This document shows positions 1-64,000 of a stretch of DNA of 64,000 nt, one piece after another (the first letter of the stretch is position 1; every line of letters starts with the position of its first letter). Made by a program: the position numbers and the translations under genes. Origin of the DNA: Flavobacteriales bacterium (GTDB taxonomy: Bacteria > Bacteroidota > Bacteroidia > Flavobacteriales_G > Salibacteraceae). Under the pieces are notes generated by a model, which had not been told where the DNA came from, did not search any database, and saw nothing but the letters and a program-made list of their open reading frames with translations. Location: NCBI GenBank assembly GCA_013204105.1, contig JABMOM010000001.1, forward strand, positions 1 through 64,000. The letters run 5' to 3'.

Positions 1-113
1 CCAAAGGCAATGAATACTTGGGTGAGAAGTTTACCCCGCCACAGGCGGGGAGCCCAAGAGGAGGAGCATAGCGACGACAGCCCCATTCACATCGTGGATG
101 GGGTTTTTTGTTG
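1..113. repeat. 113-bp tandem repeat, copy 1
   Basis: Bases 1-113 recur at 114-226 with one difference seen (cgacgacag versus cgacgacaa just before the last hairpin). The unit contains two hairpins: CCCCGCC-aca-GGCGGGG at 34-50, and a 10-bp stem at 81-103 followed by six T. The window begins inside or at the edge of the array, so the true copy number and the left boundary are unknown. No gene is visible in it; a frame crossing both copies is not maintained because 113 is not a multiple of three. Confidence 0.9.
81..109 (+). terminator. Rho-independent terminator-like hairpin, repeat copy 1
   Basis: Stem CCCCATTCAC / GTGGATGGGG (10 bp with one T-G wobble) and loop ATC, followed by TTTTTT. Orientation fits termination of rightward transcription. 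The gene it would serve lies left of the window or is absent. Confidence 0.65.
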
Positions 114-226
114 CCAAAGGCAATGAATACTTGGGTGAGAAGTTTACCCCGCCACAGGCGGGGAGCCCAAGAGGAGGAGCATAGCGACGACAACCCCATT
201 CACATCGTGGATGGGGTTTTTTGTTG
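114..226. repeat. 113-bp tandem repeat, copy 2
   Basis: Second, nearly identical copy of the unit at 1-113, with the same two hairpins at 147-163 and 194-216. It ends 48 bases from the 3' end of the minus-strand FG-repeat gene. Near identity of the copies suggests a recent duplication or ongoing homogenisation (inference). Confidence 0.9.
194..222 (+). terminator. Rho-independent terminator-like hairpin, repeat copy 2
   Basis: Same 10-bp stem, ATC loop and T6 tract as at 81-109, duplicated together with the surrounding 113 bp. It points rightward, opposite to the neighbouring leftward gene, so it does not obviously terminate that gene. Confidence 0.65.
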
Positions 227-274
227 CCCGAAATCTTCGTGGCGGCGGTCTCTGCATTCCAGAACGCAACGTTC

Positions 275-1096
275 TTATCGCATATCCTTCATCTTAGGCA
301 TTACGCCGCCGTCAAACAGGTCCATTTCCCCCCTCGGATTTTGCGCCCGGTTTTGCTTTCTAGCATCTCGGCCAAAGTGGTCGCGATGTTTGCGCTTTTC
401 CTTCTTAACCGCCTTTTTCTTTTTCTGATTTGGGTCGCGCGAAAAAAGCTTGAATCGCTCTCCGATGAAGTTTTTCTTGAGGAATCGTTTCTTATCAAAG
501 GAGACCTCCACGTCATCTTCCGAGGCTTCGTTGCCCTTCCCCTTGCTCGCGAAATGATCCTTCGGTTCTTTGCGTTGCCCTTCTTTTGGTGTAGCGGATC
601 CAAAATGGTCTTTTGGCTCTTTGCGTTTTATGTCCGTATCCTTCTTCCCGAAATGATCTGTAAGCAATTCACGCTTCACCTTTCCTCCTTTCCTCCCAAA
701 AAAATCGGGCTGGGCTGTTCGTTCTCTTTCTTTTTTAATGGCCTTGGAAAAGAACGAAGGGAGTTGGTTGTGCTCGTCCAATTTCTTCACCGCATTTGCA
801 TAGTAATCAGGTAAGAAGGTATCCTTGTCTTTTTTCCGCTTCGTTTGTTTCGTGAATGCGCTGCCCATTTCTTCTCGATCCTTTGGCTTCGAGATCTTGT
901 TTCCAAACGCGCTTGACAGCTGTTTTCGCTCCTTCGGCTTCTTGTTCTTCTGTCCGAAAGCACCGCTCAATTCCTGTTTTTCCTTCGGCTTCATTTGCTT
1001 TCCAAAATGGTCCTTGATTCCCTCATCTGATGACTGAGCAAATGCGCCCTGCGAAAGCAGTAATATAACAACGATATAGGTCTTGTGATGTGCCAC
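275..1096 (-). CDS. Secreted, highly basic FG-repeat protein of unknown function
   Basis: I do not recognise this 273-residue protein. It starts with GTG and has a clear signal peptide (hydrophobic TYIVVILLLSQGAFA, then Q at about residue 21). The mature part is dominated by Lys, Arg, Glu and Asp and carries about ten imperfect repeats of 15-20 residues. Each has a charged stretch followed by an aromatic-glycine core such as DHFGK, SAFGN, PDFFGRK or KDHFGS. The first three units share PKE(K/R)-QLS-AFG. No Cys, no lipobox, no T9SS sorting domain and no second membrane segment are visible, so export to the periplasm or beyond is inferred. It is the last gene of the leftward run porZ-recO, 26 bases beyond recO. 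Likely disordered and polyanion-binding (inference from composition). Confidence 0.75.
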   Translation of the reverse strand: MAHHKTYIVVILLLSQGAFAQSSDEGIKDHFGKQMKPKEKQELSGAFGQKNKKPKERKQLSSAFGNKISKPKDREEMGSAFTKQTKRKKDKDTFLPDYYANAVKKLDEHNQLPSFFSKAIKKERERTAQPDFFGRKGGKVKRELLTDHFGKKDTDIKRKEPKDHFGSATPKEGQRKEPKDHFASKGKGNEASEDDVEVSFDKKRFLKKNFIGERFKLFSRDPNQKKKKAVKKEKRKHRDHFGRDARKQNRAQNPRGEMDLFDGGVMPKMKDMR

Positions 1097-1122
1097 GCCA
1101 ATCCTCTAAGATAGGGGATTGC

Positions 1123-1743
1123 TCAGTCAATCAGGTCGAGCGAACCCAAGCGTTCGATCCCAAAATGCTGTTGGAATCGCTGTATCTCAATGTTGAATGC
1201 TTCCTTTGACTGCTGACCCCCTAAAGGAATATCGAGCGTTCTGCCTATGCCCAGCAATTGCAAAGAGCGAAGTGGGTCTTCCTGGGCCAGTTCGAAGACC
1301 ATGGCCACATCACTCAGCCCCAATTCACACGAGATGACGACCAAGGGAACAAGTGGGTCGGCGGAAACGCCTCCTTGGGTTAGGTATCCAAAATAGGTGG
1401 ATAAACGATGGTAGAGTTGTGGAAGGATAAGTCTTTCCCGTAAGGATTTTTGGAGCAATTCAACGGCAAACAGCCACAGTGCAGCTGCTTCACCCCCCAT
1501 TGGGTCGGTAGGAATTCTTGGATTCCACCTGGAATCCATCAACGTCATCATCTCTGAACCTGCCTTTTCTCTTGCGGTAAATTGGATGAAAGAGCCTGCC
1601 TGTAAATGTCCGGAAACGTGCTTTTTCCCAATCCGCGTGAAAAGGGTCACCAAGCCATTGTTTTCTGTGAAACAATGCAGAATGCGCGCGCTGTCAGAAT
1701 AGGGAATCGAACGAACGATAATGCCGTGATCGTTGACCATCAT
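1123..1743 (-). CDS. recO: DNA repair protein RecO
   Basis: RecO mediates loading of RecA onto gapped single-stranded DNA in the RecF pathway, working with RecR. The 206-residue product has the expected N-terminal OB-fold region (about residues 1-80, beginning MVNDHGIIVRSIPYSDSARI, with LFTRIGKKH) and a helical C-terminal half. It is slightly shorter than the usual 230-245 residues of the family, mainly in the C-terminal part, and no zinc-binding cysteine cluster is visible. It begins 3 bases after the porZ stop, so the two are almost certainly co-transcribed. The porZ-recO pairing is a familiar order in this phylum and supports both calls. Confidence 0.9.
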   Translation of the reverse strand: MMVNDHGIIVRSIPYSDSARILHCFTENNGLVTLFTRIGKKHVSGHLQAGSFIQFTAREKAGSEMMTLMDSRWNPRIPTDPMGGEAAALWLFAVELLQKSLRERLILPQLYHRLSTYFGYLTQGGVSADPLVPLVVISCELGLSDVAMVFELAQEDPLRSLQLLGIGRTLDIPLGGQQSKEAFNIEIQRFQQHFGIERLGSLDLID

Positions 1744-1746
1744 CGA

Positions 1747-4023
1747 TCAATTGAGAAACATCAATTTCGATAAGGCTCCTCCGGTTCCATCTCTTCGCGC
1801 TGCCTGGATGAGGTAGATTCCACTCGTCACTTTAGCACCTGTACGATCTAAACCATTCCAAATGGCAGTGCCTCCCTTGCTGGTAGTCTCATAAATCAAG
1901 TTTCCCGCCACATCGGTCACCCTGAGGTAGCTGTTGTCTGTCAAGCCACTAAAGGTGATTACACCGCCGTATCCGGGCTTGACGGGGTTTGGAAACACGC
2001 GTATAGACGAAAGACTTTCTGCTGGCTCAGATGCATCTGTTCGGTACGACTGTAGTCCACTTTCGGTGGCAATAAAAAGCTCTCCGGTGCTCGGGTGCAT
2101 TACCAAGTCGAGGATGTTGTCATTGAGCAAGGGGCTATCGTCTTCGGTGAAGTGTTCCAGTTGCTCTTGCCCGTCTTGCGAGATAAGAAATAGTCCTGCG
2201 CCCCTTGGGCCTACCCATTTTCTATTGGCGCCGTCCACGGTCATCGTGATGACGGCATCAGACGCGAAGAGGTATCCATTGTAGCCATCCTGATTCACAA
2301 TGATTCGTTGGACGTCATCAGCATTGCTGCTAAACATAGATTCAACGCTGTAGATTACGCCTACTCCTTCATCCGTTCCAATCCACAATTCACCGTCTTT
2401 ATCCTCTACAATACAATTCACGGTGTTGTTGGGCAAATTTCCTTTTGTAGGCGATGAATTGATGGTAATAAAACGATCGTCCGTTGTAGTAGTCGGTGTG
2501 CCTGCGGGATCATAAAGAACCACCCCTTGCTCCTTCAGCGAGAAGGCAAAAATGCCCGATGAATGACGCATGAAGTTATCCGCGATCGGTTTCGGAAAAC
2601 CTTCTAGGGATATCAGCGTCCAATTCCCCTCAGGATCGAGAATGCTCAACGTGGACGTAGCCCGACTGTTCAGCATCCATAGGTTTCCTTCATCGTCCAG
2701 TTCCATGCCCTTGAGGCCATAGTATCCATCGACGTCATCTTCAATTTGGGCGTTCCTTTCGCTGAAGTGTTCAAGTACATTCAACTCAGCGTCCAGTATC
2801 ATCAATCCACTGCCGTCAAAGCCAACATAAATCCGATCTCCGTCATCTATAATCGAAGAGGTGTTTCGGATGTCCACGTTCGTGTCGAGGAAGAGCAAGC
2901 GCGCCTTCCACTCTTCCTCCTCAAAGCGAAAGAGATAAGGTTGATTAAAGGTGAAGTCATTTCCGCCAGGCATGGCATATATGACTTCGTTCGTCTCTTC
3001 CAATTCACCGATGTATCCTGTCCGAGGAGACGAAATGCTTACAAGTATGGAGTTGAATTGATTCTCAAACGAAGTAGAGACTAGGCCGTGGAATCCGTCT
3101 GCAATCAGCACGTCGCCCGCTTGTCCCTTGATTGCCATGTTGGCGTCCATGCCTTCCGGCCCGTAGGTAAAGATCTTTTGCGGCTGCTGAAAGTCCTTGG
3201 TGTACCTCGAAACTTCATCGCTTTGCGCGATCAACAGTTGATCACCCGTCTGTTGAACATGACGGAGTTCCAATCCAGCCAGCGCTTCAATCGGGATGAA
3301 GGCATTGCCCACCAACTGAAAAAGCGTATCGCCTCGAAAGCCGTTATTACTGTATATCGCATAGAGGTTCTCATCGATGAGAAAAAGCTGCTCAAACCGA
3401 TCAGGGTCGCCCACCGTATTCACCTCTTTCAAATCAGGCCCGATGAACAAGCTTGCCATAGGGATGGCAAAAACATGAAAGGGAGAGGTAGCGAAAAGGG
3501 TATCGCGATGGATCAAAATCTCATTCAATTCAATGTTTTCATCCTGGTAACTAATCTGACTGTACTCGTTGACATTATAGGTCATAAGATCCAGTTCCAC
3601 TACGCCGATGCCCGTGGCCAGGTACGCGCTGCCTTCGTAAAAGAAAATATCGCGAATGGCCTTATCGCCAATGATATTACTGCTGACAATCGCCGGCTGA
3701 TTCGTCACATTTCCATCCGCATCAATGATGTCCAAGTTTCCATTGCTATATCCAATGATGCAACGCCCATCGGAATACGAACACGCGAAATTAGAAATGC
3801 CCGTTTGGGAGAGCACGTTAATCTTGGTGAGATCCTGAATGGAACCATCCTCTCGATCATAGGCGATCACGCCAAAACTGTTCGCTCCATACACCTTCTC
3901 TTCTAATTCGCCAACCCAATCAAAACGAGACATGGGTAGGTGAGACCTCCACTGTTTCACTCCAACTTGAGCAAATCCGTGGAAGTAGACGAAACAGGTG
4001 AGCAGCAGGATCAGATTCTTCAC
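1747..4023 (-). CDS. porZ: PorZ-like type IX secretion surface protein (beta-propeller)
   Basis: PorZ is a component of the T9SS attachment complex at the cell surface, which in Porphyromonas presents anionic LPS to the sortase PorU. The 758-residue product has a signal peptide (KNLILLLTCFVYFHGFAQ), then WRSHLPMSRFDWV and a long run of propeller blades of the two-component-regulator type (about residues 30-650, e.g. GELWIGTDEGVGVI). It ends in a T9SS-type C-terminal domain (VFPNPVKPGYGG ... GIYLIQA). I chose the GTG at 4023: it directly precedes the signal peptide and lies 20 bases downstream of a TAAATTTG promoter element. A longer GTG start at 4098 would place charged residues before the signal peptide. 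Co-transcribed with recO (3-base gap). Confidence 0.87.
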   Translation of the reverse strand: MKNLILLLTCFVYFHGFAQVGVKQWRSHLPMSRFDWVGELEEKVYGANSFGVIAYDREDGSIQDLTKINVLSQTGISNFACSYSDGRCIIGYSNGNLDIIDADGNVTNQPAIVSSNIIGDKAIRDIFFYEGSAYLATGIGVVELDLMTYNVNEYSQISYQDENIELNEILIHRDTLFATSPFHVFAIPMASLFIGPDLKEVNTVGDPDRFEQLFLIDENLYAIYSNNGFRGDTLFQLVGNAFIPIEALAGLELRHVQQTGDQLLIAQSDEVSRYTKDFQQPQKIFTYGPEGMDANMAIKGQAGDVLIADGFHGLVSTSFENQFNSILVSISSPRTGYIGELEETNEVIYAMPGGNDFTFNQPYLFRFEEEEWKARLLFLDTNVDIRNTSSIIDDGDRIYVGFDGSGLMILDAELNVLEHFSERNAQIEDDVDGYYGLKGMELDDEGNLWMLNSRATSTLSILDPEGNWTLISLEGFPKPIADNFMRHSSGIFAFSLKEQGVVLYDPAGTPTTTTDDRFITINSSPTKGNLPNNTVNCIVEDKDGELWIGTDEGVGVIYSVESMFSSNADDVQRIIVNQDGYNGYLFASDAVITMTVDGANRKWVGPRGAGLFLISQDGQEQLEHFTEDDSPLLNDNILDLVMHPSTGELFIATESGLQSYRTDASEPAESLSSIRVFPNPVKPGYGGVITFSGLTDNSYLRVTDVAGNLIYETTSKGGTAIWNGLDRTGAKVTSGIYLIQAARRDGTGGALSKLMFLN

Positions 4024-4043
4024 GAAAGAAGAACGAATACCTC

Positions 4044-4051
4044 CAAATTTA
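4044..4051 (-). promoter_or_regulatory. -7 promoter element upstream of porZ
   Basis: Reads TAAATTTG on the minus strand, an exact match to the Bacteroidota -7 consensus TAnnTTTG. It lies 20 bases before the chosen GTG start, with GGAGGT between. No well-spaced -33 TTTG is seen. Confidence 0.5.
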
Positions 4052-4175
4052 TTGCCAACCCAGCGTAACCTTCTGTATTTCAATCTGTTATATTGCACCT
4101 TCTATCTATTGGAACATCTATGCTTTTCCATGCATTACATCCATACACACGCTCAACGCCCTCATAAGGCATTCT

Positions 4176-6065
4176 TTATGTTTCATGTGAAACACTGCGC
4201 TCAATCGCCACCATAAGGACTGAAATGTCCACCGGTTTAACGCCAGGGATACGAGAGGCTTGTCCCAAGTTCTCAGGACGCACCTGACTCAGTTTATCTC
4301 GAGATTCAAAAGAGATGGCCGCATGCGCACGATAATCAAAATCTGTCGGAATCTTCATGCGATCCATGTTCAACATTTTTTGAGCCATTTCATTCTCCCG
4401 TCTCAAATAGCCTTCATACTTCAATATTATTTCTGCAGACTCAATCGCCTCCCGCGAGATTACCTTGTCATCCATATGAGTCACATAGTCATCCGCCAAT
4501 TTTATCAATTCCTCTGTTGCAACATTGGGCCTTGTAAGTACCGTCGCAATTTTGACCTGCTGATTGATCGGTTTAGAACCTTGCTCTTCCAGGTAGCCAT
4601 TTGCCTCCTCGGGCGTAATGGCATACTTATTCAACGCTTTGATTACGGCGTCACGTTGCGCTGTATGCTTAGTTAATGCTCGAAGTCTCTCGTCACTCGC
4701 TAGACCTATCGCATGACCAATAGGCGTCAATCTTTCCGCGGCACTATCTTGCCTTAACGTAATCCGATACTCGGCTCGAGAAGTAAACATACGGTATGGC
4801 TCGTCTGTCCCTTTGGTAATAAGGTCATCAATTAAAACGCCGATGTACGCATCCTTTCTCGTTAGCACCAAGGCTTCCTGATCAGTCACGACACGGTGTG
4901 CATTGATACCGGCCATGAGCCCTTGCGCTGCCGCTTCCTCATACCCTGTCGTGCCATTAATTTGTCCCGCAAAGAACAGTCCATCGACAAGCTTTGTTTC
5001 CAAGGACATCTTCAGCTGCGTGGGTGGAAAATAATCATACTCAATGGCATACCCCGGCCGAAACATCACCGCGTTTTCAAACCCTGAAATCATGCGAATA
5101 GCTTTCTCTTGAACTTCAAAAGGCAAGGATGTACTAAATCCATTTACGTATACCTCATGTGTATTCCACCCCTCTGGCTCTACAAAAATTTGGTGCCTCG
5201 ACTTATCCGCAAATCGGTGAATTTTATCTTCTATCGAAGGGCAATAACGTGGGCCAACAGAATCAATCTGTCCATTGTACATCGGCGACTGATCAATACT
5301 CTCCGCAATGACCTCATGAACCTGGGGATCTGTATAGGTAATGTGACAATTCAATTGATCACGCAATCGAACGGGCCCGAGGAAGGAAAACTTAAACGGA
5401 TCCTTATCTCCCACTTGTACCTCCATCTTCGTGTAATCCAGGCTACGACCATCCATTCTGGGGGGGGTTCCTGTTTTCATTCGGCCGCTCTCAAATCCCA
5501 ATCCAAGCAGTTGCTCGGTAATGCCCGTCGACGCTTTTTCGCCCATCCTTCCGCCACCTAACATTTTTGGACCCACGTGGATAAGACCGTTCATAAAAGT
5601 GCCGCTGGTTAGGACAACACACTTCGACCGGAAGCGCAAGCCTAAGGAAGTCTCGACACCCTTCAATCGATCTCCCTCCATCCAAAGACTAGTGACCGAA
5701 TCTTGCCAAAAAGAAAGGTTATCTGTATGCTCTAACATTTCCCTCCATTTCAAGGTAAACAGGGTCCGATCATTTTGTGTTCTCGGACTCCACATCGCAG
5801 GTCCTTTAGATCTATTCAGCATGCGAAATTGAACGGCACTGTAGTCACTGACCAATCCTGAATAGCCTCCAAGCGCATCAATTTCGCGCACGATCTGCCC
5901 TTTGGCAACACCGCCCATGGCAGGGTTGCACGACATCTGAGCAAACTTGGTCATGTCCATGGTGATCAGCAGGGTTTTCGAGCCGAGATTTGCGGCCGCG
6001 GCAGCCGCCTCACACCCAGCGTGCCCTCCACCTACTATTATGATATCGTATGTTCTACTTTCCAT
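4176..6065 (-). CDS. mnmG: tRNA uridine-5-carboxymethylaminomethyl(34) synthesis enzyme MnmG
   Basis: MnmG (GidA), with MnmE, installs the carboxymethylaminomethyl group on wobble U34 of several tRNAs using FAD and methylene-tetrahydrofolate. The product is 629 residues, the normal length. It shows the FAD-binding GGGHAG at residues 12-17, CNPAMGG at 46-52 with the conserved Cys, and KTGTPPR further on. The C-terminal helical domain is present. ATG start, 3 bases after the ybeY stop. A run of eight C (minus strand, 5460-5467) encodes part of TPPR. Both gene ends carry a parS-like palindrome, at 4179-4194 and 6065-6080; the latter overlaps the start codon. Confidence 0.97.
   Translation of the reverse strand: MESRTYDIIIVGGGHAGCEAAAAAANLGSKTLLITMDMTKFAQMSCNPAMGGVAKGQIVREIDALGGYSGLVSDYSAVQFRMLNRSKGPAMWSPRTQNDRTLFTLKWREMLEHTDNLSFWQDSVTSLWMEGDRLKGVETSLGLRFRSKCVVLTSGTFMNGLIHVGPKMLGGGRMGEKASTGITEQLLGLGFESGRMKTGTPPRMDGRSLDYTKMEVQVGDKDPFKFSFLGPVRLRDQLNCHITYTDPQVHEVIAESIDQSPMYNGQIDSVGPRYCPSIEDKIHRFADKSRHQIFVEPEGWNTHEVYVNGFSTSLPFEVQEKAIRMISGFENAVMFRPGYAIEYDYFPPTQLKMSLETKLVDGLFFAGQINGTTGYEEAAAQGLMAGINAHRVVTDQEALVLTRKDAYIGVLIDDLITKGTDEPYRMFTSRAEYRITLRQDSAAERLTPIGHAIGLASDERLRALTKHTAQRDAVIKALNKYAITPEEANGYLEEQGSKPINQQVKIATVLTRPNVATEELIKLADDYVTHMDDKVISREAIESAEIILKYEGYLRRENEMAQKMLNMDRMKIPTDFDYRAHAAISFESRDKLSQVRPENLGQASRIPGVKPVDISVLMVAIERSVSHET
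4179..4194. other. parS-like palindrome at the 3' end of mnmG
   Basis: On the minus strand this reads TGTTTCACATGAAACA. It differs at one central base from the widely conserved parS centromere site TGTTTCACGTGAAACA that ParB binds. It overlaps the last codons and starts one base from the stop of mnmG. The same 14-mer core GTTTCACATGAAAC occurs at the other end of the gene (6065-6080). Confidence 0.6.
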
Positions 6066-6080
6066 GTTTCACATGAAACC
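6065..6080. other. parS-like palindrome at the 5' end of mnmG
   Basis: Reads TGTTTCACATGAAACC on the plus strand: 14-bp core GTTTCACATGAAAC identical to the minus-strand reading of the site at 4179-4194. Compared with canonical parS it differs at one central base and at the last base. It overlaps the first base of the mnmG start codon and the last codons of ybeY. Confidence 0.6.
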
Positions 6081-6548
6081 TTTTTCCTGAATTAAACGCA
6101 AATATCTGTCTTCCTGCTCACGCATAAGCAACTTCTCCTCCTCCGTCGCATCCGCGTACCCCGTCAAGTGAAGTAGCCCATGCGCAATCAAGCGATACAA
6201 CTCATCCCCCACGCTCACACCAAAGGAGTCCGCATTTTCAGCGCAAACCTCCCAATTGATGTACACATCACCTGAAATCGTATCGTCAAACGATACATCA
6301 AACGTCAGAATGTCTGTTGGATAACTGTGATTTAAGTACTTGATATTCAGCGCCGTATGTTTTTCTGAAGACATAATCACAATGCTCAACTCACCAAAAT
6401 GTGCCCCCTCATTCTCAGCTATCGCATTCGCAACTAGCTCCAGGACTCCTTGGTCATAGGCTGTGGGAACGAAAGCCTCGTTCTCGGAGTGAATATATGC
6501 TTCCACGAAATGAAGATTGTTAAGCTCTGACGGAGACCGCCGATTCAA
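6069..6548 (-). CDS. ybeY: Endoribonuclease YbeY (rRNA maturation factor)
   Basis: YbeY is a metal-dependent endoribonuclease that matures the 16S rRNA 3' end and takes part in ribosome quality control. In 159 residues the family motif appears as HGLLHLTGYAD, with metal ligands His123 and His127. The third ligand position (His in E. coli) is Asp133, followed by the usual acidic helix TEEEKLLMREQEDRYL. The longest reading starts at a TTG that overlaps the upstream ATPase gene by 29 bases; a GTG at 6506 is an alternative start that leaves a 13-base gap. It sits directly before mnmG (3 bases), fitting a shared transcript. Confidence 0.92.
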   Translation of the reverse strand: MNRRSPSELNNLHFVEAYIHSENEAFVPTAYDQGVLELVANAIAENEGAHFGELSIVIMSSEKHTALNIKYLNHSYPTDILTFDVSFDDTISGDVYINWEVCAENADSFGVSVGDELYRLIAHGLLHLTGYADATEEEKLLMREQEDRYLRLIQEKGFM

Positions 6549-6945
6549 GCTCGAAGGTAACCTTTACCGTAGCTCCGGCATTTAGAAACTCAAGATCGTC
6601 GCTGAGGTTCCGCATGATATAGATCCCTCGGCCATTCACCTTTTCAAGATTGGCAGGATCCGTTGGATCAGGAAGGTTTTCAAAGTCAAATCCCTTGCCC
6701 GAATCAGACACTTCAAGCGTCATGGTCCTACCCTCAATAATCAAGAGAAAATCAATTTGTTTGGATGAATCGCTCTTCGATCCATGATTGATTGCGTTCA
6801 GGGTAGCTTCTGTCGCCACCACCAAAATATTACCATAGGCCTCCTCAGGAAGCTTGCCCTCTTCGTGCAACCCATCAATGATGGCTTCCACCTTTGTGAG
6901 GTCCTCCAACTGGGCATTGATCCGTATTGCGATGCGCGTATTCAA
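6520..6945 (-). CDS. RsbW/SpoIIAB-like serine-protein kinase-type ATPase (anti-sigma factor family)
   Basis: A 141-residue single-domain GHKL ATPase. The N box is EATLNAINHG (Glu46, Asn50), the G1 box DSGKGFD (residues 81-87) and the G2 box NGRGIYIM (104-111). This is the HATPase_c_2 fold found in RsbW and SpoIIAB, which sequester sigma factors and phosphorylate STAS-domain antagonists. No sigma factor, STAS protein or PP2C phosphatase lies beside it here, so its partner is unknown. The start is TTG, one base after the DUF4175 stop; the gene overlaps ybeY. Regulatory role is inferred from the family only. Confidence 0.85.
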   Translation of the reverse strand: MNTRIAIRINAQLEDLTKVEAIIDGLHEEGKLPEEAYGNILVVATEATLNAINHGSKSDSSKQIDFLLIIEGRTMTLEVSDSGKGFDFENLPDPTDPANLEKVNGRGIYIMRNLSDDLEFLNAGATVKVTFELESAVSVRA

Positions 6946-6946
6946 G

Positions 6947-9900
6947 TCAATCTTGAAAGTTACTAAAGTAGCGGTTTACTTCATTTCTGTAAAAAGGTTT
7001 CAAATTCGGCGGAACAGTTCGATATAATTCGAGCTCCTGTTCCCTCTTCCGCTCAAATTCTTCCCAAATTTCCGAGGGTATCTCATAATTGTTTCCAGCA
7101 CTTTTCGATTCTCGCTTTTCTTCCAATTCCCGTTCGCGATCCGCCTTTTCAGACTCAAGGAGTTTAGTTAAAATATCCTCCTGACGCCTCATGGTCTCCG
7201 CGCTGATTTGTCGATACAAAATATCCTCCTCTGTCTCCTCCATCAATCGCTCGATTTCCTCCATCATTTCCTTCGCACTTCCTCCCTGCCCATTGTTTTC
7301 CAATGATTGGCTCATCTCCCTAAGCTGCTTACGTATAGCCGATTGCTCTGCAGCCATTCTCGCCAATTCCTTGCTTTGACCTCCCATCCCCATGCCCTCA
7401 CTCTGGCCCGGCTTTTTCCCGTTTGGGTTCTCCCCTTTCTCCATAGCTTCTTTCAGCCTTTGCAGCTGCTTGTTCAGACTCTCCTGCATTTTTCTCATTT
7501 GAGATGCCGAAGGTTTGGACCCTTTGGACTGGCCTGGCTTCTCACATTGTCCAGTCCCCTGCATGCTAGATTGCATCTGCTGTTGCATGCTCTTGATCAT
7601 GTCGTCAAACAACAAGGCCAGGTTGTTCAAGGCGGTCATCGATTGCTGCTGTCGTTCTGCGGCCATTGCCTTATAGCGCTGCTCCTGGTTAGGTGGTTGA
7701 TTGGTTAGATCGATCAACGCCTTTCGCATATTGAACTTCACATCTGCTATCTCATCATTGATCTTTCTGTCAATCTGTGGAACCCGCTTACTCAACGCCA
7801 AAAGAGAGTCTTCCACAACCTTTGTATCGTCCATTAAATCTTTCTGCTGTTTGGCATACTCCACGTACTTGGGGTCGCTTCCTTTGATCGGCTTCAACGC
7901 CTCCATCACCCGCTCTTGACCTTTTGATAAGTCCACGATGTTCTCGAGCAATTGCCGCATATGCTCCATGTTTTCGGTCTGCTGGTCTTGCGCCATTTGT
8001 TGCTGAAAGGAGGATAGCGATTCCCTCATCTCCTGCATCTTCTCTTTGGCCTTCTGCTGTTCCTGCCCCGCTTTCTTTTCGTTGGATTTATCCAGCTCTT
8101 CCTTGGCGTTTTCCATGTCCTCCTGTGCCCCATCGACCTTCTCTTCCAAATCAGGAAGTTCATTTGGCTCCTCCAAAGACTCGTTGAGCTTCTCCATATC
8201 CCTCATCGCCTCCTCAAACTCCTTCATGTCCTCCGCAATGGCCTCTTGCTCCTCACTCAGCTCTTCTTTGGGAGCGGATTTTTCCTCCGTTTTCTCCTGA
8301 ACTTCCTCTTGGTCCGCAATCATTTCATCCAATTCATTCAGCCGCTCTTCGAGGTTTTGTTCAAACTCTAATTGCTTAAACAGCTCCAAGGTCCGATCCA
8401 ATTCCTTCTCGAGTTTCTCATTGTCTAGCTCCATCTCATCCAATTTCTGAAGCATTTGATCCTTGGTCATCTCCTCCAGCAACTTGTTGTACTCCTCATA
8501 TTTCTTCTTGAATTCATCGTCAAACAGTCGATCAAACATCTCCTGAATCATCTGCTGCTTTTGCATCAACTCCTCTGAGTATTCGTTGAATTTATTCGAG
8601 CGGTCCAGTTGCTGTTTTTGCTGCTCTGACTTCTTTTGAAGCTTCTCCATCATCTCCTTTCGCTGATCGAGCAATTCTTTCAACGCCTCCTTGTCCTCCC
8701 AGTCTATGTCCTTCTTCTCTAGTAAATCCTTTCGCGCTTCGTCCAGTTCCTTTTGCAACTCTTCCAGCGATTTCTCTTCCTTGGACAAAGCCTCCTTTGT
8801 TTTCTCAAATTGCTTGTCGTTCTCCTCCTTGAGCGCCTCTTTAGATGGCGCTGTATACTTCCAGACTTGTGTAGTAGACATCTTGGCCCCGTTTACCCCA
8901 TCGTTATCCCAGGCTTGGAAATAATAGGCGACCTCGTCGCCTGGGGCGTTGAGTAAACTATCTGCGGACCACGCAAACGCGAAAGATTGCTCCCGCATTC
9001 CGCTTTGCAATTGTAACTTCTCACTATACACTTGCATTCCCTGACCGTTTTCAGCTACGAAGCGCAAATCTGAAAATCCATAGTCGTCCTTCAGCATGCC
9101 ATTGAAATAAAAGAGCAGTTCCATCGAGTCCAACCGTCCCGTCACTTGGATAGACGGATATGCATCTTTCACTACCACCACGTCGATCACGCTGCTGTCA
9201 GAAATATCAGCGGCAGAAGTAATCCTCACATTGAGCTGTCTAGAATCCATAAAACGATCGCTAAACTGAAGTGCATTTTCCTCTTTTATCAATTCCAATC
9301 TACGCCCATCGCTTTCGACCGTGGGTGTATTGACATCCTTCAAAGCCAGTAACCATGCTATTTCCGTTCCCTCAGGAACCACCAGCTTAGTTCGATTGAC
9401 CACTTGTTCGTCTATTCTTCCCGTGTACGCCGGATAATCCAACCTCGCGTTGTTCTCTAGCACTTTGGGTTGAGCCAACACTGTCAGCACAAATCGTTCA
9501 GAGTATACGGAAGCTCCTCTCAATTGAAAAGGAACATCATCACGCACATTGTTGAACGTGTAAACAAATGCGCCACTTTCCGTGCTCTTCATTCGAAATT
9601 GCGAACCGTCTATCTCCACAAAAACATGCTCAGGCAATGCGCTCCCCACCGTACTCACCTTCAGCTCAAATGGCTTTCCTTCAATCACGCGCAAGTCATC
9701 CACGTCTAATTCAAAGTGAAAAGGCGCGGGTGCAATAAAGCTTTCGTTGTAATGCACGATCCGGCGTGCACTGTCGGTGAGTAGGCTTCCATCCCATAAA
9801 GTAATGAGGAAGACAACTAACAGGGGAATCGCAGTAATACGCAGCCACATCAAACTGCGCTTTAGGTCTACCGCTGTCCGGAAATCAAACACGTTCAACT

Positions 9901-10303
9901 TCTTCGCTCGCTGATCTAAACTGGCCTGCACCAACCTGCTCGTTTGAAGCCCACTGGTCTCCAAGGTGATCGCGTTGATCAATCGGTCATCAATAGCTGG
10001 GATTGTGCGTCCTATGGAGCGTGCCGCATCCTGCTCTTTCAACCTTCTCAAGAAACCCAAGTACTGAAGGCTTGGAATCAATACTTGAAGAACCAGCAGT
10101 CCCCCAGCCATAAGAATGAATCCAAAGAAAAGCACCATTCTAGACGCATTCTCGAGGCGGTAAACGTGCTCTATCAATGCAAACACAACCCACAAGGCCA
10201 CCGCCGCCCCAAGGCTGATCAGCGCACCTGAAATGAATTTTCCGAGGTAGTACCTTCTCAGGTATCCTTCAATGTTGTCGTGAAGCAAGCGAAGTCCTTC
10301 CAT
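6947..10303 (-). CDS. DUF4175-family large coiled-coil membrane protein
   Basis: A 1118-residue protein of the DUF4175 family, which is common in this phylum and has no established function. The N-terminus has two hydrophobic helices (about residues 20-42 and 56-78), then RSIGRTIPAIDDRLINAITL, and a third helix near 150-170. Next comes a beta-rich, probably periplasmic region (about 180-480). From about 490 to 730 it is an extended Glu/Lys/Leu/Gln coiled coil, followed by a Gln/Met-rich segment and a charged C-terminus ending near a conserved aromatic patch (PPNLKPFYRNEVNRYF). ATG start, 11 bases from a TATCTTTG element. It heads the leftward run towards mnmG. Confidence 0.85.
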   Translation of the reverse strand: MEGLRLLHDNIEGYLRRYYLGKFISGALISLGAAVALWVVFALIEHVYRLENASRMVLFFGFILMAGGLLVLQVLIPSLQYLGFLRRLKEQDAARSIGRTIPAIDDRLINAITLETSGLQTSRLVQASLDQRAKKLNVFDFRTAVDLKRSLMWLRITAIPLLVVFLITLWDGSLLTDSARRIVHYNESFIAPAPFHFELDVDDLRVIEGKPFELKVSTVGSALPEHVFVEIDGSQFRMKSTESGAFVYTFNNVRDDVPFQLRGASVYSERFVLTVLAQPKVLENNARLDYPAYTGRIDEQVVNRTKLVVPEGTEIAWLLALKDVNTPTVESDGRRLELIKEENALQFSDRFMDSRQLNVRITSAADISDSSVIDVVVVKDAYPSIQVTGRLDSMELLFYFNGMLKDDYGFSDLRFVAENGQGMQVYSEKLQLQSGMREQSFAFAWSADSLLNAPGDEVAYYFQAWDNDGVNGAKMSTTQVWKYTAPSKEALKEENDKQFEKTKEALSKEEKSLEELQKELDEARKDLLEKKDIDWEDKEALKELLDQRKEMMEKLQKKSEQQKQQLDRSNKFNEYSEELMQKQQMIQEMFDRLFDDEFKKKYEEYNKLLEEMTKDQMLQKLDEMELDNEKLEKELDRTLELFKQLEFEQNLEERLNELDEMIADQEEVQEKTEEKSAPKEELSEEQEAIAEDMKEFEEAMRDMEKLNESLEEPNELPDLEEKVDGAQEDMENAKEELDKSNEKKAGQEQQKAKEKMQEMRESLSSFQQQMAQDQQTENMEHMRQLLENIVDLSKGQERVMEALKPIKGSDPKYVEYAKQQKDLMDDTKVVEDSLLALSKRVPQIDRKINDEIADVKFNMRKALIDLTNQPPNQEQRYKAMAAERQQQSMTALNNLALLFDDMIKSMQQQMQSSMQGTGQCEKPGQSKGSKPSASQMRKMQESLNKQLQRLKEAMEKGENPNGKKPGQSEGMGMGGQSKELARMAAEQSAIRKQLREMSQSLENNGQGGSAKEMMEEIERLMEETEEDILYRQISAETMRRQEDILTKLLESEKADRERELEEKRESKSAGNNYEIPSEIWEEFERKREQELELYRTVPPNLKPFYRNEVNRYFSNFQD

Positions 10304-10314
10304 GCCGTTGCATT

Positions 10315-10322
10315 CAAAGATA
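10315..10322 (-). promoter_or_regulatory. -7 promoter element of the DUF4175 gene
   Basis: TATCTTTG on the minus strand, exact TAnnTTTG match, ending 11 bases before the ATG. Pairs divergently with the gltX element at 10400. Confidence 0.6.
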
Positions 10323-10399
10323 CCAACGAAATATCGAGCTTGTTGTTAAGTGGGGTTAAAGAAAATACGCCCTATTCCGGGCGCAGCCTTGACAAGGGC

Positions 10400-10407
10400 T
10401 ATCTTTG
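10400..10407 (+). promoter_or_regulatory. -7 promoter element of gltX
   Basis: TATCTTTG, exact consensus match, 20 bases before the GTG start at 10428. This placement argues against any start codon further upstream. Confidence 0.6.
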
Positions 10408-10427
10408 CCGCCCCAAAAATCAAGACT

Positions 10428-11954
10428 GTGAGTAAAGTAAGAGTAAGGTTTGCCCCAAGTCCAACTGGAGCATTGCACATGGGCGGCGTTCGAACGGCGT
10501 TGTTCAACTACCTTTTTGCAAAGGCGAACAACGGCGAATTTCTCCTTAGGATTGAAGACACCGATCAAAATAGATTTGTTCCTGGCGCAGAAGACTATAT
10601 CCGAGAAGCCTTGGCGTGGGTGGGCATGGAAACCGATGAAGACCCGTGGAAGGGAGGCCCGTCAGGCCCCTATCGCCAGTCTGAAAGAAAGCCGATGTAT
10701 CGCCAATACGCTGACCAACTCATCGAGGCGGGACACGCGTATTACGCTTTTGATACGACGGAAGAGTTGACCGAAATGCGAGAGCGTCTCAAGCGAGCAA
10801 AGGTTCCCAATCCGCAATACAACGCAGCGGTTAGAATGACGATGAAGAACTCCCTGACCTTGTCGTCAGATGAGGTCTCCGCGCGGCTAGAAGCAGGTGA
10901 ACCCTATACCATTCGTGTCAAGATTCCTCGAAATGAGGACGTACGTTTTCAAGACATCATCCGTGGATGGGTTCAAGTCAGTAGCGTGCAACTAGACGAT
11001 AAGGTCCTCTTCAAAAGCGATGGAATGCCCACGTACCACTTGGCCAACATCGTCGACGATCACTTGATGAACATCACCCACGTCATTCGAGGGGAAGAAT
11101 GGCTACCCTCGGCTCCGCTTCACATTCTCTTGTATCGCTTTTTGGGGTGGGAAGAATCCCGCCCAGCTTTCGCGCACTTGCCCTTGATCCTTCGCCCAGA
11201 CGGAAATGGAAAATTGAGCAAGAGAGACGGCGATCGACTTGGCTTTCCCGTATTTCCTTTGGAGTGGAAAGACCCAAGCAGTGGAGAGATTTCATCCGGT
11301 TACCGTGAAAATGGTTACTATCCAGAGGCCTTCATCAACACGATCGCCTTTTTAGGCTGGAACCCTGGCACGGAAAAGGAACTGTACTCCATGGCTGAAC
11401 TCATCCAAGATTTTACCCTGGAACGCGTTGGAAAATCGGGTGCGAAGTTCGACGCTGACAAGACCCGCTGGTTCAATCAGCAATACTTGCGCATGCAGCC
11501 TAACGACGGTCTGGTAAAACAGGTCGAACCTATCCTGTCGGCGGAAGGGTTGAAGTTCGAACCTTCACAGCTTCCCGTCTTCGTTGAAATGATGAAGGAA
11601 CGCGCAACGTTTGTACCAGACATGTTAGAGGGTAGATACTTGTTTGAACGCCCTTCCGTCTATGACGAAAAGACCGTAAGTAAAAAATGGAAGGAAGAAT
11701 CTGCGGAGATCATGCTTGCGCTTATTGAAGCCTTCGGCAGGGTAGAACCTTTTACGTCAGAAGCGCTTCACGAGGCCTTCAACGCCTTCCTAGCAGAACG
11801 CGAATTGGGAATGGGCGCCGTGCTTCCCGTGCTTCGCGTTTTGGTGACCGGAAAAGGAATGGGGCCGAGCATGTCCGACATCATGGCCTTCATCGGCAAG
11901 GACGAAACCCTCGAACGCCTTCGCGTAGGTGTCCAAACACTGTCCCATGGATAG
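10428..11954 (+). CDS. gltX: Glutamyl-tRNA synthetase
   Basis: Charges tRNA-Glu (or, given the gatCA genes here, possibly also tRNA-Gln for later amidation). The 508-residue class I synthetase has the ATP-binding HIGH-type motif in RFAPSPTGALHMGG and the KMSKS-type loop as KLSKRDGD. The region after it (FINTIAFLGWNPGTEKELYSM) and the C-terminal anticodon-binding helices are as expected. I chose the GTG at 10428 (VSKVRVRFAPSP) because the family's N-terminus begins here and the TATCTTTG element lies between it and any earlier start. The last 8 bases overlap folB. Confidence 0.97.
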   Translation: MSKVRVRFAPSPTGALHMGGVRTALFNYLFAKANNGEFLLRIEDTDQNRFVPGAEDYIREALAWVGMETDEDPWKGGPSGPYRQSERKPMYRQYADQLIEAGHAYYAFDTTEELTEMRERLKRAKVPNPQYNAAVRMTMKNSLTLSSDEVSARLEAGEPYTIRVKIPRNEDVRFQDIIRGWVQVSSVQLDDKVLFKSDGMPTYHLANIVDDHLMNITHVIRGEEWLPSAPLHILLYRFLGWEESRPAFAHLPLILRPDGNGKLSKRDGDRLGFPVFPLEWKDPSSGEISSGYRENGYYPEAFINTIAFLGWNPGTEKELYSMAELIQDFTLERVGKSGAKFDADKTRWFNQQYLRMQPNDGLVKQVEPILSAEGLKFEPSQLPVFVEMMKERATFVPDMLEGRYLFERPSVYDEKTVSKKWKEESAEIMLALIEAFGRVEPFTSEALHEAFNAFLAERELGMGAVLPVLRVLVTGKGMGPSMSDIMAFIGKDETLERLRVGVQTLSHG

Positions 11955-12312
11955 GGTAGAGGTACGATCGTTAAAAATGCACGCCAAACATGGCTGTCAC
12001 GCAGAAGAACGGAGAACAGGTGGTCCCTTTTCAGTAGATGTTTGCGTTTATGGAGACTTCTCTCCTGCCACCCTTTCGGATGATATTCAAGATGCTGTAG
12101 ATTATGTCGGCCTGATGGACTTGGTCACGGAGATAATGGCCATTCCTAAGAACCTCATTGAAACGGTTGCTGCAGATCTTGCCGGCGCCATCCTAGAGCG
12201 CTTCCAAACTGTGCGAAAAGTCGATATCACGATCCGAAAGATGAAGCCCCCCGTCAAGCACGATGTGGATTTCGTTTCGTGCAGGACATCTCTGGAACGC
12301 GCACAGAATTAA
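11947..12312 (+). CDS. folB: Dihydroneopterin aldolase FolB
   Basis: FolB converts dihydroneopterin to 6-hydroxymethyl-dihydropterin and glycolaldehyde in folate synthesis. The 121-residue product starts MDRVEVRSLKMHAKHGCHAEE, matching the family opening (GCH-EER with the conserved Glu). It also has the DDIQDAVDYVGLMDLV block, NLIETVAADLA and the KMKPPV segment near the end. ATG start overlaps the gltX stop (ATGGATAG), so the two are translationally coupled. Confidence 0.93.
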   Translation: MDRVEVRSLKMHAKHGCHAEERRTGGPFSVDVCVYGDFSPATLSDDIQDAVDYVGLMDLVTEIMAIPKNLIETVAADLAGAILERFQTVRKVDITIRKMKPPVKHDVDFVSCRTSLERAQN

Positions 12313-12335
12313 TCACTAAATTCGCGGCCTTATCG

Positions 12336-12409
12336 GGTCTCGTGGCCGAGTGGCTAGGCAGTGGTCTGCAAAACCATCTACAGCGGTTCGAATCCGCTCG
12401 AGACCTCCA
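12336..12409 (+). tRNA. tRNA-Cys (GCA)
   Basis: Cloverleaf visible by eye: acceptor stem GGTCTCG/CGAGACC; D arm gccgagtggctaggc; anticodon stem GTGGT/ACCAT with loop CTGCAAA (anticodon GCA); T arm GCGGTTCGAATCCGC; discriminator T; encoded CCA. It lies 23 bases after folB; a weak TAAATTCG (-7-like) is at 12317-12324. A terminator follows at 12430. Confidence 0.96.
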
Positions 12410-12429
12410 ATTCACCAGCAAAAAATAAA

Positions 12430-12454
12430 CCTCGAACTTGTTCGGGGTTTTTTT
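12430..12454 (+). terminator. Rho-independent terminator after tRNA-Cys
   Basis: Stem CCTCGAAC/GTTCGGGG (8 bp, one wobble) with TT loop region, followed by seven T. Ends the gltX-folB-tRNA unit before the metallophosphoesterase gene. Confidence 0.8.
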
Positions 12455-12468
12455 GTTCCTATGTCCTT

Positions 12469-13716
12469 ATGAATCGACTTCTCCTCTTTCTGATCCTCTC
12501 CGGCGCGGTCCTACTATTCGATCTCTATGCCTACCAAGGCTTAAAGGTGGTAATCAACGGCTTTCCGGGGATGACCCAGCGTATAATCAAAGTCATTTTC
12601 TGGGGGTTGACGGTGATTACACTTTTGTCGTTCATCCTTTACGAGCCTCTCTCCAGTCATGAAAAAGGCAGAAAAGTCCTTATGCTTATTGCCACCATTG
12701 GAGTAGCCAACATCCTGGGTAAACTTCTTTTCGTGGTATGGCTTCTCATTGATGATGCCTTTCGCGGAATGCAGTGGGTCTGGCAAAAGCTGAATCCCCC
12801 CGTCAAGGACACAGAAGGCGGCATCAGTCGTAACGAATTTCTCGCGGGCATAGGGGCGATCTCTGCCACCTTACCCATTTTAACCATGACCTGGGGCGTT
12901 GTGAGTGGCGCACACGATTATACGGTTAGAAAGAGAAGGTTGAACATCGCGAACCTTCCTGCCAACTTCGAGGGGTATAAAATTCTCCAGATATCGGACA
13001 TCCATTGCGGTTCTTTTTGGAATCGTTCGGCTGTGCAACGCGGCGTTGAGATGATCAATGCCCAAGCAGCGGATGCCGTATTCTTTACCGGGGATATGGT
13101 CAATAATAAGGCCTCAGAATTGGAGGAGTGGACAGATGTTTTTGGGAAGATCCAGTCAAAGGATGGCATCTTCAGCGTTCTTGGCAACCATGACTATGGA
13201 GATTATGTGGCTTGGGAGACGCCTGAGGCCAAGCAAGAAAACCTGAATCAACTTGTTCGATTACAGCGAGACGAATTGGGTTGGGATTTACTGATCAATG
13301 AGCACCGGATGCTGGAAAGGGGCGGGGAGCGCATCTCAGTAATCGGCATTGAGAACTGGGGAGCAAAAGGCCGATTCCCCAAATACGGCGATCTGAAAAA
13401 GGCAAGCGATGGGATTTCAAATGATACAGTACAATTACTCCTTTCTCACGACCCAAGCCACTGGAAGGAGCAGGTGATACCGGAGTACCCGCACATTGAC
13501 GCCATGTTTGCCGGTCACACCCATGGTATGCAGTTCGGCATTGAAGTGGGAAGCCTCAAGTGGAGCCCCGTGCGTTATTTCTATCCTGAATGGGCGGACC
13601 TGTACAAGCAAGGAGGCCAGCAACTATACGTGAATCGCGGTTTCGGCTACATCGGCTACCCCGGAAGATTCGGTATTCTTCCTGAGATCACGGTATTCAC
13701 GCTGCACCGCGCCTAG
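12469..13716 (+). CDS. Membrane-anchored metallophosphoesterase
   Basis: A 415-residue calcineurin-type phosphoesterase of the YkuE/YaeI-like group; substrate unknown. The N-terminal part has about three membrane helices (NRLLLFLILSGAVLLF; IIKVIFWGLTVITLLSFILY; VLMLIATIGVANILGKLLFVVWLLI) and a further hydrophobic stretch after RNEFL. The catalytic domain starts near residue 170 with the metal-binding blocks DIHCGSF, GDMVN, GNHDYGD, LLLSHDP and GHTHGMQ. ATG 12469 is chosen: earlier in-frame codons run through the tRNA and the terminator. It starts 15 bases after that terminator's T tract, so its promoter is not obvious. Confidence 0.9.
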   Translation: MNRLLLFLILSGAVLLFDLYAYQGLKVVINGFPGMTQRIIKVIFWGLTVITLLSFILYEPLSSHEKGRKVLMLIATIGVANILGKLLFVVWLLIDDAFRGMQWVWQKLNPPVKDTEGGISRNEFLAGIGAISATLPILTMTWGVVSGAHDYTVRKRRLNIANLPANFEGYKILQISDIHCGSFWNRSAVQRGVEMINAQAADAVFFTGDMVNNKASELEEWTDVFGKIQSKDGIFSVLGNHDYGDYVAWETPEAKQENLNQLVRLQRDELGWDLLINEHRMLERGGERISVIGIENWGAKGRFPKYGDLKKASDGISNDTVQLLLSHDPSHWKEQVIPEYPHIDAMFAGHTHGMQFGIEVGSLKWSPVRYFYPEWADLYKQGGQQLYVNRGFGYIGYPGRFGILPEITVFTLHRA

Positions 13717-13764
13717 CAACCCCCGCTTGCTCAATGCGTTCTGAATTCGCGTACTTCTGTCCCT

Positions 13765-13772
13765 TACCTTTG
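13765..13772 (+). promoter_or_regulatory. -7 promoter element of the barrel gene at 13792
   Basis: TACCTTTG, exact TAnnTTTG match, 19 bases before the ATG. A TTCTG at about 13739-13743 lies at roughly -33 spacing (about 21 bases). Confidence 0.55.
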
Positions 13773-13791
13773 TGCAGACGGCGTTGGATTG

Positions 13792-14970
13792 ATGTTGAGA
13801 AAACCACAAATAGCGTGTTGGATTACGGTGATGCTTCTGGTATCATCGGGCGTTGCGATGGGTCAAAAATTAAAAGACCCGAGCATTCCCTCTCGGAAGG
13901 GAACCGTTCGCATGTACAGTAATCCAAAGATCAAAGAGAGTGCGATAGATTGGAAGTCAACGCGCCTTGAGTTCATCGCCGGGGGAGGAGCTACTGGATT
14001 TCTCGGAGATCTCGGAGGTCAAAACACCCCTGGAAAGCCTTTTATTTTCGACTACGAACCCACCTCTACGAGGTATAGCGTGTCAGCTGGTGCCCGTTAC
14101 TTTCTTCGAGAATTTCAAGCGGTCAGGGGATACTTAACCTACGCAGAAGTGCAGGGAAGTGACCAGCTCACCGAGTATCCCAACCGAAAGTATCGGAATA
14201 TAAACTTCAAGTCCCCAATTGTGGAGCTCGCGGGCATTTATGAACTTCACTTGTTCAAGCCAAGCTACATCCATTTTGCCGGAGCCAACACTACTAAACT
14301 TTTCGATGGAAATCGCTTTGGTTCATACCTAAGCGCTGGAGCTGGCCTGTTCTACTACAATCCAAAAGGAAAACTTGGCACACAATACTACAACCTTCGT
14401 CCGCTTCGCACGGAAGGACAAGAGTTCGATGATGGGCCATCAAAATACAGGAGCATTGCTGTCAGTATTCCTGTAGGAGGAGGGGTTTACATGCTCCTAA
14501 ATCACAACATCACATTGGGTCTTGACTTTGGAATGCGGTTCACCACTTCCGATTACATTGACGATGCCAGTGGCTACTTTTACGACAACGACGCCATTCG
14601 TGCTCGAGATGGAAAATTGGCAGCCTACTTCGCCAATCCAAGCGTCGCTGTACAAAACGTTCCAGACCGAAATTGGTATACTGAAAATCAGCCCCGAGGA
14701 GGATCGACCAGTAACGATACGTACATGTTCTTCCAGTTTACACTGAGCAAGTCGTTTACTCCCTCCGTATCGAACAGAGACTTTAAGCAATCCAAGAAGC
14801 GCAAAAACAAAGCGATTCCGAAAAAGAGACGGAGATCACTTTTCGGGGGAGGAAAGGACAAGAACAAGACCTACAACAACAACAAAATCAAGAAGTCTAA
14901 GCGCAGGTTCAGGGCACCGAAGCTTGATTTTGGAAAACGTAGAAAAAAGCAAAAGGCTACAAGTTTCTAA
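13792..14970 (+). CDS. Outer-membrane beta-barrel protein with polybasic C-terminal tail
   Basis: A 392-residue protein with a signal peptide (WITVMLLVSSGVAMGQ). Its barrel region resembles the PorG/DUF6089-like outer-membrane proteins of this phylum, with GGGATGFLGDLGG early, repeated Y-R-F strand patterns (SVSAGARYFL, GLDFGMRF) and FFQFTLSKSF as a likely last strand. After that strand come about 65 extra residues made mainly of Lys and Arg (SKKRKNKAIPKKRRRSLFGGG ... KLDFGKRRKKQKATSF). Barrels usually end at the last strand, so this tail is unusual. Start is the ATG at 13792, 19 bases from a TACCTTTG element. PorG identity is not established. Confidence 0.7.
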   Translation: MLRKPQIACWITVMLLVSSGVAMGQKLKDPSIPSRKGTVRMYSNPKIKESAIDWKSTRLEFIAGGGATGFLGDLGGQNTPGKPFIFDYEPTSTRYSVSAGARYFLREFQAVRGYLTYAEVQGSDQLTEYPNRKYRNINFKSPIVELAGIYELHLFKPSYIHFAGANTTKLFDGNRFGSYLSAGAGLFYYNPKGKLGTQYYNLRPLRTEGQEFDDGPSKYRSIAVSIPVGGGVYMLLNHNITLGLDFGMRFTTSDYIDDASGYFYDNDAIRARDGKLAAYFANPSVAVQNVPDRNWYTENQPRGGSTSNDTYMFFQFTLSKSFTPSVSNRDFKQSKKRKNKAIPKKRRRSLFGGGKDKNKTYNNNKIKKSKRRFRAPKLDFGKRRKKQKATSF

Positions 14971-14983
14971 GAGGCTACGCTGC

Positions 14984-16300
14984 TTAGATTCGATAGATTA
15001 AGGTGAATTGGAAATCAACCAATTGACTAGGTTCCTCACCATGGATATTATACTCGGATTTCCCATCATATTGGCTTGTGATAGGGAGCATTCCACGCAC
15101 GTCAGCGGATAGGCGGTCTGAAAGCATGTGCTGATAACCAGCCATCATTCCAAACCTCAAGCGCTTCAGGCCTTCGATTGTGTTTTCATCGTTTGCTCCA
15201 AAATTGGCGCTGATGTAATCTCTGGAGTTATAGACCATGTAAGTCTCATTCTTTAATCGGATCAAATAATCCGCAAAGAAGCCTATTGATGTCTTGGACG
15301 TAGTGTTCAAATCCAGGTTGAATTGAAGGGGCATTTGAATATAATCCATCGTTGTAGCCACCAAGCTCTCGTGAATATTCTCAAGCTCATTGACTACGCC
15401 TGAGCTCGCGCCCTGCCCATAATTGGTAGCCAACACCCCAATGATCGGAGCAAAGTCTACCTCTTTGTACCGCTCTATCCCGTTACCAGATCTACGCAAG
15501 TGTCCCACTTCAAAAGACACGGAAGTATTGGACGAAATGGGAAATGCATATCCAATCGAAAGGACGTTATTTACTCTCCATTGCGCGGGTTTATGCAGCG
15601 AATTAGACTCTCCACTACCTGCGCGCACCCCTGCTCTCAGAAAAATACCAGTATTGGCGGTGGCCGAAACTTCAAGCGATGGGACGGCCAATTCGCCGCG
15701 CTCTAATAAAGAAGGCTTGTGGTTAACTTGCTTGAGGCGGTCCATTTTACGAACCGCCAAATCTGCCCTTTCAGTTGCAGATGATTCCGGCGTGTACCCT
15801 GAGGAATGCCATTGTGCTTCTTGGGCTGCTTCATTCATCTCAAATGCCCCTAAGACTTTTCCGTCGCTCATTGCAGCAGCAAGCAACATCGGTTCGTTTT
15901 GAGCTGATGAGGGGGTCTGTATAGAAGCCTTGATGTATGTCTTGGTGCCTATGGCATATGCAGATGCTTCCGCCCAACTCATCGAAGTGACGTAGGATGA
16001 GAACTCCTCAGCTTGTCCATTGGGCGATTCGGTCAGTCCTATAGACCGCTCGGGAAGTATTGGCTTAGGTGCGTCCATGGTAGCTAACGCACTTACCGCG
16101 ACCACGCCCGCTATCGATGCTGCGATCGACCAAAATGAACCGCCTGAAGCTGCTGTACTTGCAGCCGTGTTAGTTCCTGCCGCGCCCATGGATTCTTCCA
16201 CCGCAGTCCATTGAATCGCTGGGTCCACGGAATGATCCCTCAAGCCGTCAAAACGGCCACGAAAAACATCATCCATATCGTGCATCCCCGATTTATCCAT
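14984..16300 (-). CDS. Anti-sigma-like membrane protein fused to an outer-membrane beta-barrel domain
   Basis: A 438-residue protein directly downstream of, and overlapping by 8 bases (ATGGATAA), an ECF sigma factor gene. Residues 1-50 look cytoplasmic (MDDVFRGRFDGLRDHSVDPAIQW, the LDxxFxxxFxxxxxxPxxxxW pattern of anti-sigma-like proteins in this phylum). Residues 56-75 are a single hydrophobic helix (FWSIAASIAGVVAVSALATM). A long low-complexity linker follows, then about 220 residues with alternating beta strands typical of the outer-membrane-protein barrel family, ending VDFQFTLIYRI. The reading suggests one protein touching both membranes. An upstream reading to 16441 would only overlap the sigma gene, so I chose ATG 16300. 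Confidence 0.75.
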   Translation of the reverse strand: MDKSGMHDMDDVFRGRFDGLRDHSVDPAIQWTAVEESMGAAGTNTAASTAASGGSFWSIAASIAGVVAVSALATMDAPKPILPERSIGLTESPNGQAEEFSSYVTSMSWAEASAYAIGTKTYIKASIQTPSSAQNEPMLLAAAMSDGKVLGAFEMNEAAQEAQWHSSGYTPESSATERADLAVRKMDRLKQVNHKPSLLERGELAVPSLEVSATANTGIFLRAGVRAGSGESNSLHKPAQWRVNNVLSIGYAFPISSNTSVSFEVGHLRRSGNGIERYKEVDFAPIIGVLATNYGQGASSGVVNELENIHESLVATTMDYIQMPLQFNLDLNTTSKTSIGFFADYLIRLKNETYMVYNSRDYISANFGANDENTIEGLKRLRFGMMAGYQHMLSDRLSADVRGMLPITSQYDGKSEYNIHGEEPSQLVDFQFTLIYRI

Positions 16301-16844
16301 AGAGCAATGCGAAGTCAGGGTATGCGACCTTGAGTTTTGATTGTATTTGCTTACGGGCTGAAGAGAGGTGCCATTTCGAAGTACCCACCGAAATGTTAAG
16401 TCGATCCGCAATCTCCTTGTGACTATAACCGTCAATCGCAAACATGTTGAAAACCAACTTGCTAATTGGGGATATACTGTTGATGACCAGCATTAGCTCA
16501 TCAACAGACATGTTGTTCATGCCATCGTTGTAAATCTGATGCGAGGGCATGATCGCATCAAAGGAGAAAAAGTCTTTGTAGCGCTTACTAGAGCGCAGGT
16601 GGTCCAGCGCCGTATTGATCACAATTCGCTTACACCACCCTTCAAAAGAATTCTCAAAATGATACTGCTCGACTTTTTGAAAAACCTTGATAAAGCCCTG
16701 GTTTACCACATCCAACACCTCTTCGTCGTCACGTATATAACGACGAACGATCGCGAGCATAACGGAATAGTAGGTATCATATACCTTCCGTTGAGCAATG
16801 CGATCGTATCGACTGCAGGCCTGTATTACGTCTTCCGTGATCAT
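16293..16844 (-). CDS. ECF-family RNA polymerase sigma factor
   Basis: A 183-residue sigma-70 family factor with only regions 2 and 4. Region 2 (about residues 8-85) includes DEEVLDVVNQGFIKVFQKVEQY and the -10-recognition helix FEGWCKRIVINTALDHLR. Region 4 (about 120-180) has the helix-turn-helix GYSHKEIADRLNISVGTSKWHLSSARKQI. The overlapping downstream gene encodes the likely anti-sigma partner. A perfect 5-bp stem with GAAA loop (TTACC-gaaa-GGTAA, 16845-16858) lies right at the start codon. It also forms a TACCTTTC, one base off the -7 consensus, so the mRNA may be leaderless. Confidence 0.93.
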   Translation of the reverse strand: MITEDVIQACSRYDRIAQRKVYDTYYSVMLAIVRRYIRDDEEVLDVVNQGFIKVFQKVEQYHFENSFEGWCKRIVINTALDHLRSSKRYKDFFSFDAIMPSHQIYNDGMNNMSVDELMLVINSISPISKLVFNMFAIDGYSHKEIADRLNISVGTSKWHLSSARKQIQSKLKVAYPDFALLYG

Positions 16845-16849
16845 TTACC

Positions 16850-16857
16850 GAAAGGTA
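16850..16857 (-). promoter_or_regulatory. Possible -7 element or hairpin of the sigma-factor gene
   Basis: TACCTTTC on the minus strand (TAnnTTTG with one mismatch), 5 bases before the ATG, embedded in the hairpin 16845-16858. Confidence 0.35.
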
Positions 16858-16887
16858 AGACGAAAATTTAAGCCTTAAGGTTGATTT

Positions 16888-17490
16888 TTACTTGTATTTA
16901 ATTGCGCTGGCTTTCCGAAGCTCTGTTCCTTCCATGATAACAACAGCGTCTAAATCTGGATATGCTCTCTTGGCGATCTTGACCATTTCATCCACCAATT
17001 CCTCTATGTCATTTGACCGAAAGGTCACAGGAGTCTCGACCTTGCCAAGGAGGGTGTAGGGGCTAGAAGGATTGTTTTTAATATACACCACCGCGCCTTT
17101 TCGTGGCTGTGCTTTAGATAGCTTGTATTCTGCCTTTACCACCGGTTCTTCATTACCTCGACCTCCACGACGGCGCTTTTCTTTGGGGTCACGGTAAAAC
17201 TGAATTACATCAGCTTTACAAAGCCCCTTGCCGGATCTGAAGATCAAGGCGTCAAATTCCTCATTGTCCTTACGGGCATTCTTGATAACGTGATCCAAAA
17301 GGGGGTCGATCGCATCTGGGCTAAACATCGAACATTCCACTGTCCCCAAATGACGGTACTGCGTTACTGGCATACTTTCGATGTAGAACACCACTCCATC
17401 GCGGTCGCTTGCTACACCTTCGTGTTGTGCGTTCACTAAAGTGGTCATCATCAAAAATCCTCCCAGCATCAAAATTCTCATAGCTCTCAT
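16888..17490 (-). CDS. Secreted protein with two tandem copies of a ~75-residue domain, unknown function
   Basis: I do not recognise this 200-residue protein. It has a signal peptide (MRILMLGGFLMMTTLVNAQ); the start may be 17490 or the in-frame ATG at 17481. The mature part contains two related halves. The first has VVFYIESMPVTQYRHLGTVE ... EEFDALIFRSGKGLCKADVIQFY; the second has VVYIKNNPSSPYTLLGKVE ... PDLDAVVIMEGTELRKASAIKYK. Both follow beta-V-YI-x-P-Y-LG-VE, a helix, then DA(L/V)I(F/M)-G-KA--I-Y. A basic Gly/Arg linker (KEKRRRGGRGNEE) joins them. It is 43 bases upstream of the ECF sigma gene in the same direction, so it may belong to that regulon or operon (inference). Confidence 0.75.
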   Translation of the reverse strand: MRAMRILMLGGFLMMTTLVNAQHEGVASDRDGVVFYIESMPVTQYRHLGTVECSMFSPDAIDPLLDHVIKNARKDNEEFDALIFRSGKGLCKADVIQFYRDPKEKRRRGGRGNEEPVVKAEYKLSKAQPRKGAVVYIKNNPSSPYTLLGKVETPVTFRSNDIEELVDEMVKIAKRAYPDLDAVVIMEGTELRKASAIKYK

Positions 17491-17512
17491 CGTGTATTGA
17501 TTTTTTACGGTT

Positions 17513-17537
17513 CAAATAAACGGAATCTGGAGATTCC
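17513..17537 (-). promoter_or_regulatory. Palindrome and weak -7 element upstream of the 17490 gene
   Basis: The perfect palindrome arms GGAATCT/AGATTCC (17522-17537, 2-base centre) sit directly upstream of TTTATTTG on the minus strand (17513-17520, one base off TAnnTTTG). This layout suits an operator overlapping a promoter. A second, 7-bp hairpin CTTGCTC/GAGCAAG lies at 17557-17575 and lacks a U tract for the leftward subtilase transcript. Confidence 0.35.
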
Positions 17538-17593
17538 ATTTCACAAACCCATGTTTCTTGCTCAACAAGAGCAAGTTGAATGCCACGTTTTTG

Positions 17594-20500
17594 TCAGTGC
17601 ACAACGATGATGTGATGATGTGATGTTTCCGAACCATTCAACTTGAGTATGTAAGACCCACTGCTCAGGCTCCTCACGTCAATGACCACAAGGTCCGATT
17701 TATCCGAAGCGGCGCTTCTTACCAAACGGCCATCCAGGGACCATAGTTCCGCCTTGGTAATTTGGGCACCAGCCAAGCCTTGTATGGTCAATTTATCTCC
17801 CGTTGGGTTTGGGAAAACCATTATACGCCGCTCTTCTTCGTCGTCCAAACCGAGGTTAACGATGTCCACGGAAAGGCTATCCATTCCAAAACTGTTCGAA
17901 ACCACCTGCTTAACGGTGTAGGATATCTGCTGCATATAATCATGCGAAAAAGGAACGGAGTCTAAAACCGCTGTGCCGTCTCCCAAGTTAAATGTCATGT
18001 CCTCTGCGTACAAGCTCAGGTCGTTGAACAAAACCGTTTGGCCGTTGGATTGCGTTTCGTATTCAAAGTTTGCAATGGGTGGATGGACGATAGAAATATC
18101 ATCCAGTGCCATATCTCCTCGAGCCCCTTGATCCGTGACACCTCTGAATCGAACATTGATCACTTTGCCATTGAAGTCGCTGAGATCGACTTCTACAAAC
18201 CGCCAAGGATTGCCCTGATGCCCGGTAAACTCAGCTAGATCGAGCCGCCATGAAGTTCCATCAAACACGTCTACGTGCAATTCTCCCATATCAAAGCCAC
18301 GCATGTTGTAGTAAAAGGTGAGCATCGGATCCGAAGCTTTAGAAAGGTCAATGCAAGGGCTAATGAGGATAGCCTCTTGGTTTATACAGCTTCCTGACGC
18401 CTCTAGATAAATATACTTTCCAGCCGCCGTTTGAGTCGTGTTGTCTGCGCTTGGTCCAGTAGCTGCCGTCAAAGTCGGGCCGCTATTCACACGCCAATCT
18501 ATGTCGTCGAAAACACCATTCTCAGCATTTATCCATCCTTCAGGAAGTGGGCAAGAAAAGGCGCCGCAATAAATCTGATCGTCACACTCTAAGGCCATCT
18601 GGTCAAAATGCTCTTCCCACACAGGCACCTTACTCGGGGTTGGCGAGACTTTATACGCTCTCCATGCCGTGTCATTATAAGGGTTGAGGTCTCCCTCCAT
18701 TTCCAAGAGCAAGTAGTATTCATTCGTGCCTGAGTCCAATACCGCATTGCTGAGGAAAATAAACGTATCGGATTCTAAAGGGGCGATGCTGGTCGAGAAA
18801 GAATCACTCAATACGACTCCGTTCGGACCGTACAATGTCGCAAGAAATGGCGTAGAGGGTGTTACTCCCCCATTTTCAACAGAAAAACTGATTTCCACCT
18901 CATCTCCATGACAAGCAAAGGCGTGTGAAATGTCCGGAAACACATCCAAGGCGCCTAGGTCATTTGCTAAGAAACAATTTTGAAGTCCAGGAGTCTTTTT
19001 CACAGCAATCGTCCTGAAACTTTTTGCCCCATCAGGGCCGTTGGCAGAAACGGCATACCAAAGCATATTGCTATAGGGGTTGGACGTTGTGTCGGTGAAA
19101 TCATTCGTCACAGAACTGCCAATTGAGTCCATGTATTTGTCTCCGAGCTTATAGATGTCAAAAGACAGGGCGGAGGCCAATGGATCCCAACCAAGGCCGA
19201 TTCCATCTGGGCAAGCCCAGTTAACGGATACGTTAGTGGGAACGCTCATGATCGAAAAGTTTTCGGATTCTACGGTGGCTGAGTCGTGCACCAATCGTAC
19301 GTGTACATCTCCTCCTTCGATCAACGGCAGTGTCCATTGATAGTATTCCTGTGCCGCACTGACTCCCGTCGTTATAGAATTCCACGATGATCCGCCATCG
19401 TCAGAGTATTCTACAGCCAAATCTCCGGATAATTCGCTATCCCACCGTATGATCTCCAAGGCCTGCGGCTCGAAAGATTCTCCTCCCACTGGATACGTCA
19501 AGACCAGAGGGTTCTCCTCGATATAGTATACCACGAAGTACTCTTGGGGACCTTGTGGCACTAAGTACGGCGATACCTCAAACGTATAGTTCCCAGGCGC
19601 CGGGTCGACCACCTCTATTTGTTCCATGTTGTTCAGGTGATCCTCGCCAAACACAGCGGGCTCATCCAGTGTAATTGCGTTCGGGAGATGATTGAGTACG
19701 TACGGTTGTAGGCTGTCATTATTAGGCGACAAACCCGTCAGGTCAAGGTCATTGACCAATGCGGTGGACGCCGATACCGAGGCGGCTGGATCGGTCCAAT
19801 AGACCATTACCCTCAATCGGTTGGCGCCTGTGGGTACGGTTATTTCGTGGCTATTGGCTCCTGCGCCAGATGCGATGGAGTCAATGATGAATGTTCCTTG
19901 TTCTATTACCGAGTACGCCCGCCGTGCGTTGATCCGTCCCCAGCCGAACTTGAAGTCGGGCCCTGCGTTTCCCAGGTCCTCCGCTGTGTTTAAAACAATT
20001 GCCTTCATCAACCCGCCATCAGGATGCTCGCCGTGATGATCTTCAAAGGCTTCGTACAATAAGGCCAAGCTTCCTGCAACGTTTGGACAGGCCATGCTCG
20101 TGCCGGTGTAAGTGTCGTATTGATTTCCTGCAATGGTCGAGGTTACGGCCGTTCCTTGCGCAGCGATGTCGGGTTTGATACGGCCATCGGTTGCGGGTCC
20201 CCGACTGCTGCTCGAAGCTAATGTCTCGGTATTTGTCAAGTTGGCAACCACCATGGTGTTCTTCCCCATTTTATGTCCGCCCGTGATATTGCCCCAACCA
20301 CTGCCGGCACCATAGCCGCAGTTCGAGGTTCCAGCATTACCCGCAGAGTAAACATGAATCAGTTTTTCCAAGTCTACGCTCTGCTCGTCAACCAGCTGCG
20401 TCCTCGCCGTATAGCCGGCATTGCAACCATCACTGTAGGACGTGCTTGTCAAGTGAATATCATATTCGAAATAATGCGAATCCAGGTTACTGAGGGCATT

Positions 20501-21424
20501 GTACTCCGGATATGCCTTGTAGATATACAAGTCTGCGCCTTCTGCCTGGCCCTGATGCCTCGGGTTCAGGTTTCCTGCTCCACCCACCGTTCCCGTAACG
20601 TGGTCCGCGTGATCGCCTTCATTATCTGAGGTGAACTGCGCCTGCAAACGTCCGTGATAATCAATGTGAGGACCTATAGATCCATTGTCCTGAATTGCCA
20701 CCGACACACCGTTTCCATTGTAGGCAATGTCGTTGCTGTTATCATAGCTCAAAAACTGCGTCCTAGCCAGCGCTCGACTCGTATAATTTTCTGTTTTTCC
20801 CTCTGTATAGGCCCATTCTATAGAACGCACCTCTTGTATCTCTTCCAGCTTCTTGATAAGGCCCCCTTCGGTGCTGACATTAACGTAGCCAAAGCCTGCA
20901 TTAACTTCCTCCACCTTCAATCCTTCCACCTTGTTCAACGCCGCAACAAACGTTGACAATGCGATGTCTTTAAAAGGAGAAAGGTTTAGTGACAGCCGTC
21001 CGTCCTCGAGAATAGCCCGAAGAGGAATACTTGCAGGATCTGCAACCCACCTGAAGGCGTTTTTGAATGGACCAACATGTGTAACACCGAAGGGTTGCAA
21101 AGCAGCTGTAGCCTCAACGGAGCCCAATGAAATCAGATAAAATCGCTCTGGAAGGAACTCTATCACATCTACCCCTTCCTTCAGAAGGGCCTTCTTTTCT
21201 CGTCTGTCGGGTAGTTGATTGAGAGACACAACGCCGTAATAACGTCCTTGGATGACCGGCCATTCCGCAAGGTCGTTGGGGTCAAAGCTTTGGTCCGTAT
21301 TCTTCTCGATATCAAAGGATTTACCGATCAATTGTAGATCGATCGTTTCGCGCCCCGACTGGGCAAACGCAACTTGAAATACAAGCACCAATCCGGCGAT
21401 TAAGGGGAGTAAACGATTCATCAT
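17594..21424 (-). CDS. Subtilisin-family (S8) serine protease with T9SS type A sorting domain
   Basis: A 1276-residue secreted protease. Signal peptide at the N-terminus (LPLIAGLVLVFQVAFAQ), then a propeptide-like region. The catalytic domain has Asp246 (VAIQDNGS), His275 (DHADHVTGTVGG) and Ser443 (YTGTSMACPNVAG). The His block reads HADH rather than the usual HGTH. Beyond it lie beta-sandwich modules (TYPVGGESFEPQALEIIRWDS), a MAM-like region (about 1000-1150 with paired Cys), a PKD-like module and a C-terminal sorting domain (IMVFPNPTGDKLTIQGL ... GSYILKLNG). It should be exported by T9SS and attached to or released from the surface. ATG at 21424 (or 21421) is preferred over a longer reading that crosses the divergent promoter. 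Confidence 0.9.
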   Translation of the reverse strand: MMNRLLPLIAGLVLVFQVAFAQSGRETIDLQLIGKSFDIEKNTDQSFDPNDLAEWPVIQGRYYGVVSLNQLPDRREKKALLKEGVDVIEFLPERFYLISLGSVEATAALQPFGVTHVGPFKNAFRWVADPASIPLRAILEDGRLSLNLSPFKDIALSTFVAALNKVEGLKVEEVNAGFGYVNVSTEGGLIKKLEEIQEVRSIEWAYTEGKTENYTSRALARTQFLSYDNSNDIAYNGNGVSVAIQDNGSIGPHIDYHGRLQAQFTSDNEGDHADHVTGTVGGAGNLNPRHQGQAEGADLYIYKAYPEYNALSNLDSHYFEYDIHLTSTSYSDGCNAGYTARTQLVDEQSVDLEKLIHVYSAGNAGTSNCGYGAGSGWGNITGGHKMGKNTMVVANLTNTETLASSSSRGPATDGRIKPDIAAQGTAVTSTIAGNQYDTYTGTSMACPNVAGSLALLYEAFEDHHGEHPDGGLMKAIVLNTAEDLGNAGPDFKFGWGRINARRAYSVIEQGTFIIDSIASGAGANSHEITVPTGANRLRVMVYWTDPAASVSASTALVNDLDLTGLSPNNDSLQPYVLNHLPNAITLDEPAVFGEDHLNNMEQIEVVDPAPGNYTFEVSPYLVPQGPQEYFVVYYIEENPLVLTYPVGGESFEPQALEIIRWDSELSGDLAVEYSDDGGSSWNSITTGVSAAQEYYQWTLPLIEGGDVHVRLVHDSATVESENFSIMSVPTNVSVNWACPDGIGLGWDPLASALSFDIYKLGDKYMDSIGSSVTNDFTDTTSNPYSNMLWYAVSANGPDGAKSFRTIAVKKTPGLQNCFLANDLGALDVFPDISHAFACHGDEVEISFSVENGGVTPSTPFLATLYGPNGVVLSDSFSTSIAPLESDTFIFLSNAVLDSGTNEYYLLLEMEGDLNPYNDTAWRAYKVSPTPSKVPVWEEHFDQMALECDDQIYCGAFSCPLPEGWINAENGVFDDIDWRVNSGPTLTAATGPSADNTTQTAAGKYIYLEASGSCINQEAILISPCIDLSKASDPMLTFYYNMRGFDMGELHVDVFDGTSWRLDLAEFTGHQGNPWRFVEVDLSDFNGKVINVRFRGVTDQGARGDMALDDISIVHPPIANFEYETQSNGQTVLFNDLSLYAEDMTFNLGDGTAVLDSVPFSHDYMQQISYTVKQVVSNSFGMDSLSVDIVNLGLDDEEERRIMVFPNPTGDKLTIQGLAGAQITKAELWSLDGRLVRSAASDKSDLVVIDVRSLSSGSYILKLNGSETSHHHIIVVH

Positions 21425-21453
21425 GGTTAGGTTCTTTTCACATACAAGACGCG

Positions 21454-21461
21454 TAAATGTA
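21454..21461 (-). promoter_or_regulatory. Possible -7 element of the subtilase gene
   Basis: TACATTTA on the minus strand (one base off TAnnTTTG), 29 bases before ATG 21424. It is the mirror of the plus-strand element at 21475: AAATGTAA and TTACATTT form an 8-bp inverted repeat 11 bases apart. Confidence 0.4.
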
Positions 21462-21474
21462 ATCTGTGGCATGT

Positions 21475-21482
21475 TACATTTG
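21475..21482 (+). promoter_or_regulatory. -7 promoter element of the prc-like gene
   Basis: TACATTTG, exact TAnnTTTG match, 56 bases before the ATG at 21539; forms an inverted repeat with 21455-21462. Confidence 0.5.
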
Positions 21483-21538
21483 GTAACAAACTGGCCCGTT
21501 CCTTGTTTGGTTAACACACACACGCGCAATCCCAAATT

Positions 21539-23668
21539 ATGAAGTTCAAAGGAATTCAACTACTGCTGTCCACCGCAGCCGCCATACTTTTTTGTTCCTA
21601 CATTCTTTACGAAACGAGCGCTGAGAAAGGCGCTTCGCTCGATTCTGCCGATCAAGTAAAAGACAAGGTTTTGGTGGATGTGCTCATGCAAAGTCTAAAG
21701 AGCAATCACCTGGCTCCCCGAAACATTGACGACGCCTTTTCCAAAGATGTTTTTACCCTCTACTTAGAGCGCCTTGATTACAACAAGCGCTTTCTGTTGT
21801 CTGAGGATATCGATGCGTTAAAAAAGTTTGAAACCTCTATAGATGATCAGATTATCGCTGGCGACTACTCGTTTTTTAACCTGAGCTACGCGCTTTTCAT
21901 GAGCCGCACAAAAGAGGCCAAAGAGTACTATACTAAAATCTTGGAAGAGCCCTTTGACTTCTCCAAAAAGGAATTCCTCGAGCTCGATGAAGAAAAACGG
22001 CCTTATCTCAAAACGCGCAAAGAATTGGAGTCCTTCTGGTTTAAAAGCCTGAAATACGAAGCGCTTACGCGGATTCATGAAATGGAAAGGAAGCAAGAAA
22101 AGGCTTCTGCAGAGAATGATACGTTGACGGTCATGAACTTCGATGAAATGGAAGCCAAGGCGCGGAAGAATATGACGCGGAGCAATGACCGCTTTTTCGA
22201 CCGTCTTGAAAAATGGAATCGTGAGGACCTGAAAGAAATTTATTTGAACGCTGTCATGAACGTCTTTGGGCCTCATACAGGTTACTTTCCTCCGAAAGAC
22301 AAAGAGAATTTCGACATTTCAATGAGCGGACAGTTGGAAGGCATCGGTGCTCAACTGCAAGAAAAAGATGGCTACATCAAGGTGGTCAATATTGTACCGG
22401 GAAGCCCCTCCTATTTGCAGGGAGAGTTGGAAGAAGGTGACCTCATTTTGAAAGTAGCCCAGGAGGGAGGGTCTCCTATAGACATTACGGATACGCGCAT
22501 AGATGATGCGGTCAAATTGATTCGCGGACCGAAGGGAACTAAAGTCTTGCTGACAGTGAAAAAGTTGAATGGCTTGATCAAAGAGATCCCCATTGTGCGG
22601 GATGTAGTTGTATTGGCAGAAACATATGCGAAGTCTGCCGTGATAGAAGAAAATGGGGTGACGGTTGGCTACATCCGCCTGCCGAAATTCTATGCTGACT
22701 TCAACAAACTTGGCGGCCGCTCAGCTGCAGCCGATGTAAAAACCGAACTCCTAAAGCTTAAGGCCGAAGGAGTAGATGGAGTCGTCCTTGACCTCAGAGG
22801 AAATGGAGGTGGCTCACTGCGAGACGCGATTGAAATGACCGGACACTTTATTGAAAATGGCCCCGTAGTGCAAGTAAAAGGCAGATTCTCACGGGCCGAT
22901 ATCATGCGCGACAACGACAAGGAAGTCGTATACGACGGCCCGCTGGTAGTGATGATGAATCATTTCAGCGCATCCGCTTCTGAGATCTTGGCAGCGGCCA
23001 TTCAAGACTACGACCGAGGAATCATCATGGGTTCAAATTCATCCTTTGGCAAAGGAACGGTCCAACGCTTTTACGAACTTGACAGAAGTTTGAACGCCTC
23101 CTATACGCAGTACCGCCCCCTTGGAGCTGTCAAGATTACAACCCAAAAATTCTATCGAATCAACGGCGGAGCTACACAGCTCAGGGGCGTCACTTCCGAC
23201 ATCGAATTCCCAACGCAGTACCGATACATCGATATGGGGGAAAAAGAACAAGACTTTGTCATGGAATGGGATGAAATCCAACCTACCCCTTATACTGTTT
23301 GGAAACCTTCCTATTCTGAAAAAGACGTCGTGAAGAGAAGCGATGACCGAATTCAAGCAAGCCCACCGTTCATGAAAATTGAGGAGAACGCGCTGCGACT
23401 AAAGGCGCAACGCGATGAGACGGAAGTTTCCCTCAATTACGAGGAGTTTTCGCAAAAGCAAAAAGAGCTTGATGCGCAGGAAGACGTCTTTGACCAGATG
23501 ATGGATGAACTCGATCTCGGGTTGAAGGTAACCAACGTAGCCGCTGACCTAGAAGCTATTGGCATTGATTCAGTAAAAGCTGAGATCAACGAGCGTTGGA
23601 TCAAAAAGCTCACCAATGACCTGATGCTTGACGAGGCGGTTCAAGTGATTGGCGACATGGGAAGCTGA
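21539..23668 (+). CDS. prc: Carboxy-terminal processing protease (Prc/Tsp, S41 family)
   Basis: Periplasmic tail-specific protease that degrades or trims proteins from their C-terminus. The 709-residue product has an N-terminal hydrophobic segment (LLLSTAAAILFCSYILY), a helical N-terminal domain (about 40-240), and a PDZ domain near 255-345 (SGQLEGIGAQLQEKDGYIKV). The S41 core carries the nucleophile Ser479 within FSASASEILAAAIQDYDRG and the general base Lys505 in SSFGKGTVQ. It has the long C-terminal extension of the Tsp subgroup. It abuts hflX tail to tail with no spacer (stop at 23668, next gene's stop at 23669). Confidence 0.92.
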   Translation: MKFKGIQLLLSTAAAILFCSYILYETSAEKGASLDSADQVKDKVLVDVLMQSLKSNHLAPRNIDDAFSKDVFTLYLERLDYNKRFLLSEDIDALKKFETSIDDQIIAGDYSFFNLSYALFMSRTKEAKEYYTKILEEPFDFSKKEFLELDEEKRPYLKTRKELESFWFKSLKYEALTRIHEMERKQEKASAENDTLTVMNFDEMEAKARKNMTRSNDRFFDRLEKWNREDLKEIYLNAVMNVFGPHTGYFPPKDKENFDISMSGQLEGIGAQLQEKDGYIKVVNIVPGSPSYLQGELEEGDLILKVAQEGGSPIDITDTRIDDAVKLIRGPKGTKVLLTVKKLNGLIKEIPIVRDVVVLAETYAKSAVIEENGVTVGYIRLPKFYADFNKLGGRSAAADVKTELLKLKAEGVDGVVLDLRGNGGGSLRDAIEMTGHFIENGPVVQVKGRFSRADIMRDNDKEVVYDGPLVVMMNHFSASASEILAAAIQDYDRGIIMGSNSSFGKGTVQRFYELDRSLNASYTQYRPLGAVKITTQKFYRINGGATQLRGVTSDIEFPTQYRYIDMGEKEQDFVMEWDEIQPTPYTVWKPSYSEKDVVKRSDDRIQASPPFMKIEENALRLKAQRDETEVSLNYEEFSQKQKELDAQEDVFDQMMDELDLGLKVTNVAADLEAIGIDSVKAEINERWIKKLTNDLMLDEAVQVIGDMGS

Positions 23669-24886
23669 TTACGATTGATCAGAAGGAAGAGGGTACAAGA
23701 AGCTATTGTACGGAAATCGTTGGATGTGAATCTCTCGCACCTTGTCGTACAGCGTCCGCTTGAACTTGTCAAGGTTGATTTTTTCGTGTGCCGAGACAAA
23801 GATCGTTTGGTGGTCTTGACGTGCCATCCATGATTTTTCTAAGTCTCCTAATCGTATCGCTGGTTTTACTTCCCCGTCCCATTTCCATTCTTCATCTGGC
23901 GGCTCAGGGTAGAGGTCTACCTTATTGAAAACAAGGATCGTTGGCTTGTCGATGGAATCGATTTCCGCAAGCGTCTTTTCTACCGTTAAGATCTGGTCTT
24001 CGAACTGTGGATGTGAAATGTCCACTACGTGCAGAAGTATGTCCGCTTCGCGCACTTCATCAAGCGTTGACTTGAAAGATTCAACCAATTGGTGGGGCAG
24101 TTTGCGGATGAAGCCCACCGTATCCGCCATTAAAAACGGAAGATTGTCAATCACGACTTTTCGCACCGTAGTGTCCAAGGTGGCAAACAATTTATTCTCG
24201 GCAAACACGTCACTTTTCGAAATCAGGTTCATGATGGTAGACTTGCCCACGTTGGTATATCCTACCAATGCCACACGCACCATGCTTCCCCTGTTACCGC
24301 GCTGTGTGCGCATCTGCCTATCGATCTTCTCCAGCTTTTTCTTCAGGACTGCAATCTGGTTTCGGATCATTCTTCTGTCGGTCTCAATTTCTTTTTCGCC
24401 AGCTCCACCCCTTGTAGCGGTTCCTCCGCGCTGTCGTTCAAGATGGGTCCACATCCTTGTCAAGCGAGGGAGCAGGTATTCGTATCGTGCCAACTCCACC
24501 TGGGTTTTCGATTGCGATGTCTGCGCGCGTGATTGAAATATGTCAAGTATGAGCAAGCTTCGATCGTAGATCTTGATCTTAAGCTCCTTTTCGATGTTGC
24601 GGATTTGGGAAGGAGTGAGGTCGTCATCAAACACCACAACATCGATGTCATTCTCCTTCACATAGGCCTTTACATCGTTCAACTTACCTGAGCCTATGAA
24701 GGTGGCTGGGTTTGGCATGTCCAATGTTTGCGTAAACTTCTTCACCGTTTTAAGGCCGAGAGTTGTGGCAAGAAACTCCAGCTCGTCGAGATACTCTTCC
24801 AGTTTTTCGGCAGATTGCTCCCGATGCGCTAATCCGACAAGAACCGCACGCTCCACTTCACCTTTTGTAGAAAACGGTTCTTTCAT
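23669..24886 (-). CDS. hflX: GTPase HflX
   Basis: HflX is a ribosome-associated GTPase that splits stalled or stressed 70S ribosomes. The 405-residue protein shows the N-terminal HflX domain (VFDDDLTPSQIRNIEKELKIKIYDRSLLILDIFQ, residues about 90-125) and the glycine-rich linker (ERQRGGTATRGGAGEKEIETDRR). The G domain carries G1 GYTNVGKST, G3 DTVGF and G4 NKVD. Length is normal. The upstream gene on the same strand ends 43 bases before it, so co-transcription with the small membrane protein is possible. Confidence 0.96.
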   Translation of the reverse strand: MKEPFSTKGEVERAVLVGLAHREQSAEKLEEYLDELEFLATTLGLKTVKKFTQTLDMPNPATFIGSGKLNDVKAYVKENDIDVVVFDDDLTPSQIRNIEKELKIKIYDRSLLILDIFQSRAQTSQSKTQVELARYEYLLPRLTRMWTHLERQRGGTATRGGAGEKEIETDRRMIRNQIAVLKKKLEKIDRQMRTQRGNRGSMVRVALVGYTNVGKSTIMNLISKSDVFAENKLFATLDTTVRKVVIDNLPFLMADTVGFIRKLPHQLVESFKSTLDEVREADILLHVVDISHPQFEDQILTVEKTLAEIDSIDKPTILVFNKVDLYPEPPDEEWKWDGEVKPAIRLGDLEKSWMARQDHQTIFVSAHEKINLDKFKRTLYDKVREIHIQRFPYNSFLYPLPSDQS

Positions 24887-24929
24887 TGTGTTGAATATGT
24901 AATCTGGTGAGCCCTAATGGCGCTATGCA

Positions 24930-25379
24930 CTAGAACCAATTTCCAAATTCCTTTAAGAATGGCCAGGGGATCATCACAAAGATGATCGCGATGGCAATGC
25001 CGTAGAAAATGGCGATCGTTCGCAATTTCTTCGTGGAATCGTCTTGCTTCTTTGACCTGCTGTATCCAACTGTGACCAATGCCACTGCTATGATCATCAT
25101 GGAAATATGTTCTACGGCAAAGAATCGCATCGTAGCATCCTTCATCATGCCTTCTTCAGCAAAAAGCGCCAAACCTTTCGCCCCCATGAAGTAAAGTAGG
25201 AGACCGACCAACAATTGGATATGCGAAAGGATCAAGCCTCCTAACGCGAATAATTTACTCGATTTTTTATAGGCTTTGCCGCTGCTTAAACCGATGAGGG
25301 CGTCAAACAACGCCAACAATATGAACAGTAAAACCAAGTAGCGGAATGAGCTGTGGATGTGATTAAGGCCTGCTATCAT
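24930..25379 (-). CDS. Small four-helix membrane protein (cytochrome-B-like, conserved in Bacteroidota)
   Basis: A 149-residue integral membrane protein with four hydrophobic helices: FRYLVLLFILLALFDALIGL; KLFALGGLILSHIQLLVGLLLYF; HISMMIIAVALVTVGY; TIAIFYGIAIAIIFVMIPWPF. It carries conserved His residues at HIHSSFRY, SHIQLL and VEHISM. Database entries for this family are often labelled cytochrome B; the His placement could bind haem but this is not established. I chose ATG 25379 because a TTTG-N20-TACTTTTG promoter ends 17 bases upstream of it; a reading from 25466 would cross that promoter. Confidence 0.8.
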   Translation of the reverse strand: MIAGLNHIHSSFRYLVLLFILLALFDALIGLSSGKAYKKSSKLFALGGLILSHIQLLVGLLLYFMGAKGLALFAEEGMMKDATMRFFAVEHISMMIIAVALVTVGYSRSKKQDDSTKKLRTIAIFYGIAIAIIFVMIPWPFLKEFGNWF

Positions 25380-25396
25380 GTCATTGAATTGGTGCG

Positions 25397-25428
25397 CAAA
25401 AGTATATGGCCTATGCATCAACGCCAAA
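25397..25428 (-). promoter_or_regulatory. Complete Bacteroidota promoter (-33 TTTG, -7 TACTTTTG)
   Basis: On the minus strand TTTG (25425-25428) and TACTTTTG (25397-25404) are 20 bases apart, a full match in both boxes. The ATG of the small membrane protein follows after 17 bases. The best-formed promoter seen in the window. Confidence 0.75.
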
Positions 25429-25474
25429 GCGTATGTGAACAAGCCTGTTCTTAAACCATTTTCCAAGCAAACAG

Positions 25475-25501
25475 TTTGCTTGAGGAACGCAATTAACTTT
25501 G
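25475..25501 (+). promoter_or_regulatory. Promoter of the amidohydrolase operon
   Basis: -33-like TTTG (25475-25478) and exact -7 TAACTTTG (25494-25501), 15 bases apart (slightly short). ATG follows after 9 bases. Confidence 0.6.
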
Positions 25502-25510
25502 GCGACTTAT

Positions 25511-28500
25511 ATGAGGCACACCCTTCTTCTTCTGAGCGCGGTTTTGTGGACGACTATCTCTTTGGCGCAAGAGACCCATCCTGTCAATGGTGTTCATGAC
25601 GTGCGCATGGTCTACAACGCTTTTACCAACGCAAGGGTGCACATTACGCCGGAGCAAACGATGGACTCTGCCACCTTGCTCATTCAAGATGGTCGCATCG
25701 TCGCCTGTGGAAAGGCAGTTGAAATTCCCGCCGGCACCGTTGTGCATGACTGTGCGGAACAGACTATTTACCCTTCCTTCATTGATGCGTATGCCGGATT
25801 CAACTTCAAAAAGCCCACGCGCGGTGATAAAAAGACTCCTTCGGTGGTCAATACGGCCAGCAATTGGAACCCAGCGATCCATCCTGAGTTTCAATACGCC
25901 CCCACCTTTCCAATCGACAAGAAAGTAAAGGAAGATTGGCTGGCAGGAGGGATTGGCGTAGTGAACGTGCACGAACGCGACGGAATCATGCGAGGCACTG
26001 GCGCTTTGTTTCATATAGGCATTGACCAAGCAAATCAGTCGCTGATCCTTCCGCAGAGTTCAGCGCACTACAGCTTTAGCAAGGGCAACAGCACCTTCGA
26101 TTATCCGAGTTCTCACATTGGCGCCATAGCCTTATTTCGGCAAACGATGCTCGACGCTCAGTGGTATGCCTCTTCAGCGCCACGTAAAGAGGTCAATGCT
26201 TCGCTCAGGGCTTTGAATCAAGCGAACCAAGCTCCTAACATCTTCGAATTGGGGAATGAACTATCCTATCGAAACGTTGGCGACTTGGCGGCTGAGTTCG
26301 ACAAAACATTCATCCTGAAAGGAAACGGCAAAGAGTACTTGATCCGAGATCACCTCCGCGCTCCTCAGAAGATCATCGTCCCAACCTCCTTTCCCAAGCC
26401 CTTTGACATCCAAGACCCGCTAGATGCAAGGATGGTCTCGTTGGAGCAGCTAAAGCACTGGGAAGCGGCACCTTTCAACCCTTATTTCTTAGCTACGGCG
26501 GGCCATACCATAGCCCTAACACGAGACACCATTCGTACACACAAGGCCTTTCTAGCCGGTTTGAAAAAGATCACGCAAAGCGGTTTGAGCCATGGTCAAG
26601 TCCTCGCTGCGCTGACCACCTCTCCCGCTGACTTTCTTCATGTACAAGATCAAACCGGAACGCTCGAACCAGGTAAGCTGGCGAATTTCTTTCTCTCCAA
26701 CGGCGACTTTACCGATGATGGTTTCAAGGTTTTAGAACATTGGAACAAAGGGGTGAAGGTTTACGACAAACCTGAAATCAACACAGCGCTCATCGGGTCT
26801 TACAACCTGGTTGTTCAAGAAGACGACTACCTGCTCGACATTAAAACCATTGGCGAAAAAGGTGTGAAGGCCACCGTAAAGGGAAAAGAAAGCGATGTAC
26901 CCATCGAAGCCCGCGTCGAGATCTCTAACGACCTTATCACCCTGGTGATGATGGCAGGTGAGGAGAACCCGTCCATCCTCTACCAGCTCTCAGGAAAGTT
27001 TAGCCTGGGAGGAACAATAGCGGATGGTAAAGGCACCAACAACCAAGGCCAATGGGTTTCCTGGGCGGCGGTAAAAGATCGGAAGTCGAAGCCTCTTTCA
27101 AAGGACTCGGAAGCCTCCACAAGCGATAGTGTTCTATCCATCCCAATACTCTCCCACCCCAATCGTGCTTTTGGCTGGGATAGTCTTTCAACAGAAAACT
27201 CCTTCGTCATAACAAACGCGGTGGTTTGGACCTGCGCCGACACTGGAACACTCGAACAGGCAGACATCTGGGTAGAAGATGGCAAGATCAAGCTGGTCGG
27301 TAGCGGGGTGTTGTATCCCTCCTCTCTTAAACGCATCGACGCCAAAGGACGGCATGTGACCCCCGGCATGATCGATGAGCACTCGCACATAGCGCTGCGC
27401 GGTGGGGTAAATGAATCGGCCCAAGCTTCATCTGCTGAAGTACGCATCAAGGACGCAATCGATCCTTCTTCGATTCATATCTACCGCCAATTAGGGGGTG
27501 GGGTGACCGCGGCTCAATTGCTACACGGTTCCGCCAATCCCATTGGCGGTCAGAGCGCATTGATAAAATTGAAATGGGGCGCCAGCGTAGAGGAAATGCT
27601 GATTGACGATGCTGTCGGATTCATCAAGTTTGCCCTGGGTGAAAACGTAAAACGATCGAGCTCACCAGATCCAAAGGGAAGATTTCCTTTGACCAGAATG
27701 GGGGTAGAGCAGATGTATGTAGATGCATTTACGAGGGCGCAGGAATACGCCTCAACCGCGCCCGCTTCATCTCTTATCGAAACAAAAAGCAGAACAAAAG
27801 CTACCATCCTTCCTCCAACCAAAAGAAGAGACCTCCAATTAGAGGCCTTGGTTGAAATTCTAAACAAAGAGCGCTTCATCACGTGCCACTCCTATGTGCA
27901 GTCGGAAATCTTAATGCTGATGCAAGTTGCTGATTCCTTTGGCTTCAACGTAAACACCTTCACCCACATTCTAGAAGGATATAAAGTGGCCCCTCAAATG
28001 GTAGAACACGGTGTGGGGGGATCAACGTTTTCAGATTGGTGGGCCTACAAATACGAAGTTTCTGACGCCATCCCTTACAACGCATCCATCATGGCGCAAG
28101 TGGGCGTGATTACGGCCATCAATTCCGATGATGCAGAAATGGGAAGGCGATTAAATCAAGAAGCGGCCAAATCCATCAAATATGGCGGCATGAGCGAAGA
28201 ACAAGCCCTCAACATGGTGACCATCAATCCAGCGCGATTGCTGCATTTAGATCATCGCATGGGCAGCATAGAAGCCGGGAAAGATGCCGACCTCGTTGTT
28301 TGGAACGGCCACCCACTGTCGGTATATGCCCATCCCGATCAGACGTACATTGAGGGGATAAAATACTTCGACGCAAACGATCAGGAGCGATTGAAAATGG
28401 CCATTGCGGCGGAGCGAACGCGCATCATTGAAAAGATGCTACAGGCCAAAGGTCAAAAGAAGCAGGCCATTCAAGCCAAAGAAGACAAGCAATACCACTG

Positions 28501-28534
28501 CGATACCATCATTGAAAATTACGACCAAGAATGA
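25511..28534 (+). CDS. Secreted protein with two amidohydrolase-like domains
   Basis: A 1007-residue protein with a signal peptide (RHTLLLLSAVLWTTISLAQ). It contains two amidohydrolase/TIM-barrel units. The N-terminal unit (about residues 30-420) has the family frame (TIYPSFIDAYAGF, GTLEPGKLANFFL) but no HxH metal motif. The C-terminal unit (about 550-1000) keeps EHSHI in the HxH position, CHSY and THILEGYK as further His ligands, SDDAE as the catalytic Asp, and closes with GSIEAGKDADLVVWNG. So only the second unit looks able to bind metal. Substrate unknown. Start is ATG 25511 after TAACTTTG. It overlaps the next amidohydrolase gene by 4 bases (ATGA). Confidence 0.87.
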   Translation: MRHTLLLLSAVLWTTISLAQETHPVNGVHDVRMVYNAFTNARVHITPEQTMDSATLLIQDGRIVACGKAVEIPAGTVVHDCAEQTIYPSFIDAYAGFNFKKPTRGDKKTPSVVNTASNWNPAIHPEFQYAPTFPIDKKVKEDWLAGGIGVVNVHERDGIMRGTGALFHIGIDQANQSLILPQSSAHYSFSKGNSTFDYPSSHIGAIALFRQTMLDAQWYASSAPRKEVNASLRALNQANQAPNIFELGNELSYRNVGDLAAEFDKTFILKGNGKEYLIRDHLRAPQKIIVPTSFPKPFDIQDPLDARMVSLEQLKHWEAAPFNPYFLATAGHTIALTRDTIRTHKAFLAGLKKITQSGLSHGQVLAALTTSPADFLHVQDQTGTLEPGKLANFFLSNGDFTDDGFKVLEHWNKGVKVYDKPEINTALIGSYNLVVQEDDYLLDIKTIGEKGVKATVKGKESDVPIEARVEISNDLITLVMMAGEENPSILYQLSGKFSLGGTIADGKGTNNQGQWVSWAAVKDRKSKPLSKDSEASTSDSVLSIPILSHPNRAFGWDSLSTENSFVITNAVVWTCADTGTLEQADIWVEDGKIKLVGSGVLYPSSLKRIDAKGRHVTPGMIDEHSHIALRGGVNESAQASSAEVRIKDAIDPSSIHIYRQLGGGVTAAQLLHGSANPIGGQSALIKLKWGASVEEMLIDDAVGFIKFALGENVKRSSSPDPKGRFPLTRMGVEQMYVDAFTRAQEYASTAPASSLIETKSRTKATILPPTKRRDLQLEALVEILNKERFITCHSYVQSEILMLMQVADSFGFNVNTFTHILEGYKVAPQMVEHGVGGSTFSDWWAYKYEVSDAIPYNASIMAQVGVITAINSDDAEMGRRLNQEAAKSIKYGGMSEEQALNMVTINPARLLHLDHRMGSIEAGKDADLVVWNGHPLSVYAHPDQTYIEGIKYFDANDQERLKMAIAAERTRIIEKMLQAKGQKKQAIQAKEDKQYHCDTIIENYDQE

Positions 28535-29844
28535 AGTCGCTGCTCCATATCGCCTTAATGATGCTAGCCTCTGGGCTCCTGGTTGGGCAAACTCCAAGCC
28601 CCAGTCAATCATCAAATCAGCGCATTCTGATCCGTTATGCCACCGCTCATATTGGCAATGGAGAGGTGTTAGATAACGCTTACATCGAAATTCAAAACGG
28701 AGAGTTCTCTCGCGTGGCCGACGGCAATACTTCAAGGATAAATGAATCCGATTACGACTTGATCATTGACGCCGAAGGCAAGCAGGTTTTTCCTGGCTTT
28801 ATCGTGATGGACAGTCGACTCGGGCTGACCGAGATCGACCAAGTGAACGCCACGCATGATTTCGATGAGACAGGTGACATTCTCCCAAATGTCCGCGCAC
28901 TTCCTGCCTTCAATACAGAATCAAAAATCATCGCGACCGTAAGAACCAACGGCGTCTTGATGGCGCAGATCGCGCCTGTAGGCGGCACAATCTCTGGAAG
29001 CTCATCTCTGGTGCATTTTGATGGTTGGAATTGGCAAGACGCCACGGTCAAAGCAGACGAGGGCGTATACATGAACTGGCCTCAGCGTTATCGACAAACG
29101 GGCTGGTGGGCAGAGCCTGGCCCTGTTAAAACGAATAAAAAATACCAGGAGAGTCTATTGGAGGTCCATTCCTATTTTGAAGAGGCCAAGGCCTACCAAG
29201 CATTGGCAAACAAACAGCCCGAAAACTTGCGCTTTGAATCCTTGGCCGGTGTTATTTCAGGGAGTGACCGCTTGTACATTCGGGCCAATTGGGCGCGTGA
29301 CATTCTTGATGTAGTCCAATTTGTGCGCAAGTACGATCTGAAAAAAGTCACAATTGTCGGCGGGGCTGAAGCGCATTTGGTAACCACAGAGTTGAGGGAA
29401 AACGACATTTCGGTCATTATTGATCGCGTTCATAAACTCCCTATTCACCCAGACTCTCCAATAGAAGAGCCATATTGGCTGGCCGGCAAACTAGTAAGCG
29501 ACGGGGTAAATGTTGCCTTTGCTACAAATGGAGATATGGAGGCCATGTTAAGCAGGAACCTTCCTTTTCAAGTAGGTACCGCCGTGCACTATGGACTGCC
29601 TTATGAAGAAGCGATACGATGCTTAACGCAAATTCCAGCAGCGTTGGCAGGGGTGGGGGAGCGCTATGGAACGTTGGAGCCCGGTAAGTCGGCAACCTTC
29701 TTCCTATCAGACGGTGATCCATTGGACATCACAACAAACCGTGTGACACAAGCTTTCATCGAGGGAAAGATGATCGACCTGACCAATCACCAAACCGAGC
29801 TGTATCAAAAGTTCTCCGAAAAGCACGGCCTAGAGACTCAGTAG
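28531..29844 (+). CDS. Secreted amidohydrolase-family protein, metal motif degenerate
   Basis: A 437-residue protein with a signal peptide (KSLLHIALMMLASGLLVGQ) and an amidohydrolase fold: N-terminal sandwich strands (IEIQNGEFSRVADG), the PGFI block, and the closing ERYGTLEPGKSATFFLSDGDPL. Where active enzymes have HxH after PGFI, this one has VMDSRLGL, and other metal-binding His residues are not evident, so it may be a partner or pseudo-enzyme for the larger protein encoded just upstream. The ATGA overlap indicates translational coupling. Its 3' end overlaps the convergent trpS gene by 7 bases. Confidence 0.85.
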   Translation: MKSLLHIALMMLASGLLVGQTPSPSQSSNQRILIRYATAHIGNGEVLDNAYIEIQNGEFSRVADGNTSRINESDYDLIIDAEGKQVFPGFIVMDSRLGLTEIDQVNATHDFDETGDILPNVRALPAFNTESKIIATVRTNGVLMAQIAPVGGTISGSSSLVHFDGWNWQDATVKADEGVYMNWPQRYRQTGWWAEPGPVKTNKKYQESLLEVHSYFEEAKAYQALANKQPENLRFESLAGVISGSDRLYIRANWARDILDVVQFVRKYDLKKVTIVGGAEAHLVTTELRENDISVIIDRVHKLPIHPDSPIEEPYWLAGKLVSDGVNVAFATNGDMEAMLSRNLPFQVGTAVHYGLPYEEAIRCLTQIPAALAGVGERYGTLEPGKSATFFLSDGDPLDITTNRVTQAFIEGKMIDLTNHQTELYQKFSEKHGLETQ

Positions 29845-30806
29845 CCCAACACCTTTCTCACCCTTCCCAAGGTAGCAGCGCTCACCTTGCGCGCCTTCTC
29901 AGCGCCTTTAGACAACTCAGAATCCAAGGCGGCCTTGTCGTTCATCCATCGATCGAACTCGGCTCTCTCCTTCGCAAATTGATCCATTAGCAGCTCTAAG
30001 AGTGCGCTCTTCGCGTGGCCGTAGCCAAACCCGCCCGATTTATACTTCTTACGCATGTCCGCCACCTGTCCATCGCTGCCCATAAGTGAATACAAGGCGA
30101 ATACATTACAGGTGTCTGGATTTTTCGGTTTTTCGAGGGGGGTGCTATCGGTAATGATGCTCATCACCTGCTTCTTCAACTGCTTCTCGGGAAGAAAAAC
30201 ATTGAGGAAGTTATTATAGCTCTTGCTCATCTTTCGCCCATCCGTGCCTGGCACAATCATGACGCGTTCGTCAAAGGAGGGTTCAGGCAAGACAAGCACG
30301 TCGCCGTATCGGTGATTGAATACCCCGGCTATATCCCGGGCCATTTCTAGGTGTTGCTTTTGGTCTTTTCCTACAGGAACAAAATCCGCATCGTACAGCA
30401 CAATGTCCGCAGCCATGAGCACTGGATACGTGAAAAGCCCTGCATTCACATCGCTTAAGTTTTCACTTTTATCCTTGAAGCTGTGCGCATTGCTTAGCAT
30501 GGGAAATGGGGTGAAGCAGTTGAGGTGCCACATTAACTCCGTGACCTCTGGCACATCGCTTTGGCGATAGAAGACATTGGTTTGTGTGTCCAGGCCAAAC
30601 GCCAACCAAGCGGCGGCCACCGCGTACGTGTTCTCGCGGATCTGCTCCGCATCCTTGATCGCCGTCAAAGAATGCAGGTTGGCAATAAAAAAGAAGGCTT
30701 CGTTTTGAGGGTCCTTAGACATCGCGATACCAGGTTTGATCGCCCCAAGGATGTTGCCCAAGTGGGGCACTCCCGTCGCCTGAATGCCTGTAAGAATCCT
30801 CGCCAT
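29838..30806 (-). CDS. trpS: Tryptophanyl-tRNA synthetase
   Basis: Class I synthetase charging tRNA-Trp; 322 residues, normal length. It opens ARILTGIQATGVPHLGNILGAI, with the HIGH-type PHLGN, and has KMSKS as KMSKSYNNF at about residue 190. GKDQKQHLEMARDIA and the C-terminal anticodon-binding helices are present. I chose ATG 30806 (MARIL...): it follows a TACATTTG element by 15 bases, while the alternative start at 30824 would fall inside that element. Confidence 0.97.
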   Translation of the reverse strand: MARILTGIQATGVPHLGNILGAIKPGIAMSKDPQNEAFFFIANLHSLTAIKDAEQIRENTYAVAAAWLAFGLDTQTNVFYRQSDVPEVTELMWHLNCFTPFPMLSNAHSFKDKSENLSDVNAGLFTYPVLMAADIVLYDADFVPVGKDQKQHLEMARDIAGVFNHRYGDVLVLPEPSFDERVMIVPGTDGRKMSKSYNNFLNVFLPEKQLKKQVMSIITDSTPLEKPKNPDTCNVFALYSLMGSDGQVADMRKKYKSGGFGYGHAKSALLELLMDQFAKERAEFDRWMNDKAALDSELSKGAEKARKVSAATLGRVRKVLGY

Positions 30807-30821
30807 TGGTAAATTTTTGCC

Positions 30822-30829
30822 CAAATGTA
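30822..30829 (-). promoter_or_regulatory. -7 promoter element of trpS
   Basis: TACATTTG on the minus strand, exact TAnnTTTG match, 15 bases before ATG 30806. Confidence 0.6.
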
Positions 30830-30905
30830 ACGGTGATGAATTGAATTGTGCCTTTGCGGCCCTTGATTCCCTGCGAAACTTACCTTTCTCCCGTTCAAAT
30901 CCGCA

Positions 30906-30913
30906 TACCTTTG
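30906..30913 (+). promoter_or_regulatory. -7 promoter element of plsC
   Basis: TACCTTTG, exact consensus, only 5 bases before ATG 30919, consistent with a leaderless mRNA. Confidence 0.6.
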
Positions 30914-30918
30914 CGCCG

Positions 30919-31674
30919 ATGCACTACGTACTTCAACCCCTTCGGGTCTTATGGAAGGTTTGGTTCCTTATGTTCTTCGTGAGCACAATGATTTTACTTT
31001 ATCCGGTGCTCAACTATTTGCTTAGCAAAGAAGAGCGTTGGCCGGGAGCTTTTAAGTTTATGCAACGTTGGGCCTGGTGGTTGATAAGCATGCCTGGAAT
31101 CTGGATGGACGTCAAGACGCTTGCACCGCTTCCTGATAAGCCCTTCATCATTTGTCCGAATCACAGCTCTTACGTAGACATCATAACGATGTACCGCACG
31201 TTCAAAGATTACTTCATTTTCATGGGGAAGATGGAGCTCAACGATTGGCCTTTGTTCCACATCTTCTTTAGCAAGGGGATGAACATTTCGGTGGATCGCG
31301 CTAGTATTACTGGGGCAAAAACAGCCTATGAGCGAGCGAAGGATGAGTTAGATAAGGGTCATAACATTGTGATCTTTCCTGAAGGCACGATTCCCCCTTC
31401 GGCACCTAAACTAAAGATGTTCAAAAACGGCGCGTTCAAATTAGCCCTCGAAAAGAACATCCCCATTGTGCCCGTCACCTTCCTAAACAACTTCAAGCGC
31501 CTGCAGGCCGGCCCTGTGTTGCGCAACTTGGGTGGTCCCGGCCCTTCAAGGGTGATTATTCACCCCGCCATTTATCCTGTCGACTATAAGGACAAGAGTG
31601 CCAGTGACCTGCGCAATGATACCTTTGCGGTCATTGAAGCGCCATTGATTGAACTGTATGGAAGTAACGGATAA
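30919..31674 (+). CDS. plsC: 1-acyl-sn-glycerol-3-phosphate acyltransferase
   Basis: Transfers an acyl chain to lysophosphatidic acid to make phosphatidic acid at the inner membrane. The 251-residue protein has an N-terminal hydrophobic helix (VWFLMFFVSTMILLYPVLNYLL), the acyltransferase box NHSSYVD (H-x4-D), FFSKGMNISVDR, and the substrate-binding FPEGTIPP. C-terminal PVTFLNNF fits the family. ATG 30919 is favoured by the TACCTTTG element 5 bases upstream. The last 17 bases overlap gatC, suggesting a shared transcript. Confidence 0.93.
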   Translation: MHYVLQPLRVLWKVWFLMFFVSTMILLYPVLNYLLSKEERWPGAFKFMQRWAWWLISMPGIWMDVKTLAPLPDKPFIICPNHSSYVDIITMYRTFKDYFIFMGKMELNDWPLFHIFFSKGMNISVDRASITGAKTAYERAKDELDKGHNIVIFPEGTIPPSAPKLKMFKNGAFKLALEKNIPIVPVTFLNNFKRLQAGPVLRNLGGPGPSRVIIHPAIYPVDYKDKSASDLRNDTFAVIEAPLIELYGSNG

Positions 31675-31948
31675 AACCATCGACAAACTCTCTGACCTTT
31701 CTCGCCTCAATTTTGACGGGGAAGAAAGAGACAACATCAAAAGGGACTTGGAAAAGATGCTTGTGTTTGTTGAAAAGCTCAACAGTCTTGACACAGATGG
31801 CGTGGCTCCTTTGGTCTACATGACGGAAGAAACATTACAGCTGCGCAAAGACGAAGTGGGTGAAGCATTGTCTCAATCTGAGGCGCTGAAAAACGGCCCT
31901 TCCCACGACAGCGATTATTTCAAAGTTCCGAAGGTCCTGGACAAATGA
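31658..31948 (+). CDS. gatC: Asp-tRNA(Asn)/Glu-tRNA(Gln) amidotransferase subunit C
   Basis: Small subunit of the GatCAB amidotransferase that converts mischarged Glu-tRNA-Gln (and Asp-tRNA-Asn) to the correct species; it stabilises GatA. The 96-residue product has the family pattern: DKLSDLSRLNFDGEE, IKRDLEKMLVFVEKLNSLDTDGVAPL, then LRKDEV and a final DSDYFKVPKVLDK. ATG 31658 overlaps the plsC 3' end by 17 bases. gatA follows after a tatA gene. gatB is not in the window. Confidence 0.93.
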   Translation: MEVTDKTIDKLSDLSRLNFDGEERDNIKRDLEKMLVFVEKLNSLDTDGVAPLVYMTEETLQLRKDEVGEALSQSEALKNGPSHDSDYFKVPKVLDK

Positions 31949-32017
31949 TGGGCTGAAGCATGGAGAACTCTACTTACGTCACTATCTCTTTTTACTTTCG
32001 CAAAATAAAATTGAATC

Positions 32018-32185
32018 ATGGGTAGCATAGGACCTTGGCAAATCGTTCTGATCATCGCAGTACTTCTGCTTCTTTTTGGTGGTAAAAAGATCCCTGAACT
32101 CATGCGAGGCTTCGGCAAGGGTATGAAGGAATTCAAAGATGCCACGAAGGAAGATTCTGACTCAAAGGACGACCTGAAAGACTAA
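32018..32185 (+). CDS. tatA: Twin-arginine translocase subunit TatA/E
   Basis: A 55-residue protein: one membrane helix near the N-terminus ([17 protein letters not shown]) preceded by GSIG, the hinge [18 protein letters not shown] as amphipathic helix, and a short acidic tail. These are the hallmarks of TatA, which forms the pore for folded proteins in the Tat pathway. It lies between gatC (69-base gap) and gatA (13-base gap). A TACTTTCG (one base off the -7 consensus) lies about 18 bases upstream. tatC is not in the window. Confidence 0.93.
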
Positions 32186-32198
32186 GCAAAGGCCAACT

Positions 32199-33611
32199 TT
32201 GGAGAATTACACATTCACCCACCTTTCTAAGACAAGGGAAGAGCTTCTCGCGGGAAGCTTCTCTGCTACGTCACTCACAGAACTATACTTGAAGCGCGCC
32301 TTAGCCGGTGATCGCTACAATGCATTTTTAGAGGTGTTCAACGATTCTGCGCTCGCTACAGCCAAGCGCATTGACGACAAGGTCGCCTCCGGCAAACCGA
32401 TGGGCAAGTTGGCCGGTGCCATCATCGGGATCAAAGACAATATGTGCTATCAGGGTCATAAGGTCAGCGCTGCCTCGAAAATTCTAGATGGATTTGAGTC
32501 CGTATACACCGCTACTGCGATTCAACGTTTGATCGACGAAGACGCCATCATCCTCGGTAGATTAAACTGTGATGAATTTGCCATGGGCAGTTCCAACGAG
32601 AACTCATCTTATGGGCCCGTTAAGAACCCTATCAATGAGGCGCTCGTTCCTGGTGGATCGTCCGGTGGAAGCGCCGCAGCTGTGGCTGCAGACCTATGTA
32701 TGGTAAGCCTTGGTTCAGACACCGGTGGTTCCATTCGTCAGCCCGCGGCGTTTTGCGGACTAGTGGGCATGAAGCCAACCTATGGTCGCGTTTCCCGGTA
32801 CGGCCTTATCGCTTTCGCCTCAAGCTTTGACCAAATTGGTCCTTTCACGAAGAATGTGCACGACGCAGAGTTGGTTTACCAAATCATGGCGGGTAGAGAT
32901 GAAATGGACGCTACCAGCTCCTCTAGGTTGGTACACGAATCGCCTTCGGCAAAAGATAAATTCACCTTCGCCTATTACGAAGAGGTGATGAACAGCCCTG
33001 GTTTGCATCCTCGAACCAAGGCCTTGTTTGTTGAAAAACTAGATGCGCTACGCGCAGCTGGGCATGAGGTAATCAGCACTTCTTTTCCCTATCTCGAACA
33101 CTTGGTTCCTTGCTATTATGTGCTGACTACAGCTGAAGCATCTTCCAACCTTGGGCGTTACGATGGTGTGCATTACGGAAGGCGTAGTGAGGCGTCGCAA
33201 GACATTCCGACGACATATTTTAATAGCCGAACAGAAGGTTTTGGGGCAGAGGTCAAGCGCCGTATTATGCTTGGAACATTCGTCTTGAGCTCAGGGTACT
33301 ATGACGCCTACTACACAAAAGGCCAGAAGGTGCGTCGGTTGATCAAAGACGCAACCGACGACATCTTAAAGAAGGCAGATTTTCTGATTTCCCCGACCAC
33401 ACCGCACCCGGCATTCAAGGTGGGTGAAAAAGCCAATGACCCCATCGCCTTGTATCTGGAAGATATCTTCACAGTTCAGGCGAATCTCTCCGGAAACCCA
33501 GCCATTACGGTTCCTATGGGAACCACCGATGAAGGGCTCCCACTTGGATTGCAATTATTCGGTCGATCCTTTGATGAGGCAACATTGTTCCGCGCTGCGT
33601 CGTTGATTTGA
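32199..33611 (+). CDS. gatA: Asp-tRNA(Asn)/Glu-tRNA(Gln) amidotransferase subunit A
   Basis: Amidase subunit of GatCAB; releases ammonia from Gln or Asn for transamidation. The 470-residue product carries the amidase signature: Lys in IIGIKDNMC, the GGSSGGSAAAVAADL block, and the nucleophilic Ser in GSDTGGSIRQPAAFCG (Ser-cisSer-Lys triad). ...GLPLGLQLFGRSFDEATLF closes the domain. The start is TTG 32199 (MENYTFTHLSKTREEL), 13 bases after tatA. The C-terminus ends a dozen or so residues earlier than in B. subtilis GatA, which I take as normal variation in this phylum. Confidence 0.95.
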   Translation: MENYTFTHLSKTREELLAGSFSATSLTELYLKRALAGDRYNAFLEVFNDSALATAKRIDDKVASGKPMGKLAGAIIGIKDNMCYQGHKVSAASKILDGFESVYTATAIQRLIDEDAIILGRLNCDEFAMGSSNENSSYGPVKNPINEALVPGGSSGGSAAAVAADLCMVSLGSDTGGSIRQPAAFCGLVGMKPTYGRVSRYGLIAFASSFDQIGPFTKNVHDAELVYQIMAGRDEMDATSSSRLVHESPSAKDKFTFAYYEEVMNSPGLHPRTKALFVEKLDALRAAGHEVISTSFPYLEHLVPCYYVLTTAEASSNLGRYDGVHYGRRSEASQDIPTTYFNSRTEGFGAEVKRRIMLGTFVLSSGYYDAYYTKGQKVRRLIKDATDDILKKADFLISPTTPHPAFKVGEKANDPIALYLEDIFTVQANLSGNPAITVPMGTTDEGLPLGLQLFGRSFDEATLFRAASLI

Positions 33612-33654
33612 TTCCGGGCTAACATTTTTTCGTTGATAAGGGTAACCTTTCACT

Positions 33655-33686
33655 TGCTTTCAGCGGATAATTCATACCCATCTTTG
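33655..33686 (+). promoter_or_regulatory. Promoter of the lytic transglycosylase operon
   Basis: TTG (33655-33657), 21-base spacer, CATCTTTG (33679-33686; one base off TAnnTTTG). The ATG at 33713 follows after 26 bases. Confidence 0.5.
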
Positions 33687-33712
33687 GGCTTAAGCCATTT
33701 GGTGTGCAACAC

Positions 33713-35200
33713 ATGACCTTTATGAAAAGATCCTTCTTTCTTTTGATCGCAATATGCGCCCTCGGGCCAACCACTATAGCCTCTGGCTTGATCAGTGATA
33801 GCACTCGAGAAGATACCAAAGATTCTACTTTGGTACTTCGCGATATTGAAGAAGCGGCGCGCATCGATAGTGCGATCCTCTGCTATTACGAAGACCTTCT
33901 GGTTTTTACGGATGAACTCCTTTCCGCAGATGAGCTCTTTCTGCCGGATTCACTTCCTACGTTTACGGGGGAGGATTATCGTTTGCGGTTGCTCGAAATG
34001 GACGCACATACTCCGTTTGACCTTTCCTACAATAGCGTCGTGGAGGCCTTCATTCACCTCTACGTTTCCAAGAGGCGAGAATTGAGCGCTACTTGTCTGG
34101 GTCGATCCGACCAGTACTTTCCATTGTTCGAAGAGACCTTTGATCGTTATGGGCTGCCCTTAGAGTTGAAATACCTCTCGGTAGTAGAGTCCGCACTGGA
34201 CCCCAAAGCTCGAAGTCGGGCAGGAGCTACTGGCCTATGGCAATTTATGTACGGCACCGGAAAGGTGTTTGGTCTCCAAATCAATTCTTACGTAGATCAG
34301 CGCTCAGACCCCGTTCGTTCAACAGAGGCGGCGGCTAAATACCTCTCCTACCTCTATGAGATGTTTGATGACTGGAACCTTGCGCTCGCCGCCTATAATT
34401 GCGGCGAAGGGCGTGTCGCTCGAGCAATCAGACGGAGCGGCGGTAAAAAGGACTACTGGGACATTTACCCCTTCCTTCCGCGTGAAACGCGCGGATATGT
34501 CCCTGCTTTCATTGCTGTTAACTACCTCTTTGAGCACGCAGAAGATCATTATATATATCCAAAACAATGCGGGTTTCGGTCGTATGAAATCGATTCCGTA
34601 CATGTGCGACAAAAGGTCTCTTTCGATGTAATCGCAGAGCTGTTGGAGATGGATGTAGAGACGGTATCGCTGTTGAACCCGACGTACCGTCTCAACGTGG
34701 TTCCAGGCTATGATGAATACACCGCGCTGTATCTGCCAAAAGAAAAACTTAACCTCTGGATCGCCAATGAAGACACTATTTCTGCTTTGATCGCATCGAG
34801 GTCTGAAACAGATGATGGCTCGCTTGAAGCTCCTCAAGATGTGATCTACTATACCGTTCGATCAGGAGATTACCTAGGTAAGATCGCGAGTCGTCATGGC
34901 TGCAGTGTGCGCCAGATTCAGTATTGGAACGGTATGTCCGGTACATCACTGAAGCCAGGCCAAAAACTCGTTCTATACGCCGACCAGGTGCAGCACGCCC
35001 CTCCTCAACCGAAACAGGCCCCTGCGAAAATCGAAGAGGACGGAGACAATGTCTACTACAGCATCCGGCCGGGAGACACGTTGTGGGACATTGCAAAAGC
35101 GCGCGGTTTGAGCATCAGCGACCTCAAGCGATGGAACAGCCAAGTCAACTTCAATAACATGAAGCCTGGCCAAAAGATTGTCATCGGAAAAACTTCATGA
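33713..35200 (+). CDS. Membrane-bound lytic murein transglycosylase D-like protein with two LysM domains
   Basis: Cleaves peptidoglycan glycan strands in the periplasm. The 495-residue protein has a signal peptide (RSFFLLIAICALGPTTIASG) and an SLT domain at about residues 130-260 with catalytic Glu in VVESALDPKARS, GATGLWQFM and LALAAYNCGEGRV. Two LysM peptidoglycan-binding domains follow: YTVRSGDYLGKIASRHG ... LKPGQKLVLY (about 380-425) and YSIRPGDTLWDIAKARG ... MKPGQKIVIG (about 448-493). ATG 33713 or 33722 is the start. The stop overlaps the DUF4837 start (ATGATG), so the genes are coupled. Confidence 0.93.
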   Translation: MTFMKRSFFLLIAICALGPTTIASGLISDSTREDTKDSTLVLRDIEEAARIDSAILCYYEDLLVFTDELLSADELFLPDSLPTFTGEDYRLRLLEMDAHTPFDLSYNSVVEAFIHLYVSKRRELSATCLGRSDQYFPLFEETFDRYGLPLELKYLSVVESALDPKARSRAGATGLWQFMYGTGKVFGLQINSYVDQRSDPVRSTEAAAKYLSYLYEMFDDWNLALAAYNCGEGRVARAIRRSGGKKDYWDIYPFLPRETRGYVPAFIAVNYLFEHAEDHYIYPKQCGFRSYEIDSVHVRQKVSFDVIAELLEMDVETVSLLNPTYRLNVVPGYDEYTALYLPKEKLNLWIANEDTISALIASRSETDDGSLEAPQDVIYYTVRSGDYLGKIASRHGCSVRQIQYWNGMSGTSLKPGQKLVLYADQVQHAPPQPKQAPAKIEEDGDNVYYSIRPGDTLWDIAKARGLSISDLKRWNSQVNFNNMKPGQKIVIGKTS

Positions 35201-36228
35201 TGCGCCTCCTCTTCATCTCCATTCTATCCGTAATTCTTCTCGTCGGGTGTGGAGAAGCTAGTCGGCAAGACACGCTTCCTAGAAACAGTGGCAACACCGG
35301 GGAGGTGGTCGTCGTTGCGCCCTCGCAAGTGTGGACCACATCCTACCGTGACGCCATTGGTAAGGCGATGAATGTAATCATGTATGGCCTTCCTCAAGAT
35401 GAATTACTCTTGAAACGTGTGGAGCTAAAAGAACAGGGCTTCAACGACATGTTTCGCACCCATCGCAACATCCTAAAGATCGAGGTGCATCCCAAGCAAA
35501 AAACCGCCGTTCAAGTGCGTCGAGATGTGTACGCGCGTCAGCAACTTTTCATTGTGATCAACCTCCAAAACCTGGAGGAACTCAGCGGTGTCTTGGATAG
35601 CCGAATGGGCCAAATTTTGGCCCTTTTCCATGAGGCAGAAATAGATCGATTGATCAGTAGAAACAAGGATTTCGGCAAAGAGGATATGAAGGATAAAATT
35701 CGTGAAATCACCGGGCTAGAGCTTGTTGTGCAAGACAAGTTTCAGGTGGCTGTAGAAAAGGATGGCTTCCTTTGGTTACGGCTTGATCAAACCAAACCGT
35801 TGGGCGGCTATCAGCATACGATTAGCCAAGGACTAATGATCTATTCTCGGCCTTATACCGATACCGCAGATTTTTCAGATTCGAGCCTTTTAGCATGGAA
35901 ATCCAGCGTCAATGAAATGTATGTGAGTGGTCCAAAAAATAGCCACATGAGCATCAGCGACCGTTTCCTCCAGCCAAAGTCCAACTTGATCACCTTCCAA
36001 GGTTTAACAGCAAAGGAGATTCGAGGTCTCTGGCGTATGGAGGGCTATTTCATGGGAGGCCCCTTCTACAGCTTGGTCTTCTACAACCCCGCTAACGGGC
36101 TCCAATACATGGTGGAGGGATATGCATATGCCCCTCAATTTGATAAAGCTCCCTTGATTCGAGAAATCGAGGCTATTGCAAAGAGCGCAACACCGATGAG
36201 CGTTCAGGTAGAAAAGACTGGCAAATGA
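35197..36228 (+). CDS. DUF4837-family lipoprotein
   Basis: A 343-residue lipoprotein: signal sequence LFISILSVILLVGCGE with lipobox LVGC (acylated Cys at about residue 18). The body matches the DUF4837 family of this phylum (GNTGEVVVVAPSQVW; WKSSVNEMYVSGP; LRGLWRMEGYFMGGPF-type block as IRGLWRMEGYFMGGPF). No enzymatic motif is visible; function unknown. Translationally coupled to the lytic transglycosylase gene, which hints at an envelope role. Its 3' end overlaps the convergent dehydratase gene by 25 bases. Confidence 0.88.
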   Translation: MMRLLFISILSVILLVGCGEASRQDTLPRNSGNTGEVVVVAPSQVWTTSYRDAIGKAMNVIMYGLPQDELLLKRVELKEQGFNDMFRTHRNILKIEVHPKQKTAVQVRRDVYARQQLFIVINLQNLEELSGVLDSRMGQILALFHEAEIDRLISRNKDFGKEDMKDKIREITGLELVVQDKFQVAVEKDGFLWLRLDQTKPLGGYQHTISQGLMIYSRPYTDTADFSDSSLLAWKSSVNEMYVSGPKNSHMSISDRFLQPKSNLITFQGLTAKEIRGLWRMEGYFMGGPFYSLVFYNPANGLQYMVEGYAYAPQFDKAPLIREIEAIAKSATPMSVQVEKTGK

Positions 36229-37154
36229 GCTAGATCTACGTTTCCCCCTGTAATAATTACCACTACCTTTTTTCCGCGCAGTTTCTCTTGGTGCTCTTCC
36301 ATCGCGGCAAACGGAACCGCCGAAGAAGGCTCCATGAGCAATTTCGTTTCCTTCCACATCGTATACATCCAAGGAACAATACGATCTTCTGGCGCTAACC
36401 AAACGTCCTGTACCTCATCCTTAATGATCTGAAAGGGTGTCACGCCCACCGTCGTTCGCAGGCCGTCTGCCACGGTATTTGCGGTGACCCTCTCTTCCCG
36501 AACGCCTGATGTAAATCCAAGGTAGCCATCTTGGGCTTGCTCTGGTTCGGCCCCAATGATCTTTGTTCTGTTTGAAAAGTGCTTTGCCGCTAACGCTGAG
36601 CCAGCCAATAATCCACCTCCTCCCAGCGGAGCAACCAATACATCAACATCGTTCCATTCAGAAAACACCTCCATGGCACAAGTAGCTTGTCCGGCAACAA
36701 TCCAGGGATGGTCAAAGGGTGGTATTATGCGTCCTCCTGTTGTTTCAGCCAACCTCTCTGCGGCAGCTAATCGTGCCTCTATCGTTGGTGCGCAGAGGCT
36801 TATCTCCGCTCCCCACTTCTCCGCATTTCCAATCTTCACCCTGTTCGAATTGTCTGGCATTACAATAAAGGCTTTCACGCCCAACTGTTTCGCCATGAAG
36901 GCAACGGCTTGCGCGTGATTTCCAGAGCTATGTGTCACTAACCCCTTCTTTCTTTCTTCATCGCTCAGTTGCAAGGCAAAGTTTGCTGCACCCCTTATCT
37001 TAAACGCGCCTATCTCCTGGAACTGATCGCACTTCACGTAGAGCTGACACTTCCATCGCTCTTCAAGAAAAGGAACGCGCACTAGGGGTGTTACCGACCG
37101 AAACCGTGCAGTACGGGAATACGCCCGGGAAAGGTCTTGTCGATAGATTGCCAT
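36204..37154 (-). CDS. Threonine/serine dehydratase-like PLP enzyme
   Basis: A 316-residue fold-type II PLP enzyme. It has the PLP-binding Lys in FQEIGAFKIRGA, the substrate loop SSGNHAQAVA, and the phosphate-binding APLGGGGLLAGSA. It lacks the C-terminal ACT regulatory domain of biosynthetic IlvA, so it resembles catabolic threonine dehydratase or serine racemase. The exact substrate cannot be read from the sequence. It lies 10 bases downstream of rpiB on the same strand. Its C-terminal codons overlap the convergent DUF4837 gene by 25 bases. Confidence 0.88.
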   Translation of the reverse strand: MAIYRQDLSRAYSRTARFRSVTPLVRVPFLEERWKCQLYVKCDQFQEIGAFKIRGAANFALQLSDEERKKGLVTHSSGNHAQAVAFMAKQLGVKAFIVMPDNSNRVKIGNAEKWGAEISLCAPTIEARLAAAERLAETTGGRIIPPFDHPWIVAGQATCAMEVFSEWNDVDVLVAPLGGGGLLAGSALAAKHFSNRTKIIGAEPEQAQDGYLGFTSGVREERVTANTVADGLRTTVGVTPFQIIKDEVQDVWLAPEDRIVPWMYTMWKETKLLMEPSSAVPFAAMEEHQEKLRGKKVVVIITGGNVDLAHLPVFST

Positions 37155-37164
37155 ATCAATGAAA

Positions 37165-37593
37165 TCAACAAGCTATTTTGTCGATCCGCTTCTGGTGGCG
37201 CCCTCCCTCGTAGGTCGCTTCCATGTATGCTTTAGTGATATTCAACCCCTCATCCAAGGAAAGGAAACGGGCCGGTAAGGCAATCACATTGGCATTGTTA
37301 TGTTGCTTGGTTAAGCTGGCAATTTCCGGTGTCCAACACAGTCCACAACGAATGCCCGCATGCTTATTTGCGGTCATTGCCATTCCATTTGCCGTTCCAC
37401 AAATGAGAATTCCAAAGTCCACCTCCCCTGCTTCTACCTCTGAACATACCGCATGCCCAAAATCAGGGTAATCCACACTATCAGGACCATTGGTGCCGTG
37501 ATCATTTATTTCAACCCCACCCTCCTTCAATACGGCGATCAAATGATCTTTTAACTCGTACCCTGCGTGGTCACAACCAATTGCTACTTTCAT
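37165..37593 (-). CDS. rpiB: Ribose 5-phosphate isomerase B
   Basis: Interconverts ribose 5-phosphate and ribulose 5-phosphate in the pentose phosphate pathway. The 142-residue product starts MKVAIGCDHAGYELK (GCDHAG with the conserved Asp and His) and has the active-site Cys in LICGTANGMAMTANKHAGIR. The usual CGTGxG reads CGTANG here, a one-residue change next to the catalytic Cys. A TACATTTG element lies 20 bases upstream of the ATG. Likely co-transcribed with the dehydratase gene. Confidence 0.95.
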   Translation of the reverse strand: MKVAIGCDHAGYELKDHLIAVLKEGGVEINDHGTNGPDSVDYPDFGHAVCSEVEAGEVDFGILICGTANGMAMTANKHAGIRCGLCWTPEIASLTKQHNNANVIALPARFLSLDEGLNITKAYMEATYEGGRHQKRIDKIAC

Positions 37594-37613
37594 GTCCTAT
37601 TAATCTTATTGGG

Positions 37614-37621
37614 CAAATGTA
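37614..37621 (-). promoter_or_regulatory. -7 promoter element of rpiB
   Basis: TACATTTG on the minus strand, exact TAnnTTTG match, 20 bases before the ATG. Confidence 0.6.
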
Positions 37622-37991
37622 TCCTTCGAGATTAGTTCTGATAACTTGTTCATTACTGGGTATAAGATTTTTTTTATAATCCAACGATTTAGTTAAGGGA
37701 AATCATGGTTGAGAAAAACAACCGAAAGTTGTTCCATTTGCCAACCATGTTTATGAACCACCGCTTTCAATTTTTGAATAAAATCTTATGATTTCCCTTG
37801 CGTTAATACTCCACTAACAGGTTGTCAATAAAGTGGTAAATTGCTTGGTCATGAGGCTAATGAATGTTCATCAATTGTTCATTTCAAATGAAAACTCATT
37901 CCACCTAATTAAACAGCATAAATCTTTGCACAGAACTAACAGCCTTTATAGTAGTAATAGATTCTTTTAAAGTATAGTAGTTATTGTTTAA
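37622..37991. other. AT-rich gene-free stretch with several inverted repeats
   Basis: No gene is visible between rpiB and the YwqK-repeat gene. The stretch is clearly AT-richer than its surroundings. It contains the nested inverted repeat listed at 37695-37799, a 7-1-7 palindrome TTCATTTCAAATGAA, a TTCAA/TTGAA mini-hairpin near 37766-37778, and an AAATCTTTG near 37920-37928 that is one base off a -7 element. The promoter of the downstream gene probably lies here. Confidence 0.6.
37695..37799. repeat. Nested inverted repeat, 105 bp
   Basis: Outer arms AAGGGAAATCAT (37695-37706) and ATGATTTCCCTT (37788-37799) are perfect 12-bp complements. Continuing inward, ATGGTTG (37705-37711) pairs with CAACCAT (37742-37748), and GGTTG/CAACC pairs within 37707-37724. 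A transcript of either strand could fold; the sequence could also be a small mobile-element remnant or protein-binding site. Confidence 0.6.
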
Positions 37992-39563
37992 GTGAATAAA
38001 GAAAGAACATACCTTTTCCTTCTCGTCGTTTTCGTCGGTCTACTTTTGGTCGATGATGTTGATGCCCAAGACCGACCCGTGGATCCGAATGGATACAATC
38101 GATTTTATTTCGATAGCGGGGTATTATCCAGTGAAGGAAATTTGCGGGATGGAAAACCGGAGGGGTATTGGCAAAATTATTTCGAAACAGGAATTCTCAA
38201 ATCCGAAGGAAATAGAACGGGCCATGCCCTAGATAGCGTCTGGAAATTTTACAACGAAGAAGGAATCCTCCTGGAAGAAATTCGGTACGAAGAAGGAAAG
38301 CGCAGGGGCATTACCAAGCGGTTTGATAAAGAGGGTTTTCTAACTTCAAGTATTCCTTATGCTGAAGACAAAAGACAAGGCATTGGATACACTTATTTTT
38401 CCAATGGTGCTGTAAAAACAGAGACCACCTACCATCAGGGAGCGGAAGATGGATTGTCTTATGAATTCAATGATAAAGGGGATATAATTACCATCACCAC
38501 CTACAAGAATGGGATTTTCATCAAGCAAGAAAAAATCAATCGAAAAGACGCAAAAGGAGATAAGGAGGGCTTGTGGAAGGAGTTTTATGAAGACCGTACG
38601 GTAAGATCGGAGGGTAGGTATTCCAACGACAGGAGGAATGGATATTGGAAGGAGTATTCTAAGAAAGGAATGCTCCAGGTAACCTACAAGTTCGATAAAG
38701 GAAAAATGATCACTGACGCGGAGGAACTCGCTGATTTAGAGGTGAGAGAAAAGTTCTATCCGGACAGCGACGGCAAAATTCGGTTCAGAGGAACCTATAG
38801 AGAAGGTGTTGCTCATGGAACACATATTTGGTATGCCTTAGCTGGGGAGATTGATAGTGTGAAAGTGTTTCGTAACGGTCTACGCTTGGCAGAGGGTGAT
38901 ATGACTACGGATGGATTGCGCATAGGTAGTTGGCGTGAGTATTACTATGAAGGGGGTGAGTTAAAGGCTGTAGGAGATTATCAGGAAGGATATAAAAAAG
39001 GATCCTGGGTGTATTATTTTCAAAATGGTCAAGTACAGCAAAAAGGAACTTATGCCGCCAAAGGAAAGCCAGACGGAGAATGGACTTGGTTTTATGAAAC
39101 CGGGGATTTACTGAGAAAAGAGACCTTTTCCATTGGAAAGGAAAACGGATGGCTGATCGAGTATTCAGACTCAGGAAATGTGATTACGAAAGGGGAATAT
39201 GTCAATGGAAAAGAAGAGGGAGAATGGTTCATAGAGGTAGGGGATCATCATGAAGAAGGAATGTATGAAGGGGGGTTGAAACAAGGGGTTTGGAAACACT
39301 ACTTCCTGTCCAATGATGCTCTGCGATTTGAAGGAGCATATTTCGATGGTGTTGAACAGGACAAGCATGTCTGGTACTACGATTCAGGAGTTAAGATGCT
39401 GGAAGGTAAGTTTGTTTCTGGGGTGAAAGAAGGGGAATGGAGACGGTATGATAGGGATGGGAGCGTGTTCGTAAATATCGAATATAGTTCAGGGGTAGAA
39501 ATCAAGGTAGATGGCATTAAACTGAAAGTGAAAGGAAGCGATGATCAATCAAATGGTGAGTAA
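37992..39563 (+). CDS. Secreted MORN/YwqK-type repeat protein
   Basis: A 523-residue protein starting at GTG, with a signal peptide (TYLFLLVVFVGLLLVDDVDAQ). The rest is about 18 repeats of 20-25 residues of the type YF-x-GxLxxEGxYxxGxKxGxWxxY. This is the MORN_2/YwqK family that databases often name YwqK-family antitoxin. That name is a database label; nothing here suggests a toxin-antitoxin pair. Repeats such as GSWVYYFQNGQVQQKGTY and GEWTWFYETGDLLRKETF are clear. Base composition is AT-richer than most of the window. A LytTR regulator gene follows 60 bases downstream. Confidence 0.85.
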   Translation: MNKERTYLFLLVVFVGLLLVDDVDAQDRPVDPNGYNRFYFDSGVLSSEGNLRDGKPEGYWQNYFETGILKSEGNRTGHALDSVWKFYNEEGILLEEIRYEEGKRRGITKRFDKEGFLTSSIPYAEDKRQGIGYTYFSNGAVKTETTYHQGAEDGLSYEFNDKGDIITITTYKNGIFIKQEKINRKDAKGDKEGLWKEFYEDRTVRSEGRYSNDRRNGYWKEYSKKGMLQVTYKFDKGKMITDAEELADLEVREKFYPDSDGKIRFRGTYREGVAHGTHIWYALAGEIDSVKVFRNGLRLAEGDMTTDGLRIGSWREYYYEGGELKAVGDYQEGYKKGSWVYYFQNGQVQQKGTYAAKGKPDGEWTWFYETGDLLRKETFSIGKENGWLIEYSDSGNVITKGEYVNGKEEGEWFIEVGDHHEEGMYEGGLKQGVWKHYFLSNDALRFEGAYFDGVEQDKHVWYYDSGVKMLEGKFVSGVKEGEWRRYDRDGSVFVNIEYSSGVEIKVDGIKLKVKGSDDQSNGE

Positions 39564-39623
39564 GCCCCGACCCCAATTTAAATATTTATATCTTTTGCCC
39601 TCTAAAACCGCCTAACGTTGAGC

Positions 39624-40367
39624 ATGGAAATCTTAGTTGTAGAAGACGAAAGCATCGTCGCCAAGGACATTCAAATTTGTTTGAAAAAGCTTGGTTATGA
39701 GGTTGTAGGCATTGTTTCTTCGGGCGAAGACGCGGTGTCGAAGGCCAGAGAAATGGAGCCTGATCTGATCATGATGGACATCATGCTTAAGGGTGAAATG
39801 AGCGGAATCGAAGCCGCCAGTATCATTAGAAAGACACAAGATATACCTGTGATTTTTCTCACCGCCTATACGGATAGAGATACAGTTGACCGGGCGAAAG
39901 AGTCAGAACCTTTCGGTTATATCATAAAGCCGTTTAAAGAAATAGACATCCAAACAGCAATCGAAATTGCTTTGTACAAGCACAGCAGAGAGTTGGAAGT
40001 GAAGAAGGAGCGCGACCTGTACTACAGCATGGTAGAGAAGAACGATTCTCCGGACATGATGTTTGTAAAGGCCAATCAACGCCTGGTTAAAATTCGCTAC
40101 GTCGACATTTTCTTCATTGAGGCACTTAAGGATTATGTTGTGATCAACACCGCCGAAAGACGCTATACCATTCACTCAACGATGAAAGACATCGAACGAA
40201 AAATGCCTGAGAAGGATTTCATTAGGGTTCACCGTTCCTTCATCGTGCGCATGGATAAAATCAAGGAAATAGACCATTCCAATGTCATTCTGGAGAACGA
40301 TAAAAAGGTGGTACCTGTTGGGGGATCCTACAAAGAACTCTTGCAACAGCGATTGAATCTTATCTGA
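39624..40367 (+). CDS. LytTR-family response regulator
   Basis: A 247-residue two-domain regulator. Residues 1-120 form a receiver domain with acidic pocket VVEDES (Glu7, Asp8), phospho-acceptor Asp52 in LIMMDIML, Thr in FLTAYTD and Lys in GYIIKPF. Residues about 140-247 are a LytTR DNA-binding domain (KANQRLVKIRYVDIFFIEALKDYVVINT ... FIRVHRSFIVRMDKIKEID). No histidine kinase lies beside it. ATG 39624 is preferred to a TTG six bases earlier. A TATCTTTTG, one base longer than the -7 consensus, lies about 30 bases upstream. The stop is 4 bases from the convergent rnr stop. Confidence 0.94.
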   Translation: MEILVVEDESIVAKDIQICLKKLGYEVVGIVSSGEDAVSKAREMEPDLIMMDIMLKGEMSGIEAASIIRKTQDIPVIFLTAYTDRDTVDRAKESEPFGYIIKPFKEIDIQTAIEIALYKHSRELEVKKERDLYYSMVEKNDSPDMMFVKANQRLVKIRYVDIFFIEALKDYVVINTAERRYTIHSTMKDIERKMPEKDFIRVHRSFIVRMDKIKEIDHSNVILENDKKVVPVGGSYKELLQQRLNLI

Positions 40368-40371
40368 TCGC

Positions 40372-42513
40372 TCAGACCAATTTTAGGTCTATTCTTCTAT
40401 TTTCCAGGTCAGCGGCTTCTACCTTAATCCGTACTTCTTGCCCTAACGTAAACGTTCGCTTCGTCCGTTGACCCTCAATGCGCATATTCTTTTGATCGAA
40501 GAAATAGTAGTCCCCTTCGATGTCTCTCAAGCGAACCAGGCCTTCGCATTTGTTGGATTTTATCTCAACAAACACCCCCCACTCGGTAGCGCCACTGATG
40601 ATACCATCGAAGGTCTGTCCTACCGCACTTTGCATGTAAATCACTTGATATAACCTGGTTGATTCTCGCTCAGCCTCGGTAGCCTTGCGCTCCATTAAGC
40701 TGCTGTGTTGACAGAGCTTTTCGATACCACCTTCTTTTACCGCGTTGGCACCGTTCAAATAACTGAACAACAAGCGATGTGCAATCATGTCAGGATAGCG
40801 ACGAATGGGAGATGTGAAATGGGAGTAGTACGGAAAGGCCAGCCCGAAATGGCCGATGTTCTGGGTTGAGTACTCAGCCTTAGCCATGGTGCGGATGGCG
40901 AGCATTTCGATGATGTTTTGCTCGGGCTTACCCTTGACTTCAGTGAGTAAATTATTCAGGGATGCGGCGACCTTTTCTGGGGTATTGAAATCTACCCGAT
41001 AGCCAAATCGTTTGATGAAATCGGCCAGGTCTTTCAATTTTGTTGGATCAGGTCGGTCGTGGATACGGTAGACAAAGGTCTTGGCCTGATCATGGTTGCT
41101 GGTCTTTTTCCCGACCTTAATGGCTACCGCCTTGTTAGCCAGTAACATGAATTCTTCAATGAGCTTGTGTGCATCTTTTTGAACCTTGAAGAATACATCA
41201 ATAGGCTTCTTATCATCGCTGAGTTTGAATTTTACTTCGGCCTTTTCGAAGGCAATGGAGCCTTTATTCATCCGCTCAGAACGAAGCTGTTTTGCCAAGT
41301 TGTTGACTTGGGTCAACTCATCTTTGTAAGGACCTTCTGCCTTTCCTTCTAACACATCTTGCACCTCTTCATATACGAAGCGATGGTCACTATAGATTAC
41401 CGTTTTCCCTATCCAGGTATCAAGGACTTGGGCCTGTTCATTTATTTCGAAGATGCAGGAGAAGGTCAGCTTTTCCTCTTTTGGACGCAGTGAACAGACT
41501 TGGTTGGAGAGCATCTCAGGAAGCATTGGAATAACTCTATCCACTAAGTAGACAGAGGTTGCTCGGTTTTGCGCCTCCTTTTCCAGGGCTGTATTTTCCC
41601 GCACGTAGTGCGTGACATCTGCGATGTGTACACCGATTTCGAGGTTTCCATTTTCTAGTTTTCGATAGGATATGGCATCATCAAAATCCTTTGCATCTGC
41701 TGGATCAATTGTAAAGGTTAAGGTCTTTCGCAGGTCCCTGCGCTGAGCAATCTCTTCTTCGGTGATTTCGATTTGCAGTGCCGCGCACTCGTCTTCAACA
41801 TCCTTCGGAAAGCGAAGGGGAAATCCAAATTGGGCGAGAATAGCATCTCCTTCAGCGCGCATATCACCAGGCATTCCCAATACGTCAGTGACTTTGGCTT
41901 TGGGATTCATACGAATGTTTTCCCAGTCCATGAGTTGGACCACTACTTTTTCACCCTCTTTAGCCCCGTTGAGGTCTTCTGTCGGAATGAAAAAATCAAT
42001 AGAGATCTTAGGGTTATCAGGCATAGCAAAGAAGCGACCTTCGTTCTTAAAGATGATGGCCGGAAAGGTCTCGTGTGCTCGTTCCACGATGCTTATGACC
42101 TTGCCTTTTGGGCGCCCCCCTGATTTTTTACCGCTGATGAGCCTGATCTGAACGAGGTCTCCGTGGAGCGCTCGATCGGTGTAGTGTTCAGGAATCATCA
42201 CATCCCTGGCATATCCAGGGATCTCAACGAAGGCCATTCCAGAGCGATTAAAGGAGATGAGGCCTTCAAGCTCGTCAAGAGGCCCAGACCACCGGTACTT
42301 TCCACGATGCTCTTCTTTGATTAACCCATCTTTGATCATGGATTCGATTACTGCCACGAGGACTTGTTTTTCAATCGCATCCGTGATTTCAAGACGAGCA
42401 GAAAGTTGCTTATGATTGACCAGGGAAGAAGGGTTTTCCTGAAAGAATCGGCTAACCTGATTCCGGTACTTCTTTACCTGTTTATTTAATTTCTTGGGTG
42501 TTTTTTTTGACAT
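40372..42513 (-). CDS. rnr: Ribonuclease R
   Basis: Processive 3'-to-5' exoribonuclease of the RNase II family that degrades structured RNA. The 713-residue product has N-terminal winged-helix and cold-shock regions. The RNB catalytic core has Asp ligands in TIDPADAKDFDDAIS and the GVHIADVTHYV block. A C-terminal S1 domain (FDGIISGATEWGVFVEIKSNKCEGLVRL) ends RRIDLKLV. Length is in the family range. Confidence 0.95.
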   Translation of the reverse strand: MSKKTPKKLNKQVKKYRNQVSRFFQENPSSLVNHKQLSARLEITDAIEKQVLVAVIESMIKDGLIKEEHRGKYRWSGPLDELEGLISFNRSGMAFVEIPGYARDVMIPEHYTDRALHGDLVQIRLISGKKSGGRPKGKVISIVERAHETFPAIIFKNEGRFFAMPDNPKISIDFFIPTEDLNGAKEGEKVVVQLMDWENIRMNPKAKVTDVLGMPGDMRAEGDAILAQFGFPLRFPKDVEDECAALQIEITEEEIAQRRDLRKTLTFTIDPADAKDFDDAISYRKLENGNLEIGVHIADVTHYVRENTALEKEAQNRATSVYLVDRVIPMLPEMLSNQVCSLRPKEEKLTFSCIFEINEQAQVLDTWIGKTVIYSDHRFVYEEVQDVLEGKAEGPYKDELTQVNNLAKQLRSERMNKGSIAFEKAEVKFKLSDDKKPIDVFFKVQKDAHKLIEEFMLLANKAVAIKVGKKTSNHDQAKTFVYRIHDRPDPTKLKDLADFIKRFGYRVDFNTPEKVAASLNNLLTEVKGKPEQNIIEMLAIRTMAKAEYSTQNIGHFGLAFPYYSHFTSPIRRYPDMIAHRLLFSYLNGANAVKEGGIEKLCQHSSLMERKATEAERESTRLYQVIYMQSAVGQTFDGIISGATEWGVFVEIKSNKCEGLVRLRDIEGDYYFFDQKNMRIEGQRTKRTFTLGQEVRIKVEAADLENRRIDLKLV

Positions 42514-42609
42514 GGTTCTAAAGCAAATGAAGCTGTTTTAGAAGCTATTAAGAATGAATATATTTTGAGTTTTCATTGAACCGGGCATGTATGTGCTCCA
42601 ATAAGCTCA

Positions 42610-42617
42610 TAACTTTG
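42610..42617 (+). promoter_or_regulatory. -7 promoter element of the ferritin gene
   Basis: TAACTTTG, exact TAnnTTTG match, 19 bases before the ATG at 42637. No well-spaced -33 TTG is evident. Confidence 0.55.
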
Positions 42618-42636
42618 ATCCAAAATCGATTTTATT

Positions 42637-43158
42637 ATGCTGACAAAACGAGTGGAAGACGCCTTGAACGAACAGATAAAGATGGAAGGGTTGTCGAGTA
42701 ATTTTTACTTGGCAATGGCTTCTTGGGCCGAGCAGAACGGCTATGCCGGCGTTTCGGGCTTTCTGTATAAGCATTCAGATGAGGAGCGTTTCCACATGCT
42801 CAAGCTGGTCAAGTACATGAACGAAAGAGATGGAAAGGTAGTCATTCCAGCTTTCGAACAGCCGCGTTCGAATTATAATAACGTAAAAGAATTGTTTGAA
42901 GAACTGTACAAGCATGAAGTAGCCGTCACCCAAAGCATCGGTGAGTTGGTAGGAGTTTGCCTGGAAGAAAAGGACTTTACCACGCACAATTTCCTGCAAT
43001 GGTATGTAAGTGAGCAACTCGAAGAGGAGGCCTTAGCCAAAACCATTATTGATAAAATCAAGCTGATGGGAGAGGATAAGAGCACCTGGTATCACTTTGA
43101 CAGAGACATTATGAGCCTCACGGTTACAAGCGCCGCAGATGGCGCGGGAGCCGCATAA
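42637..43158 (+). CDS. ftnA: Ferritin (FtnA-type iron storage protein)
   Basis: Forms a 24-subunit shell that oxidises and stores iron. The 173-residue protein has the four-helix ferritin pattern with ferroxidase ligands: Glu in QIKMEGLSSNFYLAMASWAE, the EE-x-x-H block in HSDEERFHMLKLVKYM, and Glu/Gln residues in HNFLQWYVSEQLEEEALAKTIIDKIKL. No haem-binding Met of bacterioferritin is required by the pattern. Own promoter at 42610 and terminator at 43185 make it a single-gene unit. Confidence 0.94.
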   Translation: MLTKRVEDALNEQIKMEGLSSNFYLAMASWAEQNGYAGVSGFLYKHSDEERFHMLKLVKYMNERDGKVVIPAFEQPRSNYNNVKELFEELYKHEVAVTQSIGELVGVCLEEKDFTTHNFLQWYVSEQLEEEALAKTIIDKIKLMGEDKSTWYHFDRDIMSLTVTSAADGAGAA

Positions 43159-43184
43159 AACGAGTATACGAAGTAAGAGATTGA

Positions 43185-43210
43185 GCCCTGCAGAAATGCG
43201 GGGCTTTTTT
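43185..43210 (+). terminator. Rho-independent terminator after ferritin
   Basis: Stem GCCCTGCA/TGCGGGGC (8 bp with one wobble), GAAA tetraloop, then six T. The T tract overlaps the last base-pairs of the convergent TlpA-like gene's stop region. Confidence 0.85.
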
Positions 43211-44882
43211 ATGGGCCAACGAGGCTATCTAACAAGTCGAAATAATACGTTTCGAACGCAAGGTAGCGCGCTTTCCCCGTAGCAGGGCCACTGAATCCAG
43301 TGTGAATTTTTACGACATCATGCTGCCGATCCAATACAAGCAACGTAGGATACGAAAACACACCGCTCAGCGCAGGCAGTATTGACGCCGCCTTTTCTTT
43401 TGTGGTTGAAAGTGATGCGAGTAAAACAGGGTAAGGGATTTGCAGGTTTTTCACCTGACGTTGGATATTGCGCTTGGCAATGGCGGAATCACGTACCAAC
43501 TCAAAATCCAGGGCGACGATCTCCAAATCTTCAGACGGATAGCGCGACCTTACCTTCTTCAAGAATAAGGTTTCATCCAAGCAATTCGAACACCAAGTGC
43601 CCATTACGCTAACGAGGGTCACTTTGTTTTCGAATGAACGGTCAGATAAGGAAACCAATCGACCGGCCGTGTCAGGAAAAGAGAATGTGAAACGGTCGTT
43701 TTTTAAGGTGGTAATCGATTCGGCGGCGCGAAGCTCGAAGGAGGAATTCAGCAAAGCTACCCACGGCTGTTTCCAAGTTTGACCGGCGCAAAAAACCCCG
43801 ATCAAGCTGTCGTTTTTGATGCTTCCCTTGAACAAGTATGCGTGGGTTCCGTCCATAGTGCTCAGAAAAAAAGAGTCGCCACGGATGGCGCCATCCAAGA
43901 AGCGGTAGTCTCCGGTTTCGGTCAAGATTGAACCGTTGATTGCTTGCTCGGTTTGTTCAATGACCAGTACCGTTGAATCAGTAAAGTCGCCGTTATCATC
44001 CGCAAATAATAAAGTGTGCTCGCCCTGAAGCTTATGAGAGGTAGTTGCGGCAACGGGAAACCGGTATGGCACACCCCTTTCTAAGCGAACAGGGGTAATC
44101 CTTCTTTCGTCTCTTTTTTCGTTGACCCACCGCCCGATAAGCGTGGTTTCATCGAGCCTCTTCAGGCGGAAGTAAGCATTGAAATAAGCCGAAGCGAAGG
44201 TCAAGGAGTCTCCCTTTGTCTCGTCTAAAGGAAAACGAAGGAGCTCCTTGTCGTTTTTCACAATGAGCGCGCCCTCTTGTAGGATACATTGAACGGGCAA
44301 TGGATCCCCCCCAAGGTCGAAAACTGCTCGCCAAAGCTCACCGCGTGGAACGATTGAACCTTGAATGAATTGATCGTTTTGGAAGAACCAATCGATGCTT
44401 TGCTTGATGGAAAGGCTGTACTCGTTTCGGTCAAACTGGAAGGATTGTGCCGACGATGAGAGCAGGTTGGACCTTTCCTTCAGCAGCTCAAAACCAATCA
44501 ATCGCCCACGCTCTATTACATAGCGCATCTCGCGAACCTCTTGTCCATCGCTAAGGGCCTTGAATATCACCTCTCTTACGGGGCCGATGGTGGTATCCGT
44601 AATGGCGTAGGCATCCTTGTAGCGCAAGTGGTTCACATCGTCTTGCATGAATGCGGTGAATTCGCGGCGCCAGTTTACGGAGTCTTGAAAAGCGTGTTGA
44701 ACACCCCCGTCCTGAATAACCCACTTGATTACATTGGAGCCATTCAGCTGGAGACTGTCGGCAAGATCTTCCATGGTTGGAAGCCCCTCGATTAGTTTTG
44801 GGTCTTCAGGTTCGGGCAGGGCTTCACAACCCGCAAGAAAAAGCAGTAAGAAGAGAGAGGTAAGGCGAAATGCTCGGATCAA
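43209..44882 (-). CDS. TlpA-like thioredoxin-domain lipoprotein with long N-terminal domain
   Basis: A 557-residue lipoprotein (signal LTSLFLLLFLAGCEA, lipobox LAGC). Only the last ~150 residues form the thioredoxin/TlpA domain, with redox motif WCSNC in SVMGTWCSNCLDETLFLKKV and cis-Pro region FSYPTLLVLD. The preceding ~390 residues are beta-rich and unrecognised, far longer than the short linker of ordinary TlpA proteins. Likely a periplasmic thiol-disulfide reductase. The start is TTG (TTGA overlap with the pheS stop), so it is coupled to pheS. Confidence 0.85.
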   Translation of the reverse strand: MIRAFRLTSLFLLLFLAGCEALPEPEDPKLIEGLPTMEDLADSLQLNGSNVIKWVIQDGGVQHAFQDSVNWRREFTAFMQDDVNHLRYKDAYAITDTTIGPVREVIFKALSDGQEVREMRYVIERGRLIGFELLKERSNLLSSSAQSFQFDRNEYSLSIKQSIDWFFQNDQFIQGSIVPRGELWRAVFDLGGDPLPVQCILQEGALIVKNDKELLRFPLDETKGDSLTFASAYFNAYFRLKRLDETTLIGRWVNEKRDERRITPVRLERGVPYRFPVAATTSHKLQGEHTLLFADDNGDFTDSTVLVIEQTEQAINGSILTETGDYRFLDGAIRGDSFFLSTMDGTHAYLFKGSIKNDSLIGVFCAGQTWKQPWVALLNSSFELRAAESITTLKNDRFTFSFPDTAGRLVSLSDRSFENKVTLVSVMGTWCSNCLDETLFLKKVRSRYPSEDLEIVALDFELVRDSAIAKRNIQRQVKNLQIPYPVLLASLSTTKEKAASILPALSGVFSYPTLLVLDRQHDVVKIHTGFSGPATGKARYLAFETYYFDLLDSLVGP

Positions 44883-45910
44883 AGTGCGGAGCGGAATTGT
44901 TGGAGAAAACGAACGTCGTTCTCGAAGATCATTCGAATGTCAGGAATTTGAAACCGCTGCATGGCACTCCGCTCTAATCCCATTCCAAACGCAAAACCGG
45001 AGTATTTCTCTGGGTCAATGTTGGAACTTTCGAGCACTGCTGGATCAACCATGCCACAGCCCATCACTTCAAGCCACCCGGTTCCTTTGGTAATACGGTG
45101 ATCGAGCTCGTTTTCAAGCCCCCAATACACATCCACCTCGGCGCTGGGCTCGGTAAATGGAAAGTAAGATGGACGCAGCCTGATTTTACTTTTGCCAAAG
45201 AACTCCTTGGCGAAATATTCTAGGGTTTGCTTCATGTCCGCGAAGGTTACCCCCTCATCGATGTACAAGCCTTCAATTTGATGGAAAATGCAGTGTGACC
45301 GGGCGGATACAGCCTCATTCCTAAAAACCCTGCCCGGAGCGATGATGCGTATAGGAGGTTTTTCACTCTCCATCGTCCGCACCTGCACACTGGATGTATG
45401 CGTGCGGAGCACGTAATCTTCAGTACCGTTTGGATTCTTTACAAAGAACGTATCCTGCATATCGCGCGCAGGGTGCTCAGGGGGAAAGTTGAGCGCAGAG
45501 AAGTTGTGCCAATCGTCTTCAATTTCGGGCCCCTCAGCCACTGAAAAGCCAATGCCGTGGAAAATATCAATGATCTCTCGTTTGATGATGGATATGGGGT
45601 GTTCGGCGCCGAGGCTGCCGAGCATTCCAGGCCGTGTAAGATCAATATCCTTGTGCTTTACCTCCGCCCCTGATAGCTCCGCCTTCCATTGAGCGACGCG
45701 CTCTTCCGCGAAACTTTTAAGTTCATTGAGCGGCTTGCCCAATGCGCGTTTCTCTTCGGAACTGACGGACTTGAAATCGTTGAAAAGGGCTTTGAACACA
45801 CCCTTAGAACCAAGGTATTTGATCCTCAGCTGTTCGGCCTCCTCCAGGTTTTTGGCGGTAGCCTTATCTAGCTCTGCCTTTAACTGCTCTACGCGCTCAG
45901 AAAAATTCAT
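44879..45910 (-). CDS. pheS: Phenylalanyl-tRNA synthetase alpha subunit
   Basis: Catalytic subunit of the alpha2-beta2 class II enzyme. The 343-residue product has the N-terminal coiled coil (residues 1-85), then HPISIIKREIIDIFHGIGFSV (motif 1) and FRNEAVSARSHCIFHQIEGLYID (motif 2). GWLEVMGCGMVDP follows, and motif 3 is FAFGMGLERSAM. Normal length. pheT is not adjacent. It lies 15 bases downstream of the cyclophilin gene on the same strand. Confidence 0.97.
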   Translation of the reverse strand: MNFSERVEQLKAELDKATAKNLEEAEQLRIKYLGSKGVFKALFNDFKSVSSEEKRALGKPLNELKSFAEERVAQWKAELSGAEVKHKDIDLTRPGMLGSLGAEHPISIIKREIIDIFHGIGFSVAEGPEIEDDWHNFSALNFPPEHPARDMQDTFFVKNPNGTEDYVLRTHTSSVQVRTMESEKPPIRIIAPGRVFRNEAVSARSHCIFHQIEGLYIDEGVTFADMKQTLEYFAKEFFGKSKIRLRPSYFPFTEPSAEVDVYWGLENELDHRITKGTGWLEVMGCGMVDPAVLESSNIDPEKYSGFAFGMGLERSAMQRFQIPDIRMIFENDVRFLQQFRSAL

Positions 45911-45925
45911 CCAGCGAAATTAGGG

Positions 45926-46738
45926 TTATTCAACCACCTGAACCGTCATGCGGATGGGTGGATTAGGCTTGTCGCCCTCTTTTTTGGCCGCTGCAATCTT
46001 GTCTACGACTTCCAACCCTTCAAGGACTTGACCAAAGACAGTGTATTGTTGATCGAGGTGAGGTGTGCCACCAAGGGATGCGTAAGTGTCCCGTTGTTCA
46101 GCGCTATAGATGAATTTTTTTTCATCCATCCGGGCATCGATCATGGGGTTCACTTCATCCATGACTGCCTTCATTTCTTCTTGGTTGCGTTCTCGCTGGC
46201 AAACTTGAAAACGATCGAGGTATTGTTTGTTCTCAGCGGCGGTAAAAAACGCCTGCATCGTCTGATTACGGAGATCCTGGTTCACGCGCTTCTCGAACAT
46301 GTCCAGATCAGCGTCGGAAAAGACAGCGCCGTGCACGATGTAGAATTGACTTCCTGAACTCTCGCGCTTGGGATTCACATTGTCTCCCTGTCTCGCTGCG
46401 CAAAGCGCCCCCTTTTTATGGAAGAATCCAGCATTGAATTCAGCAGGAATTGTGTAGCCCGGACCATCTTTTGATCCTTCCGCTCCTTCTTTCGTCGATG
46501 GGTTTCCACCTTGGATCATGAAATCTTTGATGACCCGATGAAAGGAGGTGCCATTGTAAAAGGAATCCTTTGCCAGCGCGATAAAGTTATCTCGGTGCAA
46601 GGGGGTTTCGTTGTACAATTCGACTGTAATATCGCCCGAGTCCGTTGAAATAACCAACCGCGTTCGTCCTGTCTCGTCTTGTCCGTAAACCATGACATTC
46701 ACTAGAATGCACACGGCCATAATCAGCATTTTTCTCAT
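45926..46738 (-). CDS. Secreted cyclophilin-type peptidyl-prolyl isomerase
   Basis: Periplasmic or surface foldase. The 270-residue protein has a signal peptide (KMLIMAVCILVNVMVYGQ) and a cyclophilin domain: LVISTDSGDITVELY, NFIALAKDSFYNGTSFHRVIKDFMIQGG (with FHR catalytic region), GSQFYIVHG and YTVFGQVLEGLEVVDKIA. About 55 residues of charged helix (NQDLRNQTMQAFFTAAENKQYLDR...) are inserted between the core strands; this insertion occurs in cyclophilins of this phylum. ATG 46738 is preferred; the in-frame GTG at 46750 is an alternative. No -7 element is certain (AAACTTTG at 46768 is one base off). Confidence 0.92.
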   Translation of the reverse strand: MRKMLIMAVCILVNVMVYGQDETGRTRLVISTDSGDITVELYNETPLHRDNFIALAKDSFYNGTSFHRVIKDFMIQGGNPSTKEGAEGSKDGPGYTIPAEFNAGFFHKKGALCAARQGDNVNPKRESSGSQFYIVHGAVFSDADLDMFEKRVNQDLRNQTMQAFFTAAENKQYLDRFQVCQRERNQEEMKAVMDEVNPMIDARMDEKKFIYSAEQRDTYASLGGTPHLDQQYTVFGQVLEGLEVVDKIAAAKKEGDKPNPPIRMTVQVVE

Positions 46739-46802
46739 CGTAAAATCCACTACAATTGTTGGGTTGACAAAGTTTAGTGAAAATTGCGACTTATAATTAT
46801 GT

Positions 46803-46810
46803 TATTTTTG
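46803..46810 (+). promoter_or_regulatory. -7 promoter element of the small lipoprotein gene
   Basis: TATTTTTG, exact TAnnTTTG match, 21 bases before the ATG at 46832. A TTG at 46784-46786 lies 16 bases upstream, slightly close for a -33 box. Confidence 0.5.
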
Positions 46811-46831
46811 ACGGTCTTTAGAAATCGAGTT

Positions 46832-47236
46832 ATGAAAACAACACTTCGAATTTCACTTGCAATACTGGCTCTAGTAGCTGTTACGCTTTCTGCTTGCGAC
46901 AACGATCCAGATCCGGGAATCGCTGAAATCAAAGTAATCGATGAGGTGGGAGACGCACAAAGTGGCATCCATGTTACCTTGTATTGTACCGAGCCGAATT
47001 GTGTTGTGAACCGCAATGGTAGAACCAACAGTTTAGGTGTCTATACTGAATCGTTTGAGCTGCCTGTTGTGCTTCGTGTTCGCGCTGTGCGTTACGACAC
47101 GACGATCAAGACGCAGGGTTTACCCCCCAATCAGATTACAACGGTCTCGGTTGACTCCCTTTGTGGAGAAGGATTTATCCAAATTGAGAATGACGACATC
47201 TCTAGCGAGACCGTCACCATTCTTGAATGTAAGTAA
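46832..47236 (+). CDS. Small lipoprotein of unknown function
   Basis: A 134-residue protein with a lipoprotein signal (TTLRISLAILALVAVTLSAC, lipobox LSAC). The body looks like a single beta-sandwich of the carboxypeptidase-regulatory type: AEIKVIDEVGDAQSGIHVTLY, then NSLGVYTESFELPVVLRVRAV. Three further cysteines (YCTEPNCV, SLCGEG) and a final ECK suggest disulfides. I chose ATG 46832; an earlier start would precede the -7 element. The 3' end overlaps the convergent 120-codon gene by 23 bases. Confidence 0.8.
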   Translation: MKTTLRISLAILALVAVTLSACDNDPDPGIAEIKVIDEVGDAQSGIHVTLYCTEPNCVVNRNGRTNSLGVYTESFELPVVLRVRAVRYDTTIKTQGLPPNQITTVSVDSLCGEGFIQIENDDISSETVTILECK

Positions 47237-47549
47237 GTACAGCCTCCTTCATCAACTTCTCTTGTTCTTCAGCTCCAAGCTTGGGTAAGCGCTCTGTGCG
47301 CTCGAAATGGGGCCATCCATCCTTGTCCTTACCCAAGAATTCATAGTAGCCAAACGGCTCCAGTAAACTGCATACGGCAATGTGCATCACATCGATCTTT
47401 TGATCTTTGTTCAACCTTCTTGGGCCTTGCCCTAATTCATTTACCCCTATCACGAAAAGCAAGGCTTGTAGGTCCATGGGCTGACCAAAGCGTTCCTCTG
47501 CGCGCTTCATGGCCGATTTCCAAGCTTGTTCAAAATCCTGTTCATTCAT
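47214..47549 (-). CDS. Conserved hypothetical cytosolic protein
   Basis: A 111-residue acidic, soluble, helical protein without signal or membrane segment: NEQDFEQAWKSAMKRAEERF, DLQALLFVIGVNELGQG, KIDVMHIAVCSLLEPFGYYEF and DGWPHFER. I know similar small proteins only as uncharacterised conserved genes of this phylum; no function can be assigned. ATG 47549 lies 5 bases from a TACATTTG element, so the mRNA looks leaderless. It shares a short divergent control region with the CvpA-family gene. Confidence 0.8.
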   Translation of the reverse strand: MNEQDFEQAWKSAMKRAEERFGQPMDLQALLFVIGVNELGQGPRRLNKDQKIDVMHIAVCSLLEPFGYYEFLGKDKDGWPHFERTERLPKLGAEEQEKLMKEAVLTYIQEW

Positions 47550-47554
47550 CGCGT

Positions 47555-47562
47555 CAAATGTA
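47555..47562 (-). promoter_or_regulatory. -7 promoter element of the 47549 gene
   Basis: TACATTTG on the minus strand, exact match, 5 bases before the ATG: leaderless arrangement. Confidence 0.6.
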
Positions 47563-47586
47563 CTTAGGAGCAGCACGATGTGCCAC

Positions 47587-47594
47587 TAACTTTG
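47587..47594 (+). promoter_or_regulatory. -7 promoter element of the CvpA-family gene
   Basis: TAACTTTG, exact match, 4 bases before ATG 47599: leaderless arrangement. 24 bases separate it from the divergent element at 47555. Confidence 0.6.
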
Positions 47595-47598
47595 ACGC

Positions 47599-48147
47599 AT
47601 GGATTTTAACCATTGGGACATCATCTTATTCTTGCCGCTTCTTTACGCCGCTTGGAGAGGATTTCAAAAAGGCTTCATCATAGAAGTTGCGTCTATCGCG
47701 GCCCTAATTGCCGGCATTTACATCGCCGCCAACTTCAGTGAAATCACGGCTGAAAAATTAAAAGATTGGTTCGACATTAAAGGCACATGGCTAGGCTATG
47801 CGTCCTTCATCGTCACTTTTGTGGCGGTTGTATTTGGGGTGTATGCCTTGGCGAAGGTGGTTGAGAAAGCCGTCAATCTCGTTGCGCTGAAGTTGGTCAA
47901 TAAACTAGCGGGTTCACTGTTTGGAATCGTCAAGATTGCGCTGATATTATCCATTGTTCTCAACCTACTAGGCTGGCTCAATAGGTACGTCCCCATCCTC
48001 TCTAAGTCAGAGCCTCAAAAGAGTTTGATGTTCAACTCCATCAAGGGTTTTGCGCCGTTGATCCTTCCTGTATTGACAGATGCAGAGTGGCTCGCAGCGG
48101 CAGAAGAGTGGCTTGCACCTGAATTGGAAGAAGAGGTTGTCGATTGA
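47599..48147 (+). CDS. CvpA-family membrane protein
   Basis: A 182-residue integral membrane protein with four hydrophobic helices (IILFLPLLYAAWRGFQKGFI; IAALIAGIYIAANF; YASFIVTFVAVVFGVYALA; GIVKIALILSIVLNLLGWL). The first-helix pattern LPLLYAAWRGFQKGFIIEV is typical of CvpA, named for colicin V production; its general role is unclear. It ends directly against the convergent pgk gene (stop 48147, pgk stop 48148). Leaderless-type promoter at 47587. Confidence 0.88.
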   Translation: MDFNHWDIILFLPLLYAAWRGFQKGFIIEVASIAALIAGIYIAANFSEITAEKLKDWFDIKGTWLGYASFIVTFVAVVFGVYALAKVVEKAVNLVALKLVNKLAGSLFGIVKIALILSIVLNLLGWLNRYVPILSKSEPQKSLMFNSIKGFAPLILPVLTDAEWLAAAEEWLAPELEEEVVD

Positions 48148-49329
48148 TTAGCCATTAGAGATGGCCGCCACACCAGGCAAAGTCTTTCCCTCGAGCAATT
48201 CGAGTAATGCGCCCCCTCCCGTTGAGACATAGCTCATGCGATCGCCCAAGCCAAATTTCTTTACCGCAGCAACTGAGTCTCCACCTCCGACAAGGCTGTA
48301 GCCGTCTGATGCCGCGATCATCTCTCCCAGTGCTTTGGTGCCTTGAGCGAAATTGCTGAACTCAAAGACTCCCAAGGGGCCATTCCAAAGAATCGTTTTA
48401 CTAGCCGCTATCACAGTGCGGTAGGTTTCAATTGCTTTAGGCCCGACGTCCAAGCCCATCCAACCATCCTCAATGGCATTCGAAGCGGCAACCTTCCGCG
48501 CCGCATTATTATCAAAGGCATCTGCTATCAGACTGTCCTCAGGCAACAAAACCACCACCCCTTTTGCTTCAGCCTCGCGAAGGACCAGCAGCGCCGTTTC
48601 TAAATGGTCGTTTTCCACCAAGGAGGCACCAACAGATCCTCCTTGAGCTTTGACGAAGGTGTAAGCCATACCCCCTCCAATGATGAGGTTATCGATCTTA
48701 TCCAATAAATGGGTAATCACCTCAATCTTGCTGCTCACTTTGGCGCCGCCTATGATTGCAGTGTAAGGATGTTGGGTGTTTTTCAAAACACGCATCCCGT
48801 TTTCTACCTCAGCGTTCATGAGGTATCCAAACATTTTTTCACCCATGAACTGTGCGACTACCGTCGTTGAAGCATGAGCGCGGTGTGCCGTACCAAAGGC
48901 GTCGTTGATGTAGACGCCTCCATGAAAGGAGAGCTTTTTAGCGAAGTCCACGTCTCCTTTGGTCTCTTCTGGATAGAAGCGCAGGTTTTCCAGCAGTAAT
49001 ACTTGACCAGCTTCTAAATGTGAGGAAAGGTCAAAGGCGCCATCACTTATGCAGTCAGGGGCAAATTTTACTTCTTGACCGAGGAGCCCAGAAAGCGTGG
49101 GTAAAATGTGTTTCAATGAAAAACGATCCTCAGGCCCAGTTTTAGGACGCCCCAAGTGTGACATCAGCACGACCGCTCCTCCGTTGGAGATCACTTTGCG
49201 AATGGTTGGGAGCGCGGCAACCATGCGGGTGTTGTCGGCCACACCGAGGTTGTTGTCCAATGGCACGTTAAAATCAACGCGGATCAGAGCAGTCTTGTTG
49301 GAAAAATCAAAAGAATCTATGGTTGCCAT
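48148..49329 (-). CDS. pgk: Phosphoglycerate kinase
   Basis: Glycolytic/gluconeogenic kinase interconverting 1,3-bisphosphoglycerate and 3-phosphoglycerate. The 393-residue product has substrate-binding LIRVDFNVPLDNN and LMSHLGRPK, the Arg-containing FYPEETKGDVDFAKKLS, NDAFGTAHRAHAS, the nucleotide-binding IIGGAKVSSKIEV, and WNGPLGVFE with GGGDSVAAVKKFG. Normal length. A TACTTTTG element lies 17 bases upstream. Confidence 0.97.
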   Translation of the reverse strand: MATIDSFDFSNKTALIRVDFNVPLDNNLGVADNTRMVAALPTIRKVISNGGAVVLMSHLGRPKTGPEDRFSLKHILPTLSGLLGQEVKFAPDCISDGAFDLSSHLEAGQVLLLENLRFYPEETKGDVDFAKKLSFHGGVYINDAFGTAHRAHASTTVVAQFMGEKMFGYLMNAEVENGMRVLKNTQHPYTAIIGGAKVSSKIEVITHLLDKIDNLIIGGGMAYTFVKAQGGSVGASLVENDHLETALLVLREAEAKGVVVLLPEDSLIADAFDNNAARKVAASNAIEDGWMGLDVGPKAIETYRTVIAASKTILWNGPLGVFEFSNFAQGTKALGEMIAASDGYSLVGGGDSVAAVKKFGLGDRMSYVSTGGGALLELLEGKTLPGVAAISNG

Positions 49330-49346
49330 GGTGTCAAATTCAGCGG

Positions 49347-49354
49347 CAAAAGTA
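49347..49354 (-). promoter_or_regulatory. -7 promoter element of pgk
   Basis: TACTTTTG on the minus strand, exact TAnnTTTG match, 17 bases before the ATG. Confidence 0.6.
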
Positions 49355-49385
49355 ATTTTAAGGCCGAAAGAAGGAGGCGATAAGC

Positions 49386-50531
49386 ATGAGGAGAAATGAC
49401 ATACCGGGCCAGCATGAGTTGAAAAAGGTCTTCACCCGTATGGTGGATCAGGAAAAACTTCCCCACGCGCTGCTCGTTCACGGAGTGGAAGGGGGCGTCT
49501 CTCTCCCCATGGCGTTGTTCCTTACATCGTATCTGATGTGTGACTTCCCGAAGGATGGTGATGTGTGCGGATCCTGCCCTAGCTGCGCAAAGACGGAACA
49601 TTTCACGCATCCTGATGTCCATTTTGTGGTTCCCGTGAACAGCACAAAGACGATACGGAAGGATCAAGCGAACACAGACCGCTTCATAGAGGACTGGAGA
49701 GAGGCCCTTACTTCAAACCCCTTCCTTTCTCTGCGCGATTGGTACGAGTTCATTGGAATTGAACGCAGCCAAGGATTTATTGGGGACAGGGAGGGAAAGG
49801 AGTTTCGGCAAAAGCTTTCTTTGCGTCCGTACGAGGGTAAGGCTAAGGTCTTCATCATCTGGCACGCGGATCGAATGAACCCGACTTTTGGGAATAAAAT
49901 CCTAAAGAATTTAGAGGAGCCAAGCGAGCGAACTCACTTCATCGTGGTAACCGAGCAGCCATCCCAATTGCTTACAACCATCTTGTCCAGAACCCAGCGG
50001 TTTCAGGAAGAGCACATATCCGATGATGCGCTTGCCGAATTTCTGGAACATAAATACGGCGTCACGCATGAACGCGCCATGAACCTTGCTTTCAGGGCGG
50101 AGGGAAATGTGCATGCCGCCACAAAAGAAGCACAAGACAATGACGACCCTTGGCTGGCAGAGTTTCGCGAATGGATGCGCCTGTGCTACAAAAAGGACTT
50201 GGTAGGTTTGTTTCAATGGAGTGAGCGGATGGCCAAAAACAATCGGGACGCACAGCGGCAGTTTGTTTCAGGAGCGCTGAAAATGCTCGACAGATGTTTT
50301 CGGATGGGGTGGATAGAAACCCCTATTCCAATGGAGGGAGAGGAGGCGTCTTTTTACAAAGGTTTCGCCCCATTCATCAACGCTTCAAATGTGCGTCAAT
50401 TTATGGACCTGCTGGAAGAAGCGGCGTTCCATGTGGAGCGCAATGTGAACGAAAAGCTCGTTTGGTACGACAGCAGCATCAAAGCCGTCAGATTCATGCA
50501 CACGGGCAAGAAAGCAGCAGAGCGCGTATAG
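49386..50531 (+). CDS. DNA polymerase III delta' subunit-like protein
   Basis: Clamp-loader-type AAA+ protein of 381 residues. It has HALLVHGVEGGVSLPMALFL where the P-loop would be (degenerate, as in delta') and the zinc-binding cysteines Cys52, Cys61, Cys64 and Cys67 (CGSCPSC). Later blocks are FIIWHADRMNPTFGNKILKNLEEP and the SRC-like SRTQRF. No functional Walker A suggests the non-hydrolysing delta' role. An unusually good Shine-Dalgarno, AAGGAGG, lies 8 bases before the ATG at 49386, rare in this window. It starts the long rightward run to ricT and gldH. Confidence 0.87.
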   Translation: MRRNDIPGQHELKKVFTRMVDQEKLPHALLVHGVEGGVSLPMALFLTSYLMCDFPKDGDVCGSCPSCAKTEHFTHPDVHFVVPVNSTKTIRKDQANTDRFIEDWREALTSNPFLSLRDWYEFIGIERSQGFIGDREGKEFRQKLSLRPYEGKAKVFIIWHADRMNPTFGNKILKNLEEPSERTHFIVVTEQPSQLLTTILSRTQRFQEEHISDDALAEFLEHKYGVTHERAMNLAFRAEGNVHAATKEAQDNDDPWLAEFREWMRLCYKKDLVGLFQWSERMAKNNRDAQRQFVSGALKMLDRCFRMGWIETPIPMEGEEASFYKGFAPFINASNVRQFMDLLEEAAFHVERNVNEKLVWYDSSIKAVRFMHTGKKAAERV

Positions 50532-50543
50532 TTCAATTCCATG

Positions 50544-50551
50544 TAGATTTG
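50544..50551 (+). promoter_or_regulatory. -7 promoter element of ricT
   Basis: TAGATTTG, exact TAnnTTTG match, 20 bases before ATG 50572, suggesting that ricT-gldH can be transcribed separately from the upstream gene. Confidence 0.5.
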
Positions 50552-50571
50552 TAACGCTAAGCAGAGAATTT

Positions 50572-51846
50572 ATGGGATGTGGAAATTGTGGAAGTGGAGG
50601 ATGTGGGACCCAGCCGGCGGGATGTAAGAACAATGGCAATTGCGGCACATCAGGATGCAACAAAATGGATGTATTTGATTGGCTTACTGGGATGGAACGG
50701 ACCGTTTCGGGTGAAACCGAATACGTAGAAGTCCGATTCAAGAATACGCGCAAGGAGATTTTTAAAAATTCCGAACACCTTTCCCTCATTGTGGGTGAGG
50801 CAGTTGCCGTGGAGGCCACTACAGGTCATGATGTTGGAATGGTTTCACTTACCGGCGAGCTGGTCAAGTTTCAAATGAAAAAGGCGGGCTTGTCGGTCAA
50901 GAGCAGAGACATCAAGAAAATTTACCGAAAAGCGACGGACGAAGACCTTGAGGTCTATAGGGCGGCGCGTGACCAAGAACAGACCACCATGATCAAGGCT
51001 CGACGTATCGTGCGTGACCTCGGCCTTGTCATGAAGATTTCGGATGTAGAATACCAGGGAGACAATACAAAGGCGTCGTTTTATTACCTCGCCGATGAGC
51101 GCATTGATTTTAGAGAACTCATCAAAGTACTCGCGGACACCTTCCGGCTTCGGATCGATATGCGTCAAATCGGCGCGCGCCAAGAGGCGGGTAGGATTGG
51201 AGGAATCGGATCATGTGGAAGAGAGCTGTGCTGTAGCACTTGGCTCACTGACTTCCGCTCCGTATCCACAACCGCCGCTCGATATCAGCAGCTTAGCATC
51301 AATCCGATGAAGCTTGCCGGGCAGTGTGGAAAGCTCAAGTGTTGTCTCAATTACGAACTCGACTCGTACATGGATGCGATCAAGGACTTCCCTGATCACC
51401 GCAAAAGACTCAAGACAAAGAAAGGAGTGGCCTTTCATCAGAAGAGCGACATTTTCAAAGGAATGATGTGGTATTCATACGAAGACAATATGAGCGAGTT
51501 CATCCCGCTGGAGGTCGATCGCGTGCGCGAAGTCATCGCTATCAATGAGAGTGGTAAACTCGCCGATGATCTGGCCCTCATGAGCTACAAGGAGGAAGTG
51601 AAGGAAGTGGAGTTGAAGTTCGACAATGTGGTCGGCCAAGAAGACCTTACGCGTTTTGATCAGCCCAAGCGAAGCAAAAACAAACGTAGAAAGGGTGGCG
51701 GAAAAGGCCGGCCAGGAGGGCAACAAGTGAAGGCGGGCGGCAATCCTCAGGGGGGGCAAGCAAATGCAGGTAGCGCCCAAGGTGGACACGGAAAAGGGCG
51801 TCCTAATCGCAGAAATAAAGGAAAGCCAAAAGGCAGTGATTCATGA
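50572..51846 (+). CDS. ricT: PSP1-domain protein (RicT-like)
   Basis: A 424-residue protein of the PSP1 family; RicT in Firmicutes works with RicA and RicF in an Fe-S complex that influences RNase Y. The N-terminus is Cys/Gly-rich (MGCGNCGSGGCGT, GNCGTSGC). The PSP1 core contains CGRELCCSTWL and CGKLKCCLNYE, the conserved Cys pairs expected to hold a cluster. The C-terminus is a Gly/Lys/Arg-rich, probably disordered tail of about 55 residues (KRSKNKRRKGGGKGRPGG). gldH overlaps its stop (ATGA), the familiar order in gliding Bacteroidota. Confidence 0.9.
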   Translation: MGCGNCGSGGCGTQPAGCKNNGNCGTSGCNKMDVFDWLTGMERTVSGETEYVEVRFKNTRKEIFKNSEHLSLIVGEAVAVEATTGHDVGMVSLTGELVKFQMKKAGLSVKSRDIKKIYRKATDEDLEVYRAARDQEQTTMIKARRIVRDLGLVMKISDVEYQGDNTKASFYYLADERIDFRELIKVLADTFRLRIDMRQIGARQEAGRIGGIGSCGRELCCSTWLTDFRSVSTTAARYQQLSINPMKLAGQCGKLKCCLNYELDSYMDAIKDFPDHRKRLKTKKGVAFHQKSDIFKGMMWYSYEDNMSEFIPLEVDRVREVIAINESGKLADDLALMSYKEEVKEVELKFDNVVGQEDLTRFDQPKRSKNKRRKGGGKGRPGGQQVKAGGNPQGGQANAGSAQGGHGKGRPNRRNKGKPKGSDS

Positions 51847-52310
51847 TCCGAAATTCAATCGTAGCCCTGCTGTCGTTGTTGTTCCTTAACGCATGTAATA
51901 GCGACTACATTCTCAATGAGACCAAAGAGGTTTCTAGCGGTGATTGGGCGTTTGAAGCACCAAAGTCCTTTACAACAGAGGTGACCGACACGCTCACCCC
52001 CCAGCATTTTTACATCTTACTTCGGCACGGAGGCAATTACAGTTATCAGAACTTGATCGTCATCGTCAAGACCTATTTCCCCAACAACACATTTGTTGCC
52101 GACACGATCGATTGTCCGTTGGCAGACCCTTCTGGGAAGTGGTATGGGAGTGGCTTGGGCGACCTCTTGGATAACCGAATCATGTTCAAAAGAAATGTGC
52201 AAATGCCTTTTGCAGGCACCTACAAATTCGAACTTCAGCACGCAATGCGATCCGACACCATTCACGAAATTTATGATGTGGGGATCGCAATCGAAAGTGC
52301 GGTTGACTAA
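51843..52310 (+). CDS. gldH: Gliding motility lipoprotein GldH
   Basis: GldH is an outer-membrane-associated lipoprotein required for gliding in Flavobacterium; its molecular role is not settled. The 155-residue product has a lipoprotein signal (NSIVALLSLLFLNACNS, lipobox LNAC). It also has the family blocks YILNETKEV, WAFEAPKSF, FYILLRHGGNYSYQNLIVIV, DTIDCPLADPSGKWYGSGLGD and GTYKFELQHAMR. It overlaps ricT by 4 bases and is 24 bases upstream of the PBP1A gene. Confidence 0.93.
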   Translation: MIRNSIVALLSLLFLNACNSDYILNETKEVSSGDWAFEAPKSFTTEVTDTLTPQHFYILLRHGGNYSYQNLIVIVKTYFPNNTFVADTIDCPLADPSGKWYGSGLGDLLDNRIMFKRNVQMPFAGTYKFELQHAMRSDTIHEIYDVGIAIESAVD

Positions 52311-52334
52311 TTTGCAGCGGGTAGTTCCTGGCGT

Positions 52335-54767
52335 ATGAAGAAACTGATTATCGGTCTTTGGGTAGTGGTCCTCGTTGGGATCCTTGGCTTTTTTTCCTCC
52401 TTTTGGATGGCGGAGCAAGGATGGCTTGGGAAAATGCCTACGATTGAAGATTTGCAAAATCCAAAAAGCGATCTCGCGAGTGAGATCTATAGCTCCGACG
52501 GCAAGGTTTTGGGAAAGTACTTTTATCAAAACCGAACCAATGTCGGCTACGCAGGCCTTTCTCCTCACCTTATCAATGCACTAGTAGCCACCGAAGACGA
52601 ACGATTCCGAGATCACCCAGGGATCGACTGGAAAGGAACAATTCGCGCTGTTGCTTACTTGGGTAGTCGCGGCGGGGCCAGTACCATTACCCAGCAGCTT
52701 GCCAAAATGCTCTTTACCGAGCGCAGGTCAACCAACAAATTGAAACGGGTGGTTCAGAAGATCCAGGAGTGGATCATCTCCGCCAAACTGGAACGCTATT
52801 ATACGAAGGATGAGATCATCGCCATGTACTTTAATCGCTTTGACTTTGTCAATAATGCCGTTGGAGTCAAATCGGCGTCACAGGTGTACTTCAGCACCTC
52901 ACCGGATTCCTTGGAAATACACGAAGCTGCGATGCTGGTGGGAATGGCCAAGAACCCATCCTTGTTTAACCCCATTCGCAGACCCGACACCACCTTTCAG
53001 CGGCGAAATGTGGTCTTAGGTCAAATGGTGCGGAACCAATACATCACCCAGGAAGAATATGATTCGCTCTCCAATCTTCCGCTTGGGGTTCGCTATCAGC
53101 AAGTGGATCACAGCGAAGGAATTGCTCCGTACTTCAGAGAGATTCTACGTGGGGAGCTGAAGGATCTACTGCAGAAAAAGGATCCTGAATCGGGAGCGTA
53201 CCTTGTTGCCAAGGAGAATGGAGATGCTTATAACATCTACAGCGATGGGCTGCGGGTATTCACTACAATCAACAGCAAGATGCAGCAGCACGCGGAATGG
53301 GCGGTGCAACAATATTTGAAAGAGTACCTGCAGCCGGCATTCTCGAAGGAATTGGCGAAAAGGTCGAATTTCCCCTTCGCCAGTTTGACCGATGAAGAAG
53401 TTAAAAGTGTCATGAACACGGCCAGAAGACGGACCATGCGTTATCGAATCCTTACCGGAAAAGAATGCCATAACTGCCATCGGAGAGGAGATTTTGTTCA
53501 ACGAGAAGAAGTTGATGGGGTAGACCATTGGGTTTGCGCTGCTGAGGATTGTGGCGAAACAAAACGCGTGATCCCCGAGGATTCGATTGGAGCTGTATTC
53601 GATACACCTGTAAAAATGCATGTCTTTTCATGGCAAGGAGATATCGATACCTTGATGACGCCAAACGATTCTATCAGATATTACAAGAGCTTTTTGCAAG
53701 CTGGACTCATGAGCCTTGATCCCCACACAGGTCATATCAAAGCCTGGGTCGGCGGCATTGACCACAAACATTTTGAATACGACCACGTTTACCTGGCGAA
53801 ACGACAAGTCGGTTCCACGTTCAAGCCATTCGTATACGCCTTGGCGCTGGAGGCGGGTCTTTCAGCCTGCCATCTAATACCTAACATTCCATATACTTTT
53901 AAAAAGGGAGAGTTTGGCCTACTGAAGGATTGGACGCCTAAAAATGAAGGCGACGATTACGGATATGAGGTGACCTTGAAATACGGCCTCGCCAATTCCA
54001 TGAATACGATCACTGCATGGGTCATGAAACGATTTACGCCACAAGCCGCGGTTGCCTATGCGCATAAATGTGGGATTCGTTCGCATATTGAACCTGTGCC
54101 TTCCCTGGCCCTTGGTGTAGCTGATTTGAGTTTACATGAAATGGTTACCGCCTACAGCACATTTGCGAACCGAGGAATGCGGATGGAACCGATATATCTG
54201 CTTCGCATTGAAGACAATGGTGGAACGATAATCTACGAATCGCAGCAAGACATGGAGGAGGTGATGAGCGAGGAGCAAGCCTACAAGATGCTGGACATTA
54301 TGATGGGCGTGACAGAAGGAGAGCTGGGAGGGGCTGTTGACCCCGAGGTGGGCCGTCAGCGAAAGACGGGAACAGCGATGCGTATGCACTACGATATTGA
54401 ATCGAGGGGATACGATGGCATTCCTTGGGACGTGAAAATTGCAGGAAAAACCGGCACCACTCAAGGTAATTCAGACGGATGGTTCATGGGTATAGTACCT
54501 GACCTTGTCACAGGAGTTTGGGTTGGAGCCGATGATAGAAGCGTTCGTTTCACACGGACGGACCTCGGACAAGGAGCCAATACCGCGTTGCCGATCTGGT
54601 GCTATTACATGAAAAAGGTGTGGGATGACCCATCCTTCGGCGTGACAACACGGCCGTTTGATGTGCCCGAAACCCTTAAAAATGATAACTTCGATTGCAC
54701 GAATGGATTGTCGGATGGCGAAACGTTCGACCGTGACGAGATCAACGAAAAGGACCTATTTAACTAA
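52335..54767 (+). CDS. Class A penicillin-binding protein (PBP1A-like) with four-Cys insert
   Basis: Bifunctional peptidoglycan synthase of 810 residues. One N-terminal membrane helix (LIIGLWVVVLVGILGFFSSFW) comes first. The GT51 glycosyltransferase domain (about 60-240) has catalytic Glu in TEDERFRDHPGID and GASTITQQLAKML. The transpeptidase domain has nucleophile Ser494 (GSTFK), SMN in ANSMNTITAW and KTG in GKTGTTQG. Between them, Cys378, Cys381, Cys401 and Cys406 form a CxxC-x19-Cx4C knuckle not part of the usual PBP1A layout. A one-base-short -7 (TAATTTG) overlaps the gldH stop. Confidence 0.93.
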   Translation: MKKLIIGLWVVVLVGILGFFSSFWMAEQGWLGKMPTIEDLQNPKSDLASEIYSSDGKVLGKYFYQNRTNVGYAGLSPHLINALVATEDERFRDHPGIDWKGTIRAVAYLGSRGGASTITQQLAKMLFTERRSTNKLKRVVQKIQEWIISAKLERYYTKDEIIAMYFNRFDFVNNAVGVKSASQVYFSTSPDSLEIHEAAMLVGMAKNPSLFNPIRRPDTTFQRRNVVLGQMVRNQYITQEEYDSLSNLPLGVRYQQVDHSEGIAPYFREILRGELKDLLQKKDPESGAYLVAKENGDAYNIYSDGLRVFTTINSKMQQHAEWAVQQYLKEYLQPAFSKELAKRSNFPFASLTDEEVKSVMNTARRRTMRYRILTGKECHNCHRRGDFVQREEVDGVDHWVCAAEDCGETKRVIPEDSIGAVFDTPVKMHVFSWQGDIDTLMTPNDSIRYYKSFLQAGLMSLDPHTGHIKAWVGGIDHKHFEYDHVYLAKRQVGSTFKPFVYALALEAGLSACHLIPNIPYTFKKGEFGLLKDWTPKNEGDDYGYEVTLKYGLANSMNTITAWVMKRFTPQAAVAYAHKCGIRSHIEPVPSLALGVADLSLHEMVTAYSTFANRGMRMEPIYLLRIEDNGGTIIYESQQDMEEVMSEEQAYKMLDIMMGVTEGELGGAVDPEVGRQRKTGTAMRMHYDIESRGYDGIPWDVKIAGKTGTTQGNSDGWFMGIVPDLVTGVWVGADDRSVRFTRTDLGQGANTALPIWCYYMKKVWDDPSFGVTTRPFDVPETLKNDNFDCTNGLSDGETFDRDEINEKDLFN

Positions 54768-54773
54768 GGACCC

Positions 54774-55478
54774 ATGGCAATCAACAAAGTAGTTTCCGGA
54801 CCAGAAGAAGCAACCCGGGGAATCGGCGATGGCATGACGGTAATGTTCGGGGGCTTTGGGCTTTGCGGCATTCCGGAACACGCAATCGCGGCAATACGAA
54901 AACGCGGCACGAGAGACCTCACCTGCGTGTCTAACAATGCAGGTGTGGATGGATTTGGCCTCGGAGTGCTGCTTGAAAACAAACAGGTAAAGAAGATGAT
55001 CTCCTCGTACGTTGGGGAAAACGACGAATTTGAGCGACAGATGCTGAGTGGTGAGCTGGACGTGGAGCTCATTCCCCAAGGAACCCTGGCTGAAAGATGT
55101 CGTGCGGCTGGTGCGGGTATTCCAGCATTCTTTACCCCTGCTGGCTATGGTACGGAAGTAGCGATCGGAAAGGAAGTAAGGTGGTTTGAAGGGAAGCCCC
55201 ATCTATTGGAACACGCCTTTGACGCATCCTTTGCATTTGTGAAGGCAATGAAAGGGGATACTGCCGGCAATTTGATCTTCAATGCCACCGCACGCAATTT
55301 TAACCACGCCATGGCCATGGCTGGAAAAATTACCGTGGCAGAAGTGGAAGAGTTGGTGCCTGTAGGAGAACTGGACCCCAACGAGATCCACACACCAGGG
55401 ATCTTCATTCAGCGGATATTTCAAGGAGACAATTTTGAAAAGCGTATCGAACAGCGCACGGTTCGATCAAAAGCATAG
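54774..55478 (+). CDS. scoA: 3-oxoacid CoA-transferase subunit A
   Basis: Alpha subunit of a succinyl-CoA:3-ketoacid-type CoA transferase, which activates acetoacetate for ketone-body use. The 234-residue product carries the signature MFGGFGLCGIPEHAI, NAGVDGFGLG, and IPQGTLAERCRAAGAGIPAFFTPAGYGT. The gene begins 6 bases after the PBP1A stop and is followed 3 bases later by subunit B, so the pair is a single translational unit. The position after a penicillin-binding protein gene is probably only operon convenience. Confidence 0.94.
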   Translation: MAINKVVSGPEEATRGIGDGMTVMFGGFGLCGIPEHAIAAIRKRGTRDLTCVSNNAGVDGFGLGVLLENKQVKKMISSYVGENDEFERQMLSGELDVELIPQGTLAERCRAAGAGIPAFFTPAGYGTEVAIGKEVRWFEGKPHLLEHAFDASFAFVKAMKGDTAGNLIFNATARNFNHAMAMAGKITVAEVEELVPVGELDPNEIHTPGIFIQRIFQGDNFEKRIEQRTVRSKA

Positions 55479-55481
55479 GAC

Positions 55482-56138
55482 ATGGCACTCGACAAAAACG
55501 GTATTGCACAGCGCATCGCTCAAGAACTGAGGGATGGCTACTACGTAAACCTGGGCATCGGCATTCCTACCTTGGTTGCGAACTACATTCCAGGCGGTAT
55601 TGATGTAGAGTTTCAAAGCGAGAACGGCATGTTGGGTATGGGCCCCTTTCCTTTCGAAGGGGAGGAAGATCCCGACCTGATCAACGCGGGTAAGCAGACC
55701 ATTACGGCTGTTCCTGGAGCTGTCTATTTTGATTCTTCTACCAGCTTCGCTATGATACGAGGTCAACACGTAGACCTCACTGTCCTGGGTGCAATGGAAG
55801 TCAGTGACCAAGGAGATATTGCAAACTGGAAGATTCCGGGCCACATGGTCAAAGGGATGGGAGGCGCCATGGACTTGGTAGCTTCCGCAAAGAACATCAT
55901 CGTGGCCATGATGCATACCAATAAGGCAGGAGAGTCTAAACTACTCAGGCAATGCACCTTGCCGCTTACGGGAGTCCGTTGTGTTACCCGAGTCGTAAGT
56001 AATTTGGCAGTATTGGACATCACCGAGCGCGGGTTTAAGCTCATCGAATGCGCTCCTGGCGTCAGCGTGGATGATGTTAAGAATGCGACGGAAGGAAGGC
56101 TGATCGTGGATGGGGCGATTCCTGAAATGAAGCTTTGA
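55482..56138 (+). CDS. scoB: 3-oxoacid CoA-transferase subunit B
   Basis: Beta subunit of the CoA transferase; carries the catalytic Glu. The 218-residue product has GYYVNLGIGIPTLVANYIP, the active-site Glu47 in SENGMLGMGPFP, then SSTSFAMIRGQHVDLTVLGAMEV and GMGGAMDLVASAKN. It begins 3 bases after subunit A. Length is normal for a separate beta subunit. Confidence 0.95.
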   Translation: MALDKNGIAQRIAQELRDGYYVNLGIGIPTLVANYIPGGIDVEFQSENGMLGMGPFPFEGEEDPDLINAGKQTITAVPGAVYFDSSTSFAMIRGQHVDLTVLGAMEVSDQGDIANWKIPGHMVKGMGGAMDLVASAKNIIVAMMHTNKAGESKLLRQCTLPLTGVRCVTRVVSNLAVLDITERGFKLIECAPGVSVDDVKNATEGRLIVDGAIPEMKL

Positions 56139-56144
56139 GTTAAG

Positions 56145-57140
56145 ATGATCCTTGTCACTGGCGCAACAGGGATCGTAGGTTCCCACATCGTACTTGCCCT
56201 TCTTCAAAGGGGCGCTGCAGTGCGCGTACTGCACCGGTCAGAATCTAACCTGTCCGTATTGACAGCTCTTTTAGCTTACCATTCGATTCAAGCCGAGCCA
56301 GAATACGTTATCGGAGACGTGGAGGATCCTATTTCCCTGGAAGATGCCGCACAAGGTTGCCAAACCTGCTATCACGCAGCAGCGTTGGTTTCGTTCAATG
56401 ATTCAGATGACCGGCGACTCGCAGAAGTGAACACGCATGGTACTGAACACATCATCGATATGTGTCTTAGAAACGGCCTCAACCTAGCGTTCATCAGTTC
56501 CACCGCGTCTATTGGTGACGCAAACGCGCAAGGCGTTCGGGATGAAAAGAGCGTATGGGGAACAGACAAAGGCAAAGCGGCGTACACCTTGAGTAAGCGT
56601 TATGCTGAACTTGCCGTGTTCAGGGGTATGCAAGAAGGCTTAGAGGCCGTTGTTGTAAACCCGGGCGTGGTCATTGGACCAGGAAATTGGGGGCAGAGCA
56701 GCACCTCGATCTTTTTGACGGGCATCAAAGGAATGACCTTCTACCCCGGAGGAAGCAACGGATTTGTAGACGCCAGAGACGTTGCTGATATTACGGTCAA
56801 GATGATGGACGAGCCGTCTAGGTACAGAGGGCAACACTTGCTGATAGGCGGAAGCCACAGTTTTAAAGAAATGTTTGAACTGCTTGCAGAAGTTGCCGGA
56901 ACTAAAGGCCCGACCGTTCGGGTTAAAAGTGCTTGGATCAGAACCGTCATTGTGGGCATGCGGATCGTTGAGTTTTTTGGCCTCAATAAATCACAACTGA
57001 CAGCGAACAGTTTGCGCTCTTCGATTTCAACGCATGTTTATGCGAACAAGAAGGTGCGCGATCTAGGCTTTGAATTCCGATCCATTCGATCCGCTGCGGA
57101 ATACACATTTGACGTTTATACTGCCGGGGAACAGAAGTGA
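56145..57140 (+). CDS. NAD-dependent epimerase/dehydratase family protein
   Basis: A 331-residue short-chain dehydrogenase of the extended type. The Rossmann motif is at the N-terminus (LVTGATGIVGSHI, GxxGxxG), the catalytic Tyr-Lys pair in YTLSKRYAEL, and NPGVVIGPGNWG is the substrate-binding loop of this group. Substrate cannot be named from the sequence; sterol- or sugar-type 3-beta-hydroxysteroid-like reductases look similar. Start is 6 bases after the CoA-transferase B stop. It ends 3 bases from the convergent DUF4296 gene. Confidence 0.9.
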   Translation: MILVTGATGIVGSHIVLALLQRGAAVRVLHRSESNLSVLTALLAYHSIQAEPEYVIGDVEDPISLEDAAQGCQTCYHAAALVSFNDSDDRRLAEVNTHGTEHIIDMCLRNGLNLAFISSTASIGDANAQGVRDEKSVWGTDKGKAAYTLSKRYAELAVFRGMQEGLEAVVVNPGVVIGPGNWGQSSTSIFLTGIKGMTFYPGGSNGFVDARDVADITVKMMDEPSRYRGQHLLIGGSHSFKEMFELLAEVAGTKGPTVRVKSAWIRTVIVGMRIVEFFGLNKSQLTANSLRSSISTHVYANKKVRDLGFEFRSIRSAAEYTFDVYTAGEQK

Positions 57141-57143
57141 GAA

Positions 57144-57530
57144 TCAATTTTCCTCCGGATCAGCATCCTTTTTCAGCCCATCCATTTTAAGGCGCGCGGT
57201 TTGCGTGCTCAGTCGTTCCATGGCGAGGTCGTAGATTTCGCTCATCTCTTCAAAATCAGCTCCCCAGAATGCGAGGCTTTGCACAAATTTCTTACGACTG
57301 ACTTGGGCGGTATCAAAGTATTCTATGAAGCCCCGTTTCGCATAGACTTGAAGGTTTTCCTTACGCACGTCTCGGTGGCGCATGGCGGCGTCCACTACAT
57401 GAACTTGGCTCAGGAAGAAGGCCATGCTATCCTTGGAAAGTACGTCTGGCGGAACGGGTCGAGGGGTAGGTTTATCTGACCCGCAGGCAAGAAGAAAGAC
57501 GAGGCTGAGCAATGGAAGCAGCGCTTTCAT
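57144..57530 (-). CDS. DUF4296-family lipoprotein
   Basis: A 128-residue lipoprotein with signal LLPLLSLVFLLACGS (lipobox LLAC) and the helical DUF4296 body: VLSKDSMAFFLSQVHVVDAAMR, VYAKRGFIEYFDTAQVSRKKFVQSLAFWG. Function unknown. It overlaps the dihydroorotase stop by 4 bases (ATGA). The trio glycosyltransferase-dihydroorotase-DUF4296 is a recurrent order in this phylum. Confidence 0.88.
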   Translation of the reverse strand: MKALLPLLSLVFLLACGSDKPTPRPVPPDVLSKDSMAFFLSQVHVVDAAMRHRDVRKENLQVYAKRGFIEYFDTAQVSRKKFVQSLAFWGADFEEMSEIYDLAMERLSTQTARLKMDGLKKDADPEEN

Positions 57531-58870
57531 CGGTTAAAGGTGATCGCGGATCCTTTGCGGGATTCATCGATCGCGCCTCGGTCATAGGCCAGGTGCCCAC
57601 TCACAAAGGTCTTCACGATGCTCGAGGAGAATTGATGTCCTTCGAAAGGAGACCATCCGCATTTATAGAGGAGAGAATCCTTGGTGACAAGCGTTGGCGT
57701 GTTCAGATCCACAAGGACTATGTCCGCGAAGTATCCTTTTCGAATAAAGCCACGTTGTTGGATCTGGAAACACTCAGCTACTGCATGGGACATTTTCTCA
57801 GCTACACGCTCAATGCTAATGCGCCCTTCTTTCACGAAGTCGAGCATGGCGACGAGTGAGTGCTGAATAAGCGGGCCGCCAGAAGGAGCCCTCCAATAGG
57901 GATTCGATTTTTCCTCAGATGTATGAGGGGCGTGGTCAGTGGCAATTACGTCGATGCGGTTATCGAGTAAGGCCTTCCAAATGCCTTCCCGATCTGCCGC
58001 TGTTTTCACGGCGGGATTCCACTTTATTAAAGTGCCTTTCTTGTCATAGTCCGCATCGGTAAACCACAGGTGATGAATGCACGCCTCGGCAGTGATGCGC
58101 TTATCTTTCAGCGGAATATCGTTCCTGAAAAGTTCGGTTTCTTTCGCCGTGGAGATGTGCAGGATGTGGAGTCGCGTATCGTGTTTCTTGGCCAACGCTG
58201 CCGCCATGCTTGAAGAGAGGTAGCAGGCTTCAGCAGAACGGATGATGGGGTGCGCACTCATCGGCACATTATCACCGTAGCGCTCTTTGAAAGCGGCTGA
58301 ATTCTTTCGAATCGTCACCTCATCCTCGCAATGCGTTGCGATGAGCATACGCGATTTGGAGAAGATGCCTTCCAGGGTGGATTGTTGATCCACGAGCATG
58401 TCCCCGGTGGAAGAGCCCATAAATATTTTGATGCCGCAAACATGTTTCGGATCTGTGGCAAGAACCTCGTCTAGGTTGTGATTGGTTGCTCCAAAAAAGA
58501 AGGAATGGTTCGCCATAGAAACCTCCGCAGCGCGATCGAATTTCTTGATAAGCTCTGCCTGAGTCACTGTCTGTGGGATGGTGTTCGGCATTTCCATGAA
58601 CGTAGTGGTGCCCCCGGCCACGGCCGCCTTTGCTTCGGTGTAAATGTCCGCTTTGTGCGTAAATCCGGGCTCCCTAAAGTGCACCTGATCATCGATCACT
58701 CCCGGAAGTAGGGTAAGCCCACTTGCGTCGATTCGGGCAAGGTTTTCGGATAAGGAAGAGGGAACAGGGCCCTCGAAGACCTCTTCGATGATTTGGTCGT
58801 TGATCAAAACACTTCCTAAAAAGGACCTCCCCTCGTTGACAATGCTTGCGTTGTAAATAAGTTGCTTCAT
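57527..58870 (-). CDS. pyrC: Dihydroorotase
   Basis: Cyclises carbamoyl-aspartate to dihydroorotate in pyrimidine synthesis. The 447-residue protein is of the long, class I type. The metal-binding HxH motif is altered: VIDDQVHFREPGF has Gln62 in place of the first His, while His64 and Arg66 are kept. The carboxylated-Lys region (GIKIFMGSSTGDM), HCEDE, LHILHIST and DHAPHT (catalytic Asp) are present. The Gln form is common in dihydroorotases of this phylum, and would alter the binuclear metal centre. It overlaps both neighbours by 4 bases. Confidence 0.92.
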   Translation of the reverse strand: MKQLIYNASIVNEGRSFLGSVLINDQIIEEVFEGPVPSSLSENLARIDASGLTLLPGVIDDQVHFREPGFTHKADIYTEAKAAVAGGTTTFMEMPNTIPQTVTQAELIKKFDRAAEVSMANHSFFFGATNHNLDEVLATDPKHVCGIKIFMGSSTGDMLVDQQSTLEGIFSKSRMLIATHCEDEVTIRKNSAAFKERYGDNVPMSAHPIIRSAEACYLSSSMAAALAKKHDTRLHILHISTAKETELFRNDIPLKDKRITAEACIHHLWFTDADYDKKGTLIKWNPAVKTAADREGIWKALLDNRIDVIATDHAPHTSEEKSNPYWRAPSGGPLIQHSLVAMLDFVKEGRISIERVAEKMSHAVAECFQIQQRGFIRKGYFADIVLVDLNTPTLVTKDSLLYKCGWSPFEGHQFSSSIVKTFVSGHLAYDRGAIDESRKGSAITFNR

Positions 58871-59577
58871 AACATAAACCGCATTTGAAGCACTCCCAAG
58901 AACGCTTCTTTGAAGATCCCCGAACTCATCTTAGAAGAGCCGGCTATGCGGTCAGTGAAGGTGATAGGCACCTCGACCAAGGAGTACTTCTTTCGCCAAG
59001 CGCGGTATTTCATTTCAATTTGGAATGCATACCCTATGAATCGCACTTCGTCGAGCGCAATATTTTCGAGGACCACCCTTCTGTAGCATTTGAACCCTGC
59101 GGTGGTGTCTTTGATGTTCATCCAAAGCACCAAACGGACATACACGGAAGCGAAGTAAGACATGAGGATTCGACCGATTGGCCAATTCTCCACTTTCCCC
59201 CCTTTTATATACCGCGAGCCGATGGCAACATCAGCACCACCCTCTTTAGCGGCAATGTACAATCGAACAAGGTCGTCGGGATTATGCGAAAAGTCGCAAT
59301 CCATCTCAAAGAGGAATTCATAACTATGCTGTAGGCCCCATTTAAAGCCGTGAATGTAGGCCGTTCCTAAGCCAAGCTTTCCACTGCGCTCCTCAATATG
59401 TAAGCGGTTAGGAAACTCAGCCATGAGGGATTTCACAATGGCAGCCGTACCGTCCGGAGAACCATCATCAACAATGAGCAGGTCGAATGCGACAGGAAGG
59501 GAGAAAACCTTGCGCACCATGCGCTCGACGTTCTCTTTTTCATTGTATGTAGGTATGATGACTAGGGCTTCTGACAC
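58867..59577 (-). CDS. Polyprenol monophosphomannose synthase-like glycosyltransferase (GT2)
   Basis: A 236-residue GT-A glycosyltransferase of the dolichol-phosphate mannose synthase group: ALVIIPTYNEKENVERMV, the nucleotide-binding LIVDDGSPDGT, the metal-binding FEMDCDFSHNPDDL, and GSRYIKGGKV with a long C-terminal helix but no multi-membrane domain. Likely charges a lipid carrier with a hexose for surface glycan or protein O-glycosylation. Start is GTG. It is first in the leftward operon with pyrC and DUF4296, with 4-base overlaps. Confidence 0.9.
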   Translation of the reverse strand: MSEALVIIPTYNEKENVERMVRKVFSLPVAFDLLIVDDGSPDGTAAIVKSLMAEFPNRLHIEERSGKLGLGTAYIHGFKWGLQHSYEFLFEMDCDFSHNPDDLVRLYIAAKEGGADVAIGSRYIKGGKVENWPIGRILMSYFASVYVRLVLWMNIKDTTAGFKCYRRVVLENIALDEVRFIGYAFQIEMKYRAWRKKYSLVEVPITFTDRIAGSSKMSSGIFKEAFLGVLQMRFML

Positions 59578-59786
59578 GACTATTCTTGAAGAGGAACGAA
59601 TATACTTTGAAAATCAACAATTCACTTGTGTCACCCTCTAGATTGCCCCGGCATTCACATTATTTAGTGCAAATGGAAAGAATTGGGCTTCCAAGAGTGG
59701 GTGAAAGAGGGGGTTCAAATACAAGCAATCCAATTTATGTTTCGATAAAAGTGATATATTCATCCTCCAATAAAACAAAAACACCT

Positions 59787-61550
59787 ATGAAACATCTTTT
59801 ACCGCTTATCTTCTCAGTATTCGCGACCAGCCTCTTTGCGCAGGTTGAACTATACGCTCCAGTTAACCCATCTTCAGGAGCCTCGACTGCTCAAGATTTT
59901 GAAGCTGCGTATGACATTTACGACGCCCAGGGTGCTGAGGATTTTATCGTGCCCTCTGGCGTGACTTGGTACTTGGATTCGATCATGCTACCAGGAACTT
60001 ATTCTGCTACAGCAACTACGACATGTGGCATTCAATTCAGTATTCACAACGACAACAGTGGTGAGCCAGGCACAACCGTCATCTTTGGCGATACGGTCAA
60101 CAGTGATTTAGACGGCAACGGCGATGGCGATATCACCTATGTGTTTAGCACGCCACTCGCGATCTCTTCAGGACATTATTGGATTGTCGCCAACGGAAGA
60201 AAGAATTTTGCAAGCGGCGGTGGCCAATGGTATTGGGTGCGCGACGTCAATGCTACGGGTTATCCTGCCCTCTGGAAAAATCCAGGAAATGGGTTTGGGT
60301 CAGGTTGCACATCATGGGTTCCTATGTACGGGTGCACTGCGCTCGGAATTGCTGACTCTGGCTGGGCCATTTCAATGTATGGATGCTACGGACCCAATAA
60401 GCCTATTGGAACTGGATTTGATACGCTGCTTTGTGCGGGCGCATTTAACAGCGTTGTCCTTACAGGAGACACCATCGGCTCTCAATCCAGCGTCTCCTAC
60501 TTGTGGAGCACAGGGGCTACCACTCAAAGCATCACGGTTACTGGTTCTGGAACATATACCTTATCTGCAGTAGATAGTATTACCCAATGCGGAAGAGTAG
60601 CTAGCTATGATGTTGGTATCGGTTCGGTACCTGAACCTGAGATAGATGATGACACCCTTTGTGGATCGGCTACTATTCCTGCTACTTGGGGCCCAATCGG
60701 AGGTTGCCAAGACTGTCAAACTTCATGGAGTGATGGGTCAATCGGATCATTTTACTCCAGCTTCACAGATGGATGGATCGTGGTAACGGTAACGGATACC
60801 GTGAGTGGATGCTTCAGCGTCGACAGCGCATATTTGACTGTACTTCCCGCAACAGCTACTATTGAGCCAGGCTCAGTCATAGACCTCTGCGGGGGATCAA
60901 CCACCACCGTTTCTGTACAAGAAACCTTAGGAAACTACGTATGGGCCTTTACTTCAGATGGAACCAACTGGTCTTCCTTGGGCACAAACGCGACTGCTGA
61001 TGTAACAGACGGAGGATTTGTTGCGGTTTCAGGTGTAGATCAAAATGGATGCAACGTAACAGATACGGCACAAGTAATTGAGCACCCGGCTCCCACTCCT
61101 ACGATCACAGCAACCTCGCTTGCCAACGGCAATGTGAAATTGAAGGTGAATTCAGGGTTTGTATCCTATTTGTGGGATGACGGAAGCGTAGGAGATGTTC
61201 TCAACGTTTCATCGAACGGCATCTACACCGTTACGGTTACGGACGAATTCGGATGCGAAGGAGTGACCTTTTTCAACGTCTTCACCGTAGGTGTTGAAGA
61301 TGCGATTGCAAGTCAGCTGGTGATGTATCCGAATCCAGCGAACGATAGAATCACAATCGAGTGGCCGTCTGAATGGGTAGGAACTTCTAGCGCGACGGTG
61401 TATGACCTTCAAGGACGCGCACTGATGACGATTCCAGCCAGCGAGCAGATGCAGTCCATTGACCTCGGAACGATCTCGGCAGGTCACTATGTGGTGCAAA
61501 TCCAAACGCCTGATGGCCTCGGTAAAGCGTCCTTGGTGATTACCAGATAA
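59787..61550 (+). CDS. T9SS-sorted surface protein, first of a tandem paralogous pair
   Basis: A 587-residue secreted protein: signal peptide (HLLPLIFSVFATSLFAQ), a ~200-residue N-terminal domain (AQDFEAAYDIYDAQGAEDF ... GHYWIVANGRKNFASGGGQW), then Ig-like/CHU_C-type modules (YLWSTGATTQSITV, YLWDDGSVGDVLNVSS), and a CxxC in GCQDCQTSWSDGS. It ends in a T9SS type A sorting domain (MYPNPANDRITIEWP ... SAGHYVVQIQT). No enzymatic motif is seen. ATG 59787 gives the signal peptide; the 209 bases before it hold a TATGTTTC (one base off -7). Terminator at 61583. Confidence 0.87.
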   Translation: MKHLLPLIFSVFATSLFAQVELYAPVNPSSGASTAQDFEAAYDIYDAQGAEDFIVPSGVTWYLDSIMLPGTYSATATTTCGIQFSIHNDNSGEPGTTVIFGDTVNSDLDGNGDGDITYVFSTPLAISSGHYWIVANGRKNFASGGGQWYWVRDVNATGYPALWKNPGNGFGSGCTSWVPMYGCTALGIADSGWAISMYGCYGPNKPIGTGFDTLLCAGAFNSVVLTGDTIGSQSSVSYLWSTGATTQSITVTGSGTYTLSAVDSITQCGRVASYDVGIGSVPEPEIDDDTLCGSATIPATWGPIGGCQDCQTSWSDGSIGSFYSSFTDGWIVVTVTDTVSGCFSVDSAYLTVLPATATIEPGSVIDLCGGSTTTVSVQETLGNYVWAFTSDGTNWSSLGTNATADVTDGGFVAVSGVDQNGCNVTDTAQVIEHPAPTPTITATSLANGNVKLKVNSGFVSYLWDDGSVGDVLNVSSNGIYTVTVTDEFGCEGVTFFNVFTVGVEDAIASQLVMYPNPANDRITIEWPSEWVGTSSATVYDLQGRALMTIPASEQMQSIDLGTISAGHYVVQIQTPDGLGKASLVITR

Positions 61551-61582
61551 ATCAAAAACCCAACCTATACCTACTACCTAAG

Positions 61583-61614
61583 AGGCCGACGATAACTTCG
61601 TCGGCCTTTTTTTT
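61583..61614 (+). terminator. Rho-independent terminator between the paralogues
   Basis: Stem AGGCCGACGA/TCGTCGGCCT (10 bp, perfect), 5-base loop, followed by a run of eight T. Confidence 0.9.
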
Positions 61615-61630
61615 ACTCCGCACCAAGGGC

Positions 61631-61638
61631 TAACTTTG
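61631..61638 (+). promoter_or_regulatory. -7 promoter element of the second paralogue
   Basis: TAACTTTG, exact match, 4 bases before ATG 61643 (leaderless). It lies 16 bases after the terminator T tract, so the paralogues are separately transcribed. Confidence 0.6.
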
Positions 61639-61642
61639 ACAC

Positions 61643-63364
61643 ATGTATAAGCTCTTCATCACCGTTGGTTCTATGGCTCTTCTGTGCTTCAACTTGGCAG
61701 GTCAAGTGGTATTGATCGATCAGACCGGAGGACAACAAGGTGCATCGATCGTTGCGCAAGACTTTGAATTTGCATATGAAGCCTATTCTTCCTATGCCGC
61801 TGAAGACGTGATCGTGCCGACCGGAGAGCAATGGCACTTGGATTCCATCCTTCTCATCGGCGAATATCAAACGCCTTCGGGCACCCCAACTCCCGGTTCG
61901 GGAATCGTCATTTCTATACACAGTGACAATGCCGGAGTGCCAGGAAGCATCCTGTTTTCTGATAGCACTAATAGCGGGGCAGACCCAGGACTGGATGGCA
62001 CCTTGAAATATGTTTGGCAAGAATCCATGGTCTTGAACCCCGGCACCTATTGGATCGTTGCAGCGGCGAGGAAGGATTATGCCAGCACCCAAACGCAGTG
62101 GCAATGGTTCAGCTCGAGTGCAACGGAAGGAGACACCGCCCTTTGGGTAAATCCCGGGGGAGGCTTTACATTGAACAACTGCCCGAATTGGACGGAGGTG
62201 ACCACGTGCTATGGCTCCACCTATCCTGGGGTTAGCTTTAAACTCTTTGGGTGTCCCGGTCCAAAACCAGCAATTTTGGGTCTTCCAAATGATACGGGCT
62301 TTTGTTCGAATTCCGAGTTGTCCCTCACGGCATCATCCAGCCTTTCAAGCGTGGATTACTTGTGGAGTAATGGCGACAGCGGACCTACAGTAACCATCAC
62401 TGACAGCGGACTCTACACCGTTACTGTGACCGACACCTTATTGGGATGTAGTTCTATCGACACGGTCAGCGTGCATGTAATGGCCGCGCCTGATCCATTG
62501 CTCGAAGACACGACCGTCTGCGAGGGGGAAACGCTACAAATCCCGGGGAATGGCTGTTTGGCTTGCGGATATACTTGGAGCGATGGCTCGGCCTCAGACA
62601 CCCTCCAAATAGTGGCCGGGGGTGGATATTGGCTCTTGGCATTGGATACGGTCAACGGATGCGCTGCGGTGGATTCTTTCGATGTCGTTTTGATGACCAT
62701 AGCACCTATTCAATTCAACAGCGACTCACCTTATGGCATTTGCCCTGGGGCATCACTGGACCTTTCCATCACGAACGATTATCAGGCTTACCTCTGGTCT
62801 ACTGGGTCAACCTCCGATGCTGAAACGATTGTGGAGAGCGGATGGGTGACGATCTCTGTTACCGCTTCCAACGGTTGTTCACGCATGGATTCAATATGGG
62901 TGATGGACTTTCCAGCACCGGACCCGACCATTGAAGTTGACTTTGCCGCGGGCATGTGGGTGCTAGCATGCCCAGGATTTAACACCTATTTGTGGTCAAA
63001 CGGATCGGATGACCCGACCATTGAAGTCACAGGAGGAGTTGTGTCCGTAACGGTAACAGATAGCAATGGCTGTCAAGCAAGCGATACGACGGACCTTTCA
63101 GTCGGAATGGATGAAACAGAAACCAAAGGCTTCCAATTGATTCCGAATCCCGCCTATGATGTTGTCGTGCTCTCAAAAAACTCAGCTTTTGAGAGCGCTG
63201 TGCTAAGTCTTATCACGGTAGACGGAAAGGTGATCCTACAAGAACCCATTTCTGGACAGAATACACATCGGATCGACTTGAGTTCTCTGCCTCCTGGCCT
63301 GTATCATGTCACCGTATCCGACCGACGTAACACCTTCACACAGACCTTGATCAAAGTAGAATGA
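61643..63364 (+). CDS. T9SS-sorted surface protein, second of the tandem paralogous pair
   Basis: A 573-residue paralogue of the preceding protein. The N-terminal domain aligns by eye (AQDFEFAYEAYSSYAAEDVIVPTG with AQDFEAAYDIYDAQGAEDFIVPSG; GTYWIVAAARKDYASTQTQW). CHU_C-type modules follow (YLWSNGDSGPTVTITDSG, YLWSTGSTSDAETIVESG) and the CxxC is in GCLACGYTWSDGS. The C-terminal sorting domain begins LIPNPAYDVVVLSK and ends GLYHVTVSDRRNTFTQTLIKV. The serine hydrolase gene starts at its stop (ATGA), so the two are coupled. Confidence 0.87.
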   Translation: MYKLFITVGSMALLCFNLAGQVVLIDQTGGQQGASIVAQDFEFAYEAYSSYAAEDVIVPTGEQWHLDSILLIGEYQTPSGTPTPGSGIVISIHSDNAGVPGSILFSDSTNSGADPGLDGTLKYVWQESMVLNPGTYWIVAAARKDYASTQTQWQWFSSSATEGDTALWVNPGGGFTLNNCPNWTEVTTCYGSTYPGVSFKLFGCPGPKPAILGLPNDTGFCSNSELSLTASSSLSSVDYLWSNGDSGPTVTITDSGLYTVTVTDTLLGCSSIDTVSVHVMAAPDPLLEDTTVCEGETLQIPGNGCLACGYTWSDGSASDTLQIVAGGGYWLLALDTVNGCAAVDSFDVVLMTIAPIQFNSDSPYGICPGASLDLSITNDYQAYLWSTGSTSDAETIVESGWVTISVTASNGCSRMDSIWVMDFPAPDPTIEVDFAAGMWVLACPGFNTYLWSNGSDDPTIEVTGGVVSVTVTDSNGCQASDTTDLSVGMDETETKGFQLIPNPAYDVVVLSKNSAFESAVLSLITVDGKVILQEPISGQNTHRIDLSSLPPGLYHVTVSDRRNTFTQTLIKVE

Positions 63365-64000
63365 AAAGCAAAAGAATCCTTTTTGCGGCTGTACTTCTTT
63401 CTCTGTACGGCCTCTCAGTTCAGGCTCAGCTCAACACTGAAGCGTTTGATGCGTACATCAAGGCACAATATGAGCGATTTGAACTTCCTGCCATCTCTGT
63501 TGCGATCGTGAAGGACGGTGGCGTTATCCTCACGTCGAACTATGGCAAAAGGTCAGAAAAGGGCGATAAGGCACCGGATCAAAACACCTTGTTTGGGATC
63601 GCTTCTCTTTCCAAAGCCTTCACCGCCGCGAGCATTGGTATGTTGGTAGATGAAGGAAAGCTGAGTTGGGATGACAAGGTGATAGATCACCTTCCTTGGT
63701 TTGAAATGTATGATTCGAATGTGACCCAGCAAATTACGATCGAAGACTTGCTCTGCCATCGTAGCGGTCTCATCACTTTTGATGGAGACTTGTTGTGGTA
63801 CGGAAGTACGTACACACGAGAAGAGGCGGTTAGACGGATACGCTACCGAGCACCAACGTATGCGTTTCGGGAGGAATTTGGATATCAGAACTTGATGTTC
63901 ATGACAGCAGGCGAAGTCATTGAGGAAGTTTCTGGTAAGACCTGGGACGCATTCGTAAAGGAGCGGATCTTGGATCCGTTGCGCATGAACCGCACCACGT
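63361..64000 (+). CDS. Beta-lactamase-family serine hydrolase (partial, cut by window end)
   Basis: The first 213 codons of a secreted serine hydrolase. It has a signal peptide (RILFAAVLLSLYGLSVQAQ) and the S-x-x-K nucleophile motif Ser82-Lys85 in GIASLSKAFTAA. LSWDDKVIDHLPWF and LLCHRSGL are typical of class-C-beta-lactamase/esterase proteins, and the Y-x-N is in GYQNLMFM. It overlaps the upstream surface-protein stop by 4 bases. The C-terminal half, including any accessory domain, lies outside the window. Substrate not predictable; peptidase, esterase and lactamase activities all occur in this fold. Confidence 0.9.
   Translation, partial: MKSKRILFAAVLLSLYGLSVQAQLNTEAFDAYIKAQYERFELPAISVAIVKDGGVILTSNYGKRSEKGDKAPDQNTLFGIASLSKAFTAASIGMLVDEGKLSWDDKVIDHLPWFEMYDSNVTQQITIEDLLCHRSGLITFDGDLLWYGSTYTREEAVRRIRYRAPTYAFREEFGYQNLMFMTAGEVIEEVSGKTWDAFVKERILDPLRMNRTT

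Follow-up and report, generated by a model that had tools for sequence, protein, structure and literature searches.

An ECF sigma factor gene overlapping the gene of a predicted anti-sigma protein with an outer-membrane barrel in an uncultured Flavobacteriales lineage

The window, the whole stretch of 64,000 nucleotides that was analysed, belongs to a 3.1-Mb draft genome of 46 contigs whose named relatives are metagenome assemblies of uncultured Flavobacteriales and Salibacteraceae. As proposed in an earlier note made from the letters of this DNA, it holds an ECF sigma factor gene followed by a gene for an anti-sigma-type protein fused to a barrel, and both genes lie where that note had placed them. 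The features of the locus are as follows.

13789-14970, plus strand: PorG-like gene, convergent neighbour (context)
14984-16300, minus strand: gene of a 438-aa protein, Dma-type by architecture, predicted anti-sigma protein with a C-terminal outer-membrane barrel
14987-15649, minus strand: 8-stranded outer-membrane barrel, residues 218-438 (model, structure matches, strand alternation)
15650-16072, minus strand: disordered tether, residues 77-217 (pLDDT <50 to residue 215, low identity)
16073-16135, minus strand: predicted inner-membrane helix, residues 56-76 (hydropathy; low-confidence part of the model)
16166-16300, minus strand: N-terminal helical module, residues 1-45, predicted sigma-binding domain (model helices, homology)
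16293-16300, minus strand: overlap of the sigma factor stop and the anti-sigma start, 8 nt, ATGGATAA
16293-16844, minus strand: gene of an ECF sigma factor of 183 aa, Das-type by architecture (Pfam Sigma70_r2 and Sigma70_r4_2, conservation)
16888-17490, minus strand: gene of a 200-aa secreted protein, first gene of the conserved three-gene unit

The gene of the 200-aa protein is separated from the sigma factor gene by a gap of 43 nt. The PorG-like gene scores above the cut-off of PF19573 (23.9 bits, cut-off 23.2) and below that of NF052316 (69.8 bits, cut-off 130), and it probably lies outside the operon. A SigP-like type IX regulator was rejected as a candidate identity at the locus, the score for NF058625 (PG0214/GFO_1088 family) being 69.8 bits and far below the cut-off of 130. 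Directly upstream of the operon lies a gene for a subtilase-type protease that has a MAM domain and carries a type A sorting tail of type IX secretion (17594-21559, minus strand). Just upstream of the 200-aa gene, at about 17491-17593, there is a short block ending in ATTTGAA that looks similar between the window and the five named relatives closest to it (L029-L033) but not in the other six loci; a promoter motif common to all 12 loci was not found when the sequences ahead of the 200-aa gene, at most 160 nt each, were aligned.

The sigma factor matches Sigma70_r2 with 49.6 bits and Sigma70_r4_2 with 42.9 bits, both above the Pfam cut-off, and a sequence search of solved structures finds sigma E of E. 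coli and four further matches at about 1e-11. It is well conserved, the copies of 12 other genomes being 69-78% identical to that of the window in an alignment of 13 sequences (mean pairwise identity 74.4%), whereas the anti-sigma protein is only 26-39% identical to the window copy in the same number of sequences. The mechanical open reading frame of the latter starts at TTG 16441, but ATG 16300 was chosen because in all 13 genomes of alignment A1 it yields an alignable start with an identical 8-nt overlap. The overlap itself is identical in all 13 aligned pairs, which may explain why the sigma factor invariably ends in Tyr-Gly and suggests translational coupling. It had been claimed that the overlap forces equal synthesis of both proteins; this is unsupported, since coupling sets no ratio. 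A FecR-type anti-sigma factor was looked for in Pfam and NCBIfam and no FecR match was found at E ≤1. The presence of an ECF sigma gene (by Pfam) beside a barrel protein is as in the Dma systems described below, and by its shared architecture the pair is classed as Dma/Das-type (EcfO/Reo-type).

The sigma factor and barrel protein are kept as a pair in 12 of 12 genomes of the same genus and in G015, a member of another genus, and in all 13 the order is the same: the 200-aa gene, the sigma gene, the barrel gene and the convergent porG-like gene. Matches to the 438-aa protein occur in 17 of 100 genomes, which include its own and three distant ones (G021, G025 and G034). A profile of alignment A1 finds matches in 25 of 296 genomes of the phylum, but it cannot serve to count distant Dma proteins because, among the matches listed, all but the first cover the barrel part only or the N-terminal part only. 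In the closest relative, G009, the anti-sigma gene is frameshifted between the N-terminal module and the membrane helix (L010, 2564-2815 and 1498-2703). The frameshift is either an assembly error or a real change, and G009 was excluded from the alignments.

The 438-aa protein was modelled with AlphaFold2 from 11 sequences, with a mean pLDDT of 58.8 that is low mainly because of the disordered tether. The earlier note had read in it a short N-terminus, one membrane helix, a long linker and an outer-membrane barrel, and this reading is borne out by the alignment, the model, the structure matches and the N-terminal homology. Helices are modelled at residues 8-17, 27-39 and 56-76, followed by disorder to about residue 217; the second helix and the membrane helix fall in the low-confidence part of the model. 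Only one candidate membrane helix is found, near residues 56-76, and it is only moderately hydrophobic, the best Kyte-Doolittle 19-mer reaching 1.82 at residue 56. The N-terminus has a mean pairwise identity of 42% across 13 genomes and forms a conserved short helical module that is homologous to those of other sigma-linked proteins; it is therefore a predicted sigma-binding domain, and neither Pfam nor NCBIfam names the protein an anti-sigma factor. The tether (residues 77-215 with pLDDT <50) has a mean pairwise identity of 13.5% and a length of 119-183 aa in the 13 genomes. Fully stretched it would measure at least about 43 nm, which is long enough for crossing the periplasm.

The barrel of the window protein matches Pfam OMP_b-brl_2 with 22.6 bits, below the gathering score of 27, and membership by Pfam alone was consequently rejected and structure prediction used instead. 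Among five orthologues, four exceed the gathering score (L011, L014, L020 and L027) and one, L019, remains below it at 25.7. A search by sequence found no solved relatives of the barrel protein (best E 0.51, unrelated). In the model, residues 218-437 form eight strands with a block pLDDT mostly of 70-93, and residues 215-438 can be superimposed onto a designed membrane barrel (Z 17.5), OprF (4rlc; Z 16.9, rmsd 2.4, 133 aligned), PagL (2erv; Z 16.4), OmpA (1qjp; Z 16.3) and OmpW (8qxp; Z 15.7). Foldseek agrees with these matches to outer-membrane barrels, and the faces of the strands alternate in hydrophobicity beyond all 20,000 shuffles. Residues 218-438 are thus predicted to be a genuine 8-stranded outer-membrane barrel of the OmpA/OprF type, where the earlier note had allowed that structure prediction might reveal a soluble periplasmic domain. 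The model has three turns of 4 residues each on the N-terminal side and four connections of 13-28 residues on the opposite side, the pattern that a tether coming from the periplasmic side should produce. The barrel has a mean pairwise identity of 40% in the 13 genomes. Conservation is higher in the extracellular halves of the strands (0.66) than in the periplasmic halves (0.56), a difference reached by 260 of 20,000 label shuffles, and the longest loop is poorly conserved (0.35).

The 200-aa protein has a start that, read by eye, resembles a signal peptide, and it is composed of two tandem copies of one domain whose alignment score lies above all 500 shuffles. All 12 members have Cys53, and 11 of them have Cys91. 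The model of the protein (pLDDT 82.5) has its best VIA-align match, a weak one, to RcsF (2y1b; Z 4.8, rmsd 2.2, 65 aligned), followed by a DUF74 protein (4.5), YahO (4.2) and YdgH (4.0). Foldseek gives no match at E 0.001 or better, no solved relative is found by sequence (best E 0.071, unrelated), and no Pfam RcsF match appears at E ≤1 in any of the 12 members. RcsF is an outer-membrane lipoprotein of E. coli, and the neighbour may be weakly similar to it in fold; unlike RcsF, it has two tandem domains and lacks both a lipobox cysteine and the Pfam match, and the resemblance serves as a lead only. The BT_1557 (DUF4943) family of the dma2 operon was rejected as a relative, as only one of the 12 members of family A4 was matched (E 0.14); nothing above the cut-off was found for this family in 21 genomes, and the genome of the window was without a match.

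The genome of the window contains 11 matches to the sigma factor, and behind the three best after the query (on contigs 21, 34 and 44) lie genes for proteins that share their front half with the 438-aa protein. The paralogue on contig 21 likewise has 438 aa and a barrel above the Pfam cut-off, whereas those on contigs 34 (410 aa) and 44 (317 aa) end in a type IX secretion domain, CHU_C, above the Pfam cut-off. The contig 21 type is matched in 12 of 12 genomes of the genus (in two pieces in G002), the contig 44 type at near full length in 11 of 12, and the contig 34 type at near full length in 10 of 12 with a partial match in G002; G003, which is 82% complete, is without a full-length copy of either of the latter two. 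The sigma-linked proteins that combine the same N-terminal module and membrane helix with a type IX type B sorting domain are found at the following loci.

L003, 2049-3281, plus strand: sorting-domain protein of the window's own genome
L004, 518-1471, minus strand: sorting-domain protein of the window's own genome
L096-L110, L112, L114, L116-L127 and L129-L135: relatives of these two proteins

In a set of 40 loci with the two sorting-domain families a Das-like sigma gene precedes on the same strand in 37, the exceptions being L111, L115 and L128. At 36 of these loci the downstream gene starts -8 to +40 nt from the sigma stop; the start of L113 was mis-picked. TIGR04131 is matched at E ≤0.01 in 17 of 17 aligned members of family A5 and in 18 of 19 of family A6; the A5 member of the window's genome scores 23.2, below the cut-off of 35. 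When the window family was compared over its first 40-44 residues with the two sorting-domain families, hhalign gave probabilities of 96.1% (E 3e-9) and 93.4% (E 2.6e-7), scores reached by 0 of 100 column shuffles in each case, and by this sequence comparison the N-terminal modules of the three families are homologous. A gene for SprA, the translocon protein of type IX secretion, is present in the same genome (2469 bits). No description of anti-sigma factors with a type IX sorting domain was found in the open-access papers searched, and these sigma-linked cousins look less familiar than the barrel protein.

A wider sample of the phylum gives a sigma match at E ≤1e-15 in 127 of 296 genomes. From these, 29 loci were kept (L067-L095) and 20 downstream proteins were scanned, with nine left out that for the most part run off the fetched stretch; 11 of the 20 contain an outer-membrane barrel domain (Pfam, E ≤0.01). 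Of 69 downstream proteins, 67 carry a W-x-x-hydrophobic motif ahead of the membrane helix, compared with 12% of random 45-aa windows, in a set of 3 own-genome, 29 phylum and 37 sorting-family proteins in which two own-genome genes are counted twice and many members are related. Several proteins carry tandem copies before the membrane helix, namely four in L085 (32 residues apart), three in L075 and L080 and two in L087, and such copies might bind several sigma molecules. Only 6% of the ECF sigma factors of Bacteroidetes are reported to have a class I anti-sigma domain nearby (PMC7406223), and the short Trp-containing module is a candidate for the anti-sigma domain that is missing in this phylum.

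The earlier note held that the signalling of such architectures is largely undescribed, but deletion phenotypes, regulons and inducers have been published for Dma1/Das1, Dma2/Das2 and EcfO/Reo (PMC13088901; PMC9308784; PMC13114119). Dma proteins are described as starting with an anti-sigma domain and ending in a barrel, connected by a membrane helix and a long disordered tether, and are encoded beside an ECF21 sigma factor; in B. thetaiotaomicron the loss of Dma2 raises the expression of das2 and its neighbours and leads to more vesicles in a Das2-dependent manner (PMC13088901). In P. vulgatus a disruption of the gene of this kind gives partial protection from toxins, and one toxin raises the expression of the sigma gene 33-fold (PMC9308784). 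This pair has been named EcfO-Reo, with Reo running from the cytoplasm to the surface and outer-membrane stress proposed as the signal (PMC13114119).

It is proposed that the window pair works as a Dma/Das-type (EcfO/Reo-type) release system, an explanation to which, taken as a whole, we give a probability of about 0.75. Judging from the architecture and the published relatives, the N-terminus of the 438-aa protein would lie in the cytoplasm and sequester the sigma factor at the inner membrane, the membrane helix would be seated in this membrane, and the tether would cross the periplasm. The barrel would be inserted in the outer membrane with its N-terminus periplasmic and its four longer loops outside. 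A change in the outer membrane, be it failed assembly, damage or a bound ligand, would then free the sigma factor, probably when the anti-sigma protein is lost or cleaved, and the freed sigma factor would transcribe envelope genes as well as its own operon, although the upstream regions yielded no common promoter motif in favour of such autoregulation. The architecture and the anti-sigma role are very probable. Outer-membrane stress as the trigger, by analogy with the relatives, is an even bet, and proteolysis as the releasing step is a tentative suggestion.

The release system has to be weighed against readings that change the role of the barrel, the fate of the tether or the meaning of the neighbourhood. 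It could be supposed that the 438-aa protein is a signal-anchored outer-membrane protein and no anti-sigma factor, adjoining the sigma gene by chance, in line with its sub-threshold Pfam match and with the libraries giving it no anti-sigma name; however, the 8-nt overlap and the gene order are conserved, and the N-terminal module is common to other proteins encoded beside related sigma genes, which makes a chance neighbour exceedingly improbable. The tether, being long, disordered and fast-evolving, is open to proteases and might be cut in normal maturation, leaving an ordinary outer-membrane protein and, separate from it, a short anti-sigma factor of the inner membrane, with nothing spanning the envelope. 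Separate genes would do equally well for such products, yet all 13 other genomes examined retain the fusion (frameshifted in G009), and it is also found in the 11 of 20 scanned proteins of the phylum sample, and a routine cut of this kind is unlikely.

A stronger contender is that the barrel is a built-in reporter that senses no ligand and serves chiefly as a test substrate for the outer-membrane assembly machinery: a folded barrel would hold and protect the chain, whereas failed assembly would expose the unfolded barrel or tether to cutting and free the sigma factor. The last strand of the barrel sequence is conserved and aromatic-containing, many toxin-induced genes of P. vulgatus are also induced by a BamA-inhibiting peptide (PMC9308784), and both toxins induce ecfO-reo (PMC13114119), all of which would fit. 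The greater conservation of the extracellular strand halves, on the other hand, hints at a surface-side site that a pure reporter would not need, and we regard this reading as possible but somewhat doubtful.

The release system may in turn be one case of a modular sensor series, in which one sigma-binding module, a helix and a tether are joined to interchangeable ends (a barrel in the case of the window locus and contig 21, a type IX sorting domain in that of contigs 34 and 44), with the RcsF-like operon protein as an added envelope sensor; this extension is speculative and on balance unlikely. If it holds true, the barrel-ended members would report the state of the outer membrane, and those with a sorting domain, which have their anchor in the inner membrane, would report whether the type IX machine engages and exports its cargo. 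The type IX-ended versions would make the supposed monitoring of that secretion system by sigma factors directly testable. Signalling of the Dma/Reo kind, which has so far been studied in gut Bacteroides and Phocaeicola, is now placed in an uncultured Flavobacteriales lineage, where the fixed gene neighbourhood of the window pair suggests partners.

The two sorting-domain paralogue families share their C-terminal domain with the type IX type B sorting-domain proteins (TIGR04131/CHU_C), but differ from these in an inner-membrane anchor that looks uncleaved, the N-terminal anti-sigma module and the adjoining sigma gene. The barrel protein is of a kind already known from gut Bacteroides and Phocaeicola, and by analogy the window pair is a further example. 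EcfO-Reo of Phocaeicola vulgatus and Bacteroides fragilis likewise includes an envelope-spanning anti-sigma protein of low conservation beside a well-conserved sigma factor (PMC9308784; PMC13114119); an outer-membrane stress signal has been proposed for it (PMC13114119). Dma1/Das1 and Dma2/Das2 of B. thetaiotaomicron have the same four-part protein beside a sigma gene, and their operons, like that of the window, contain a further small gene (PMC13088901). The window pair differs from them in belonging to a different lineage and in its neighbours, the porG-like gene and the 200-aa protein with its duplicated domain.
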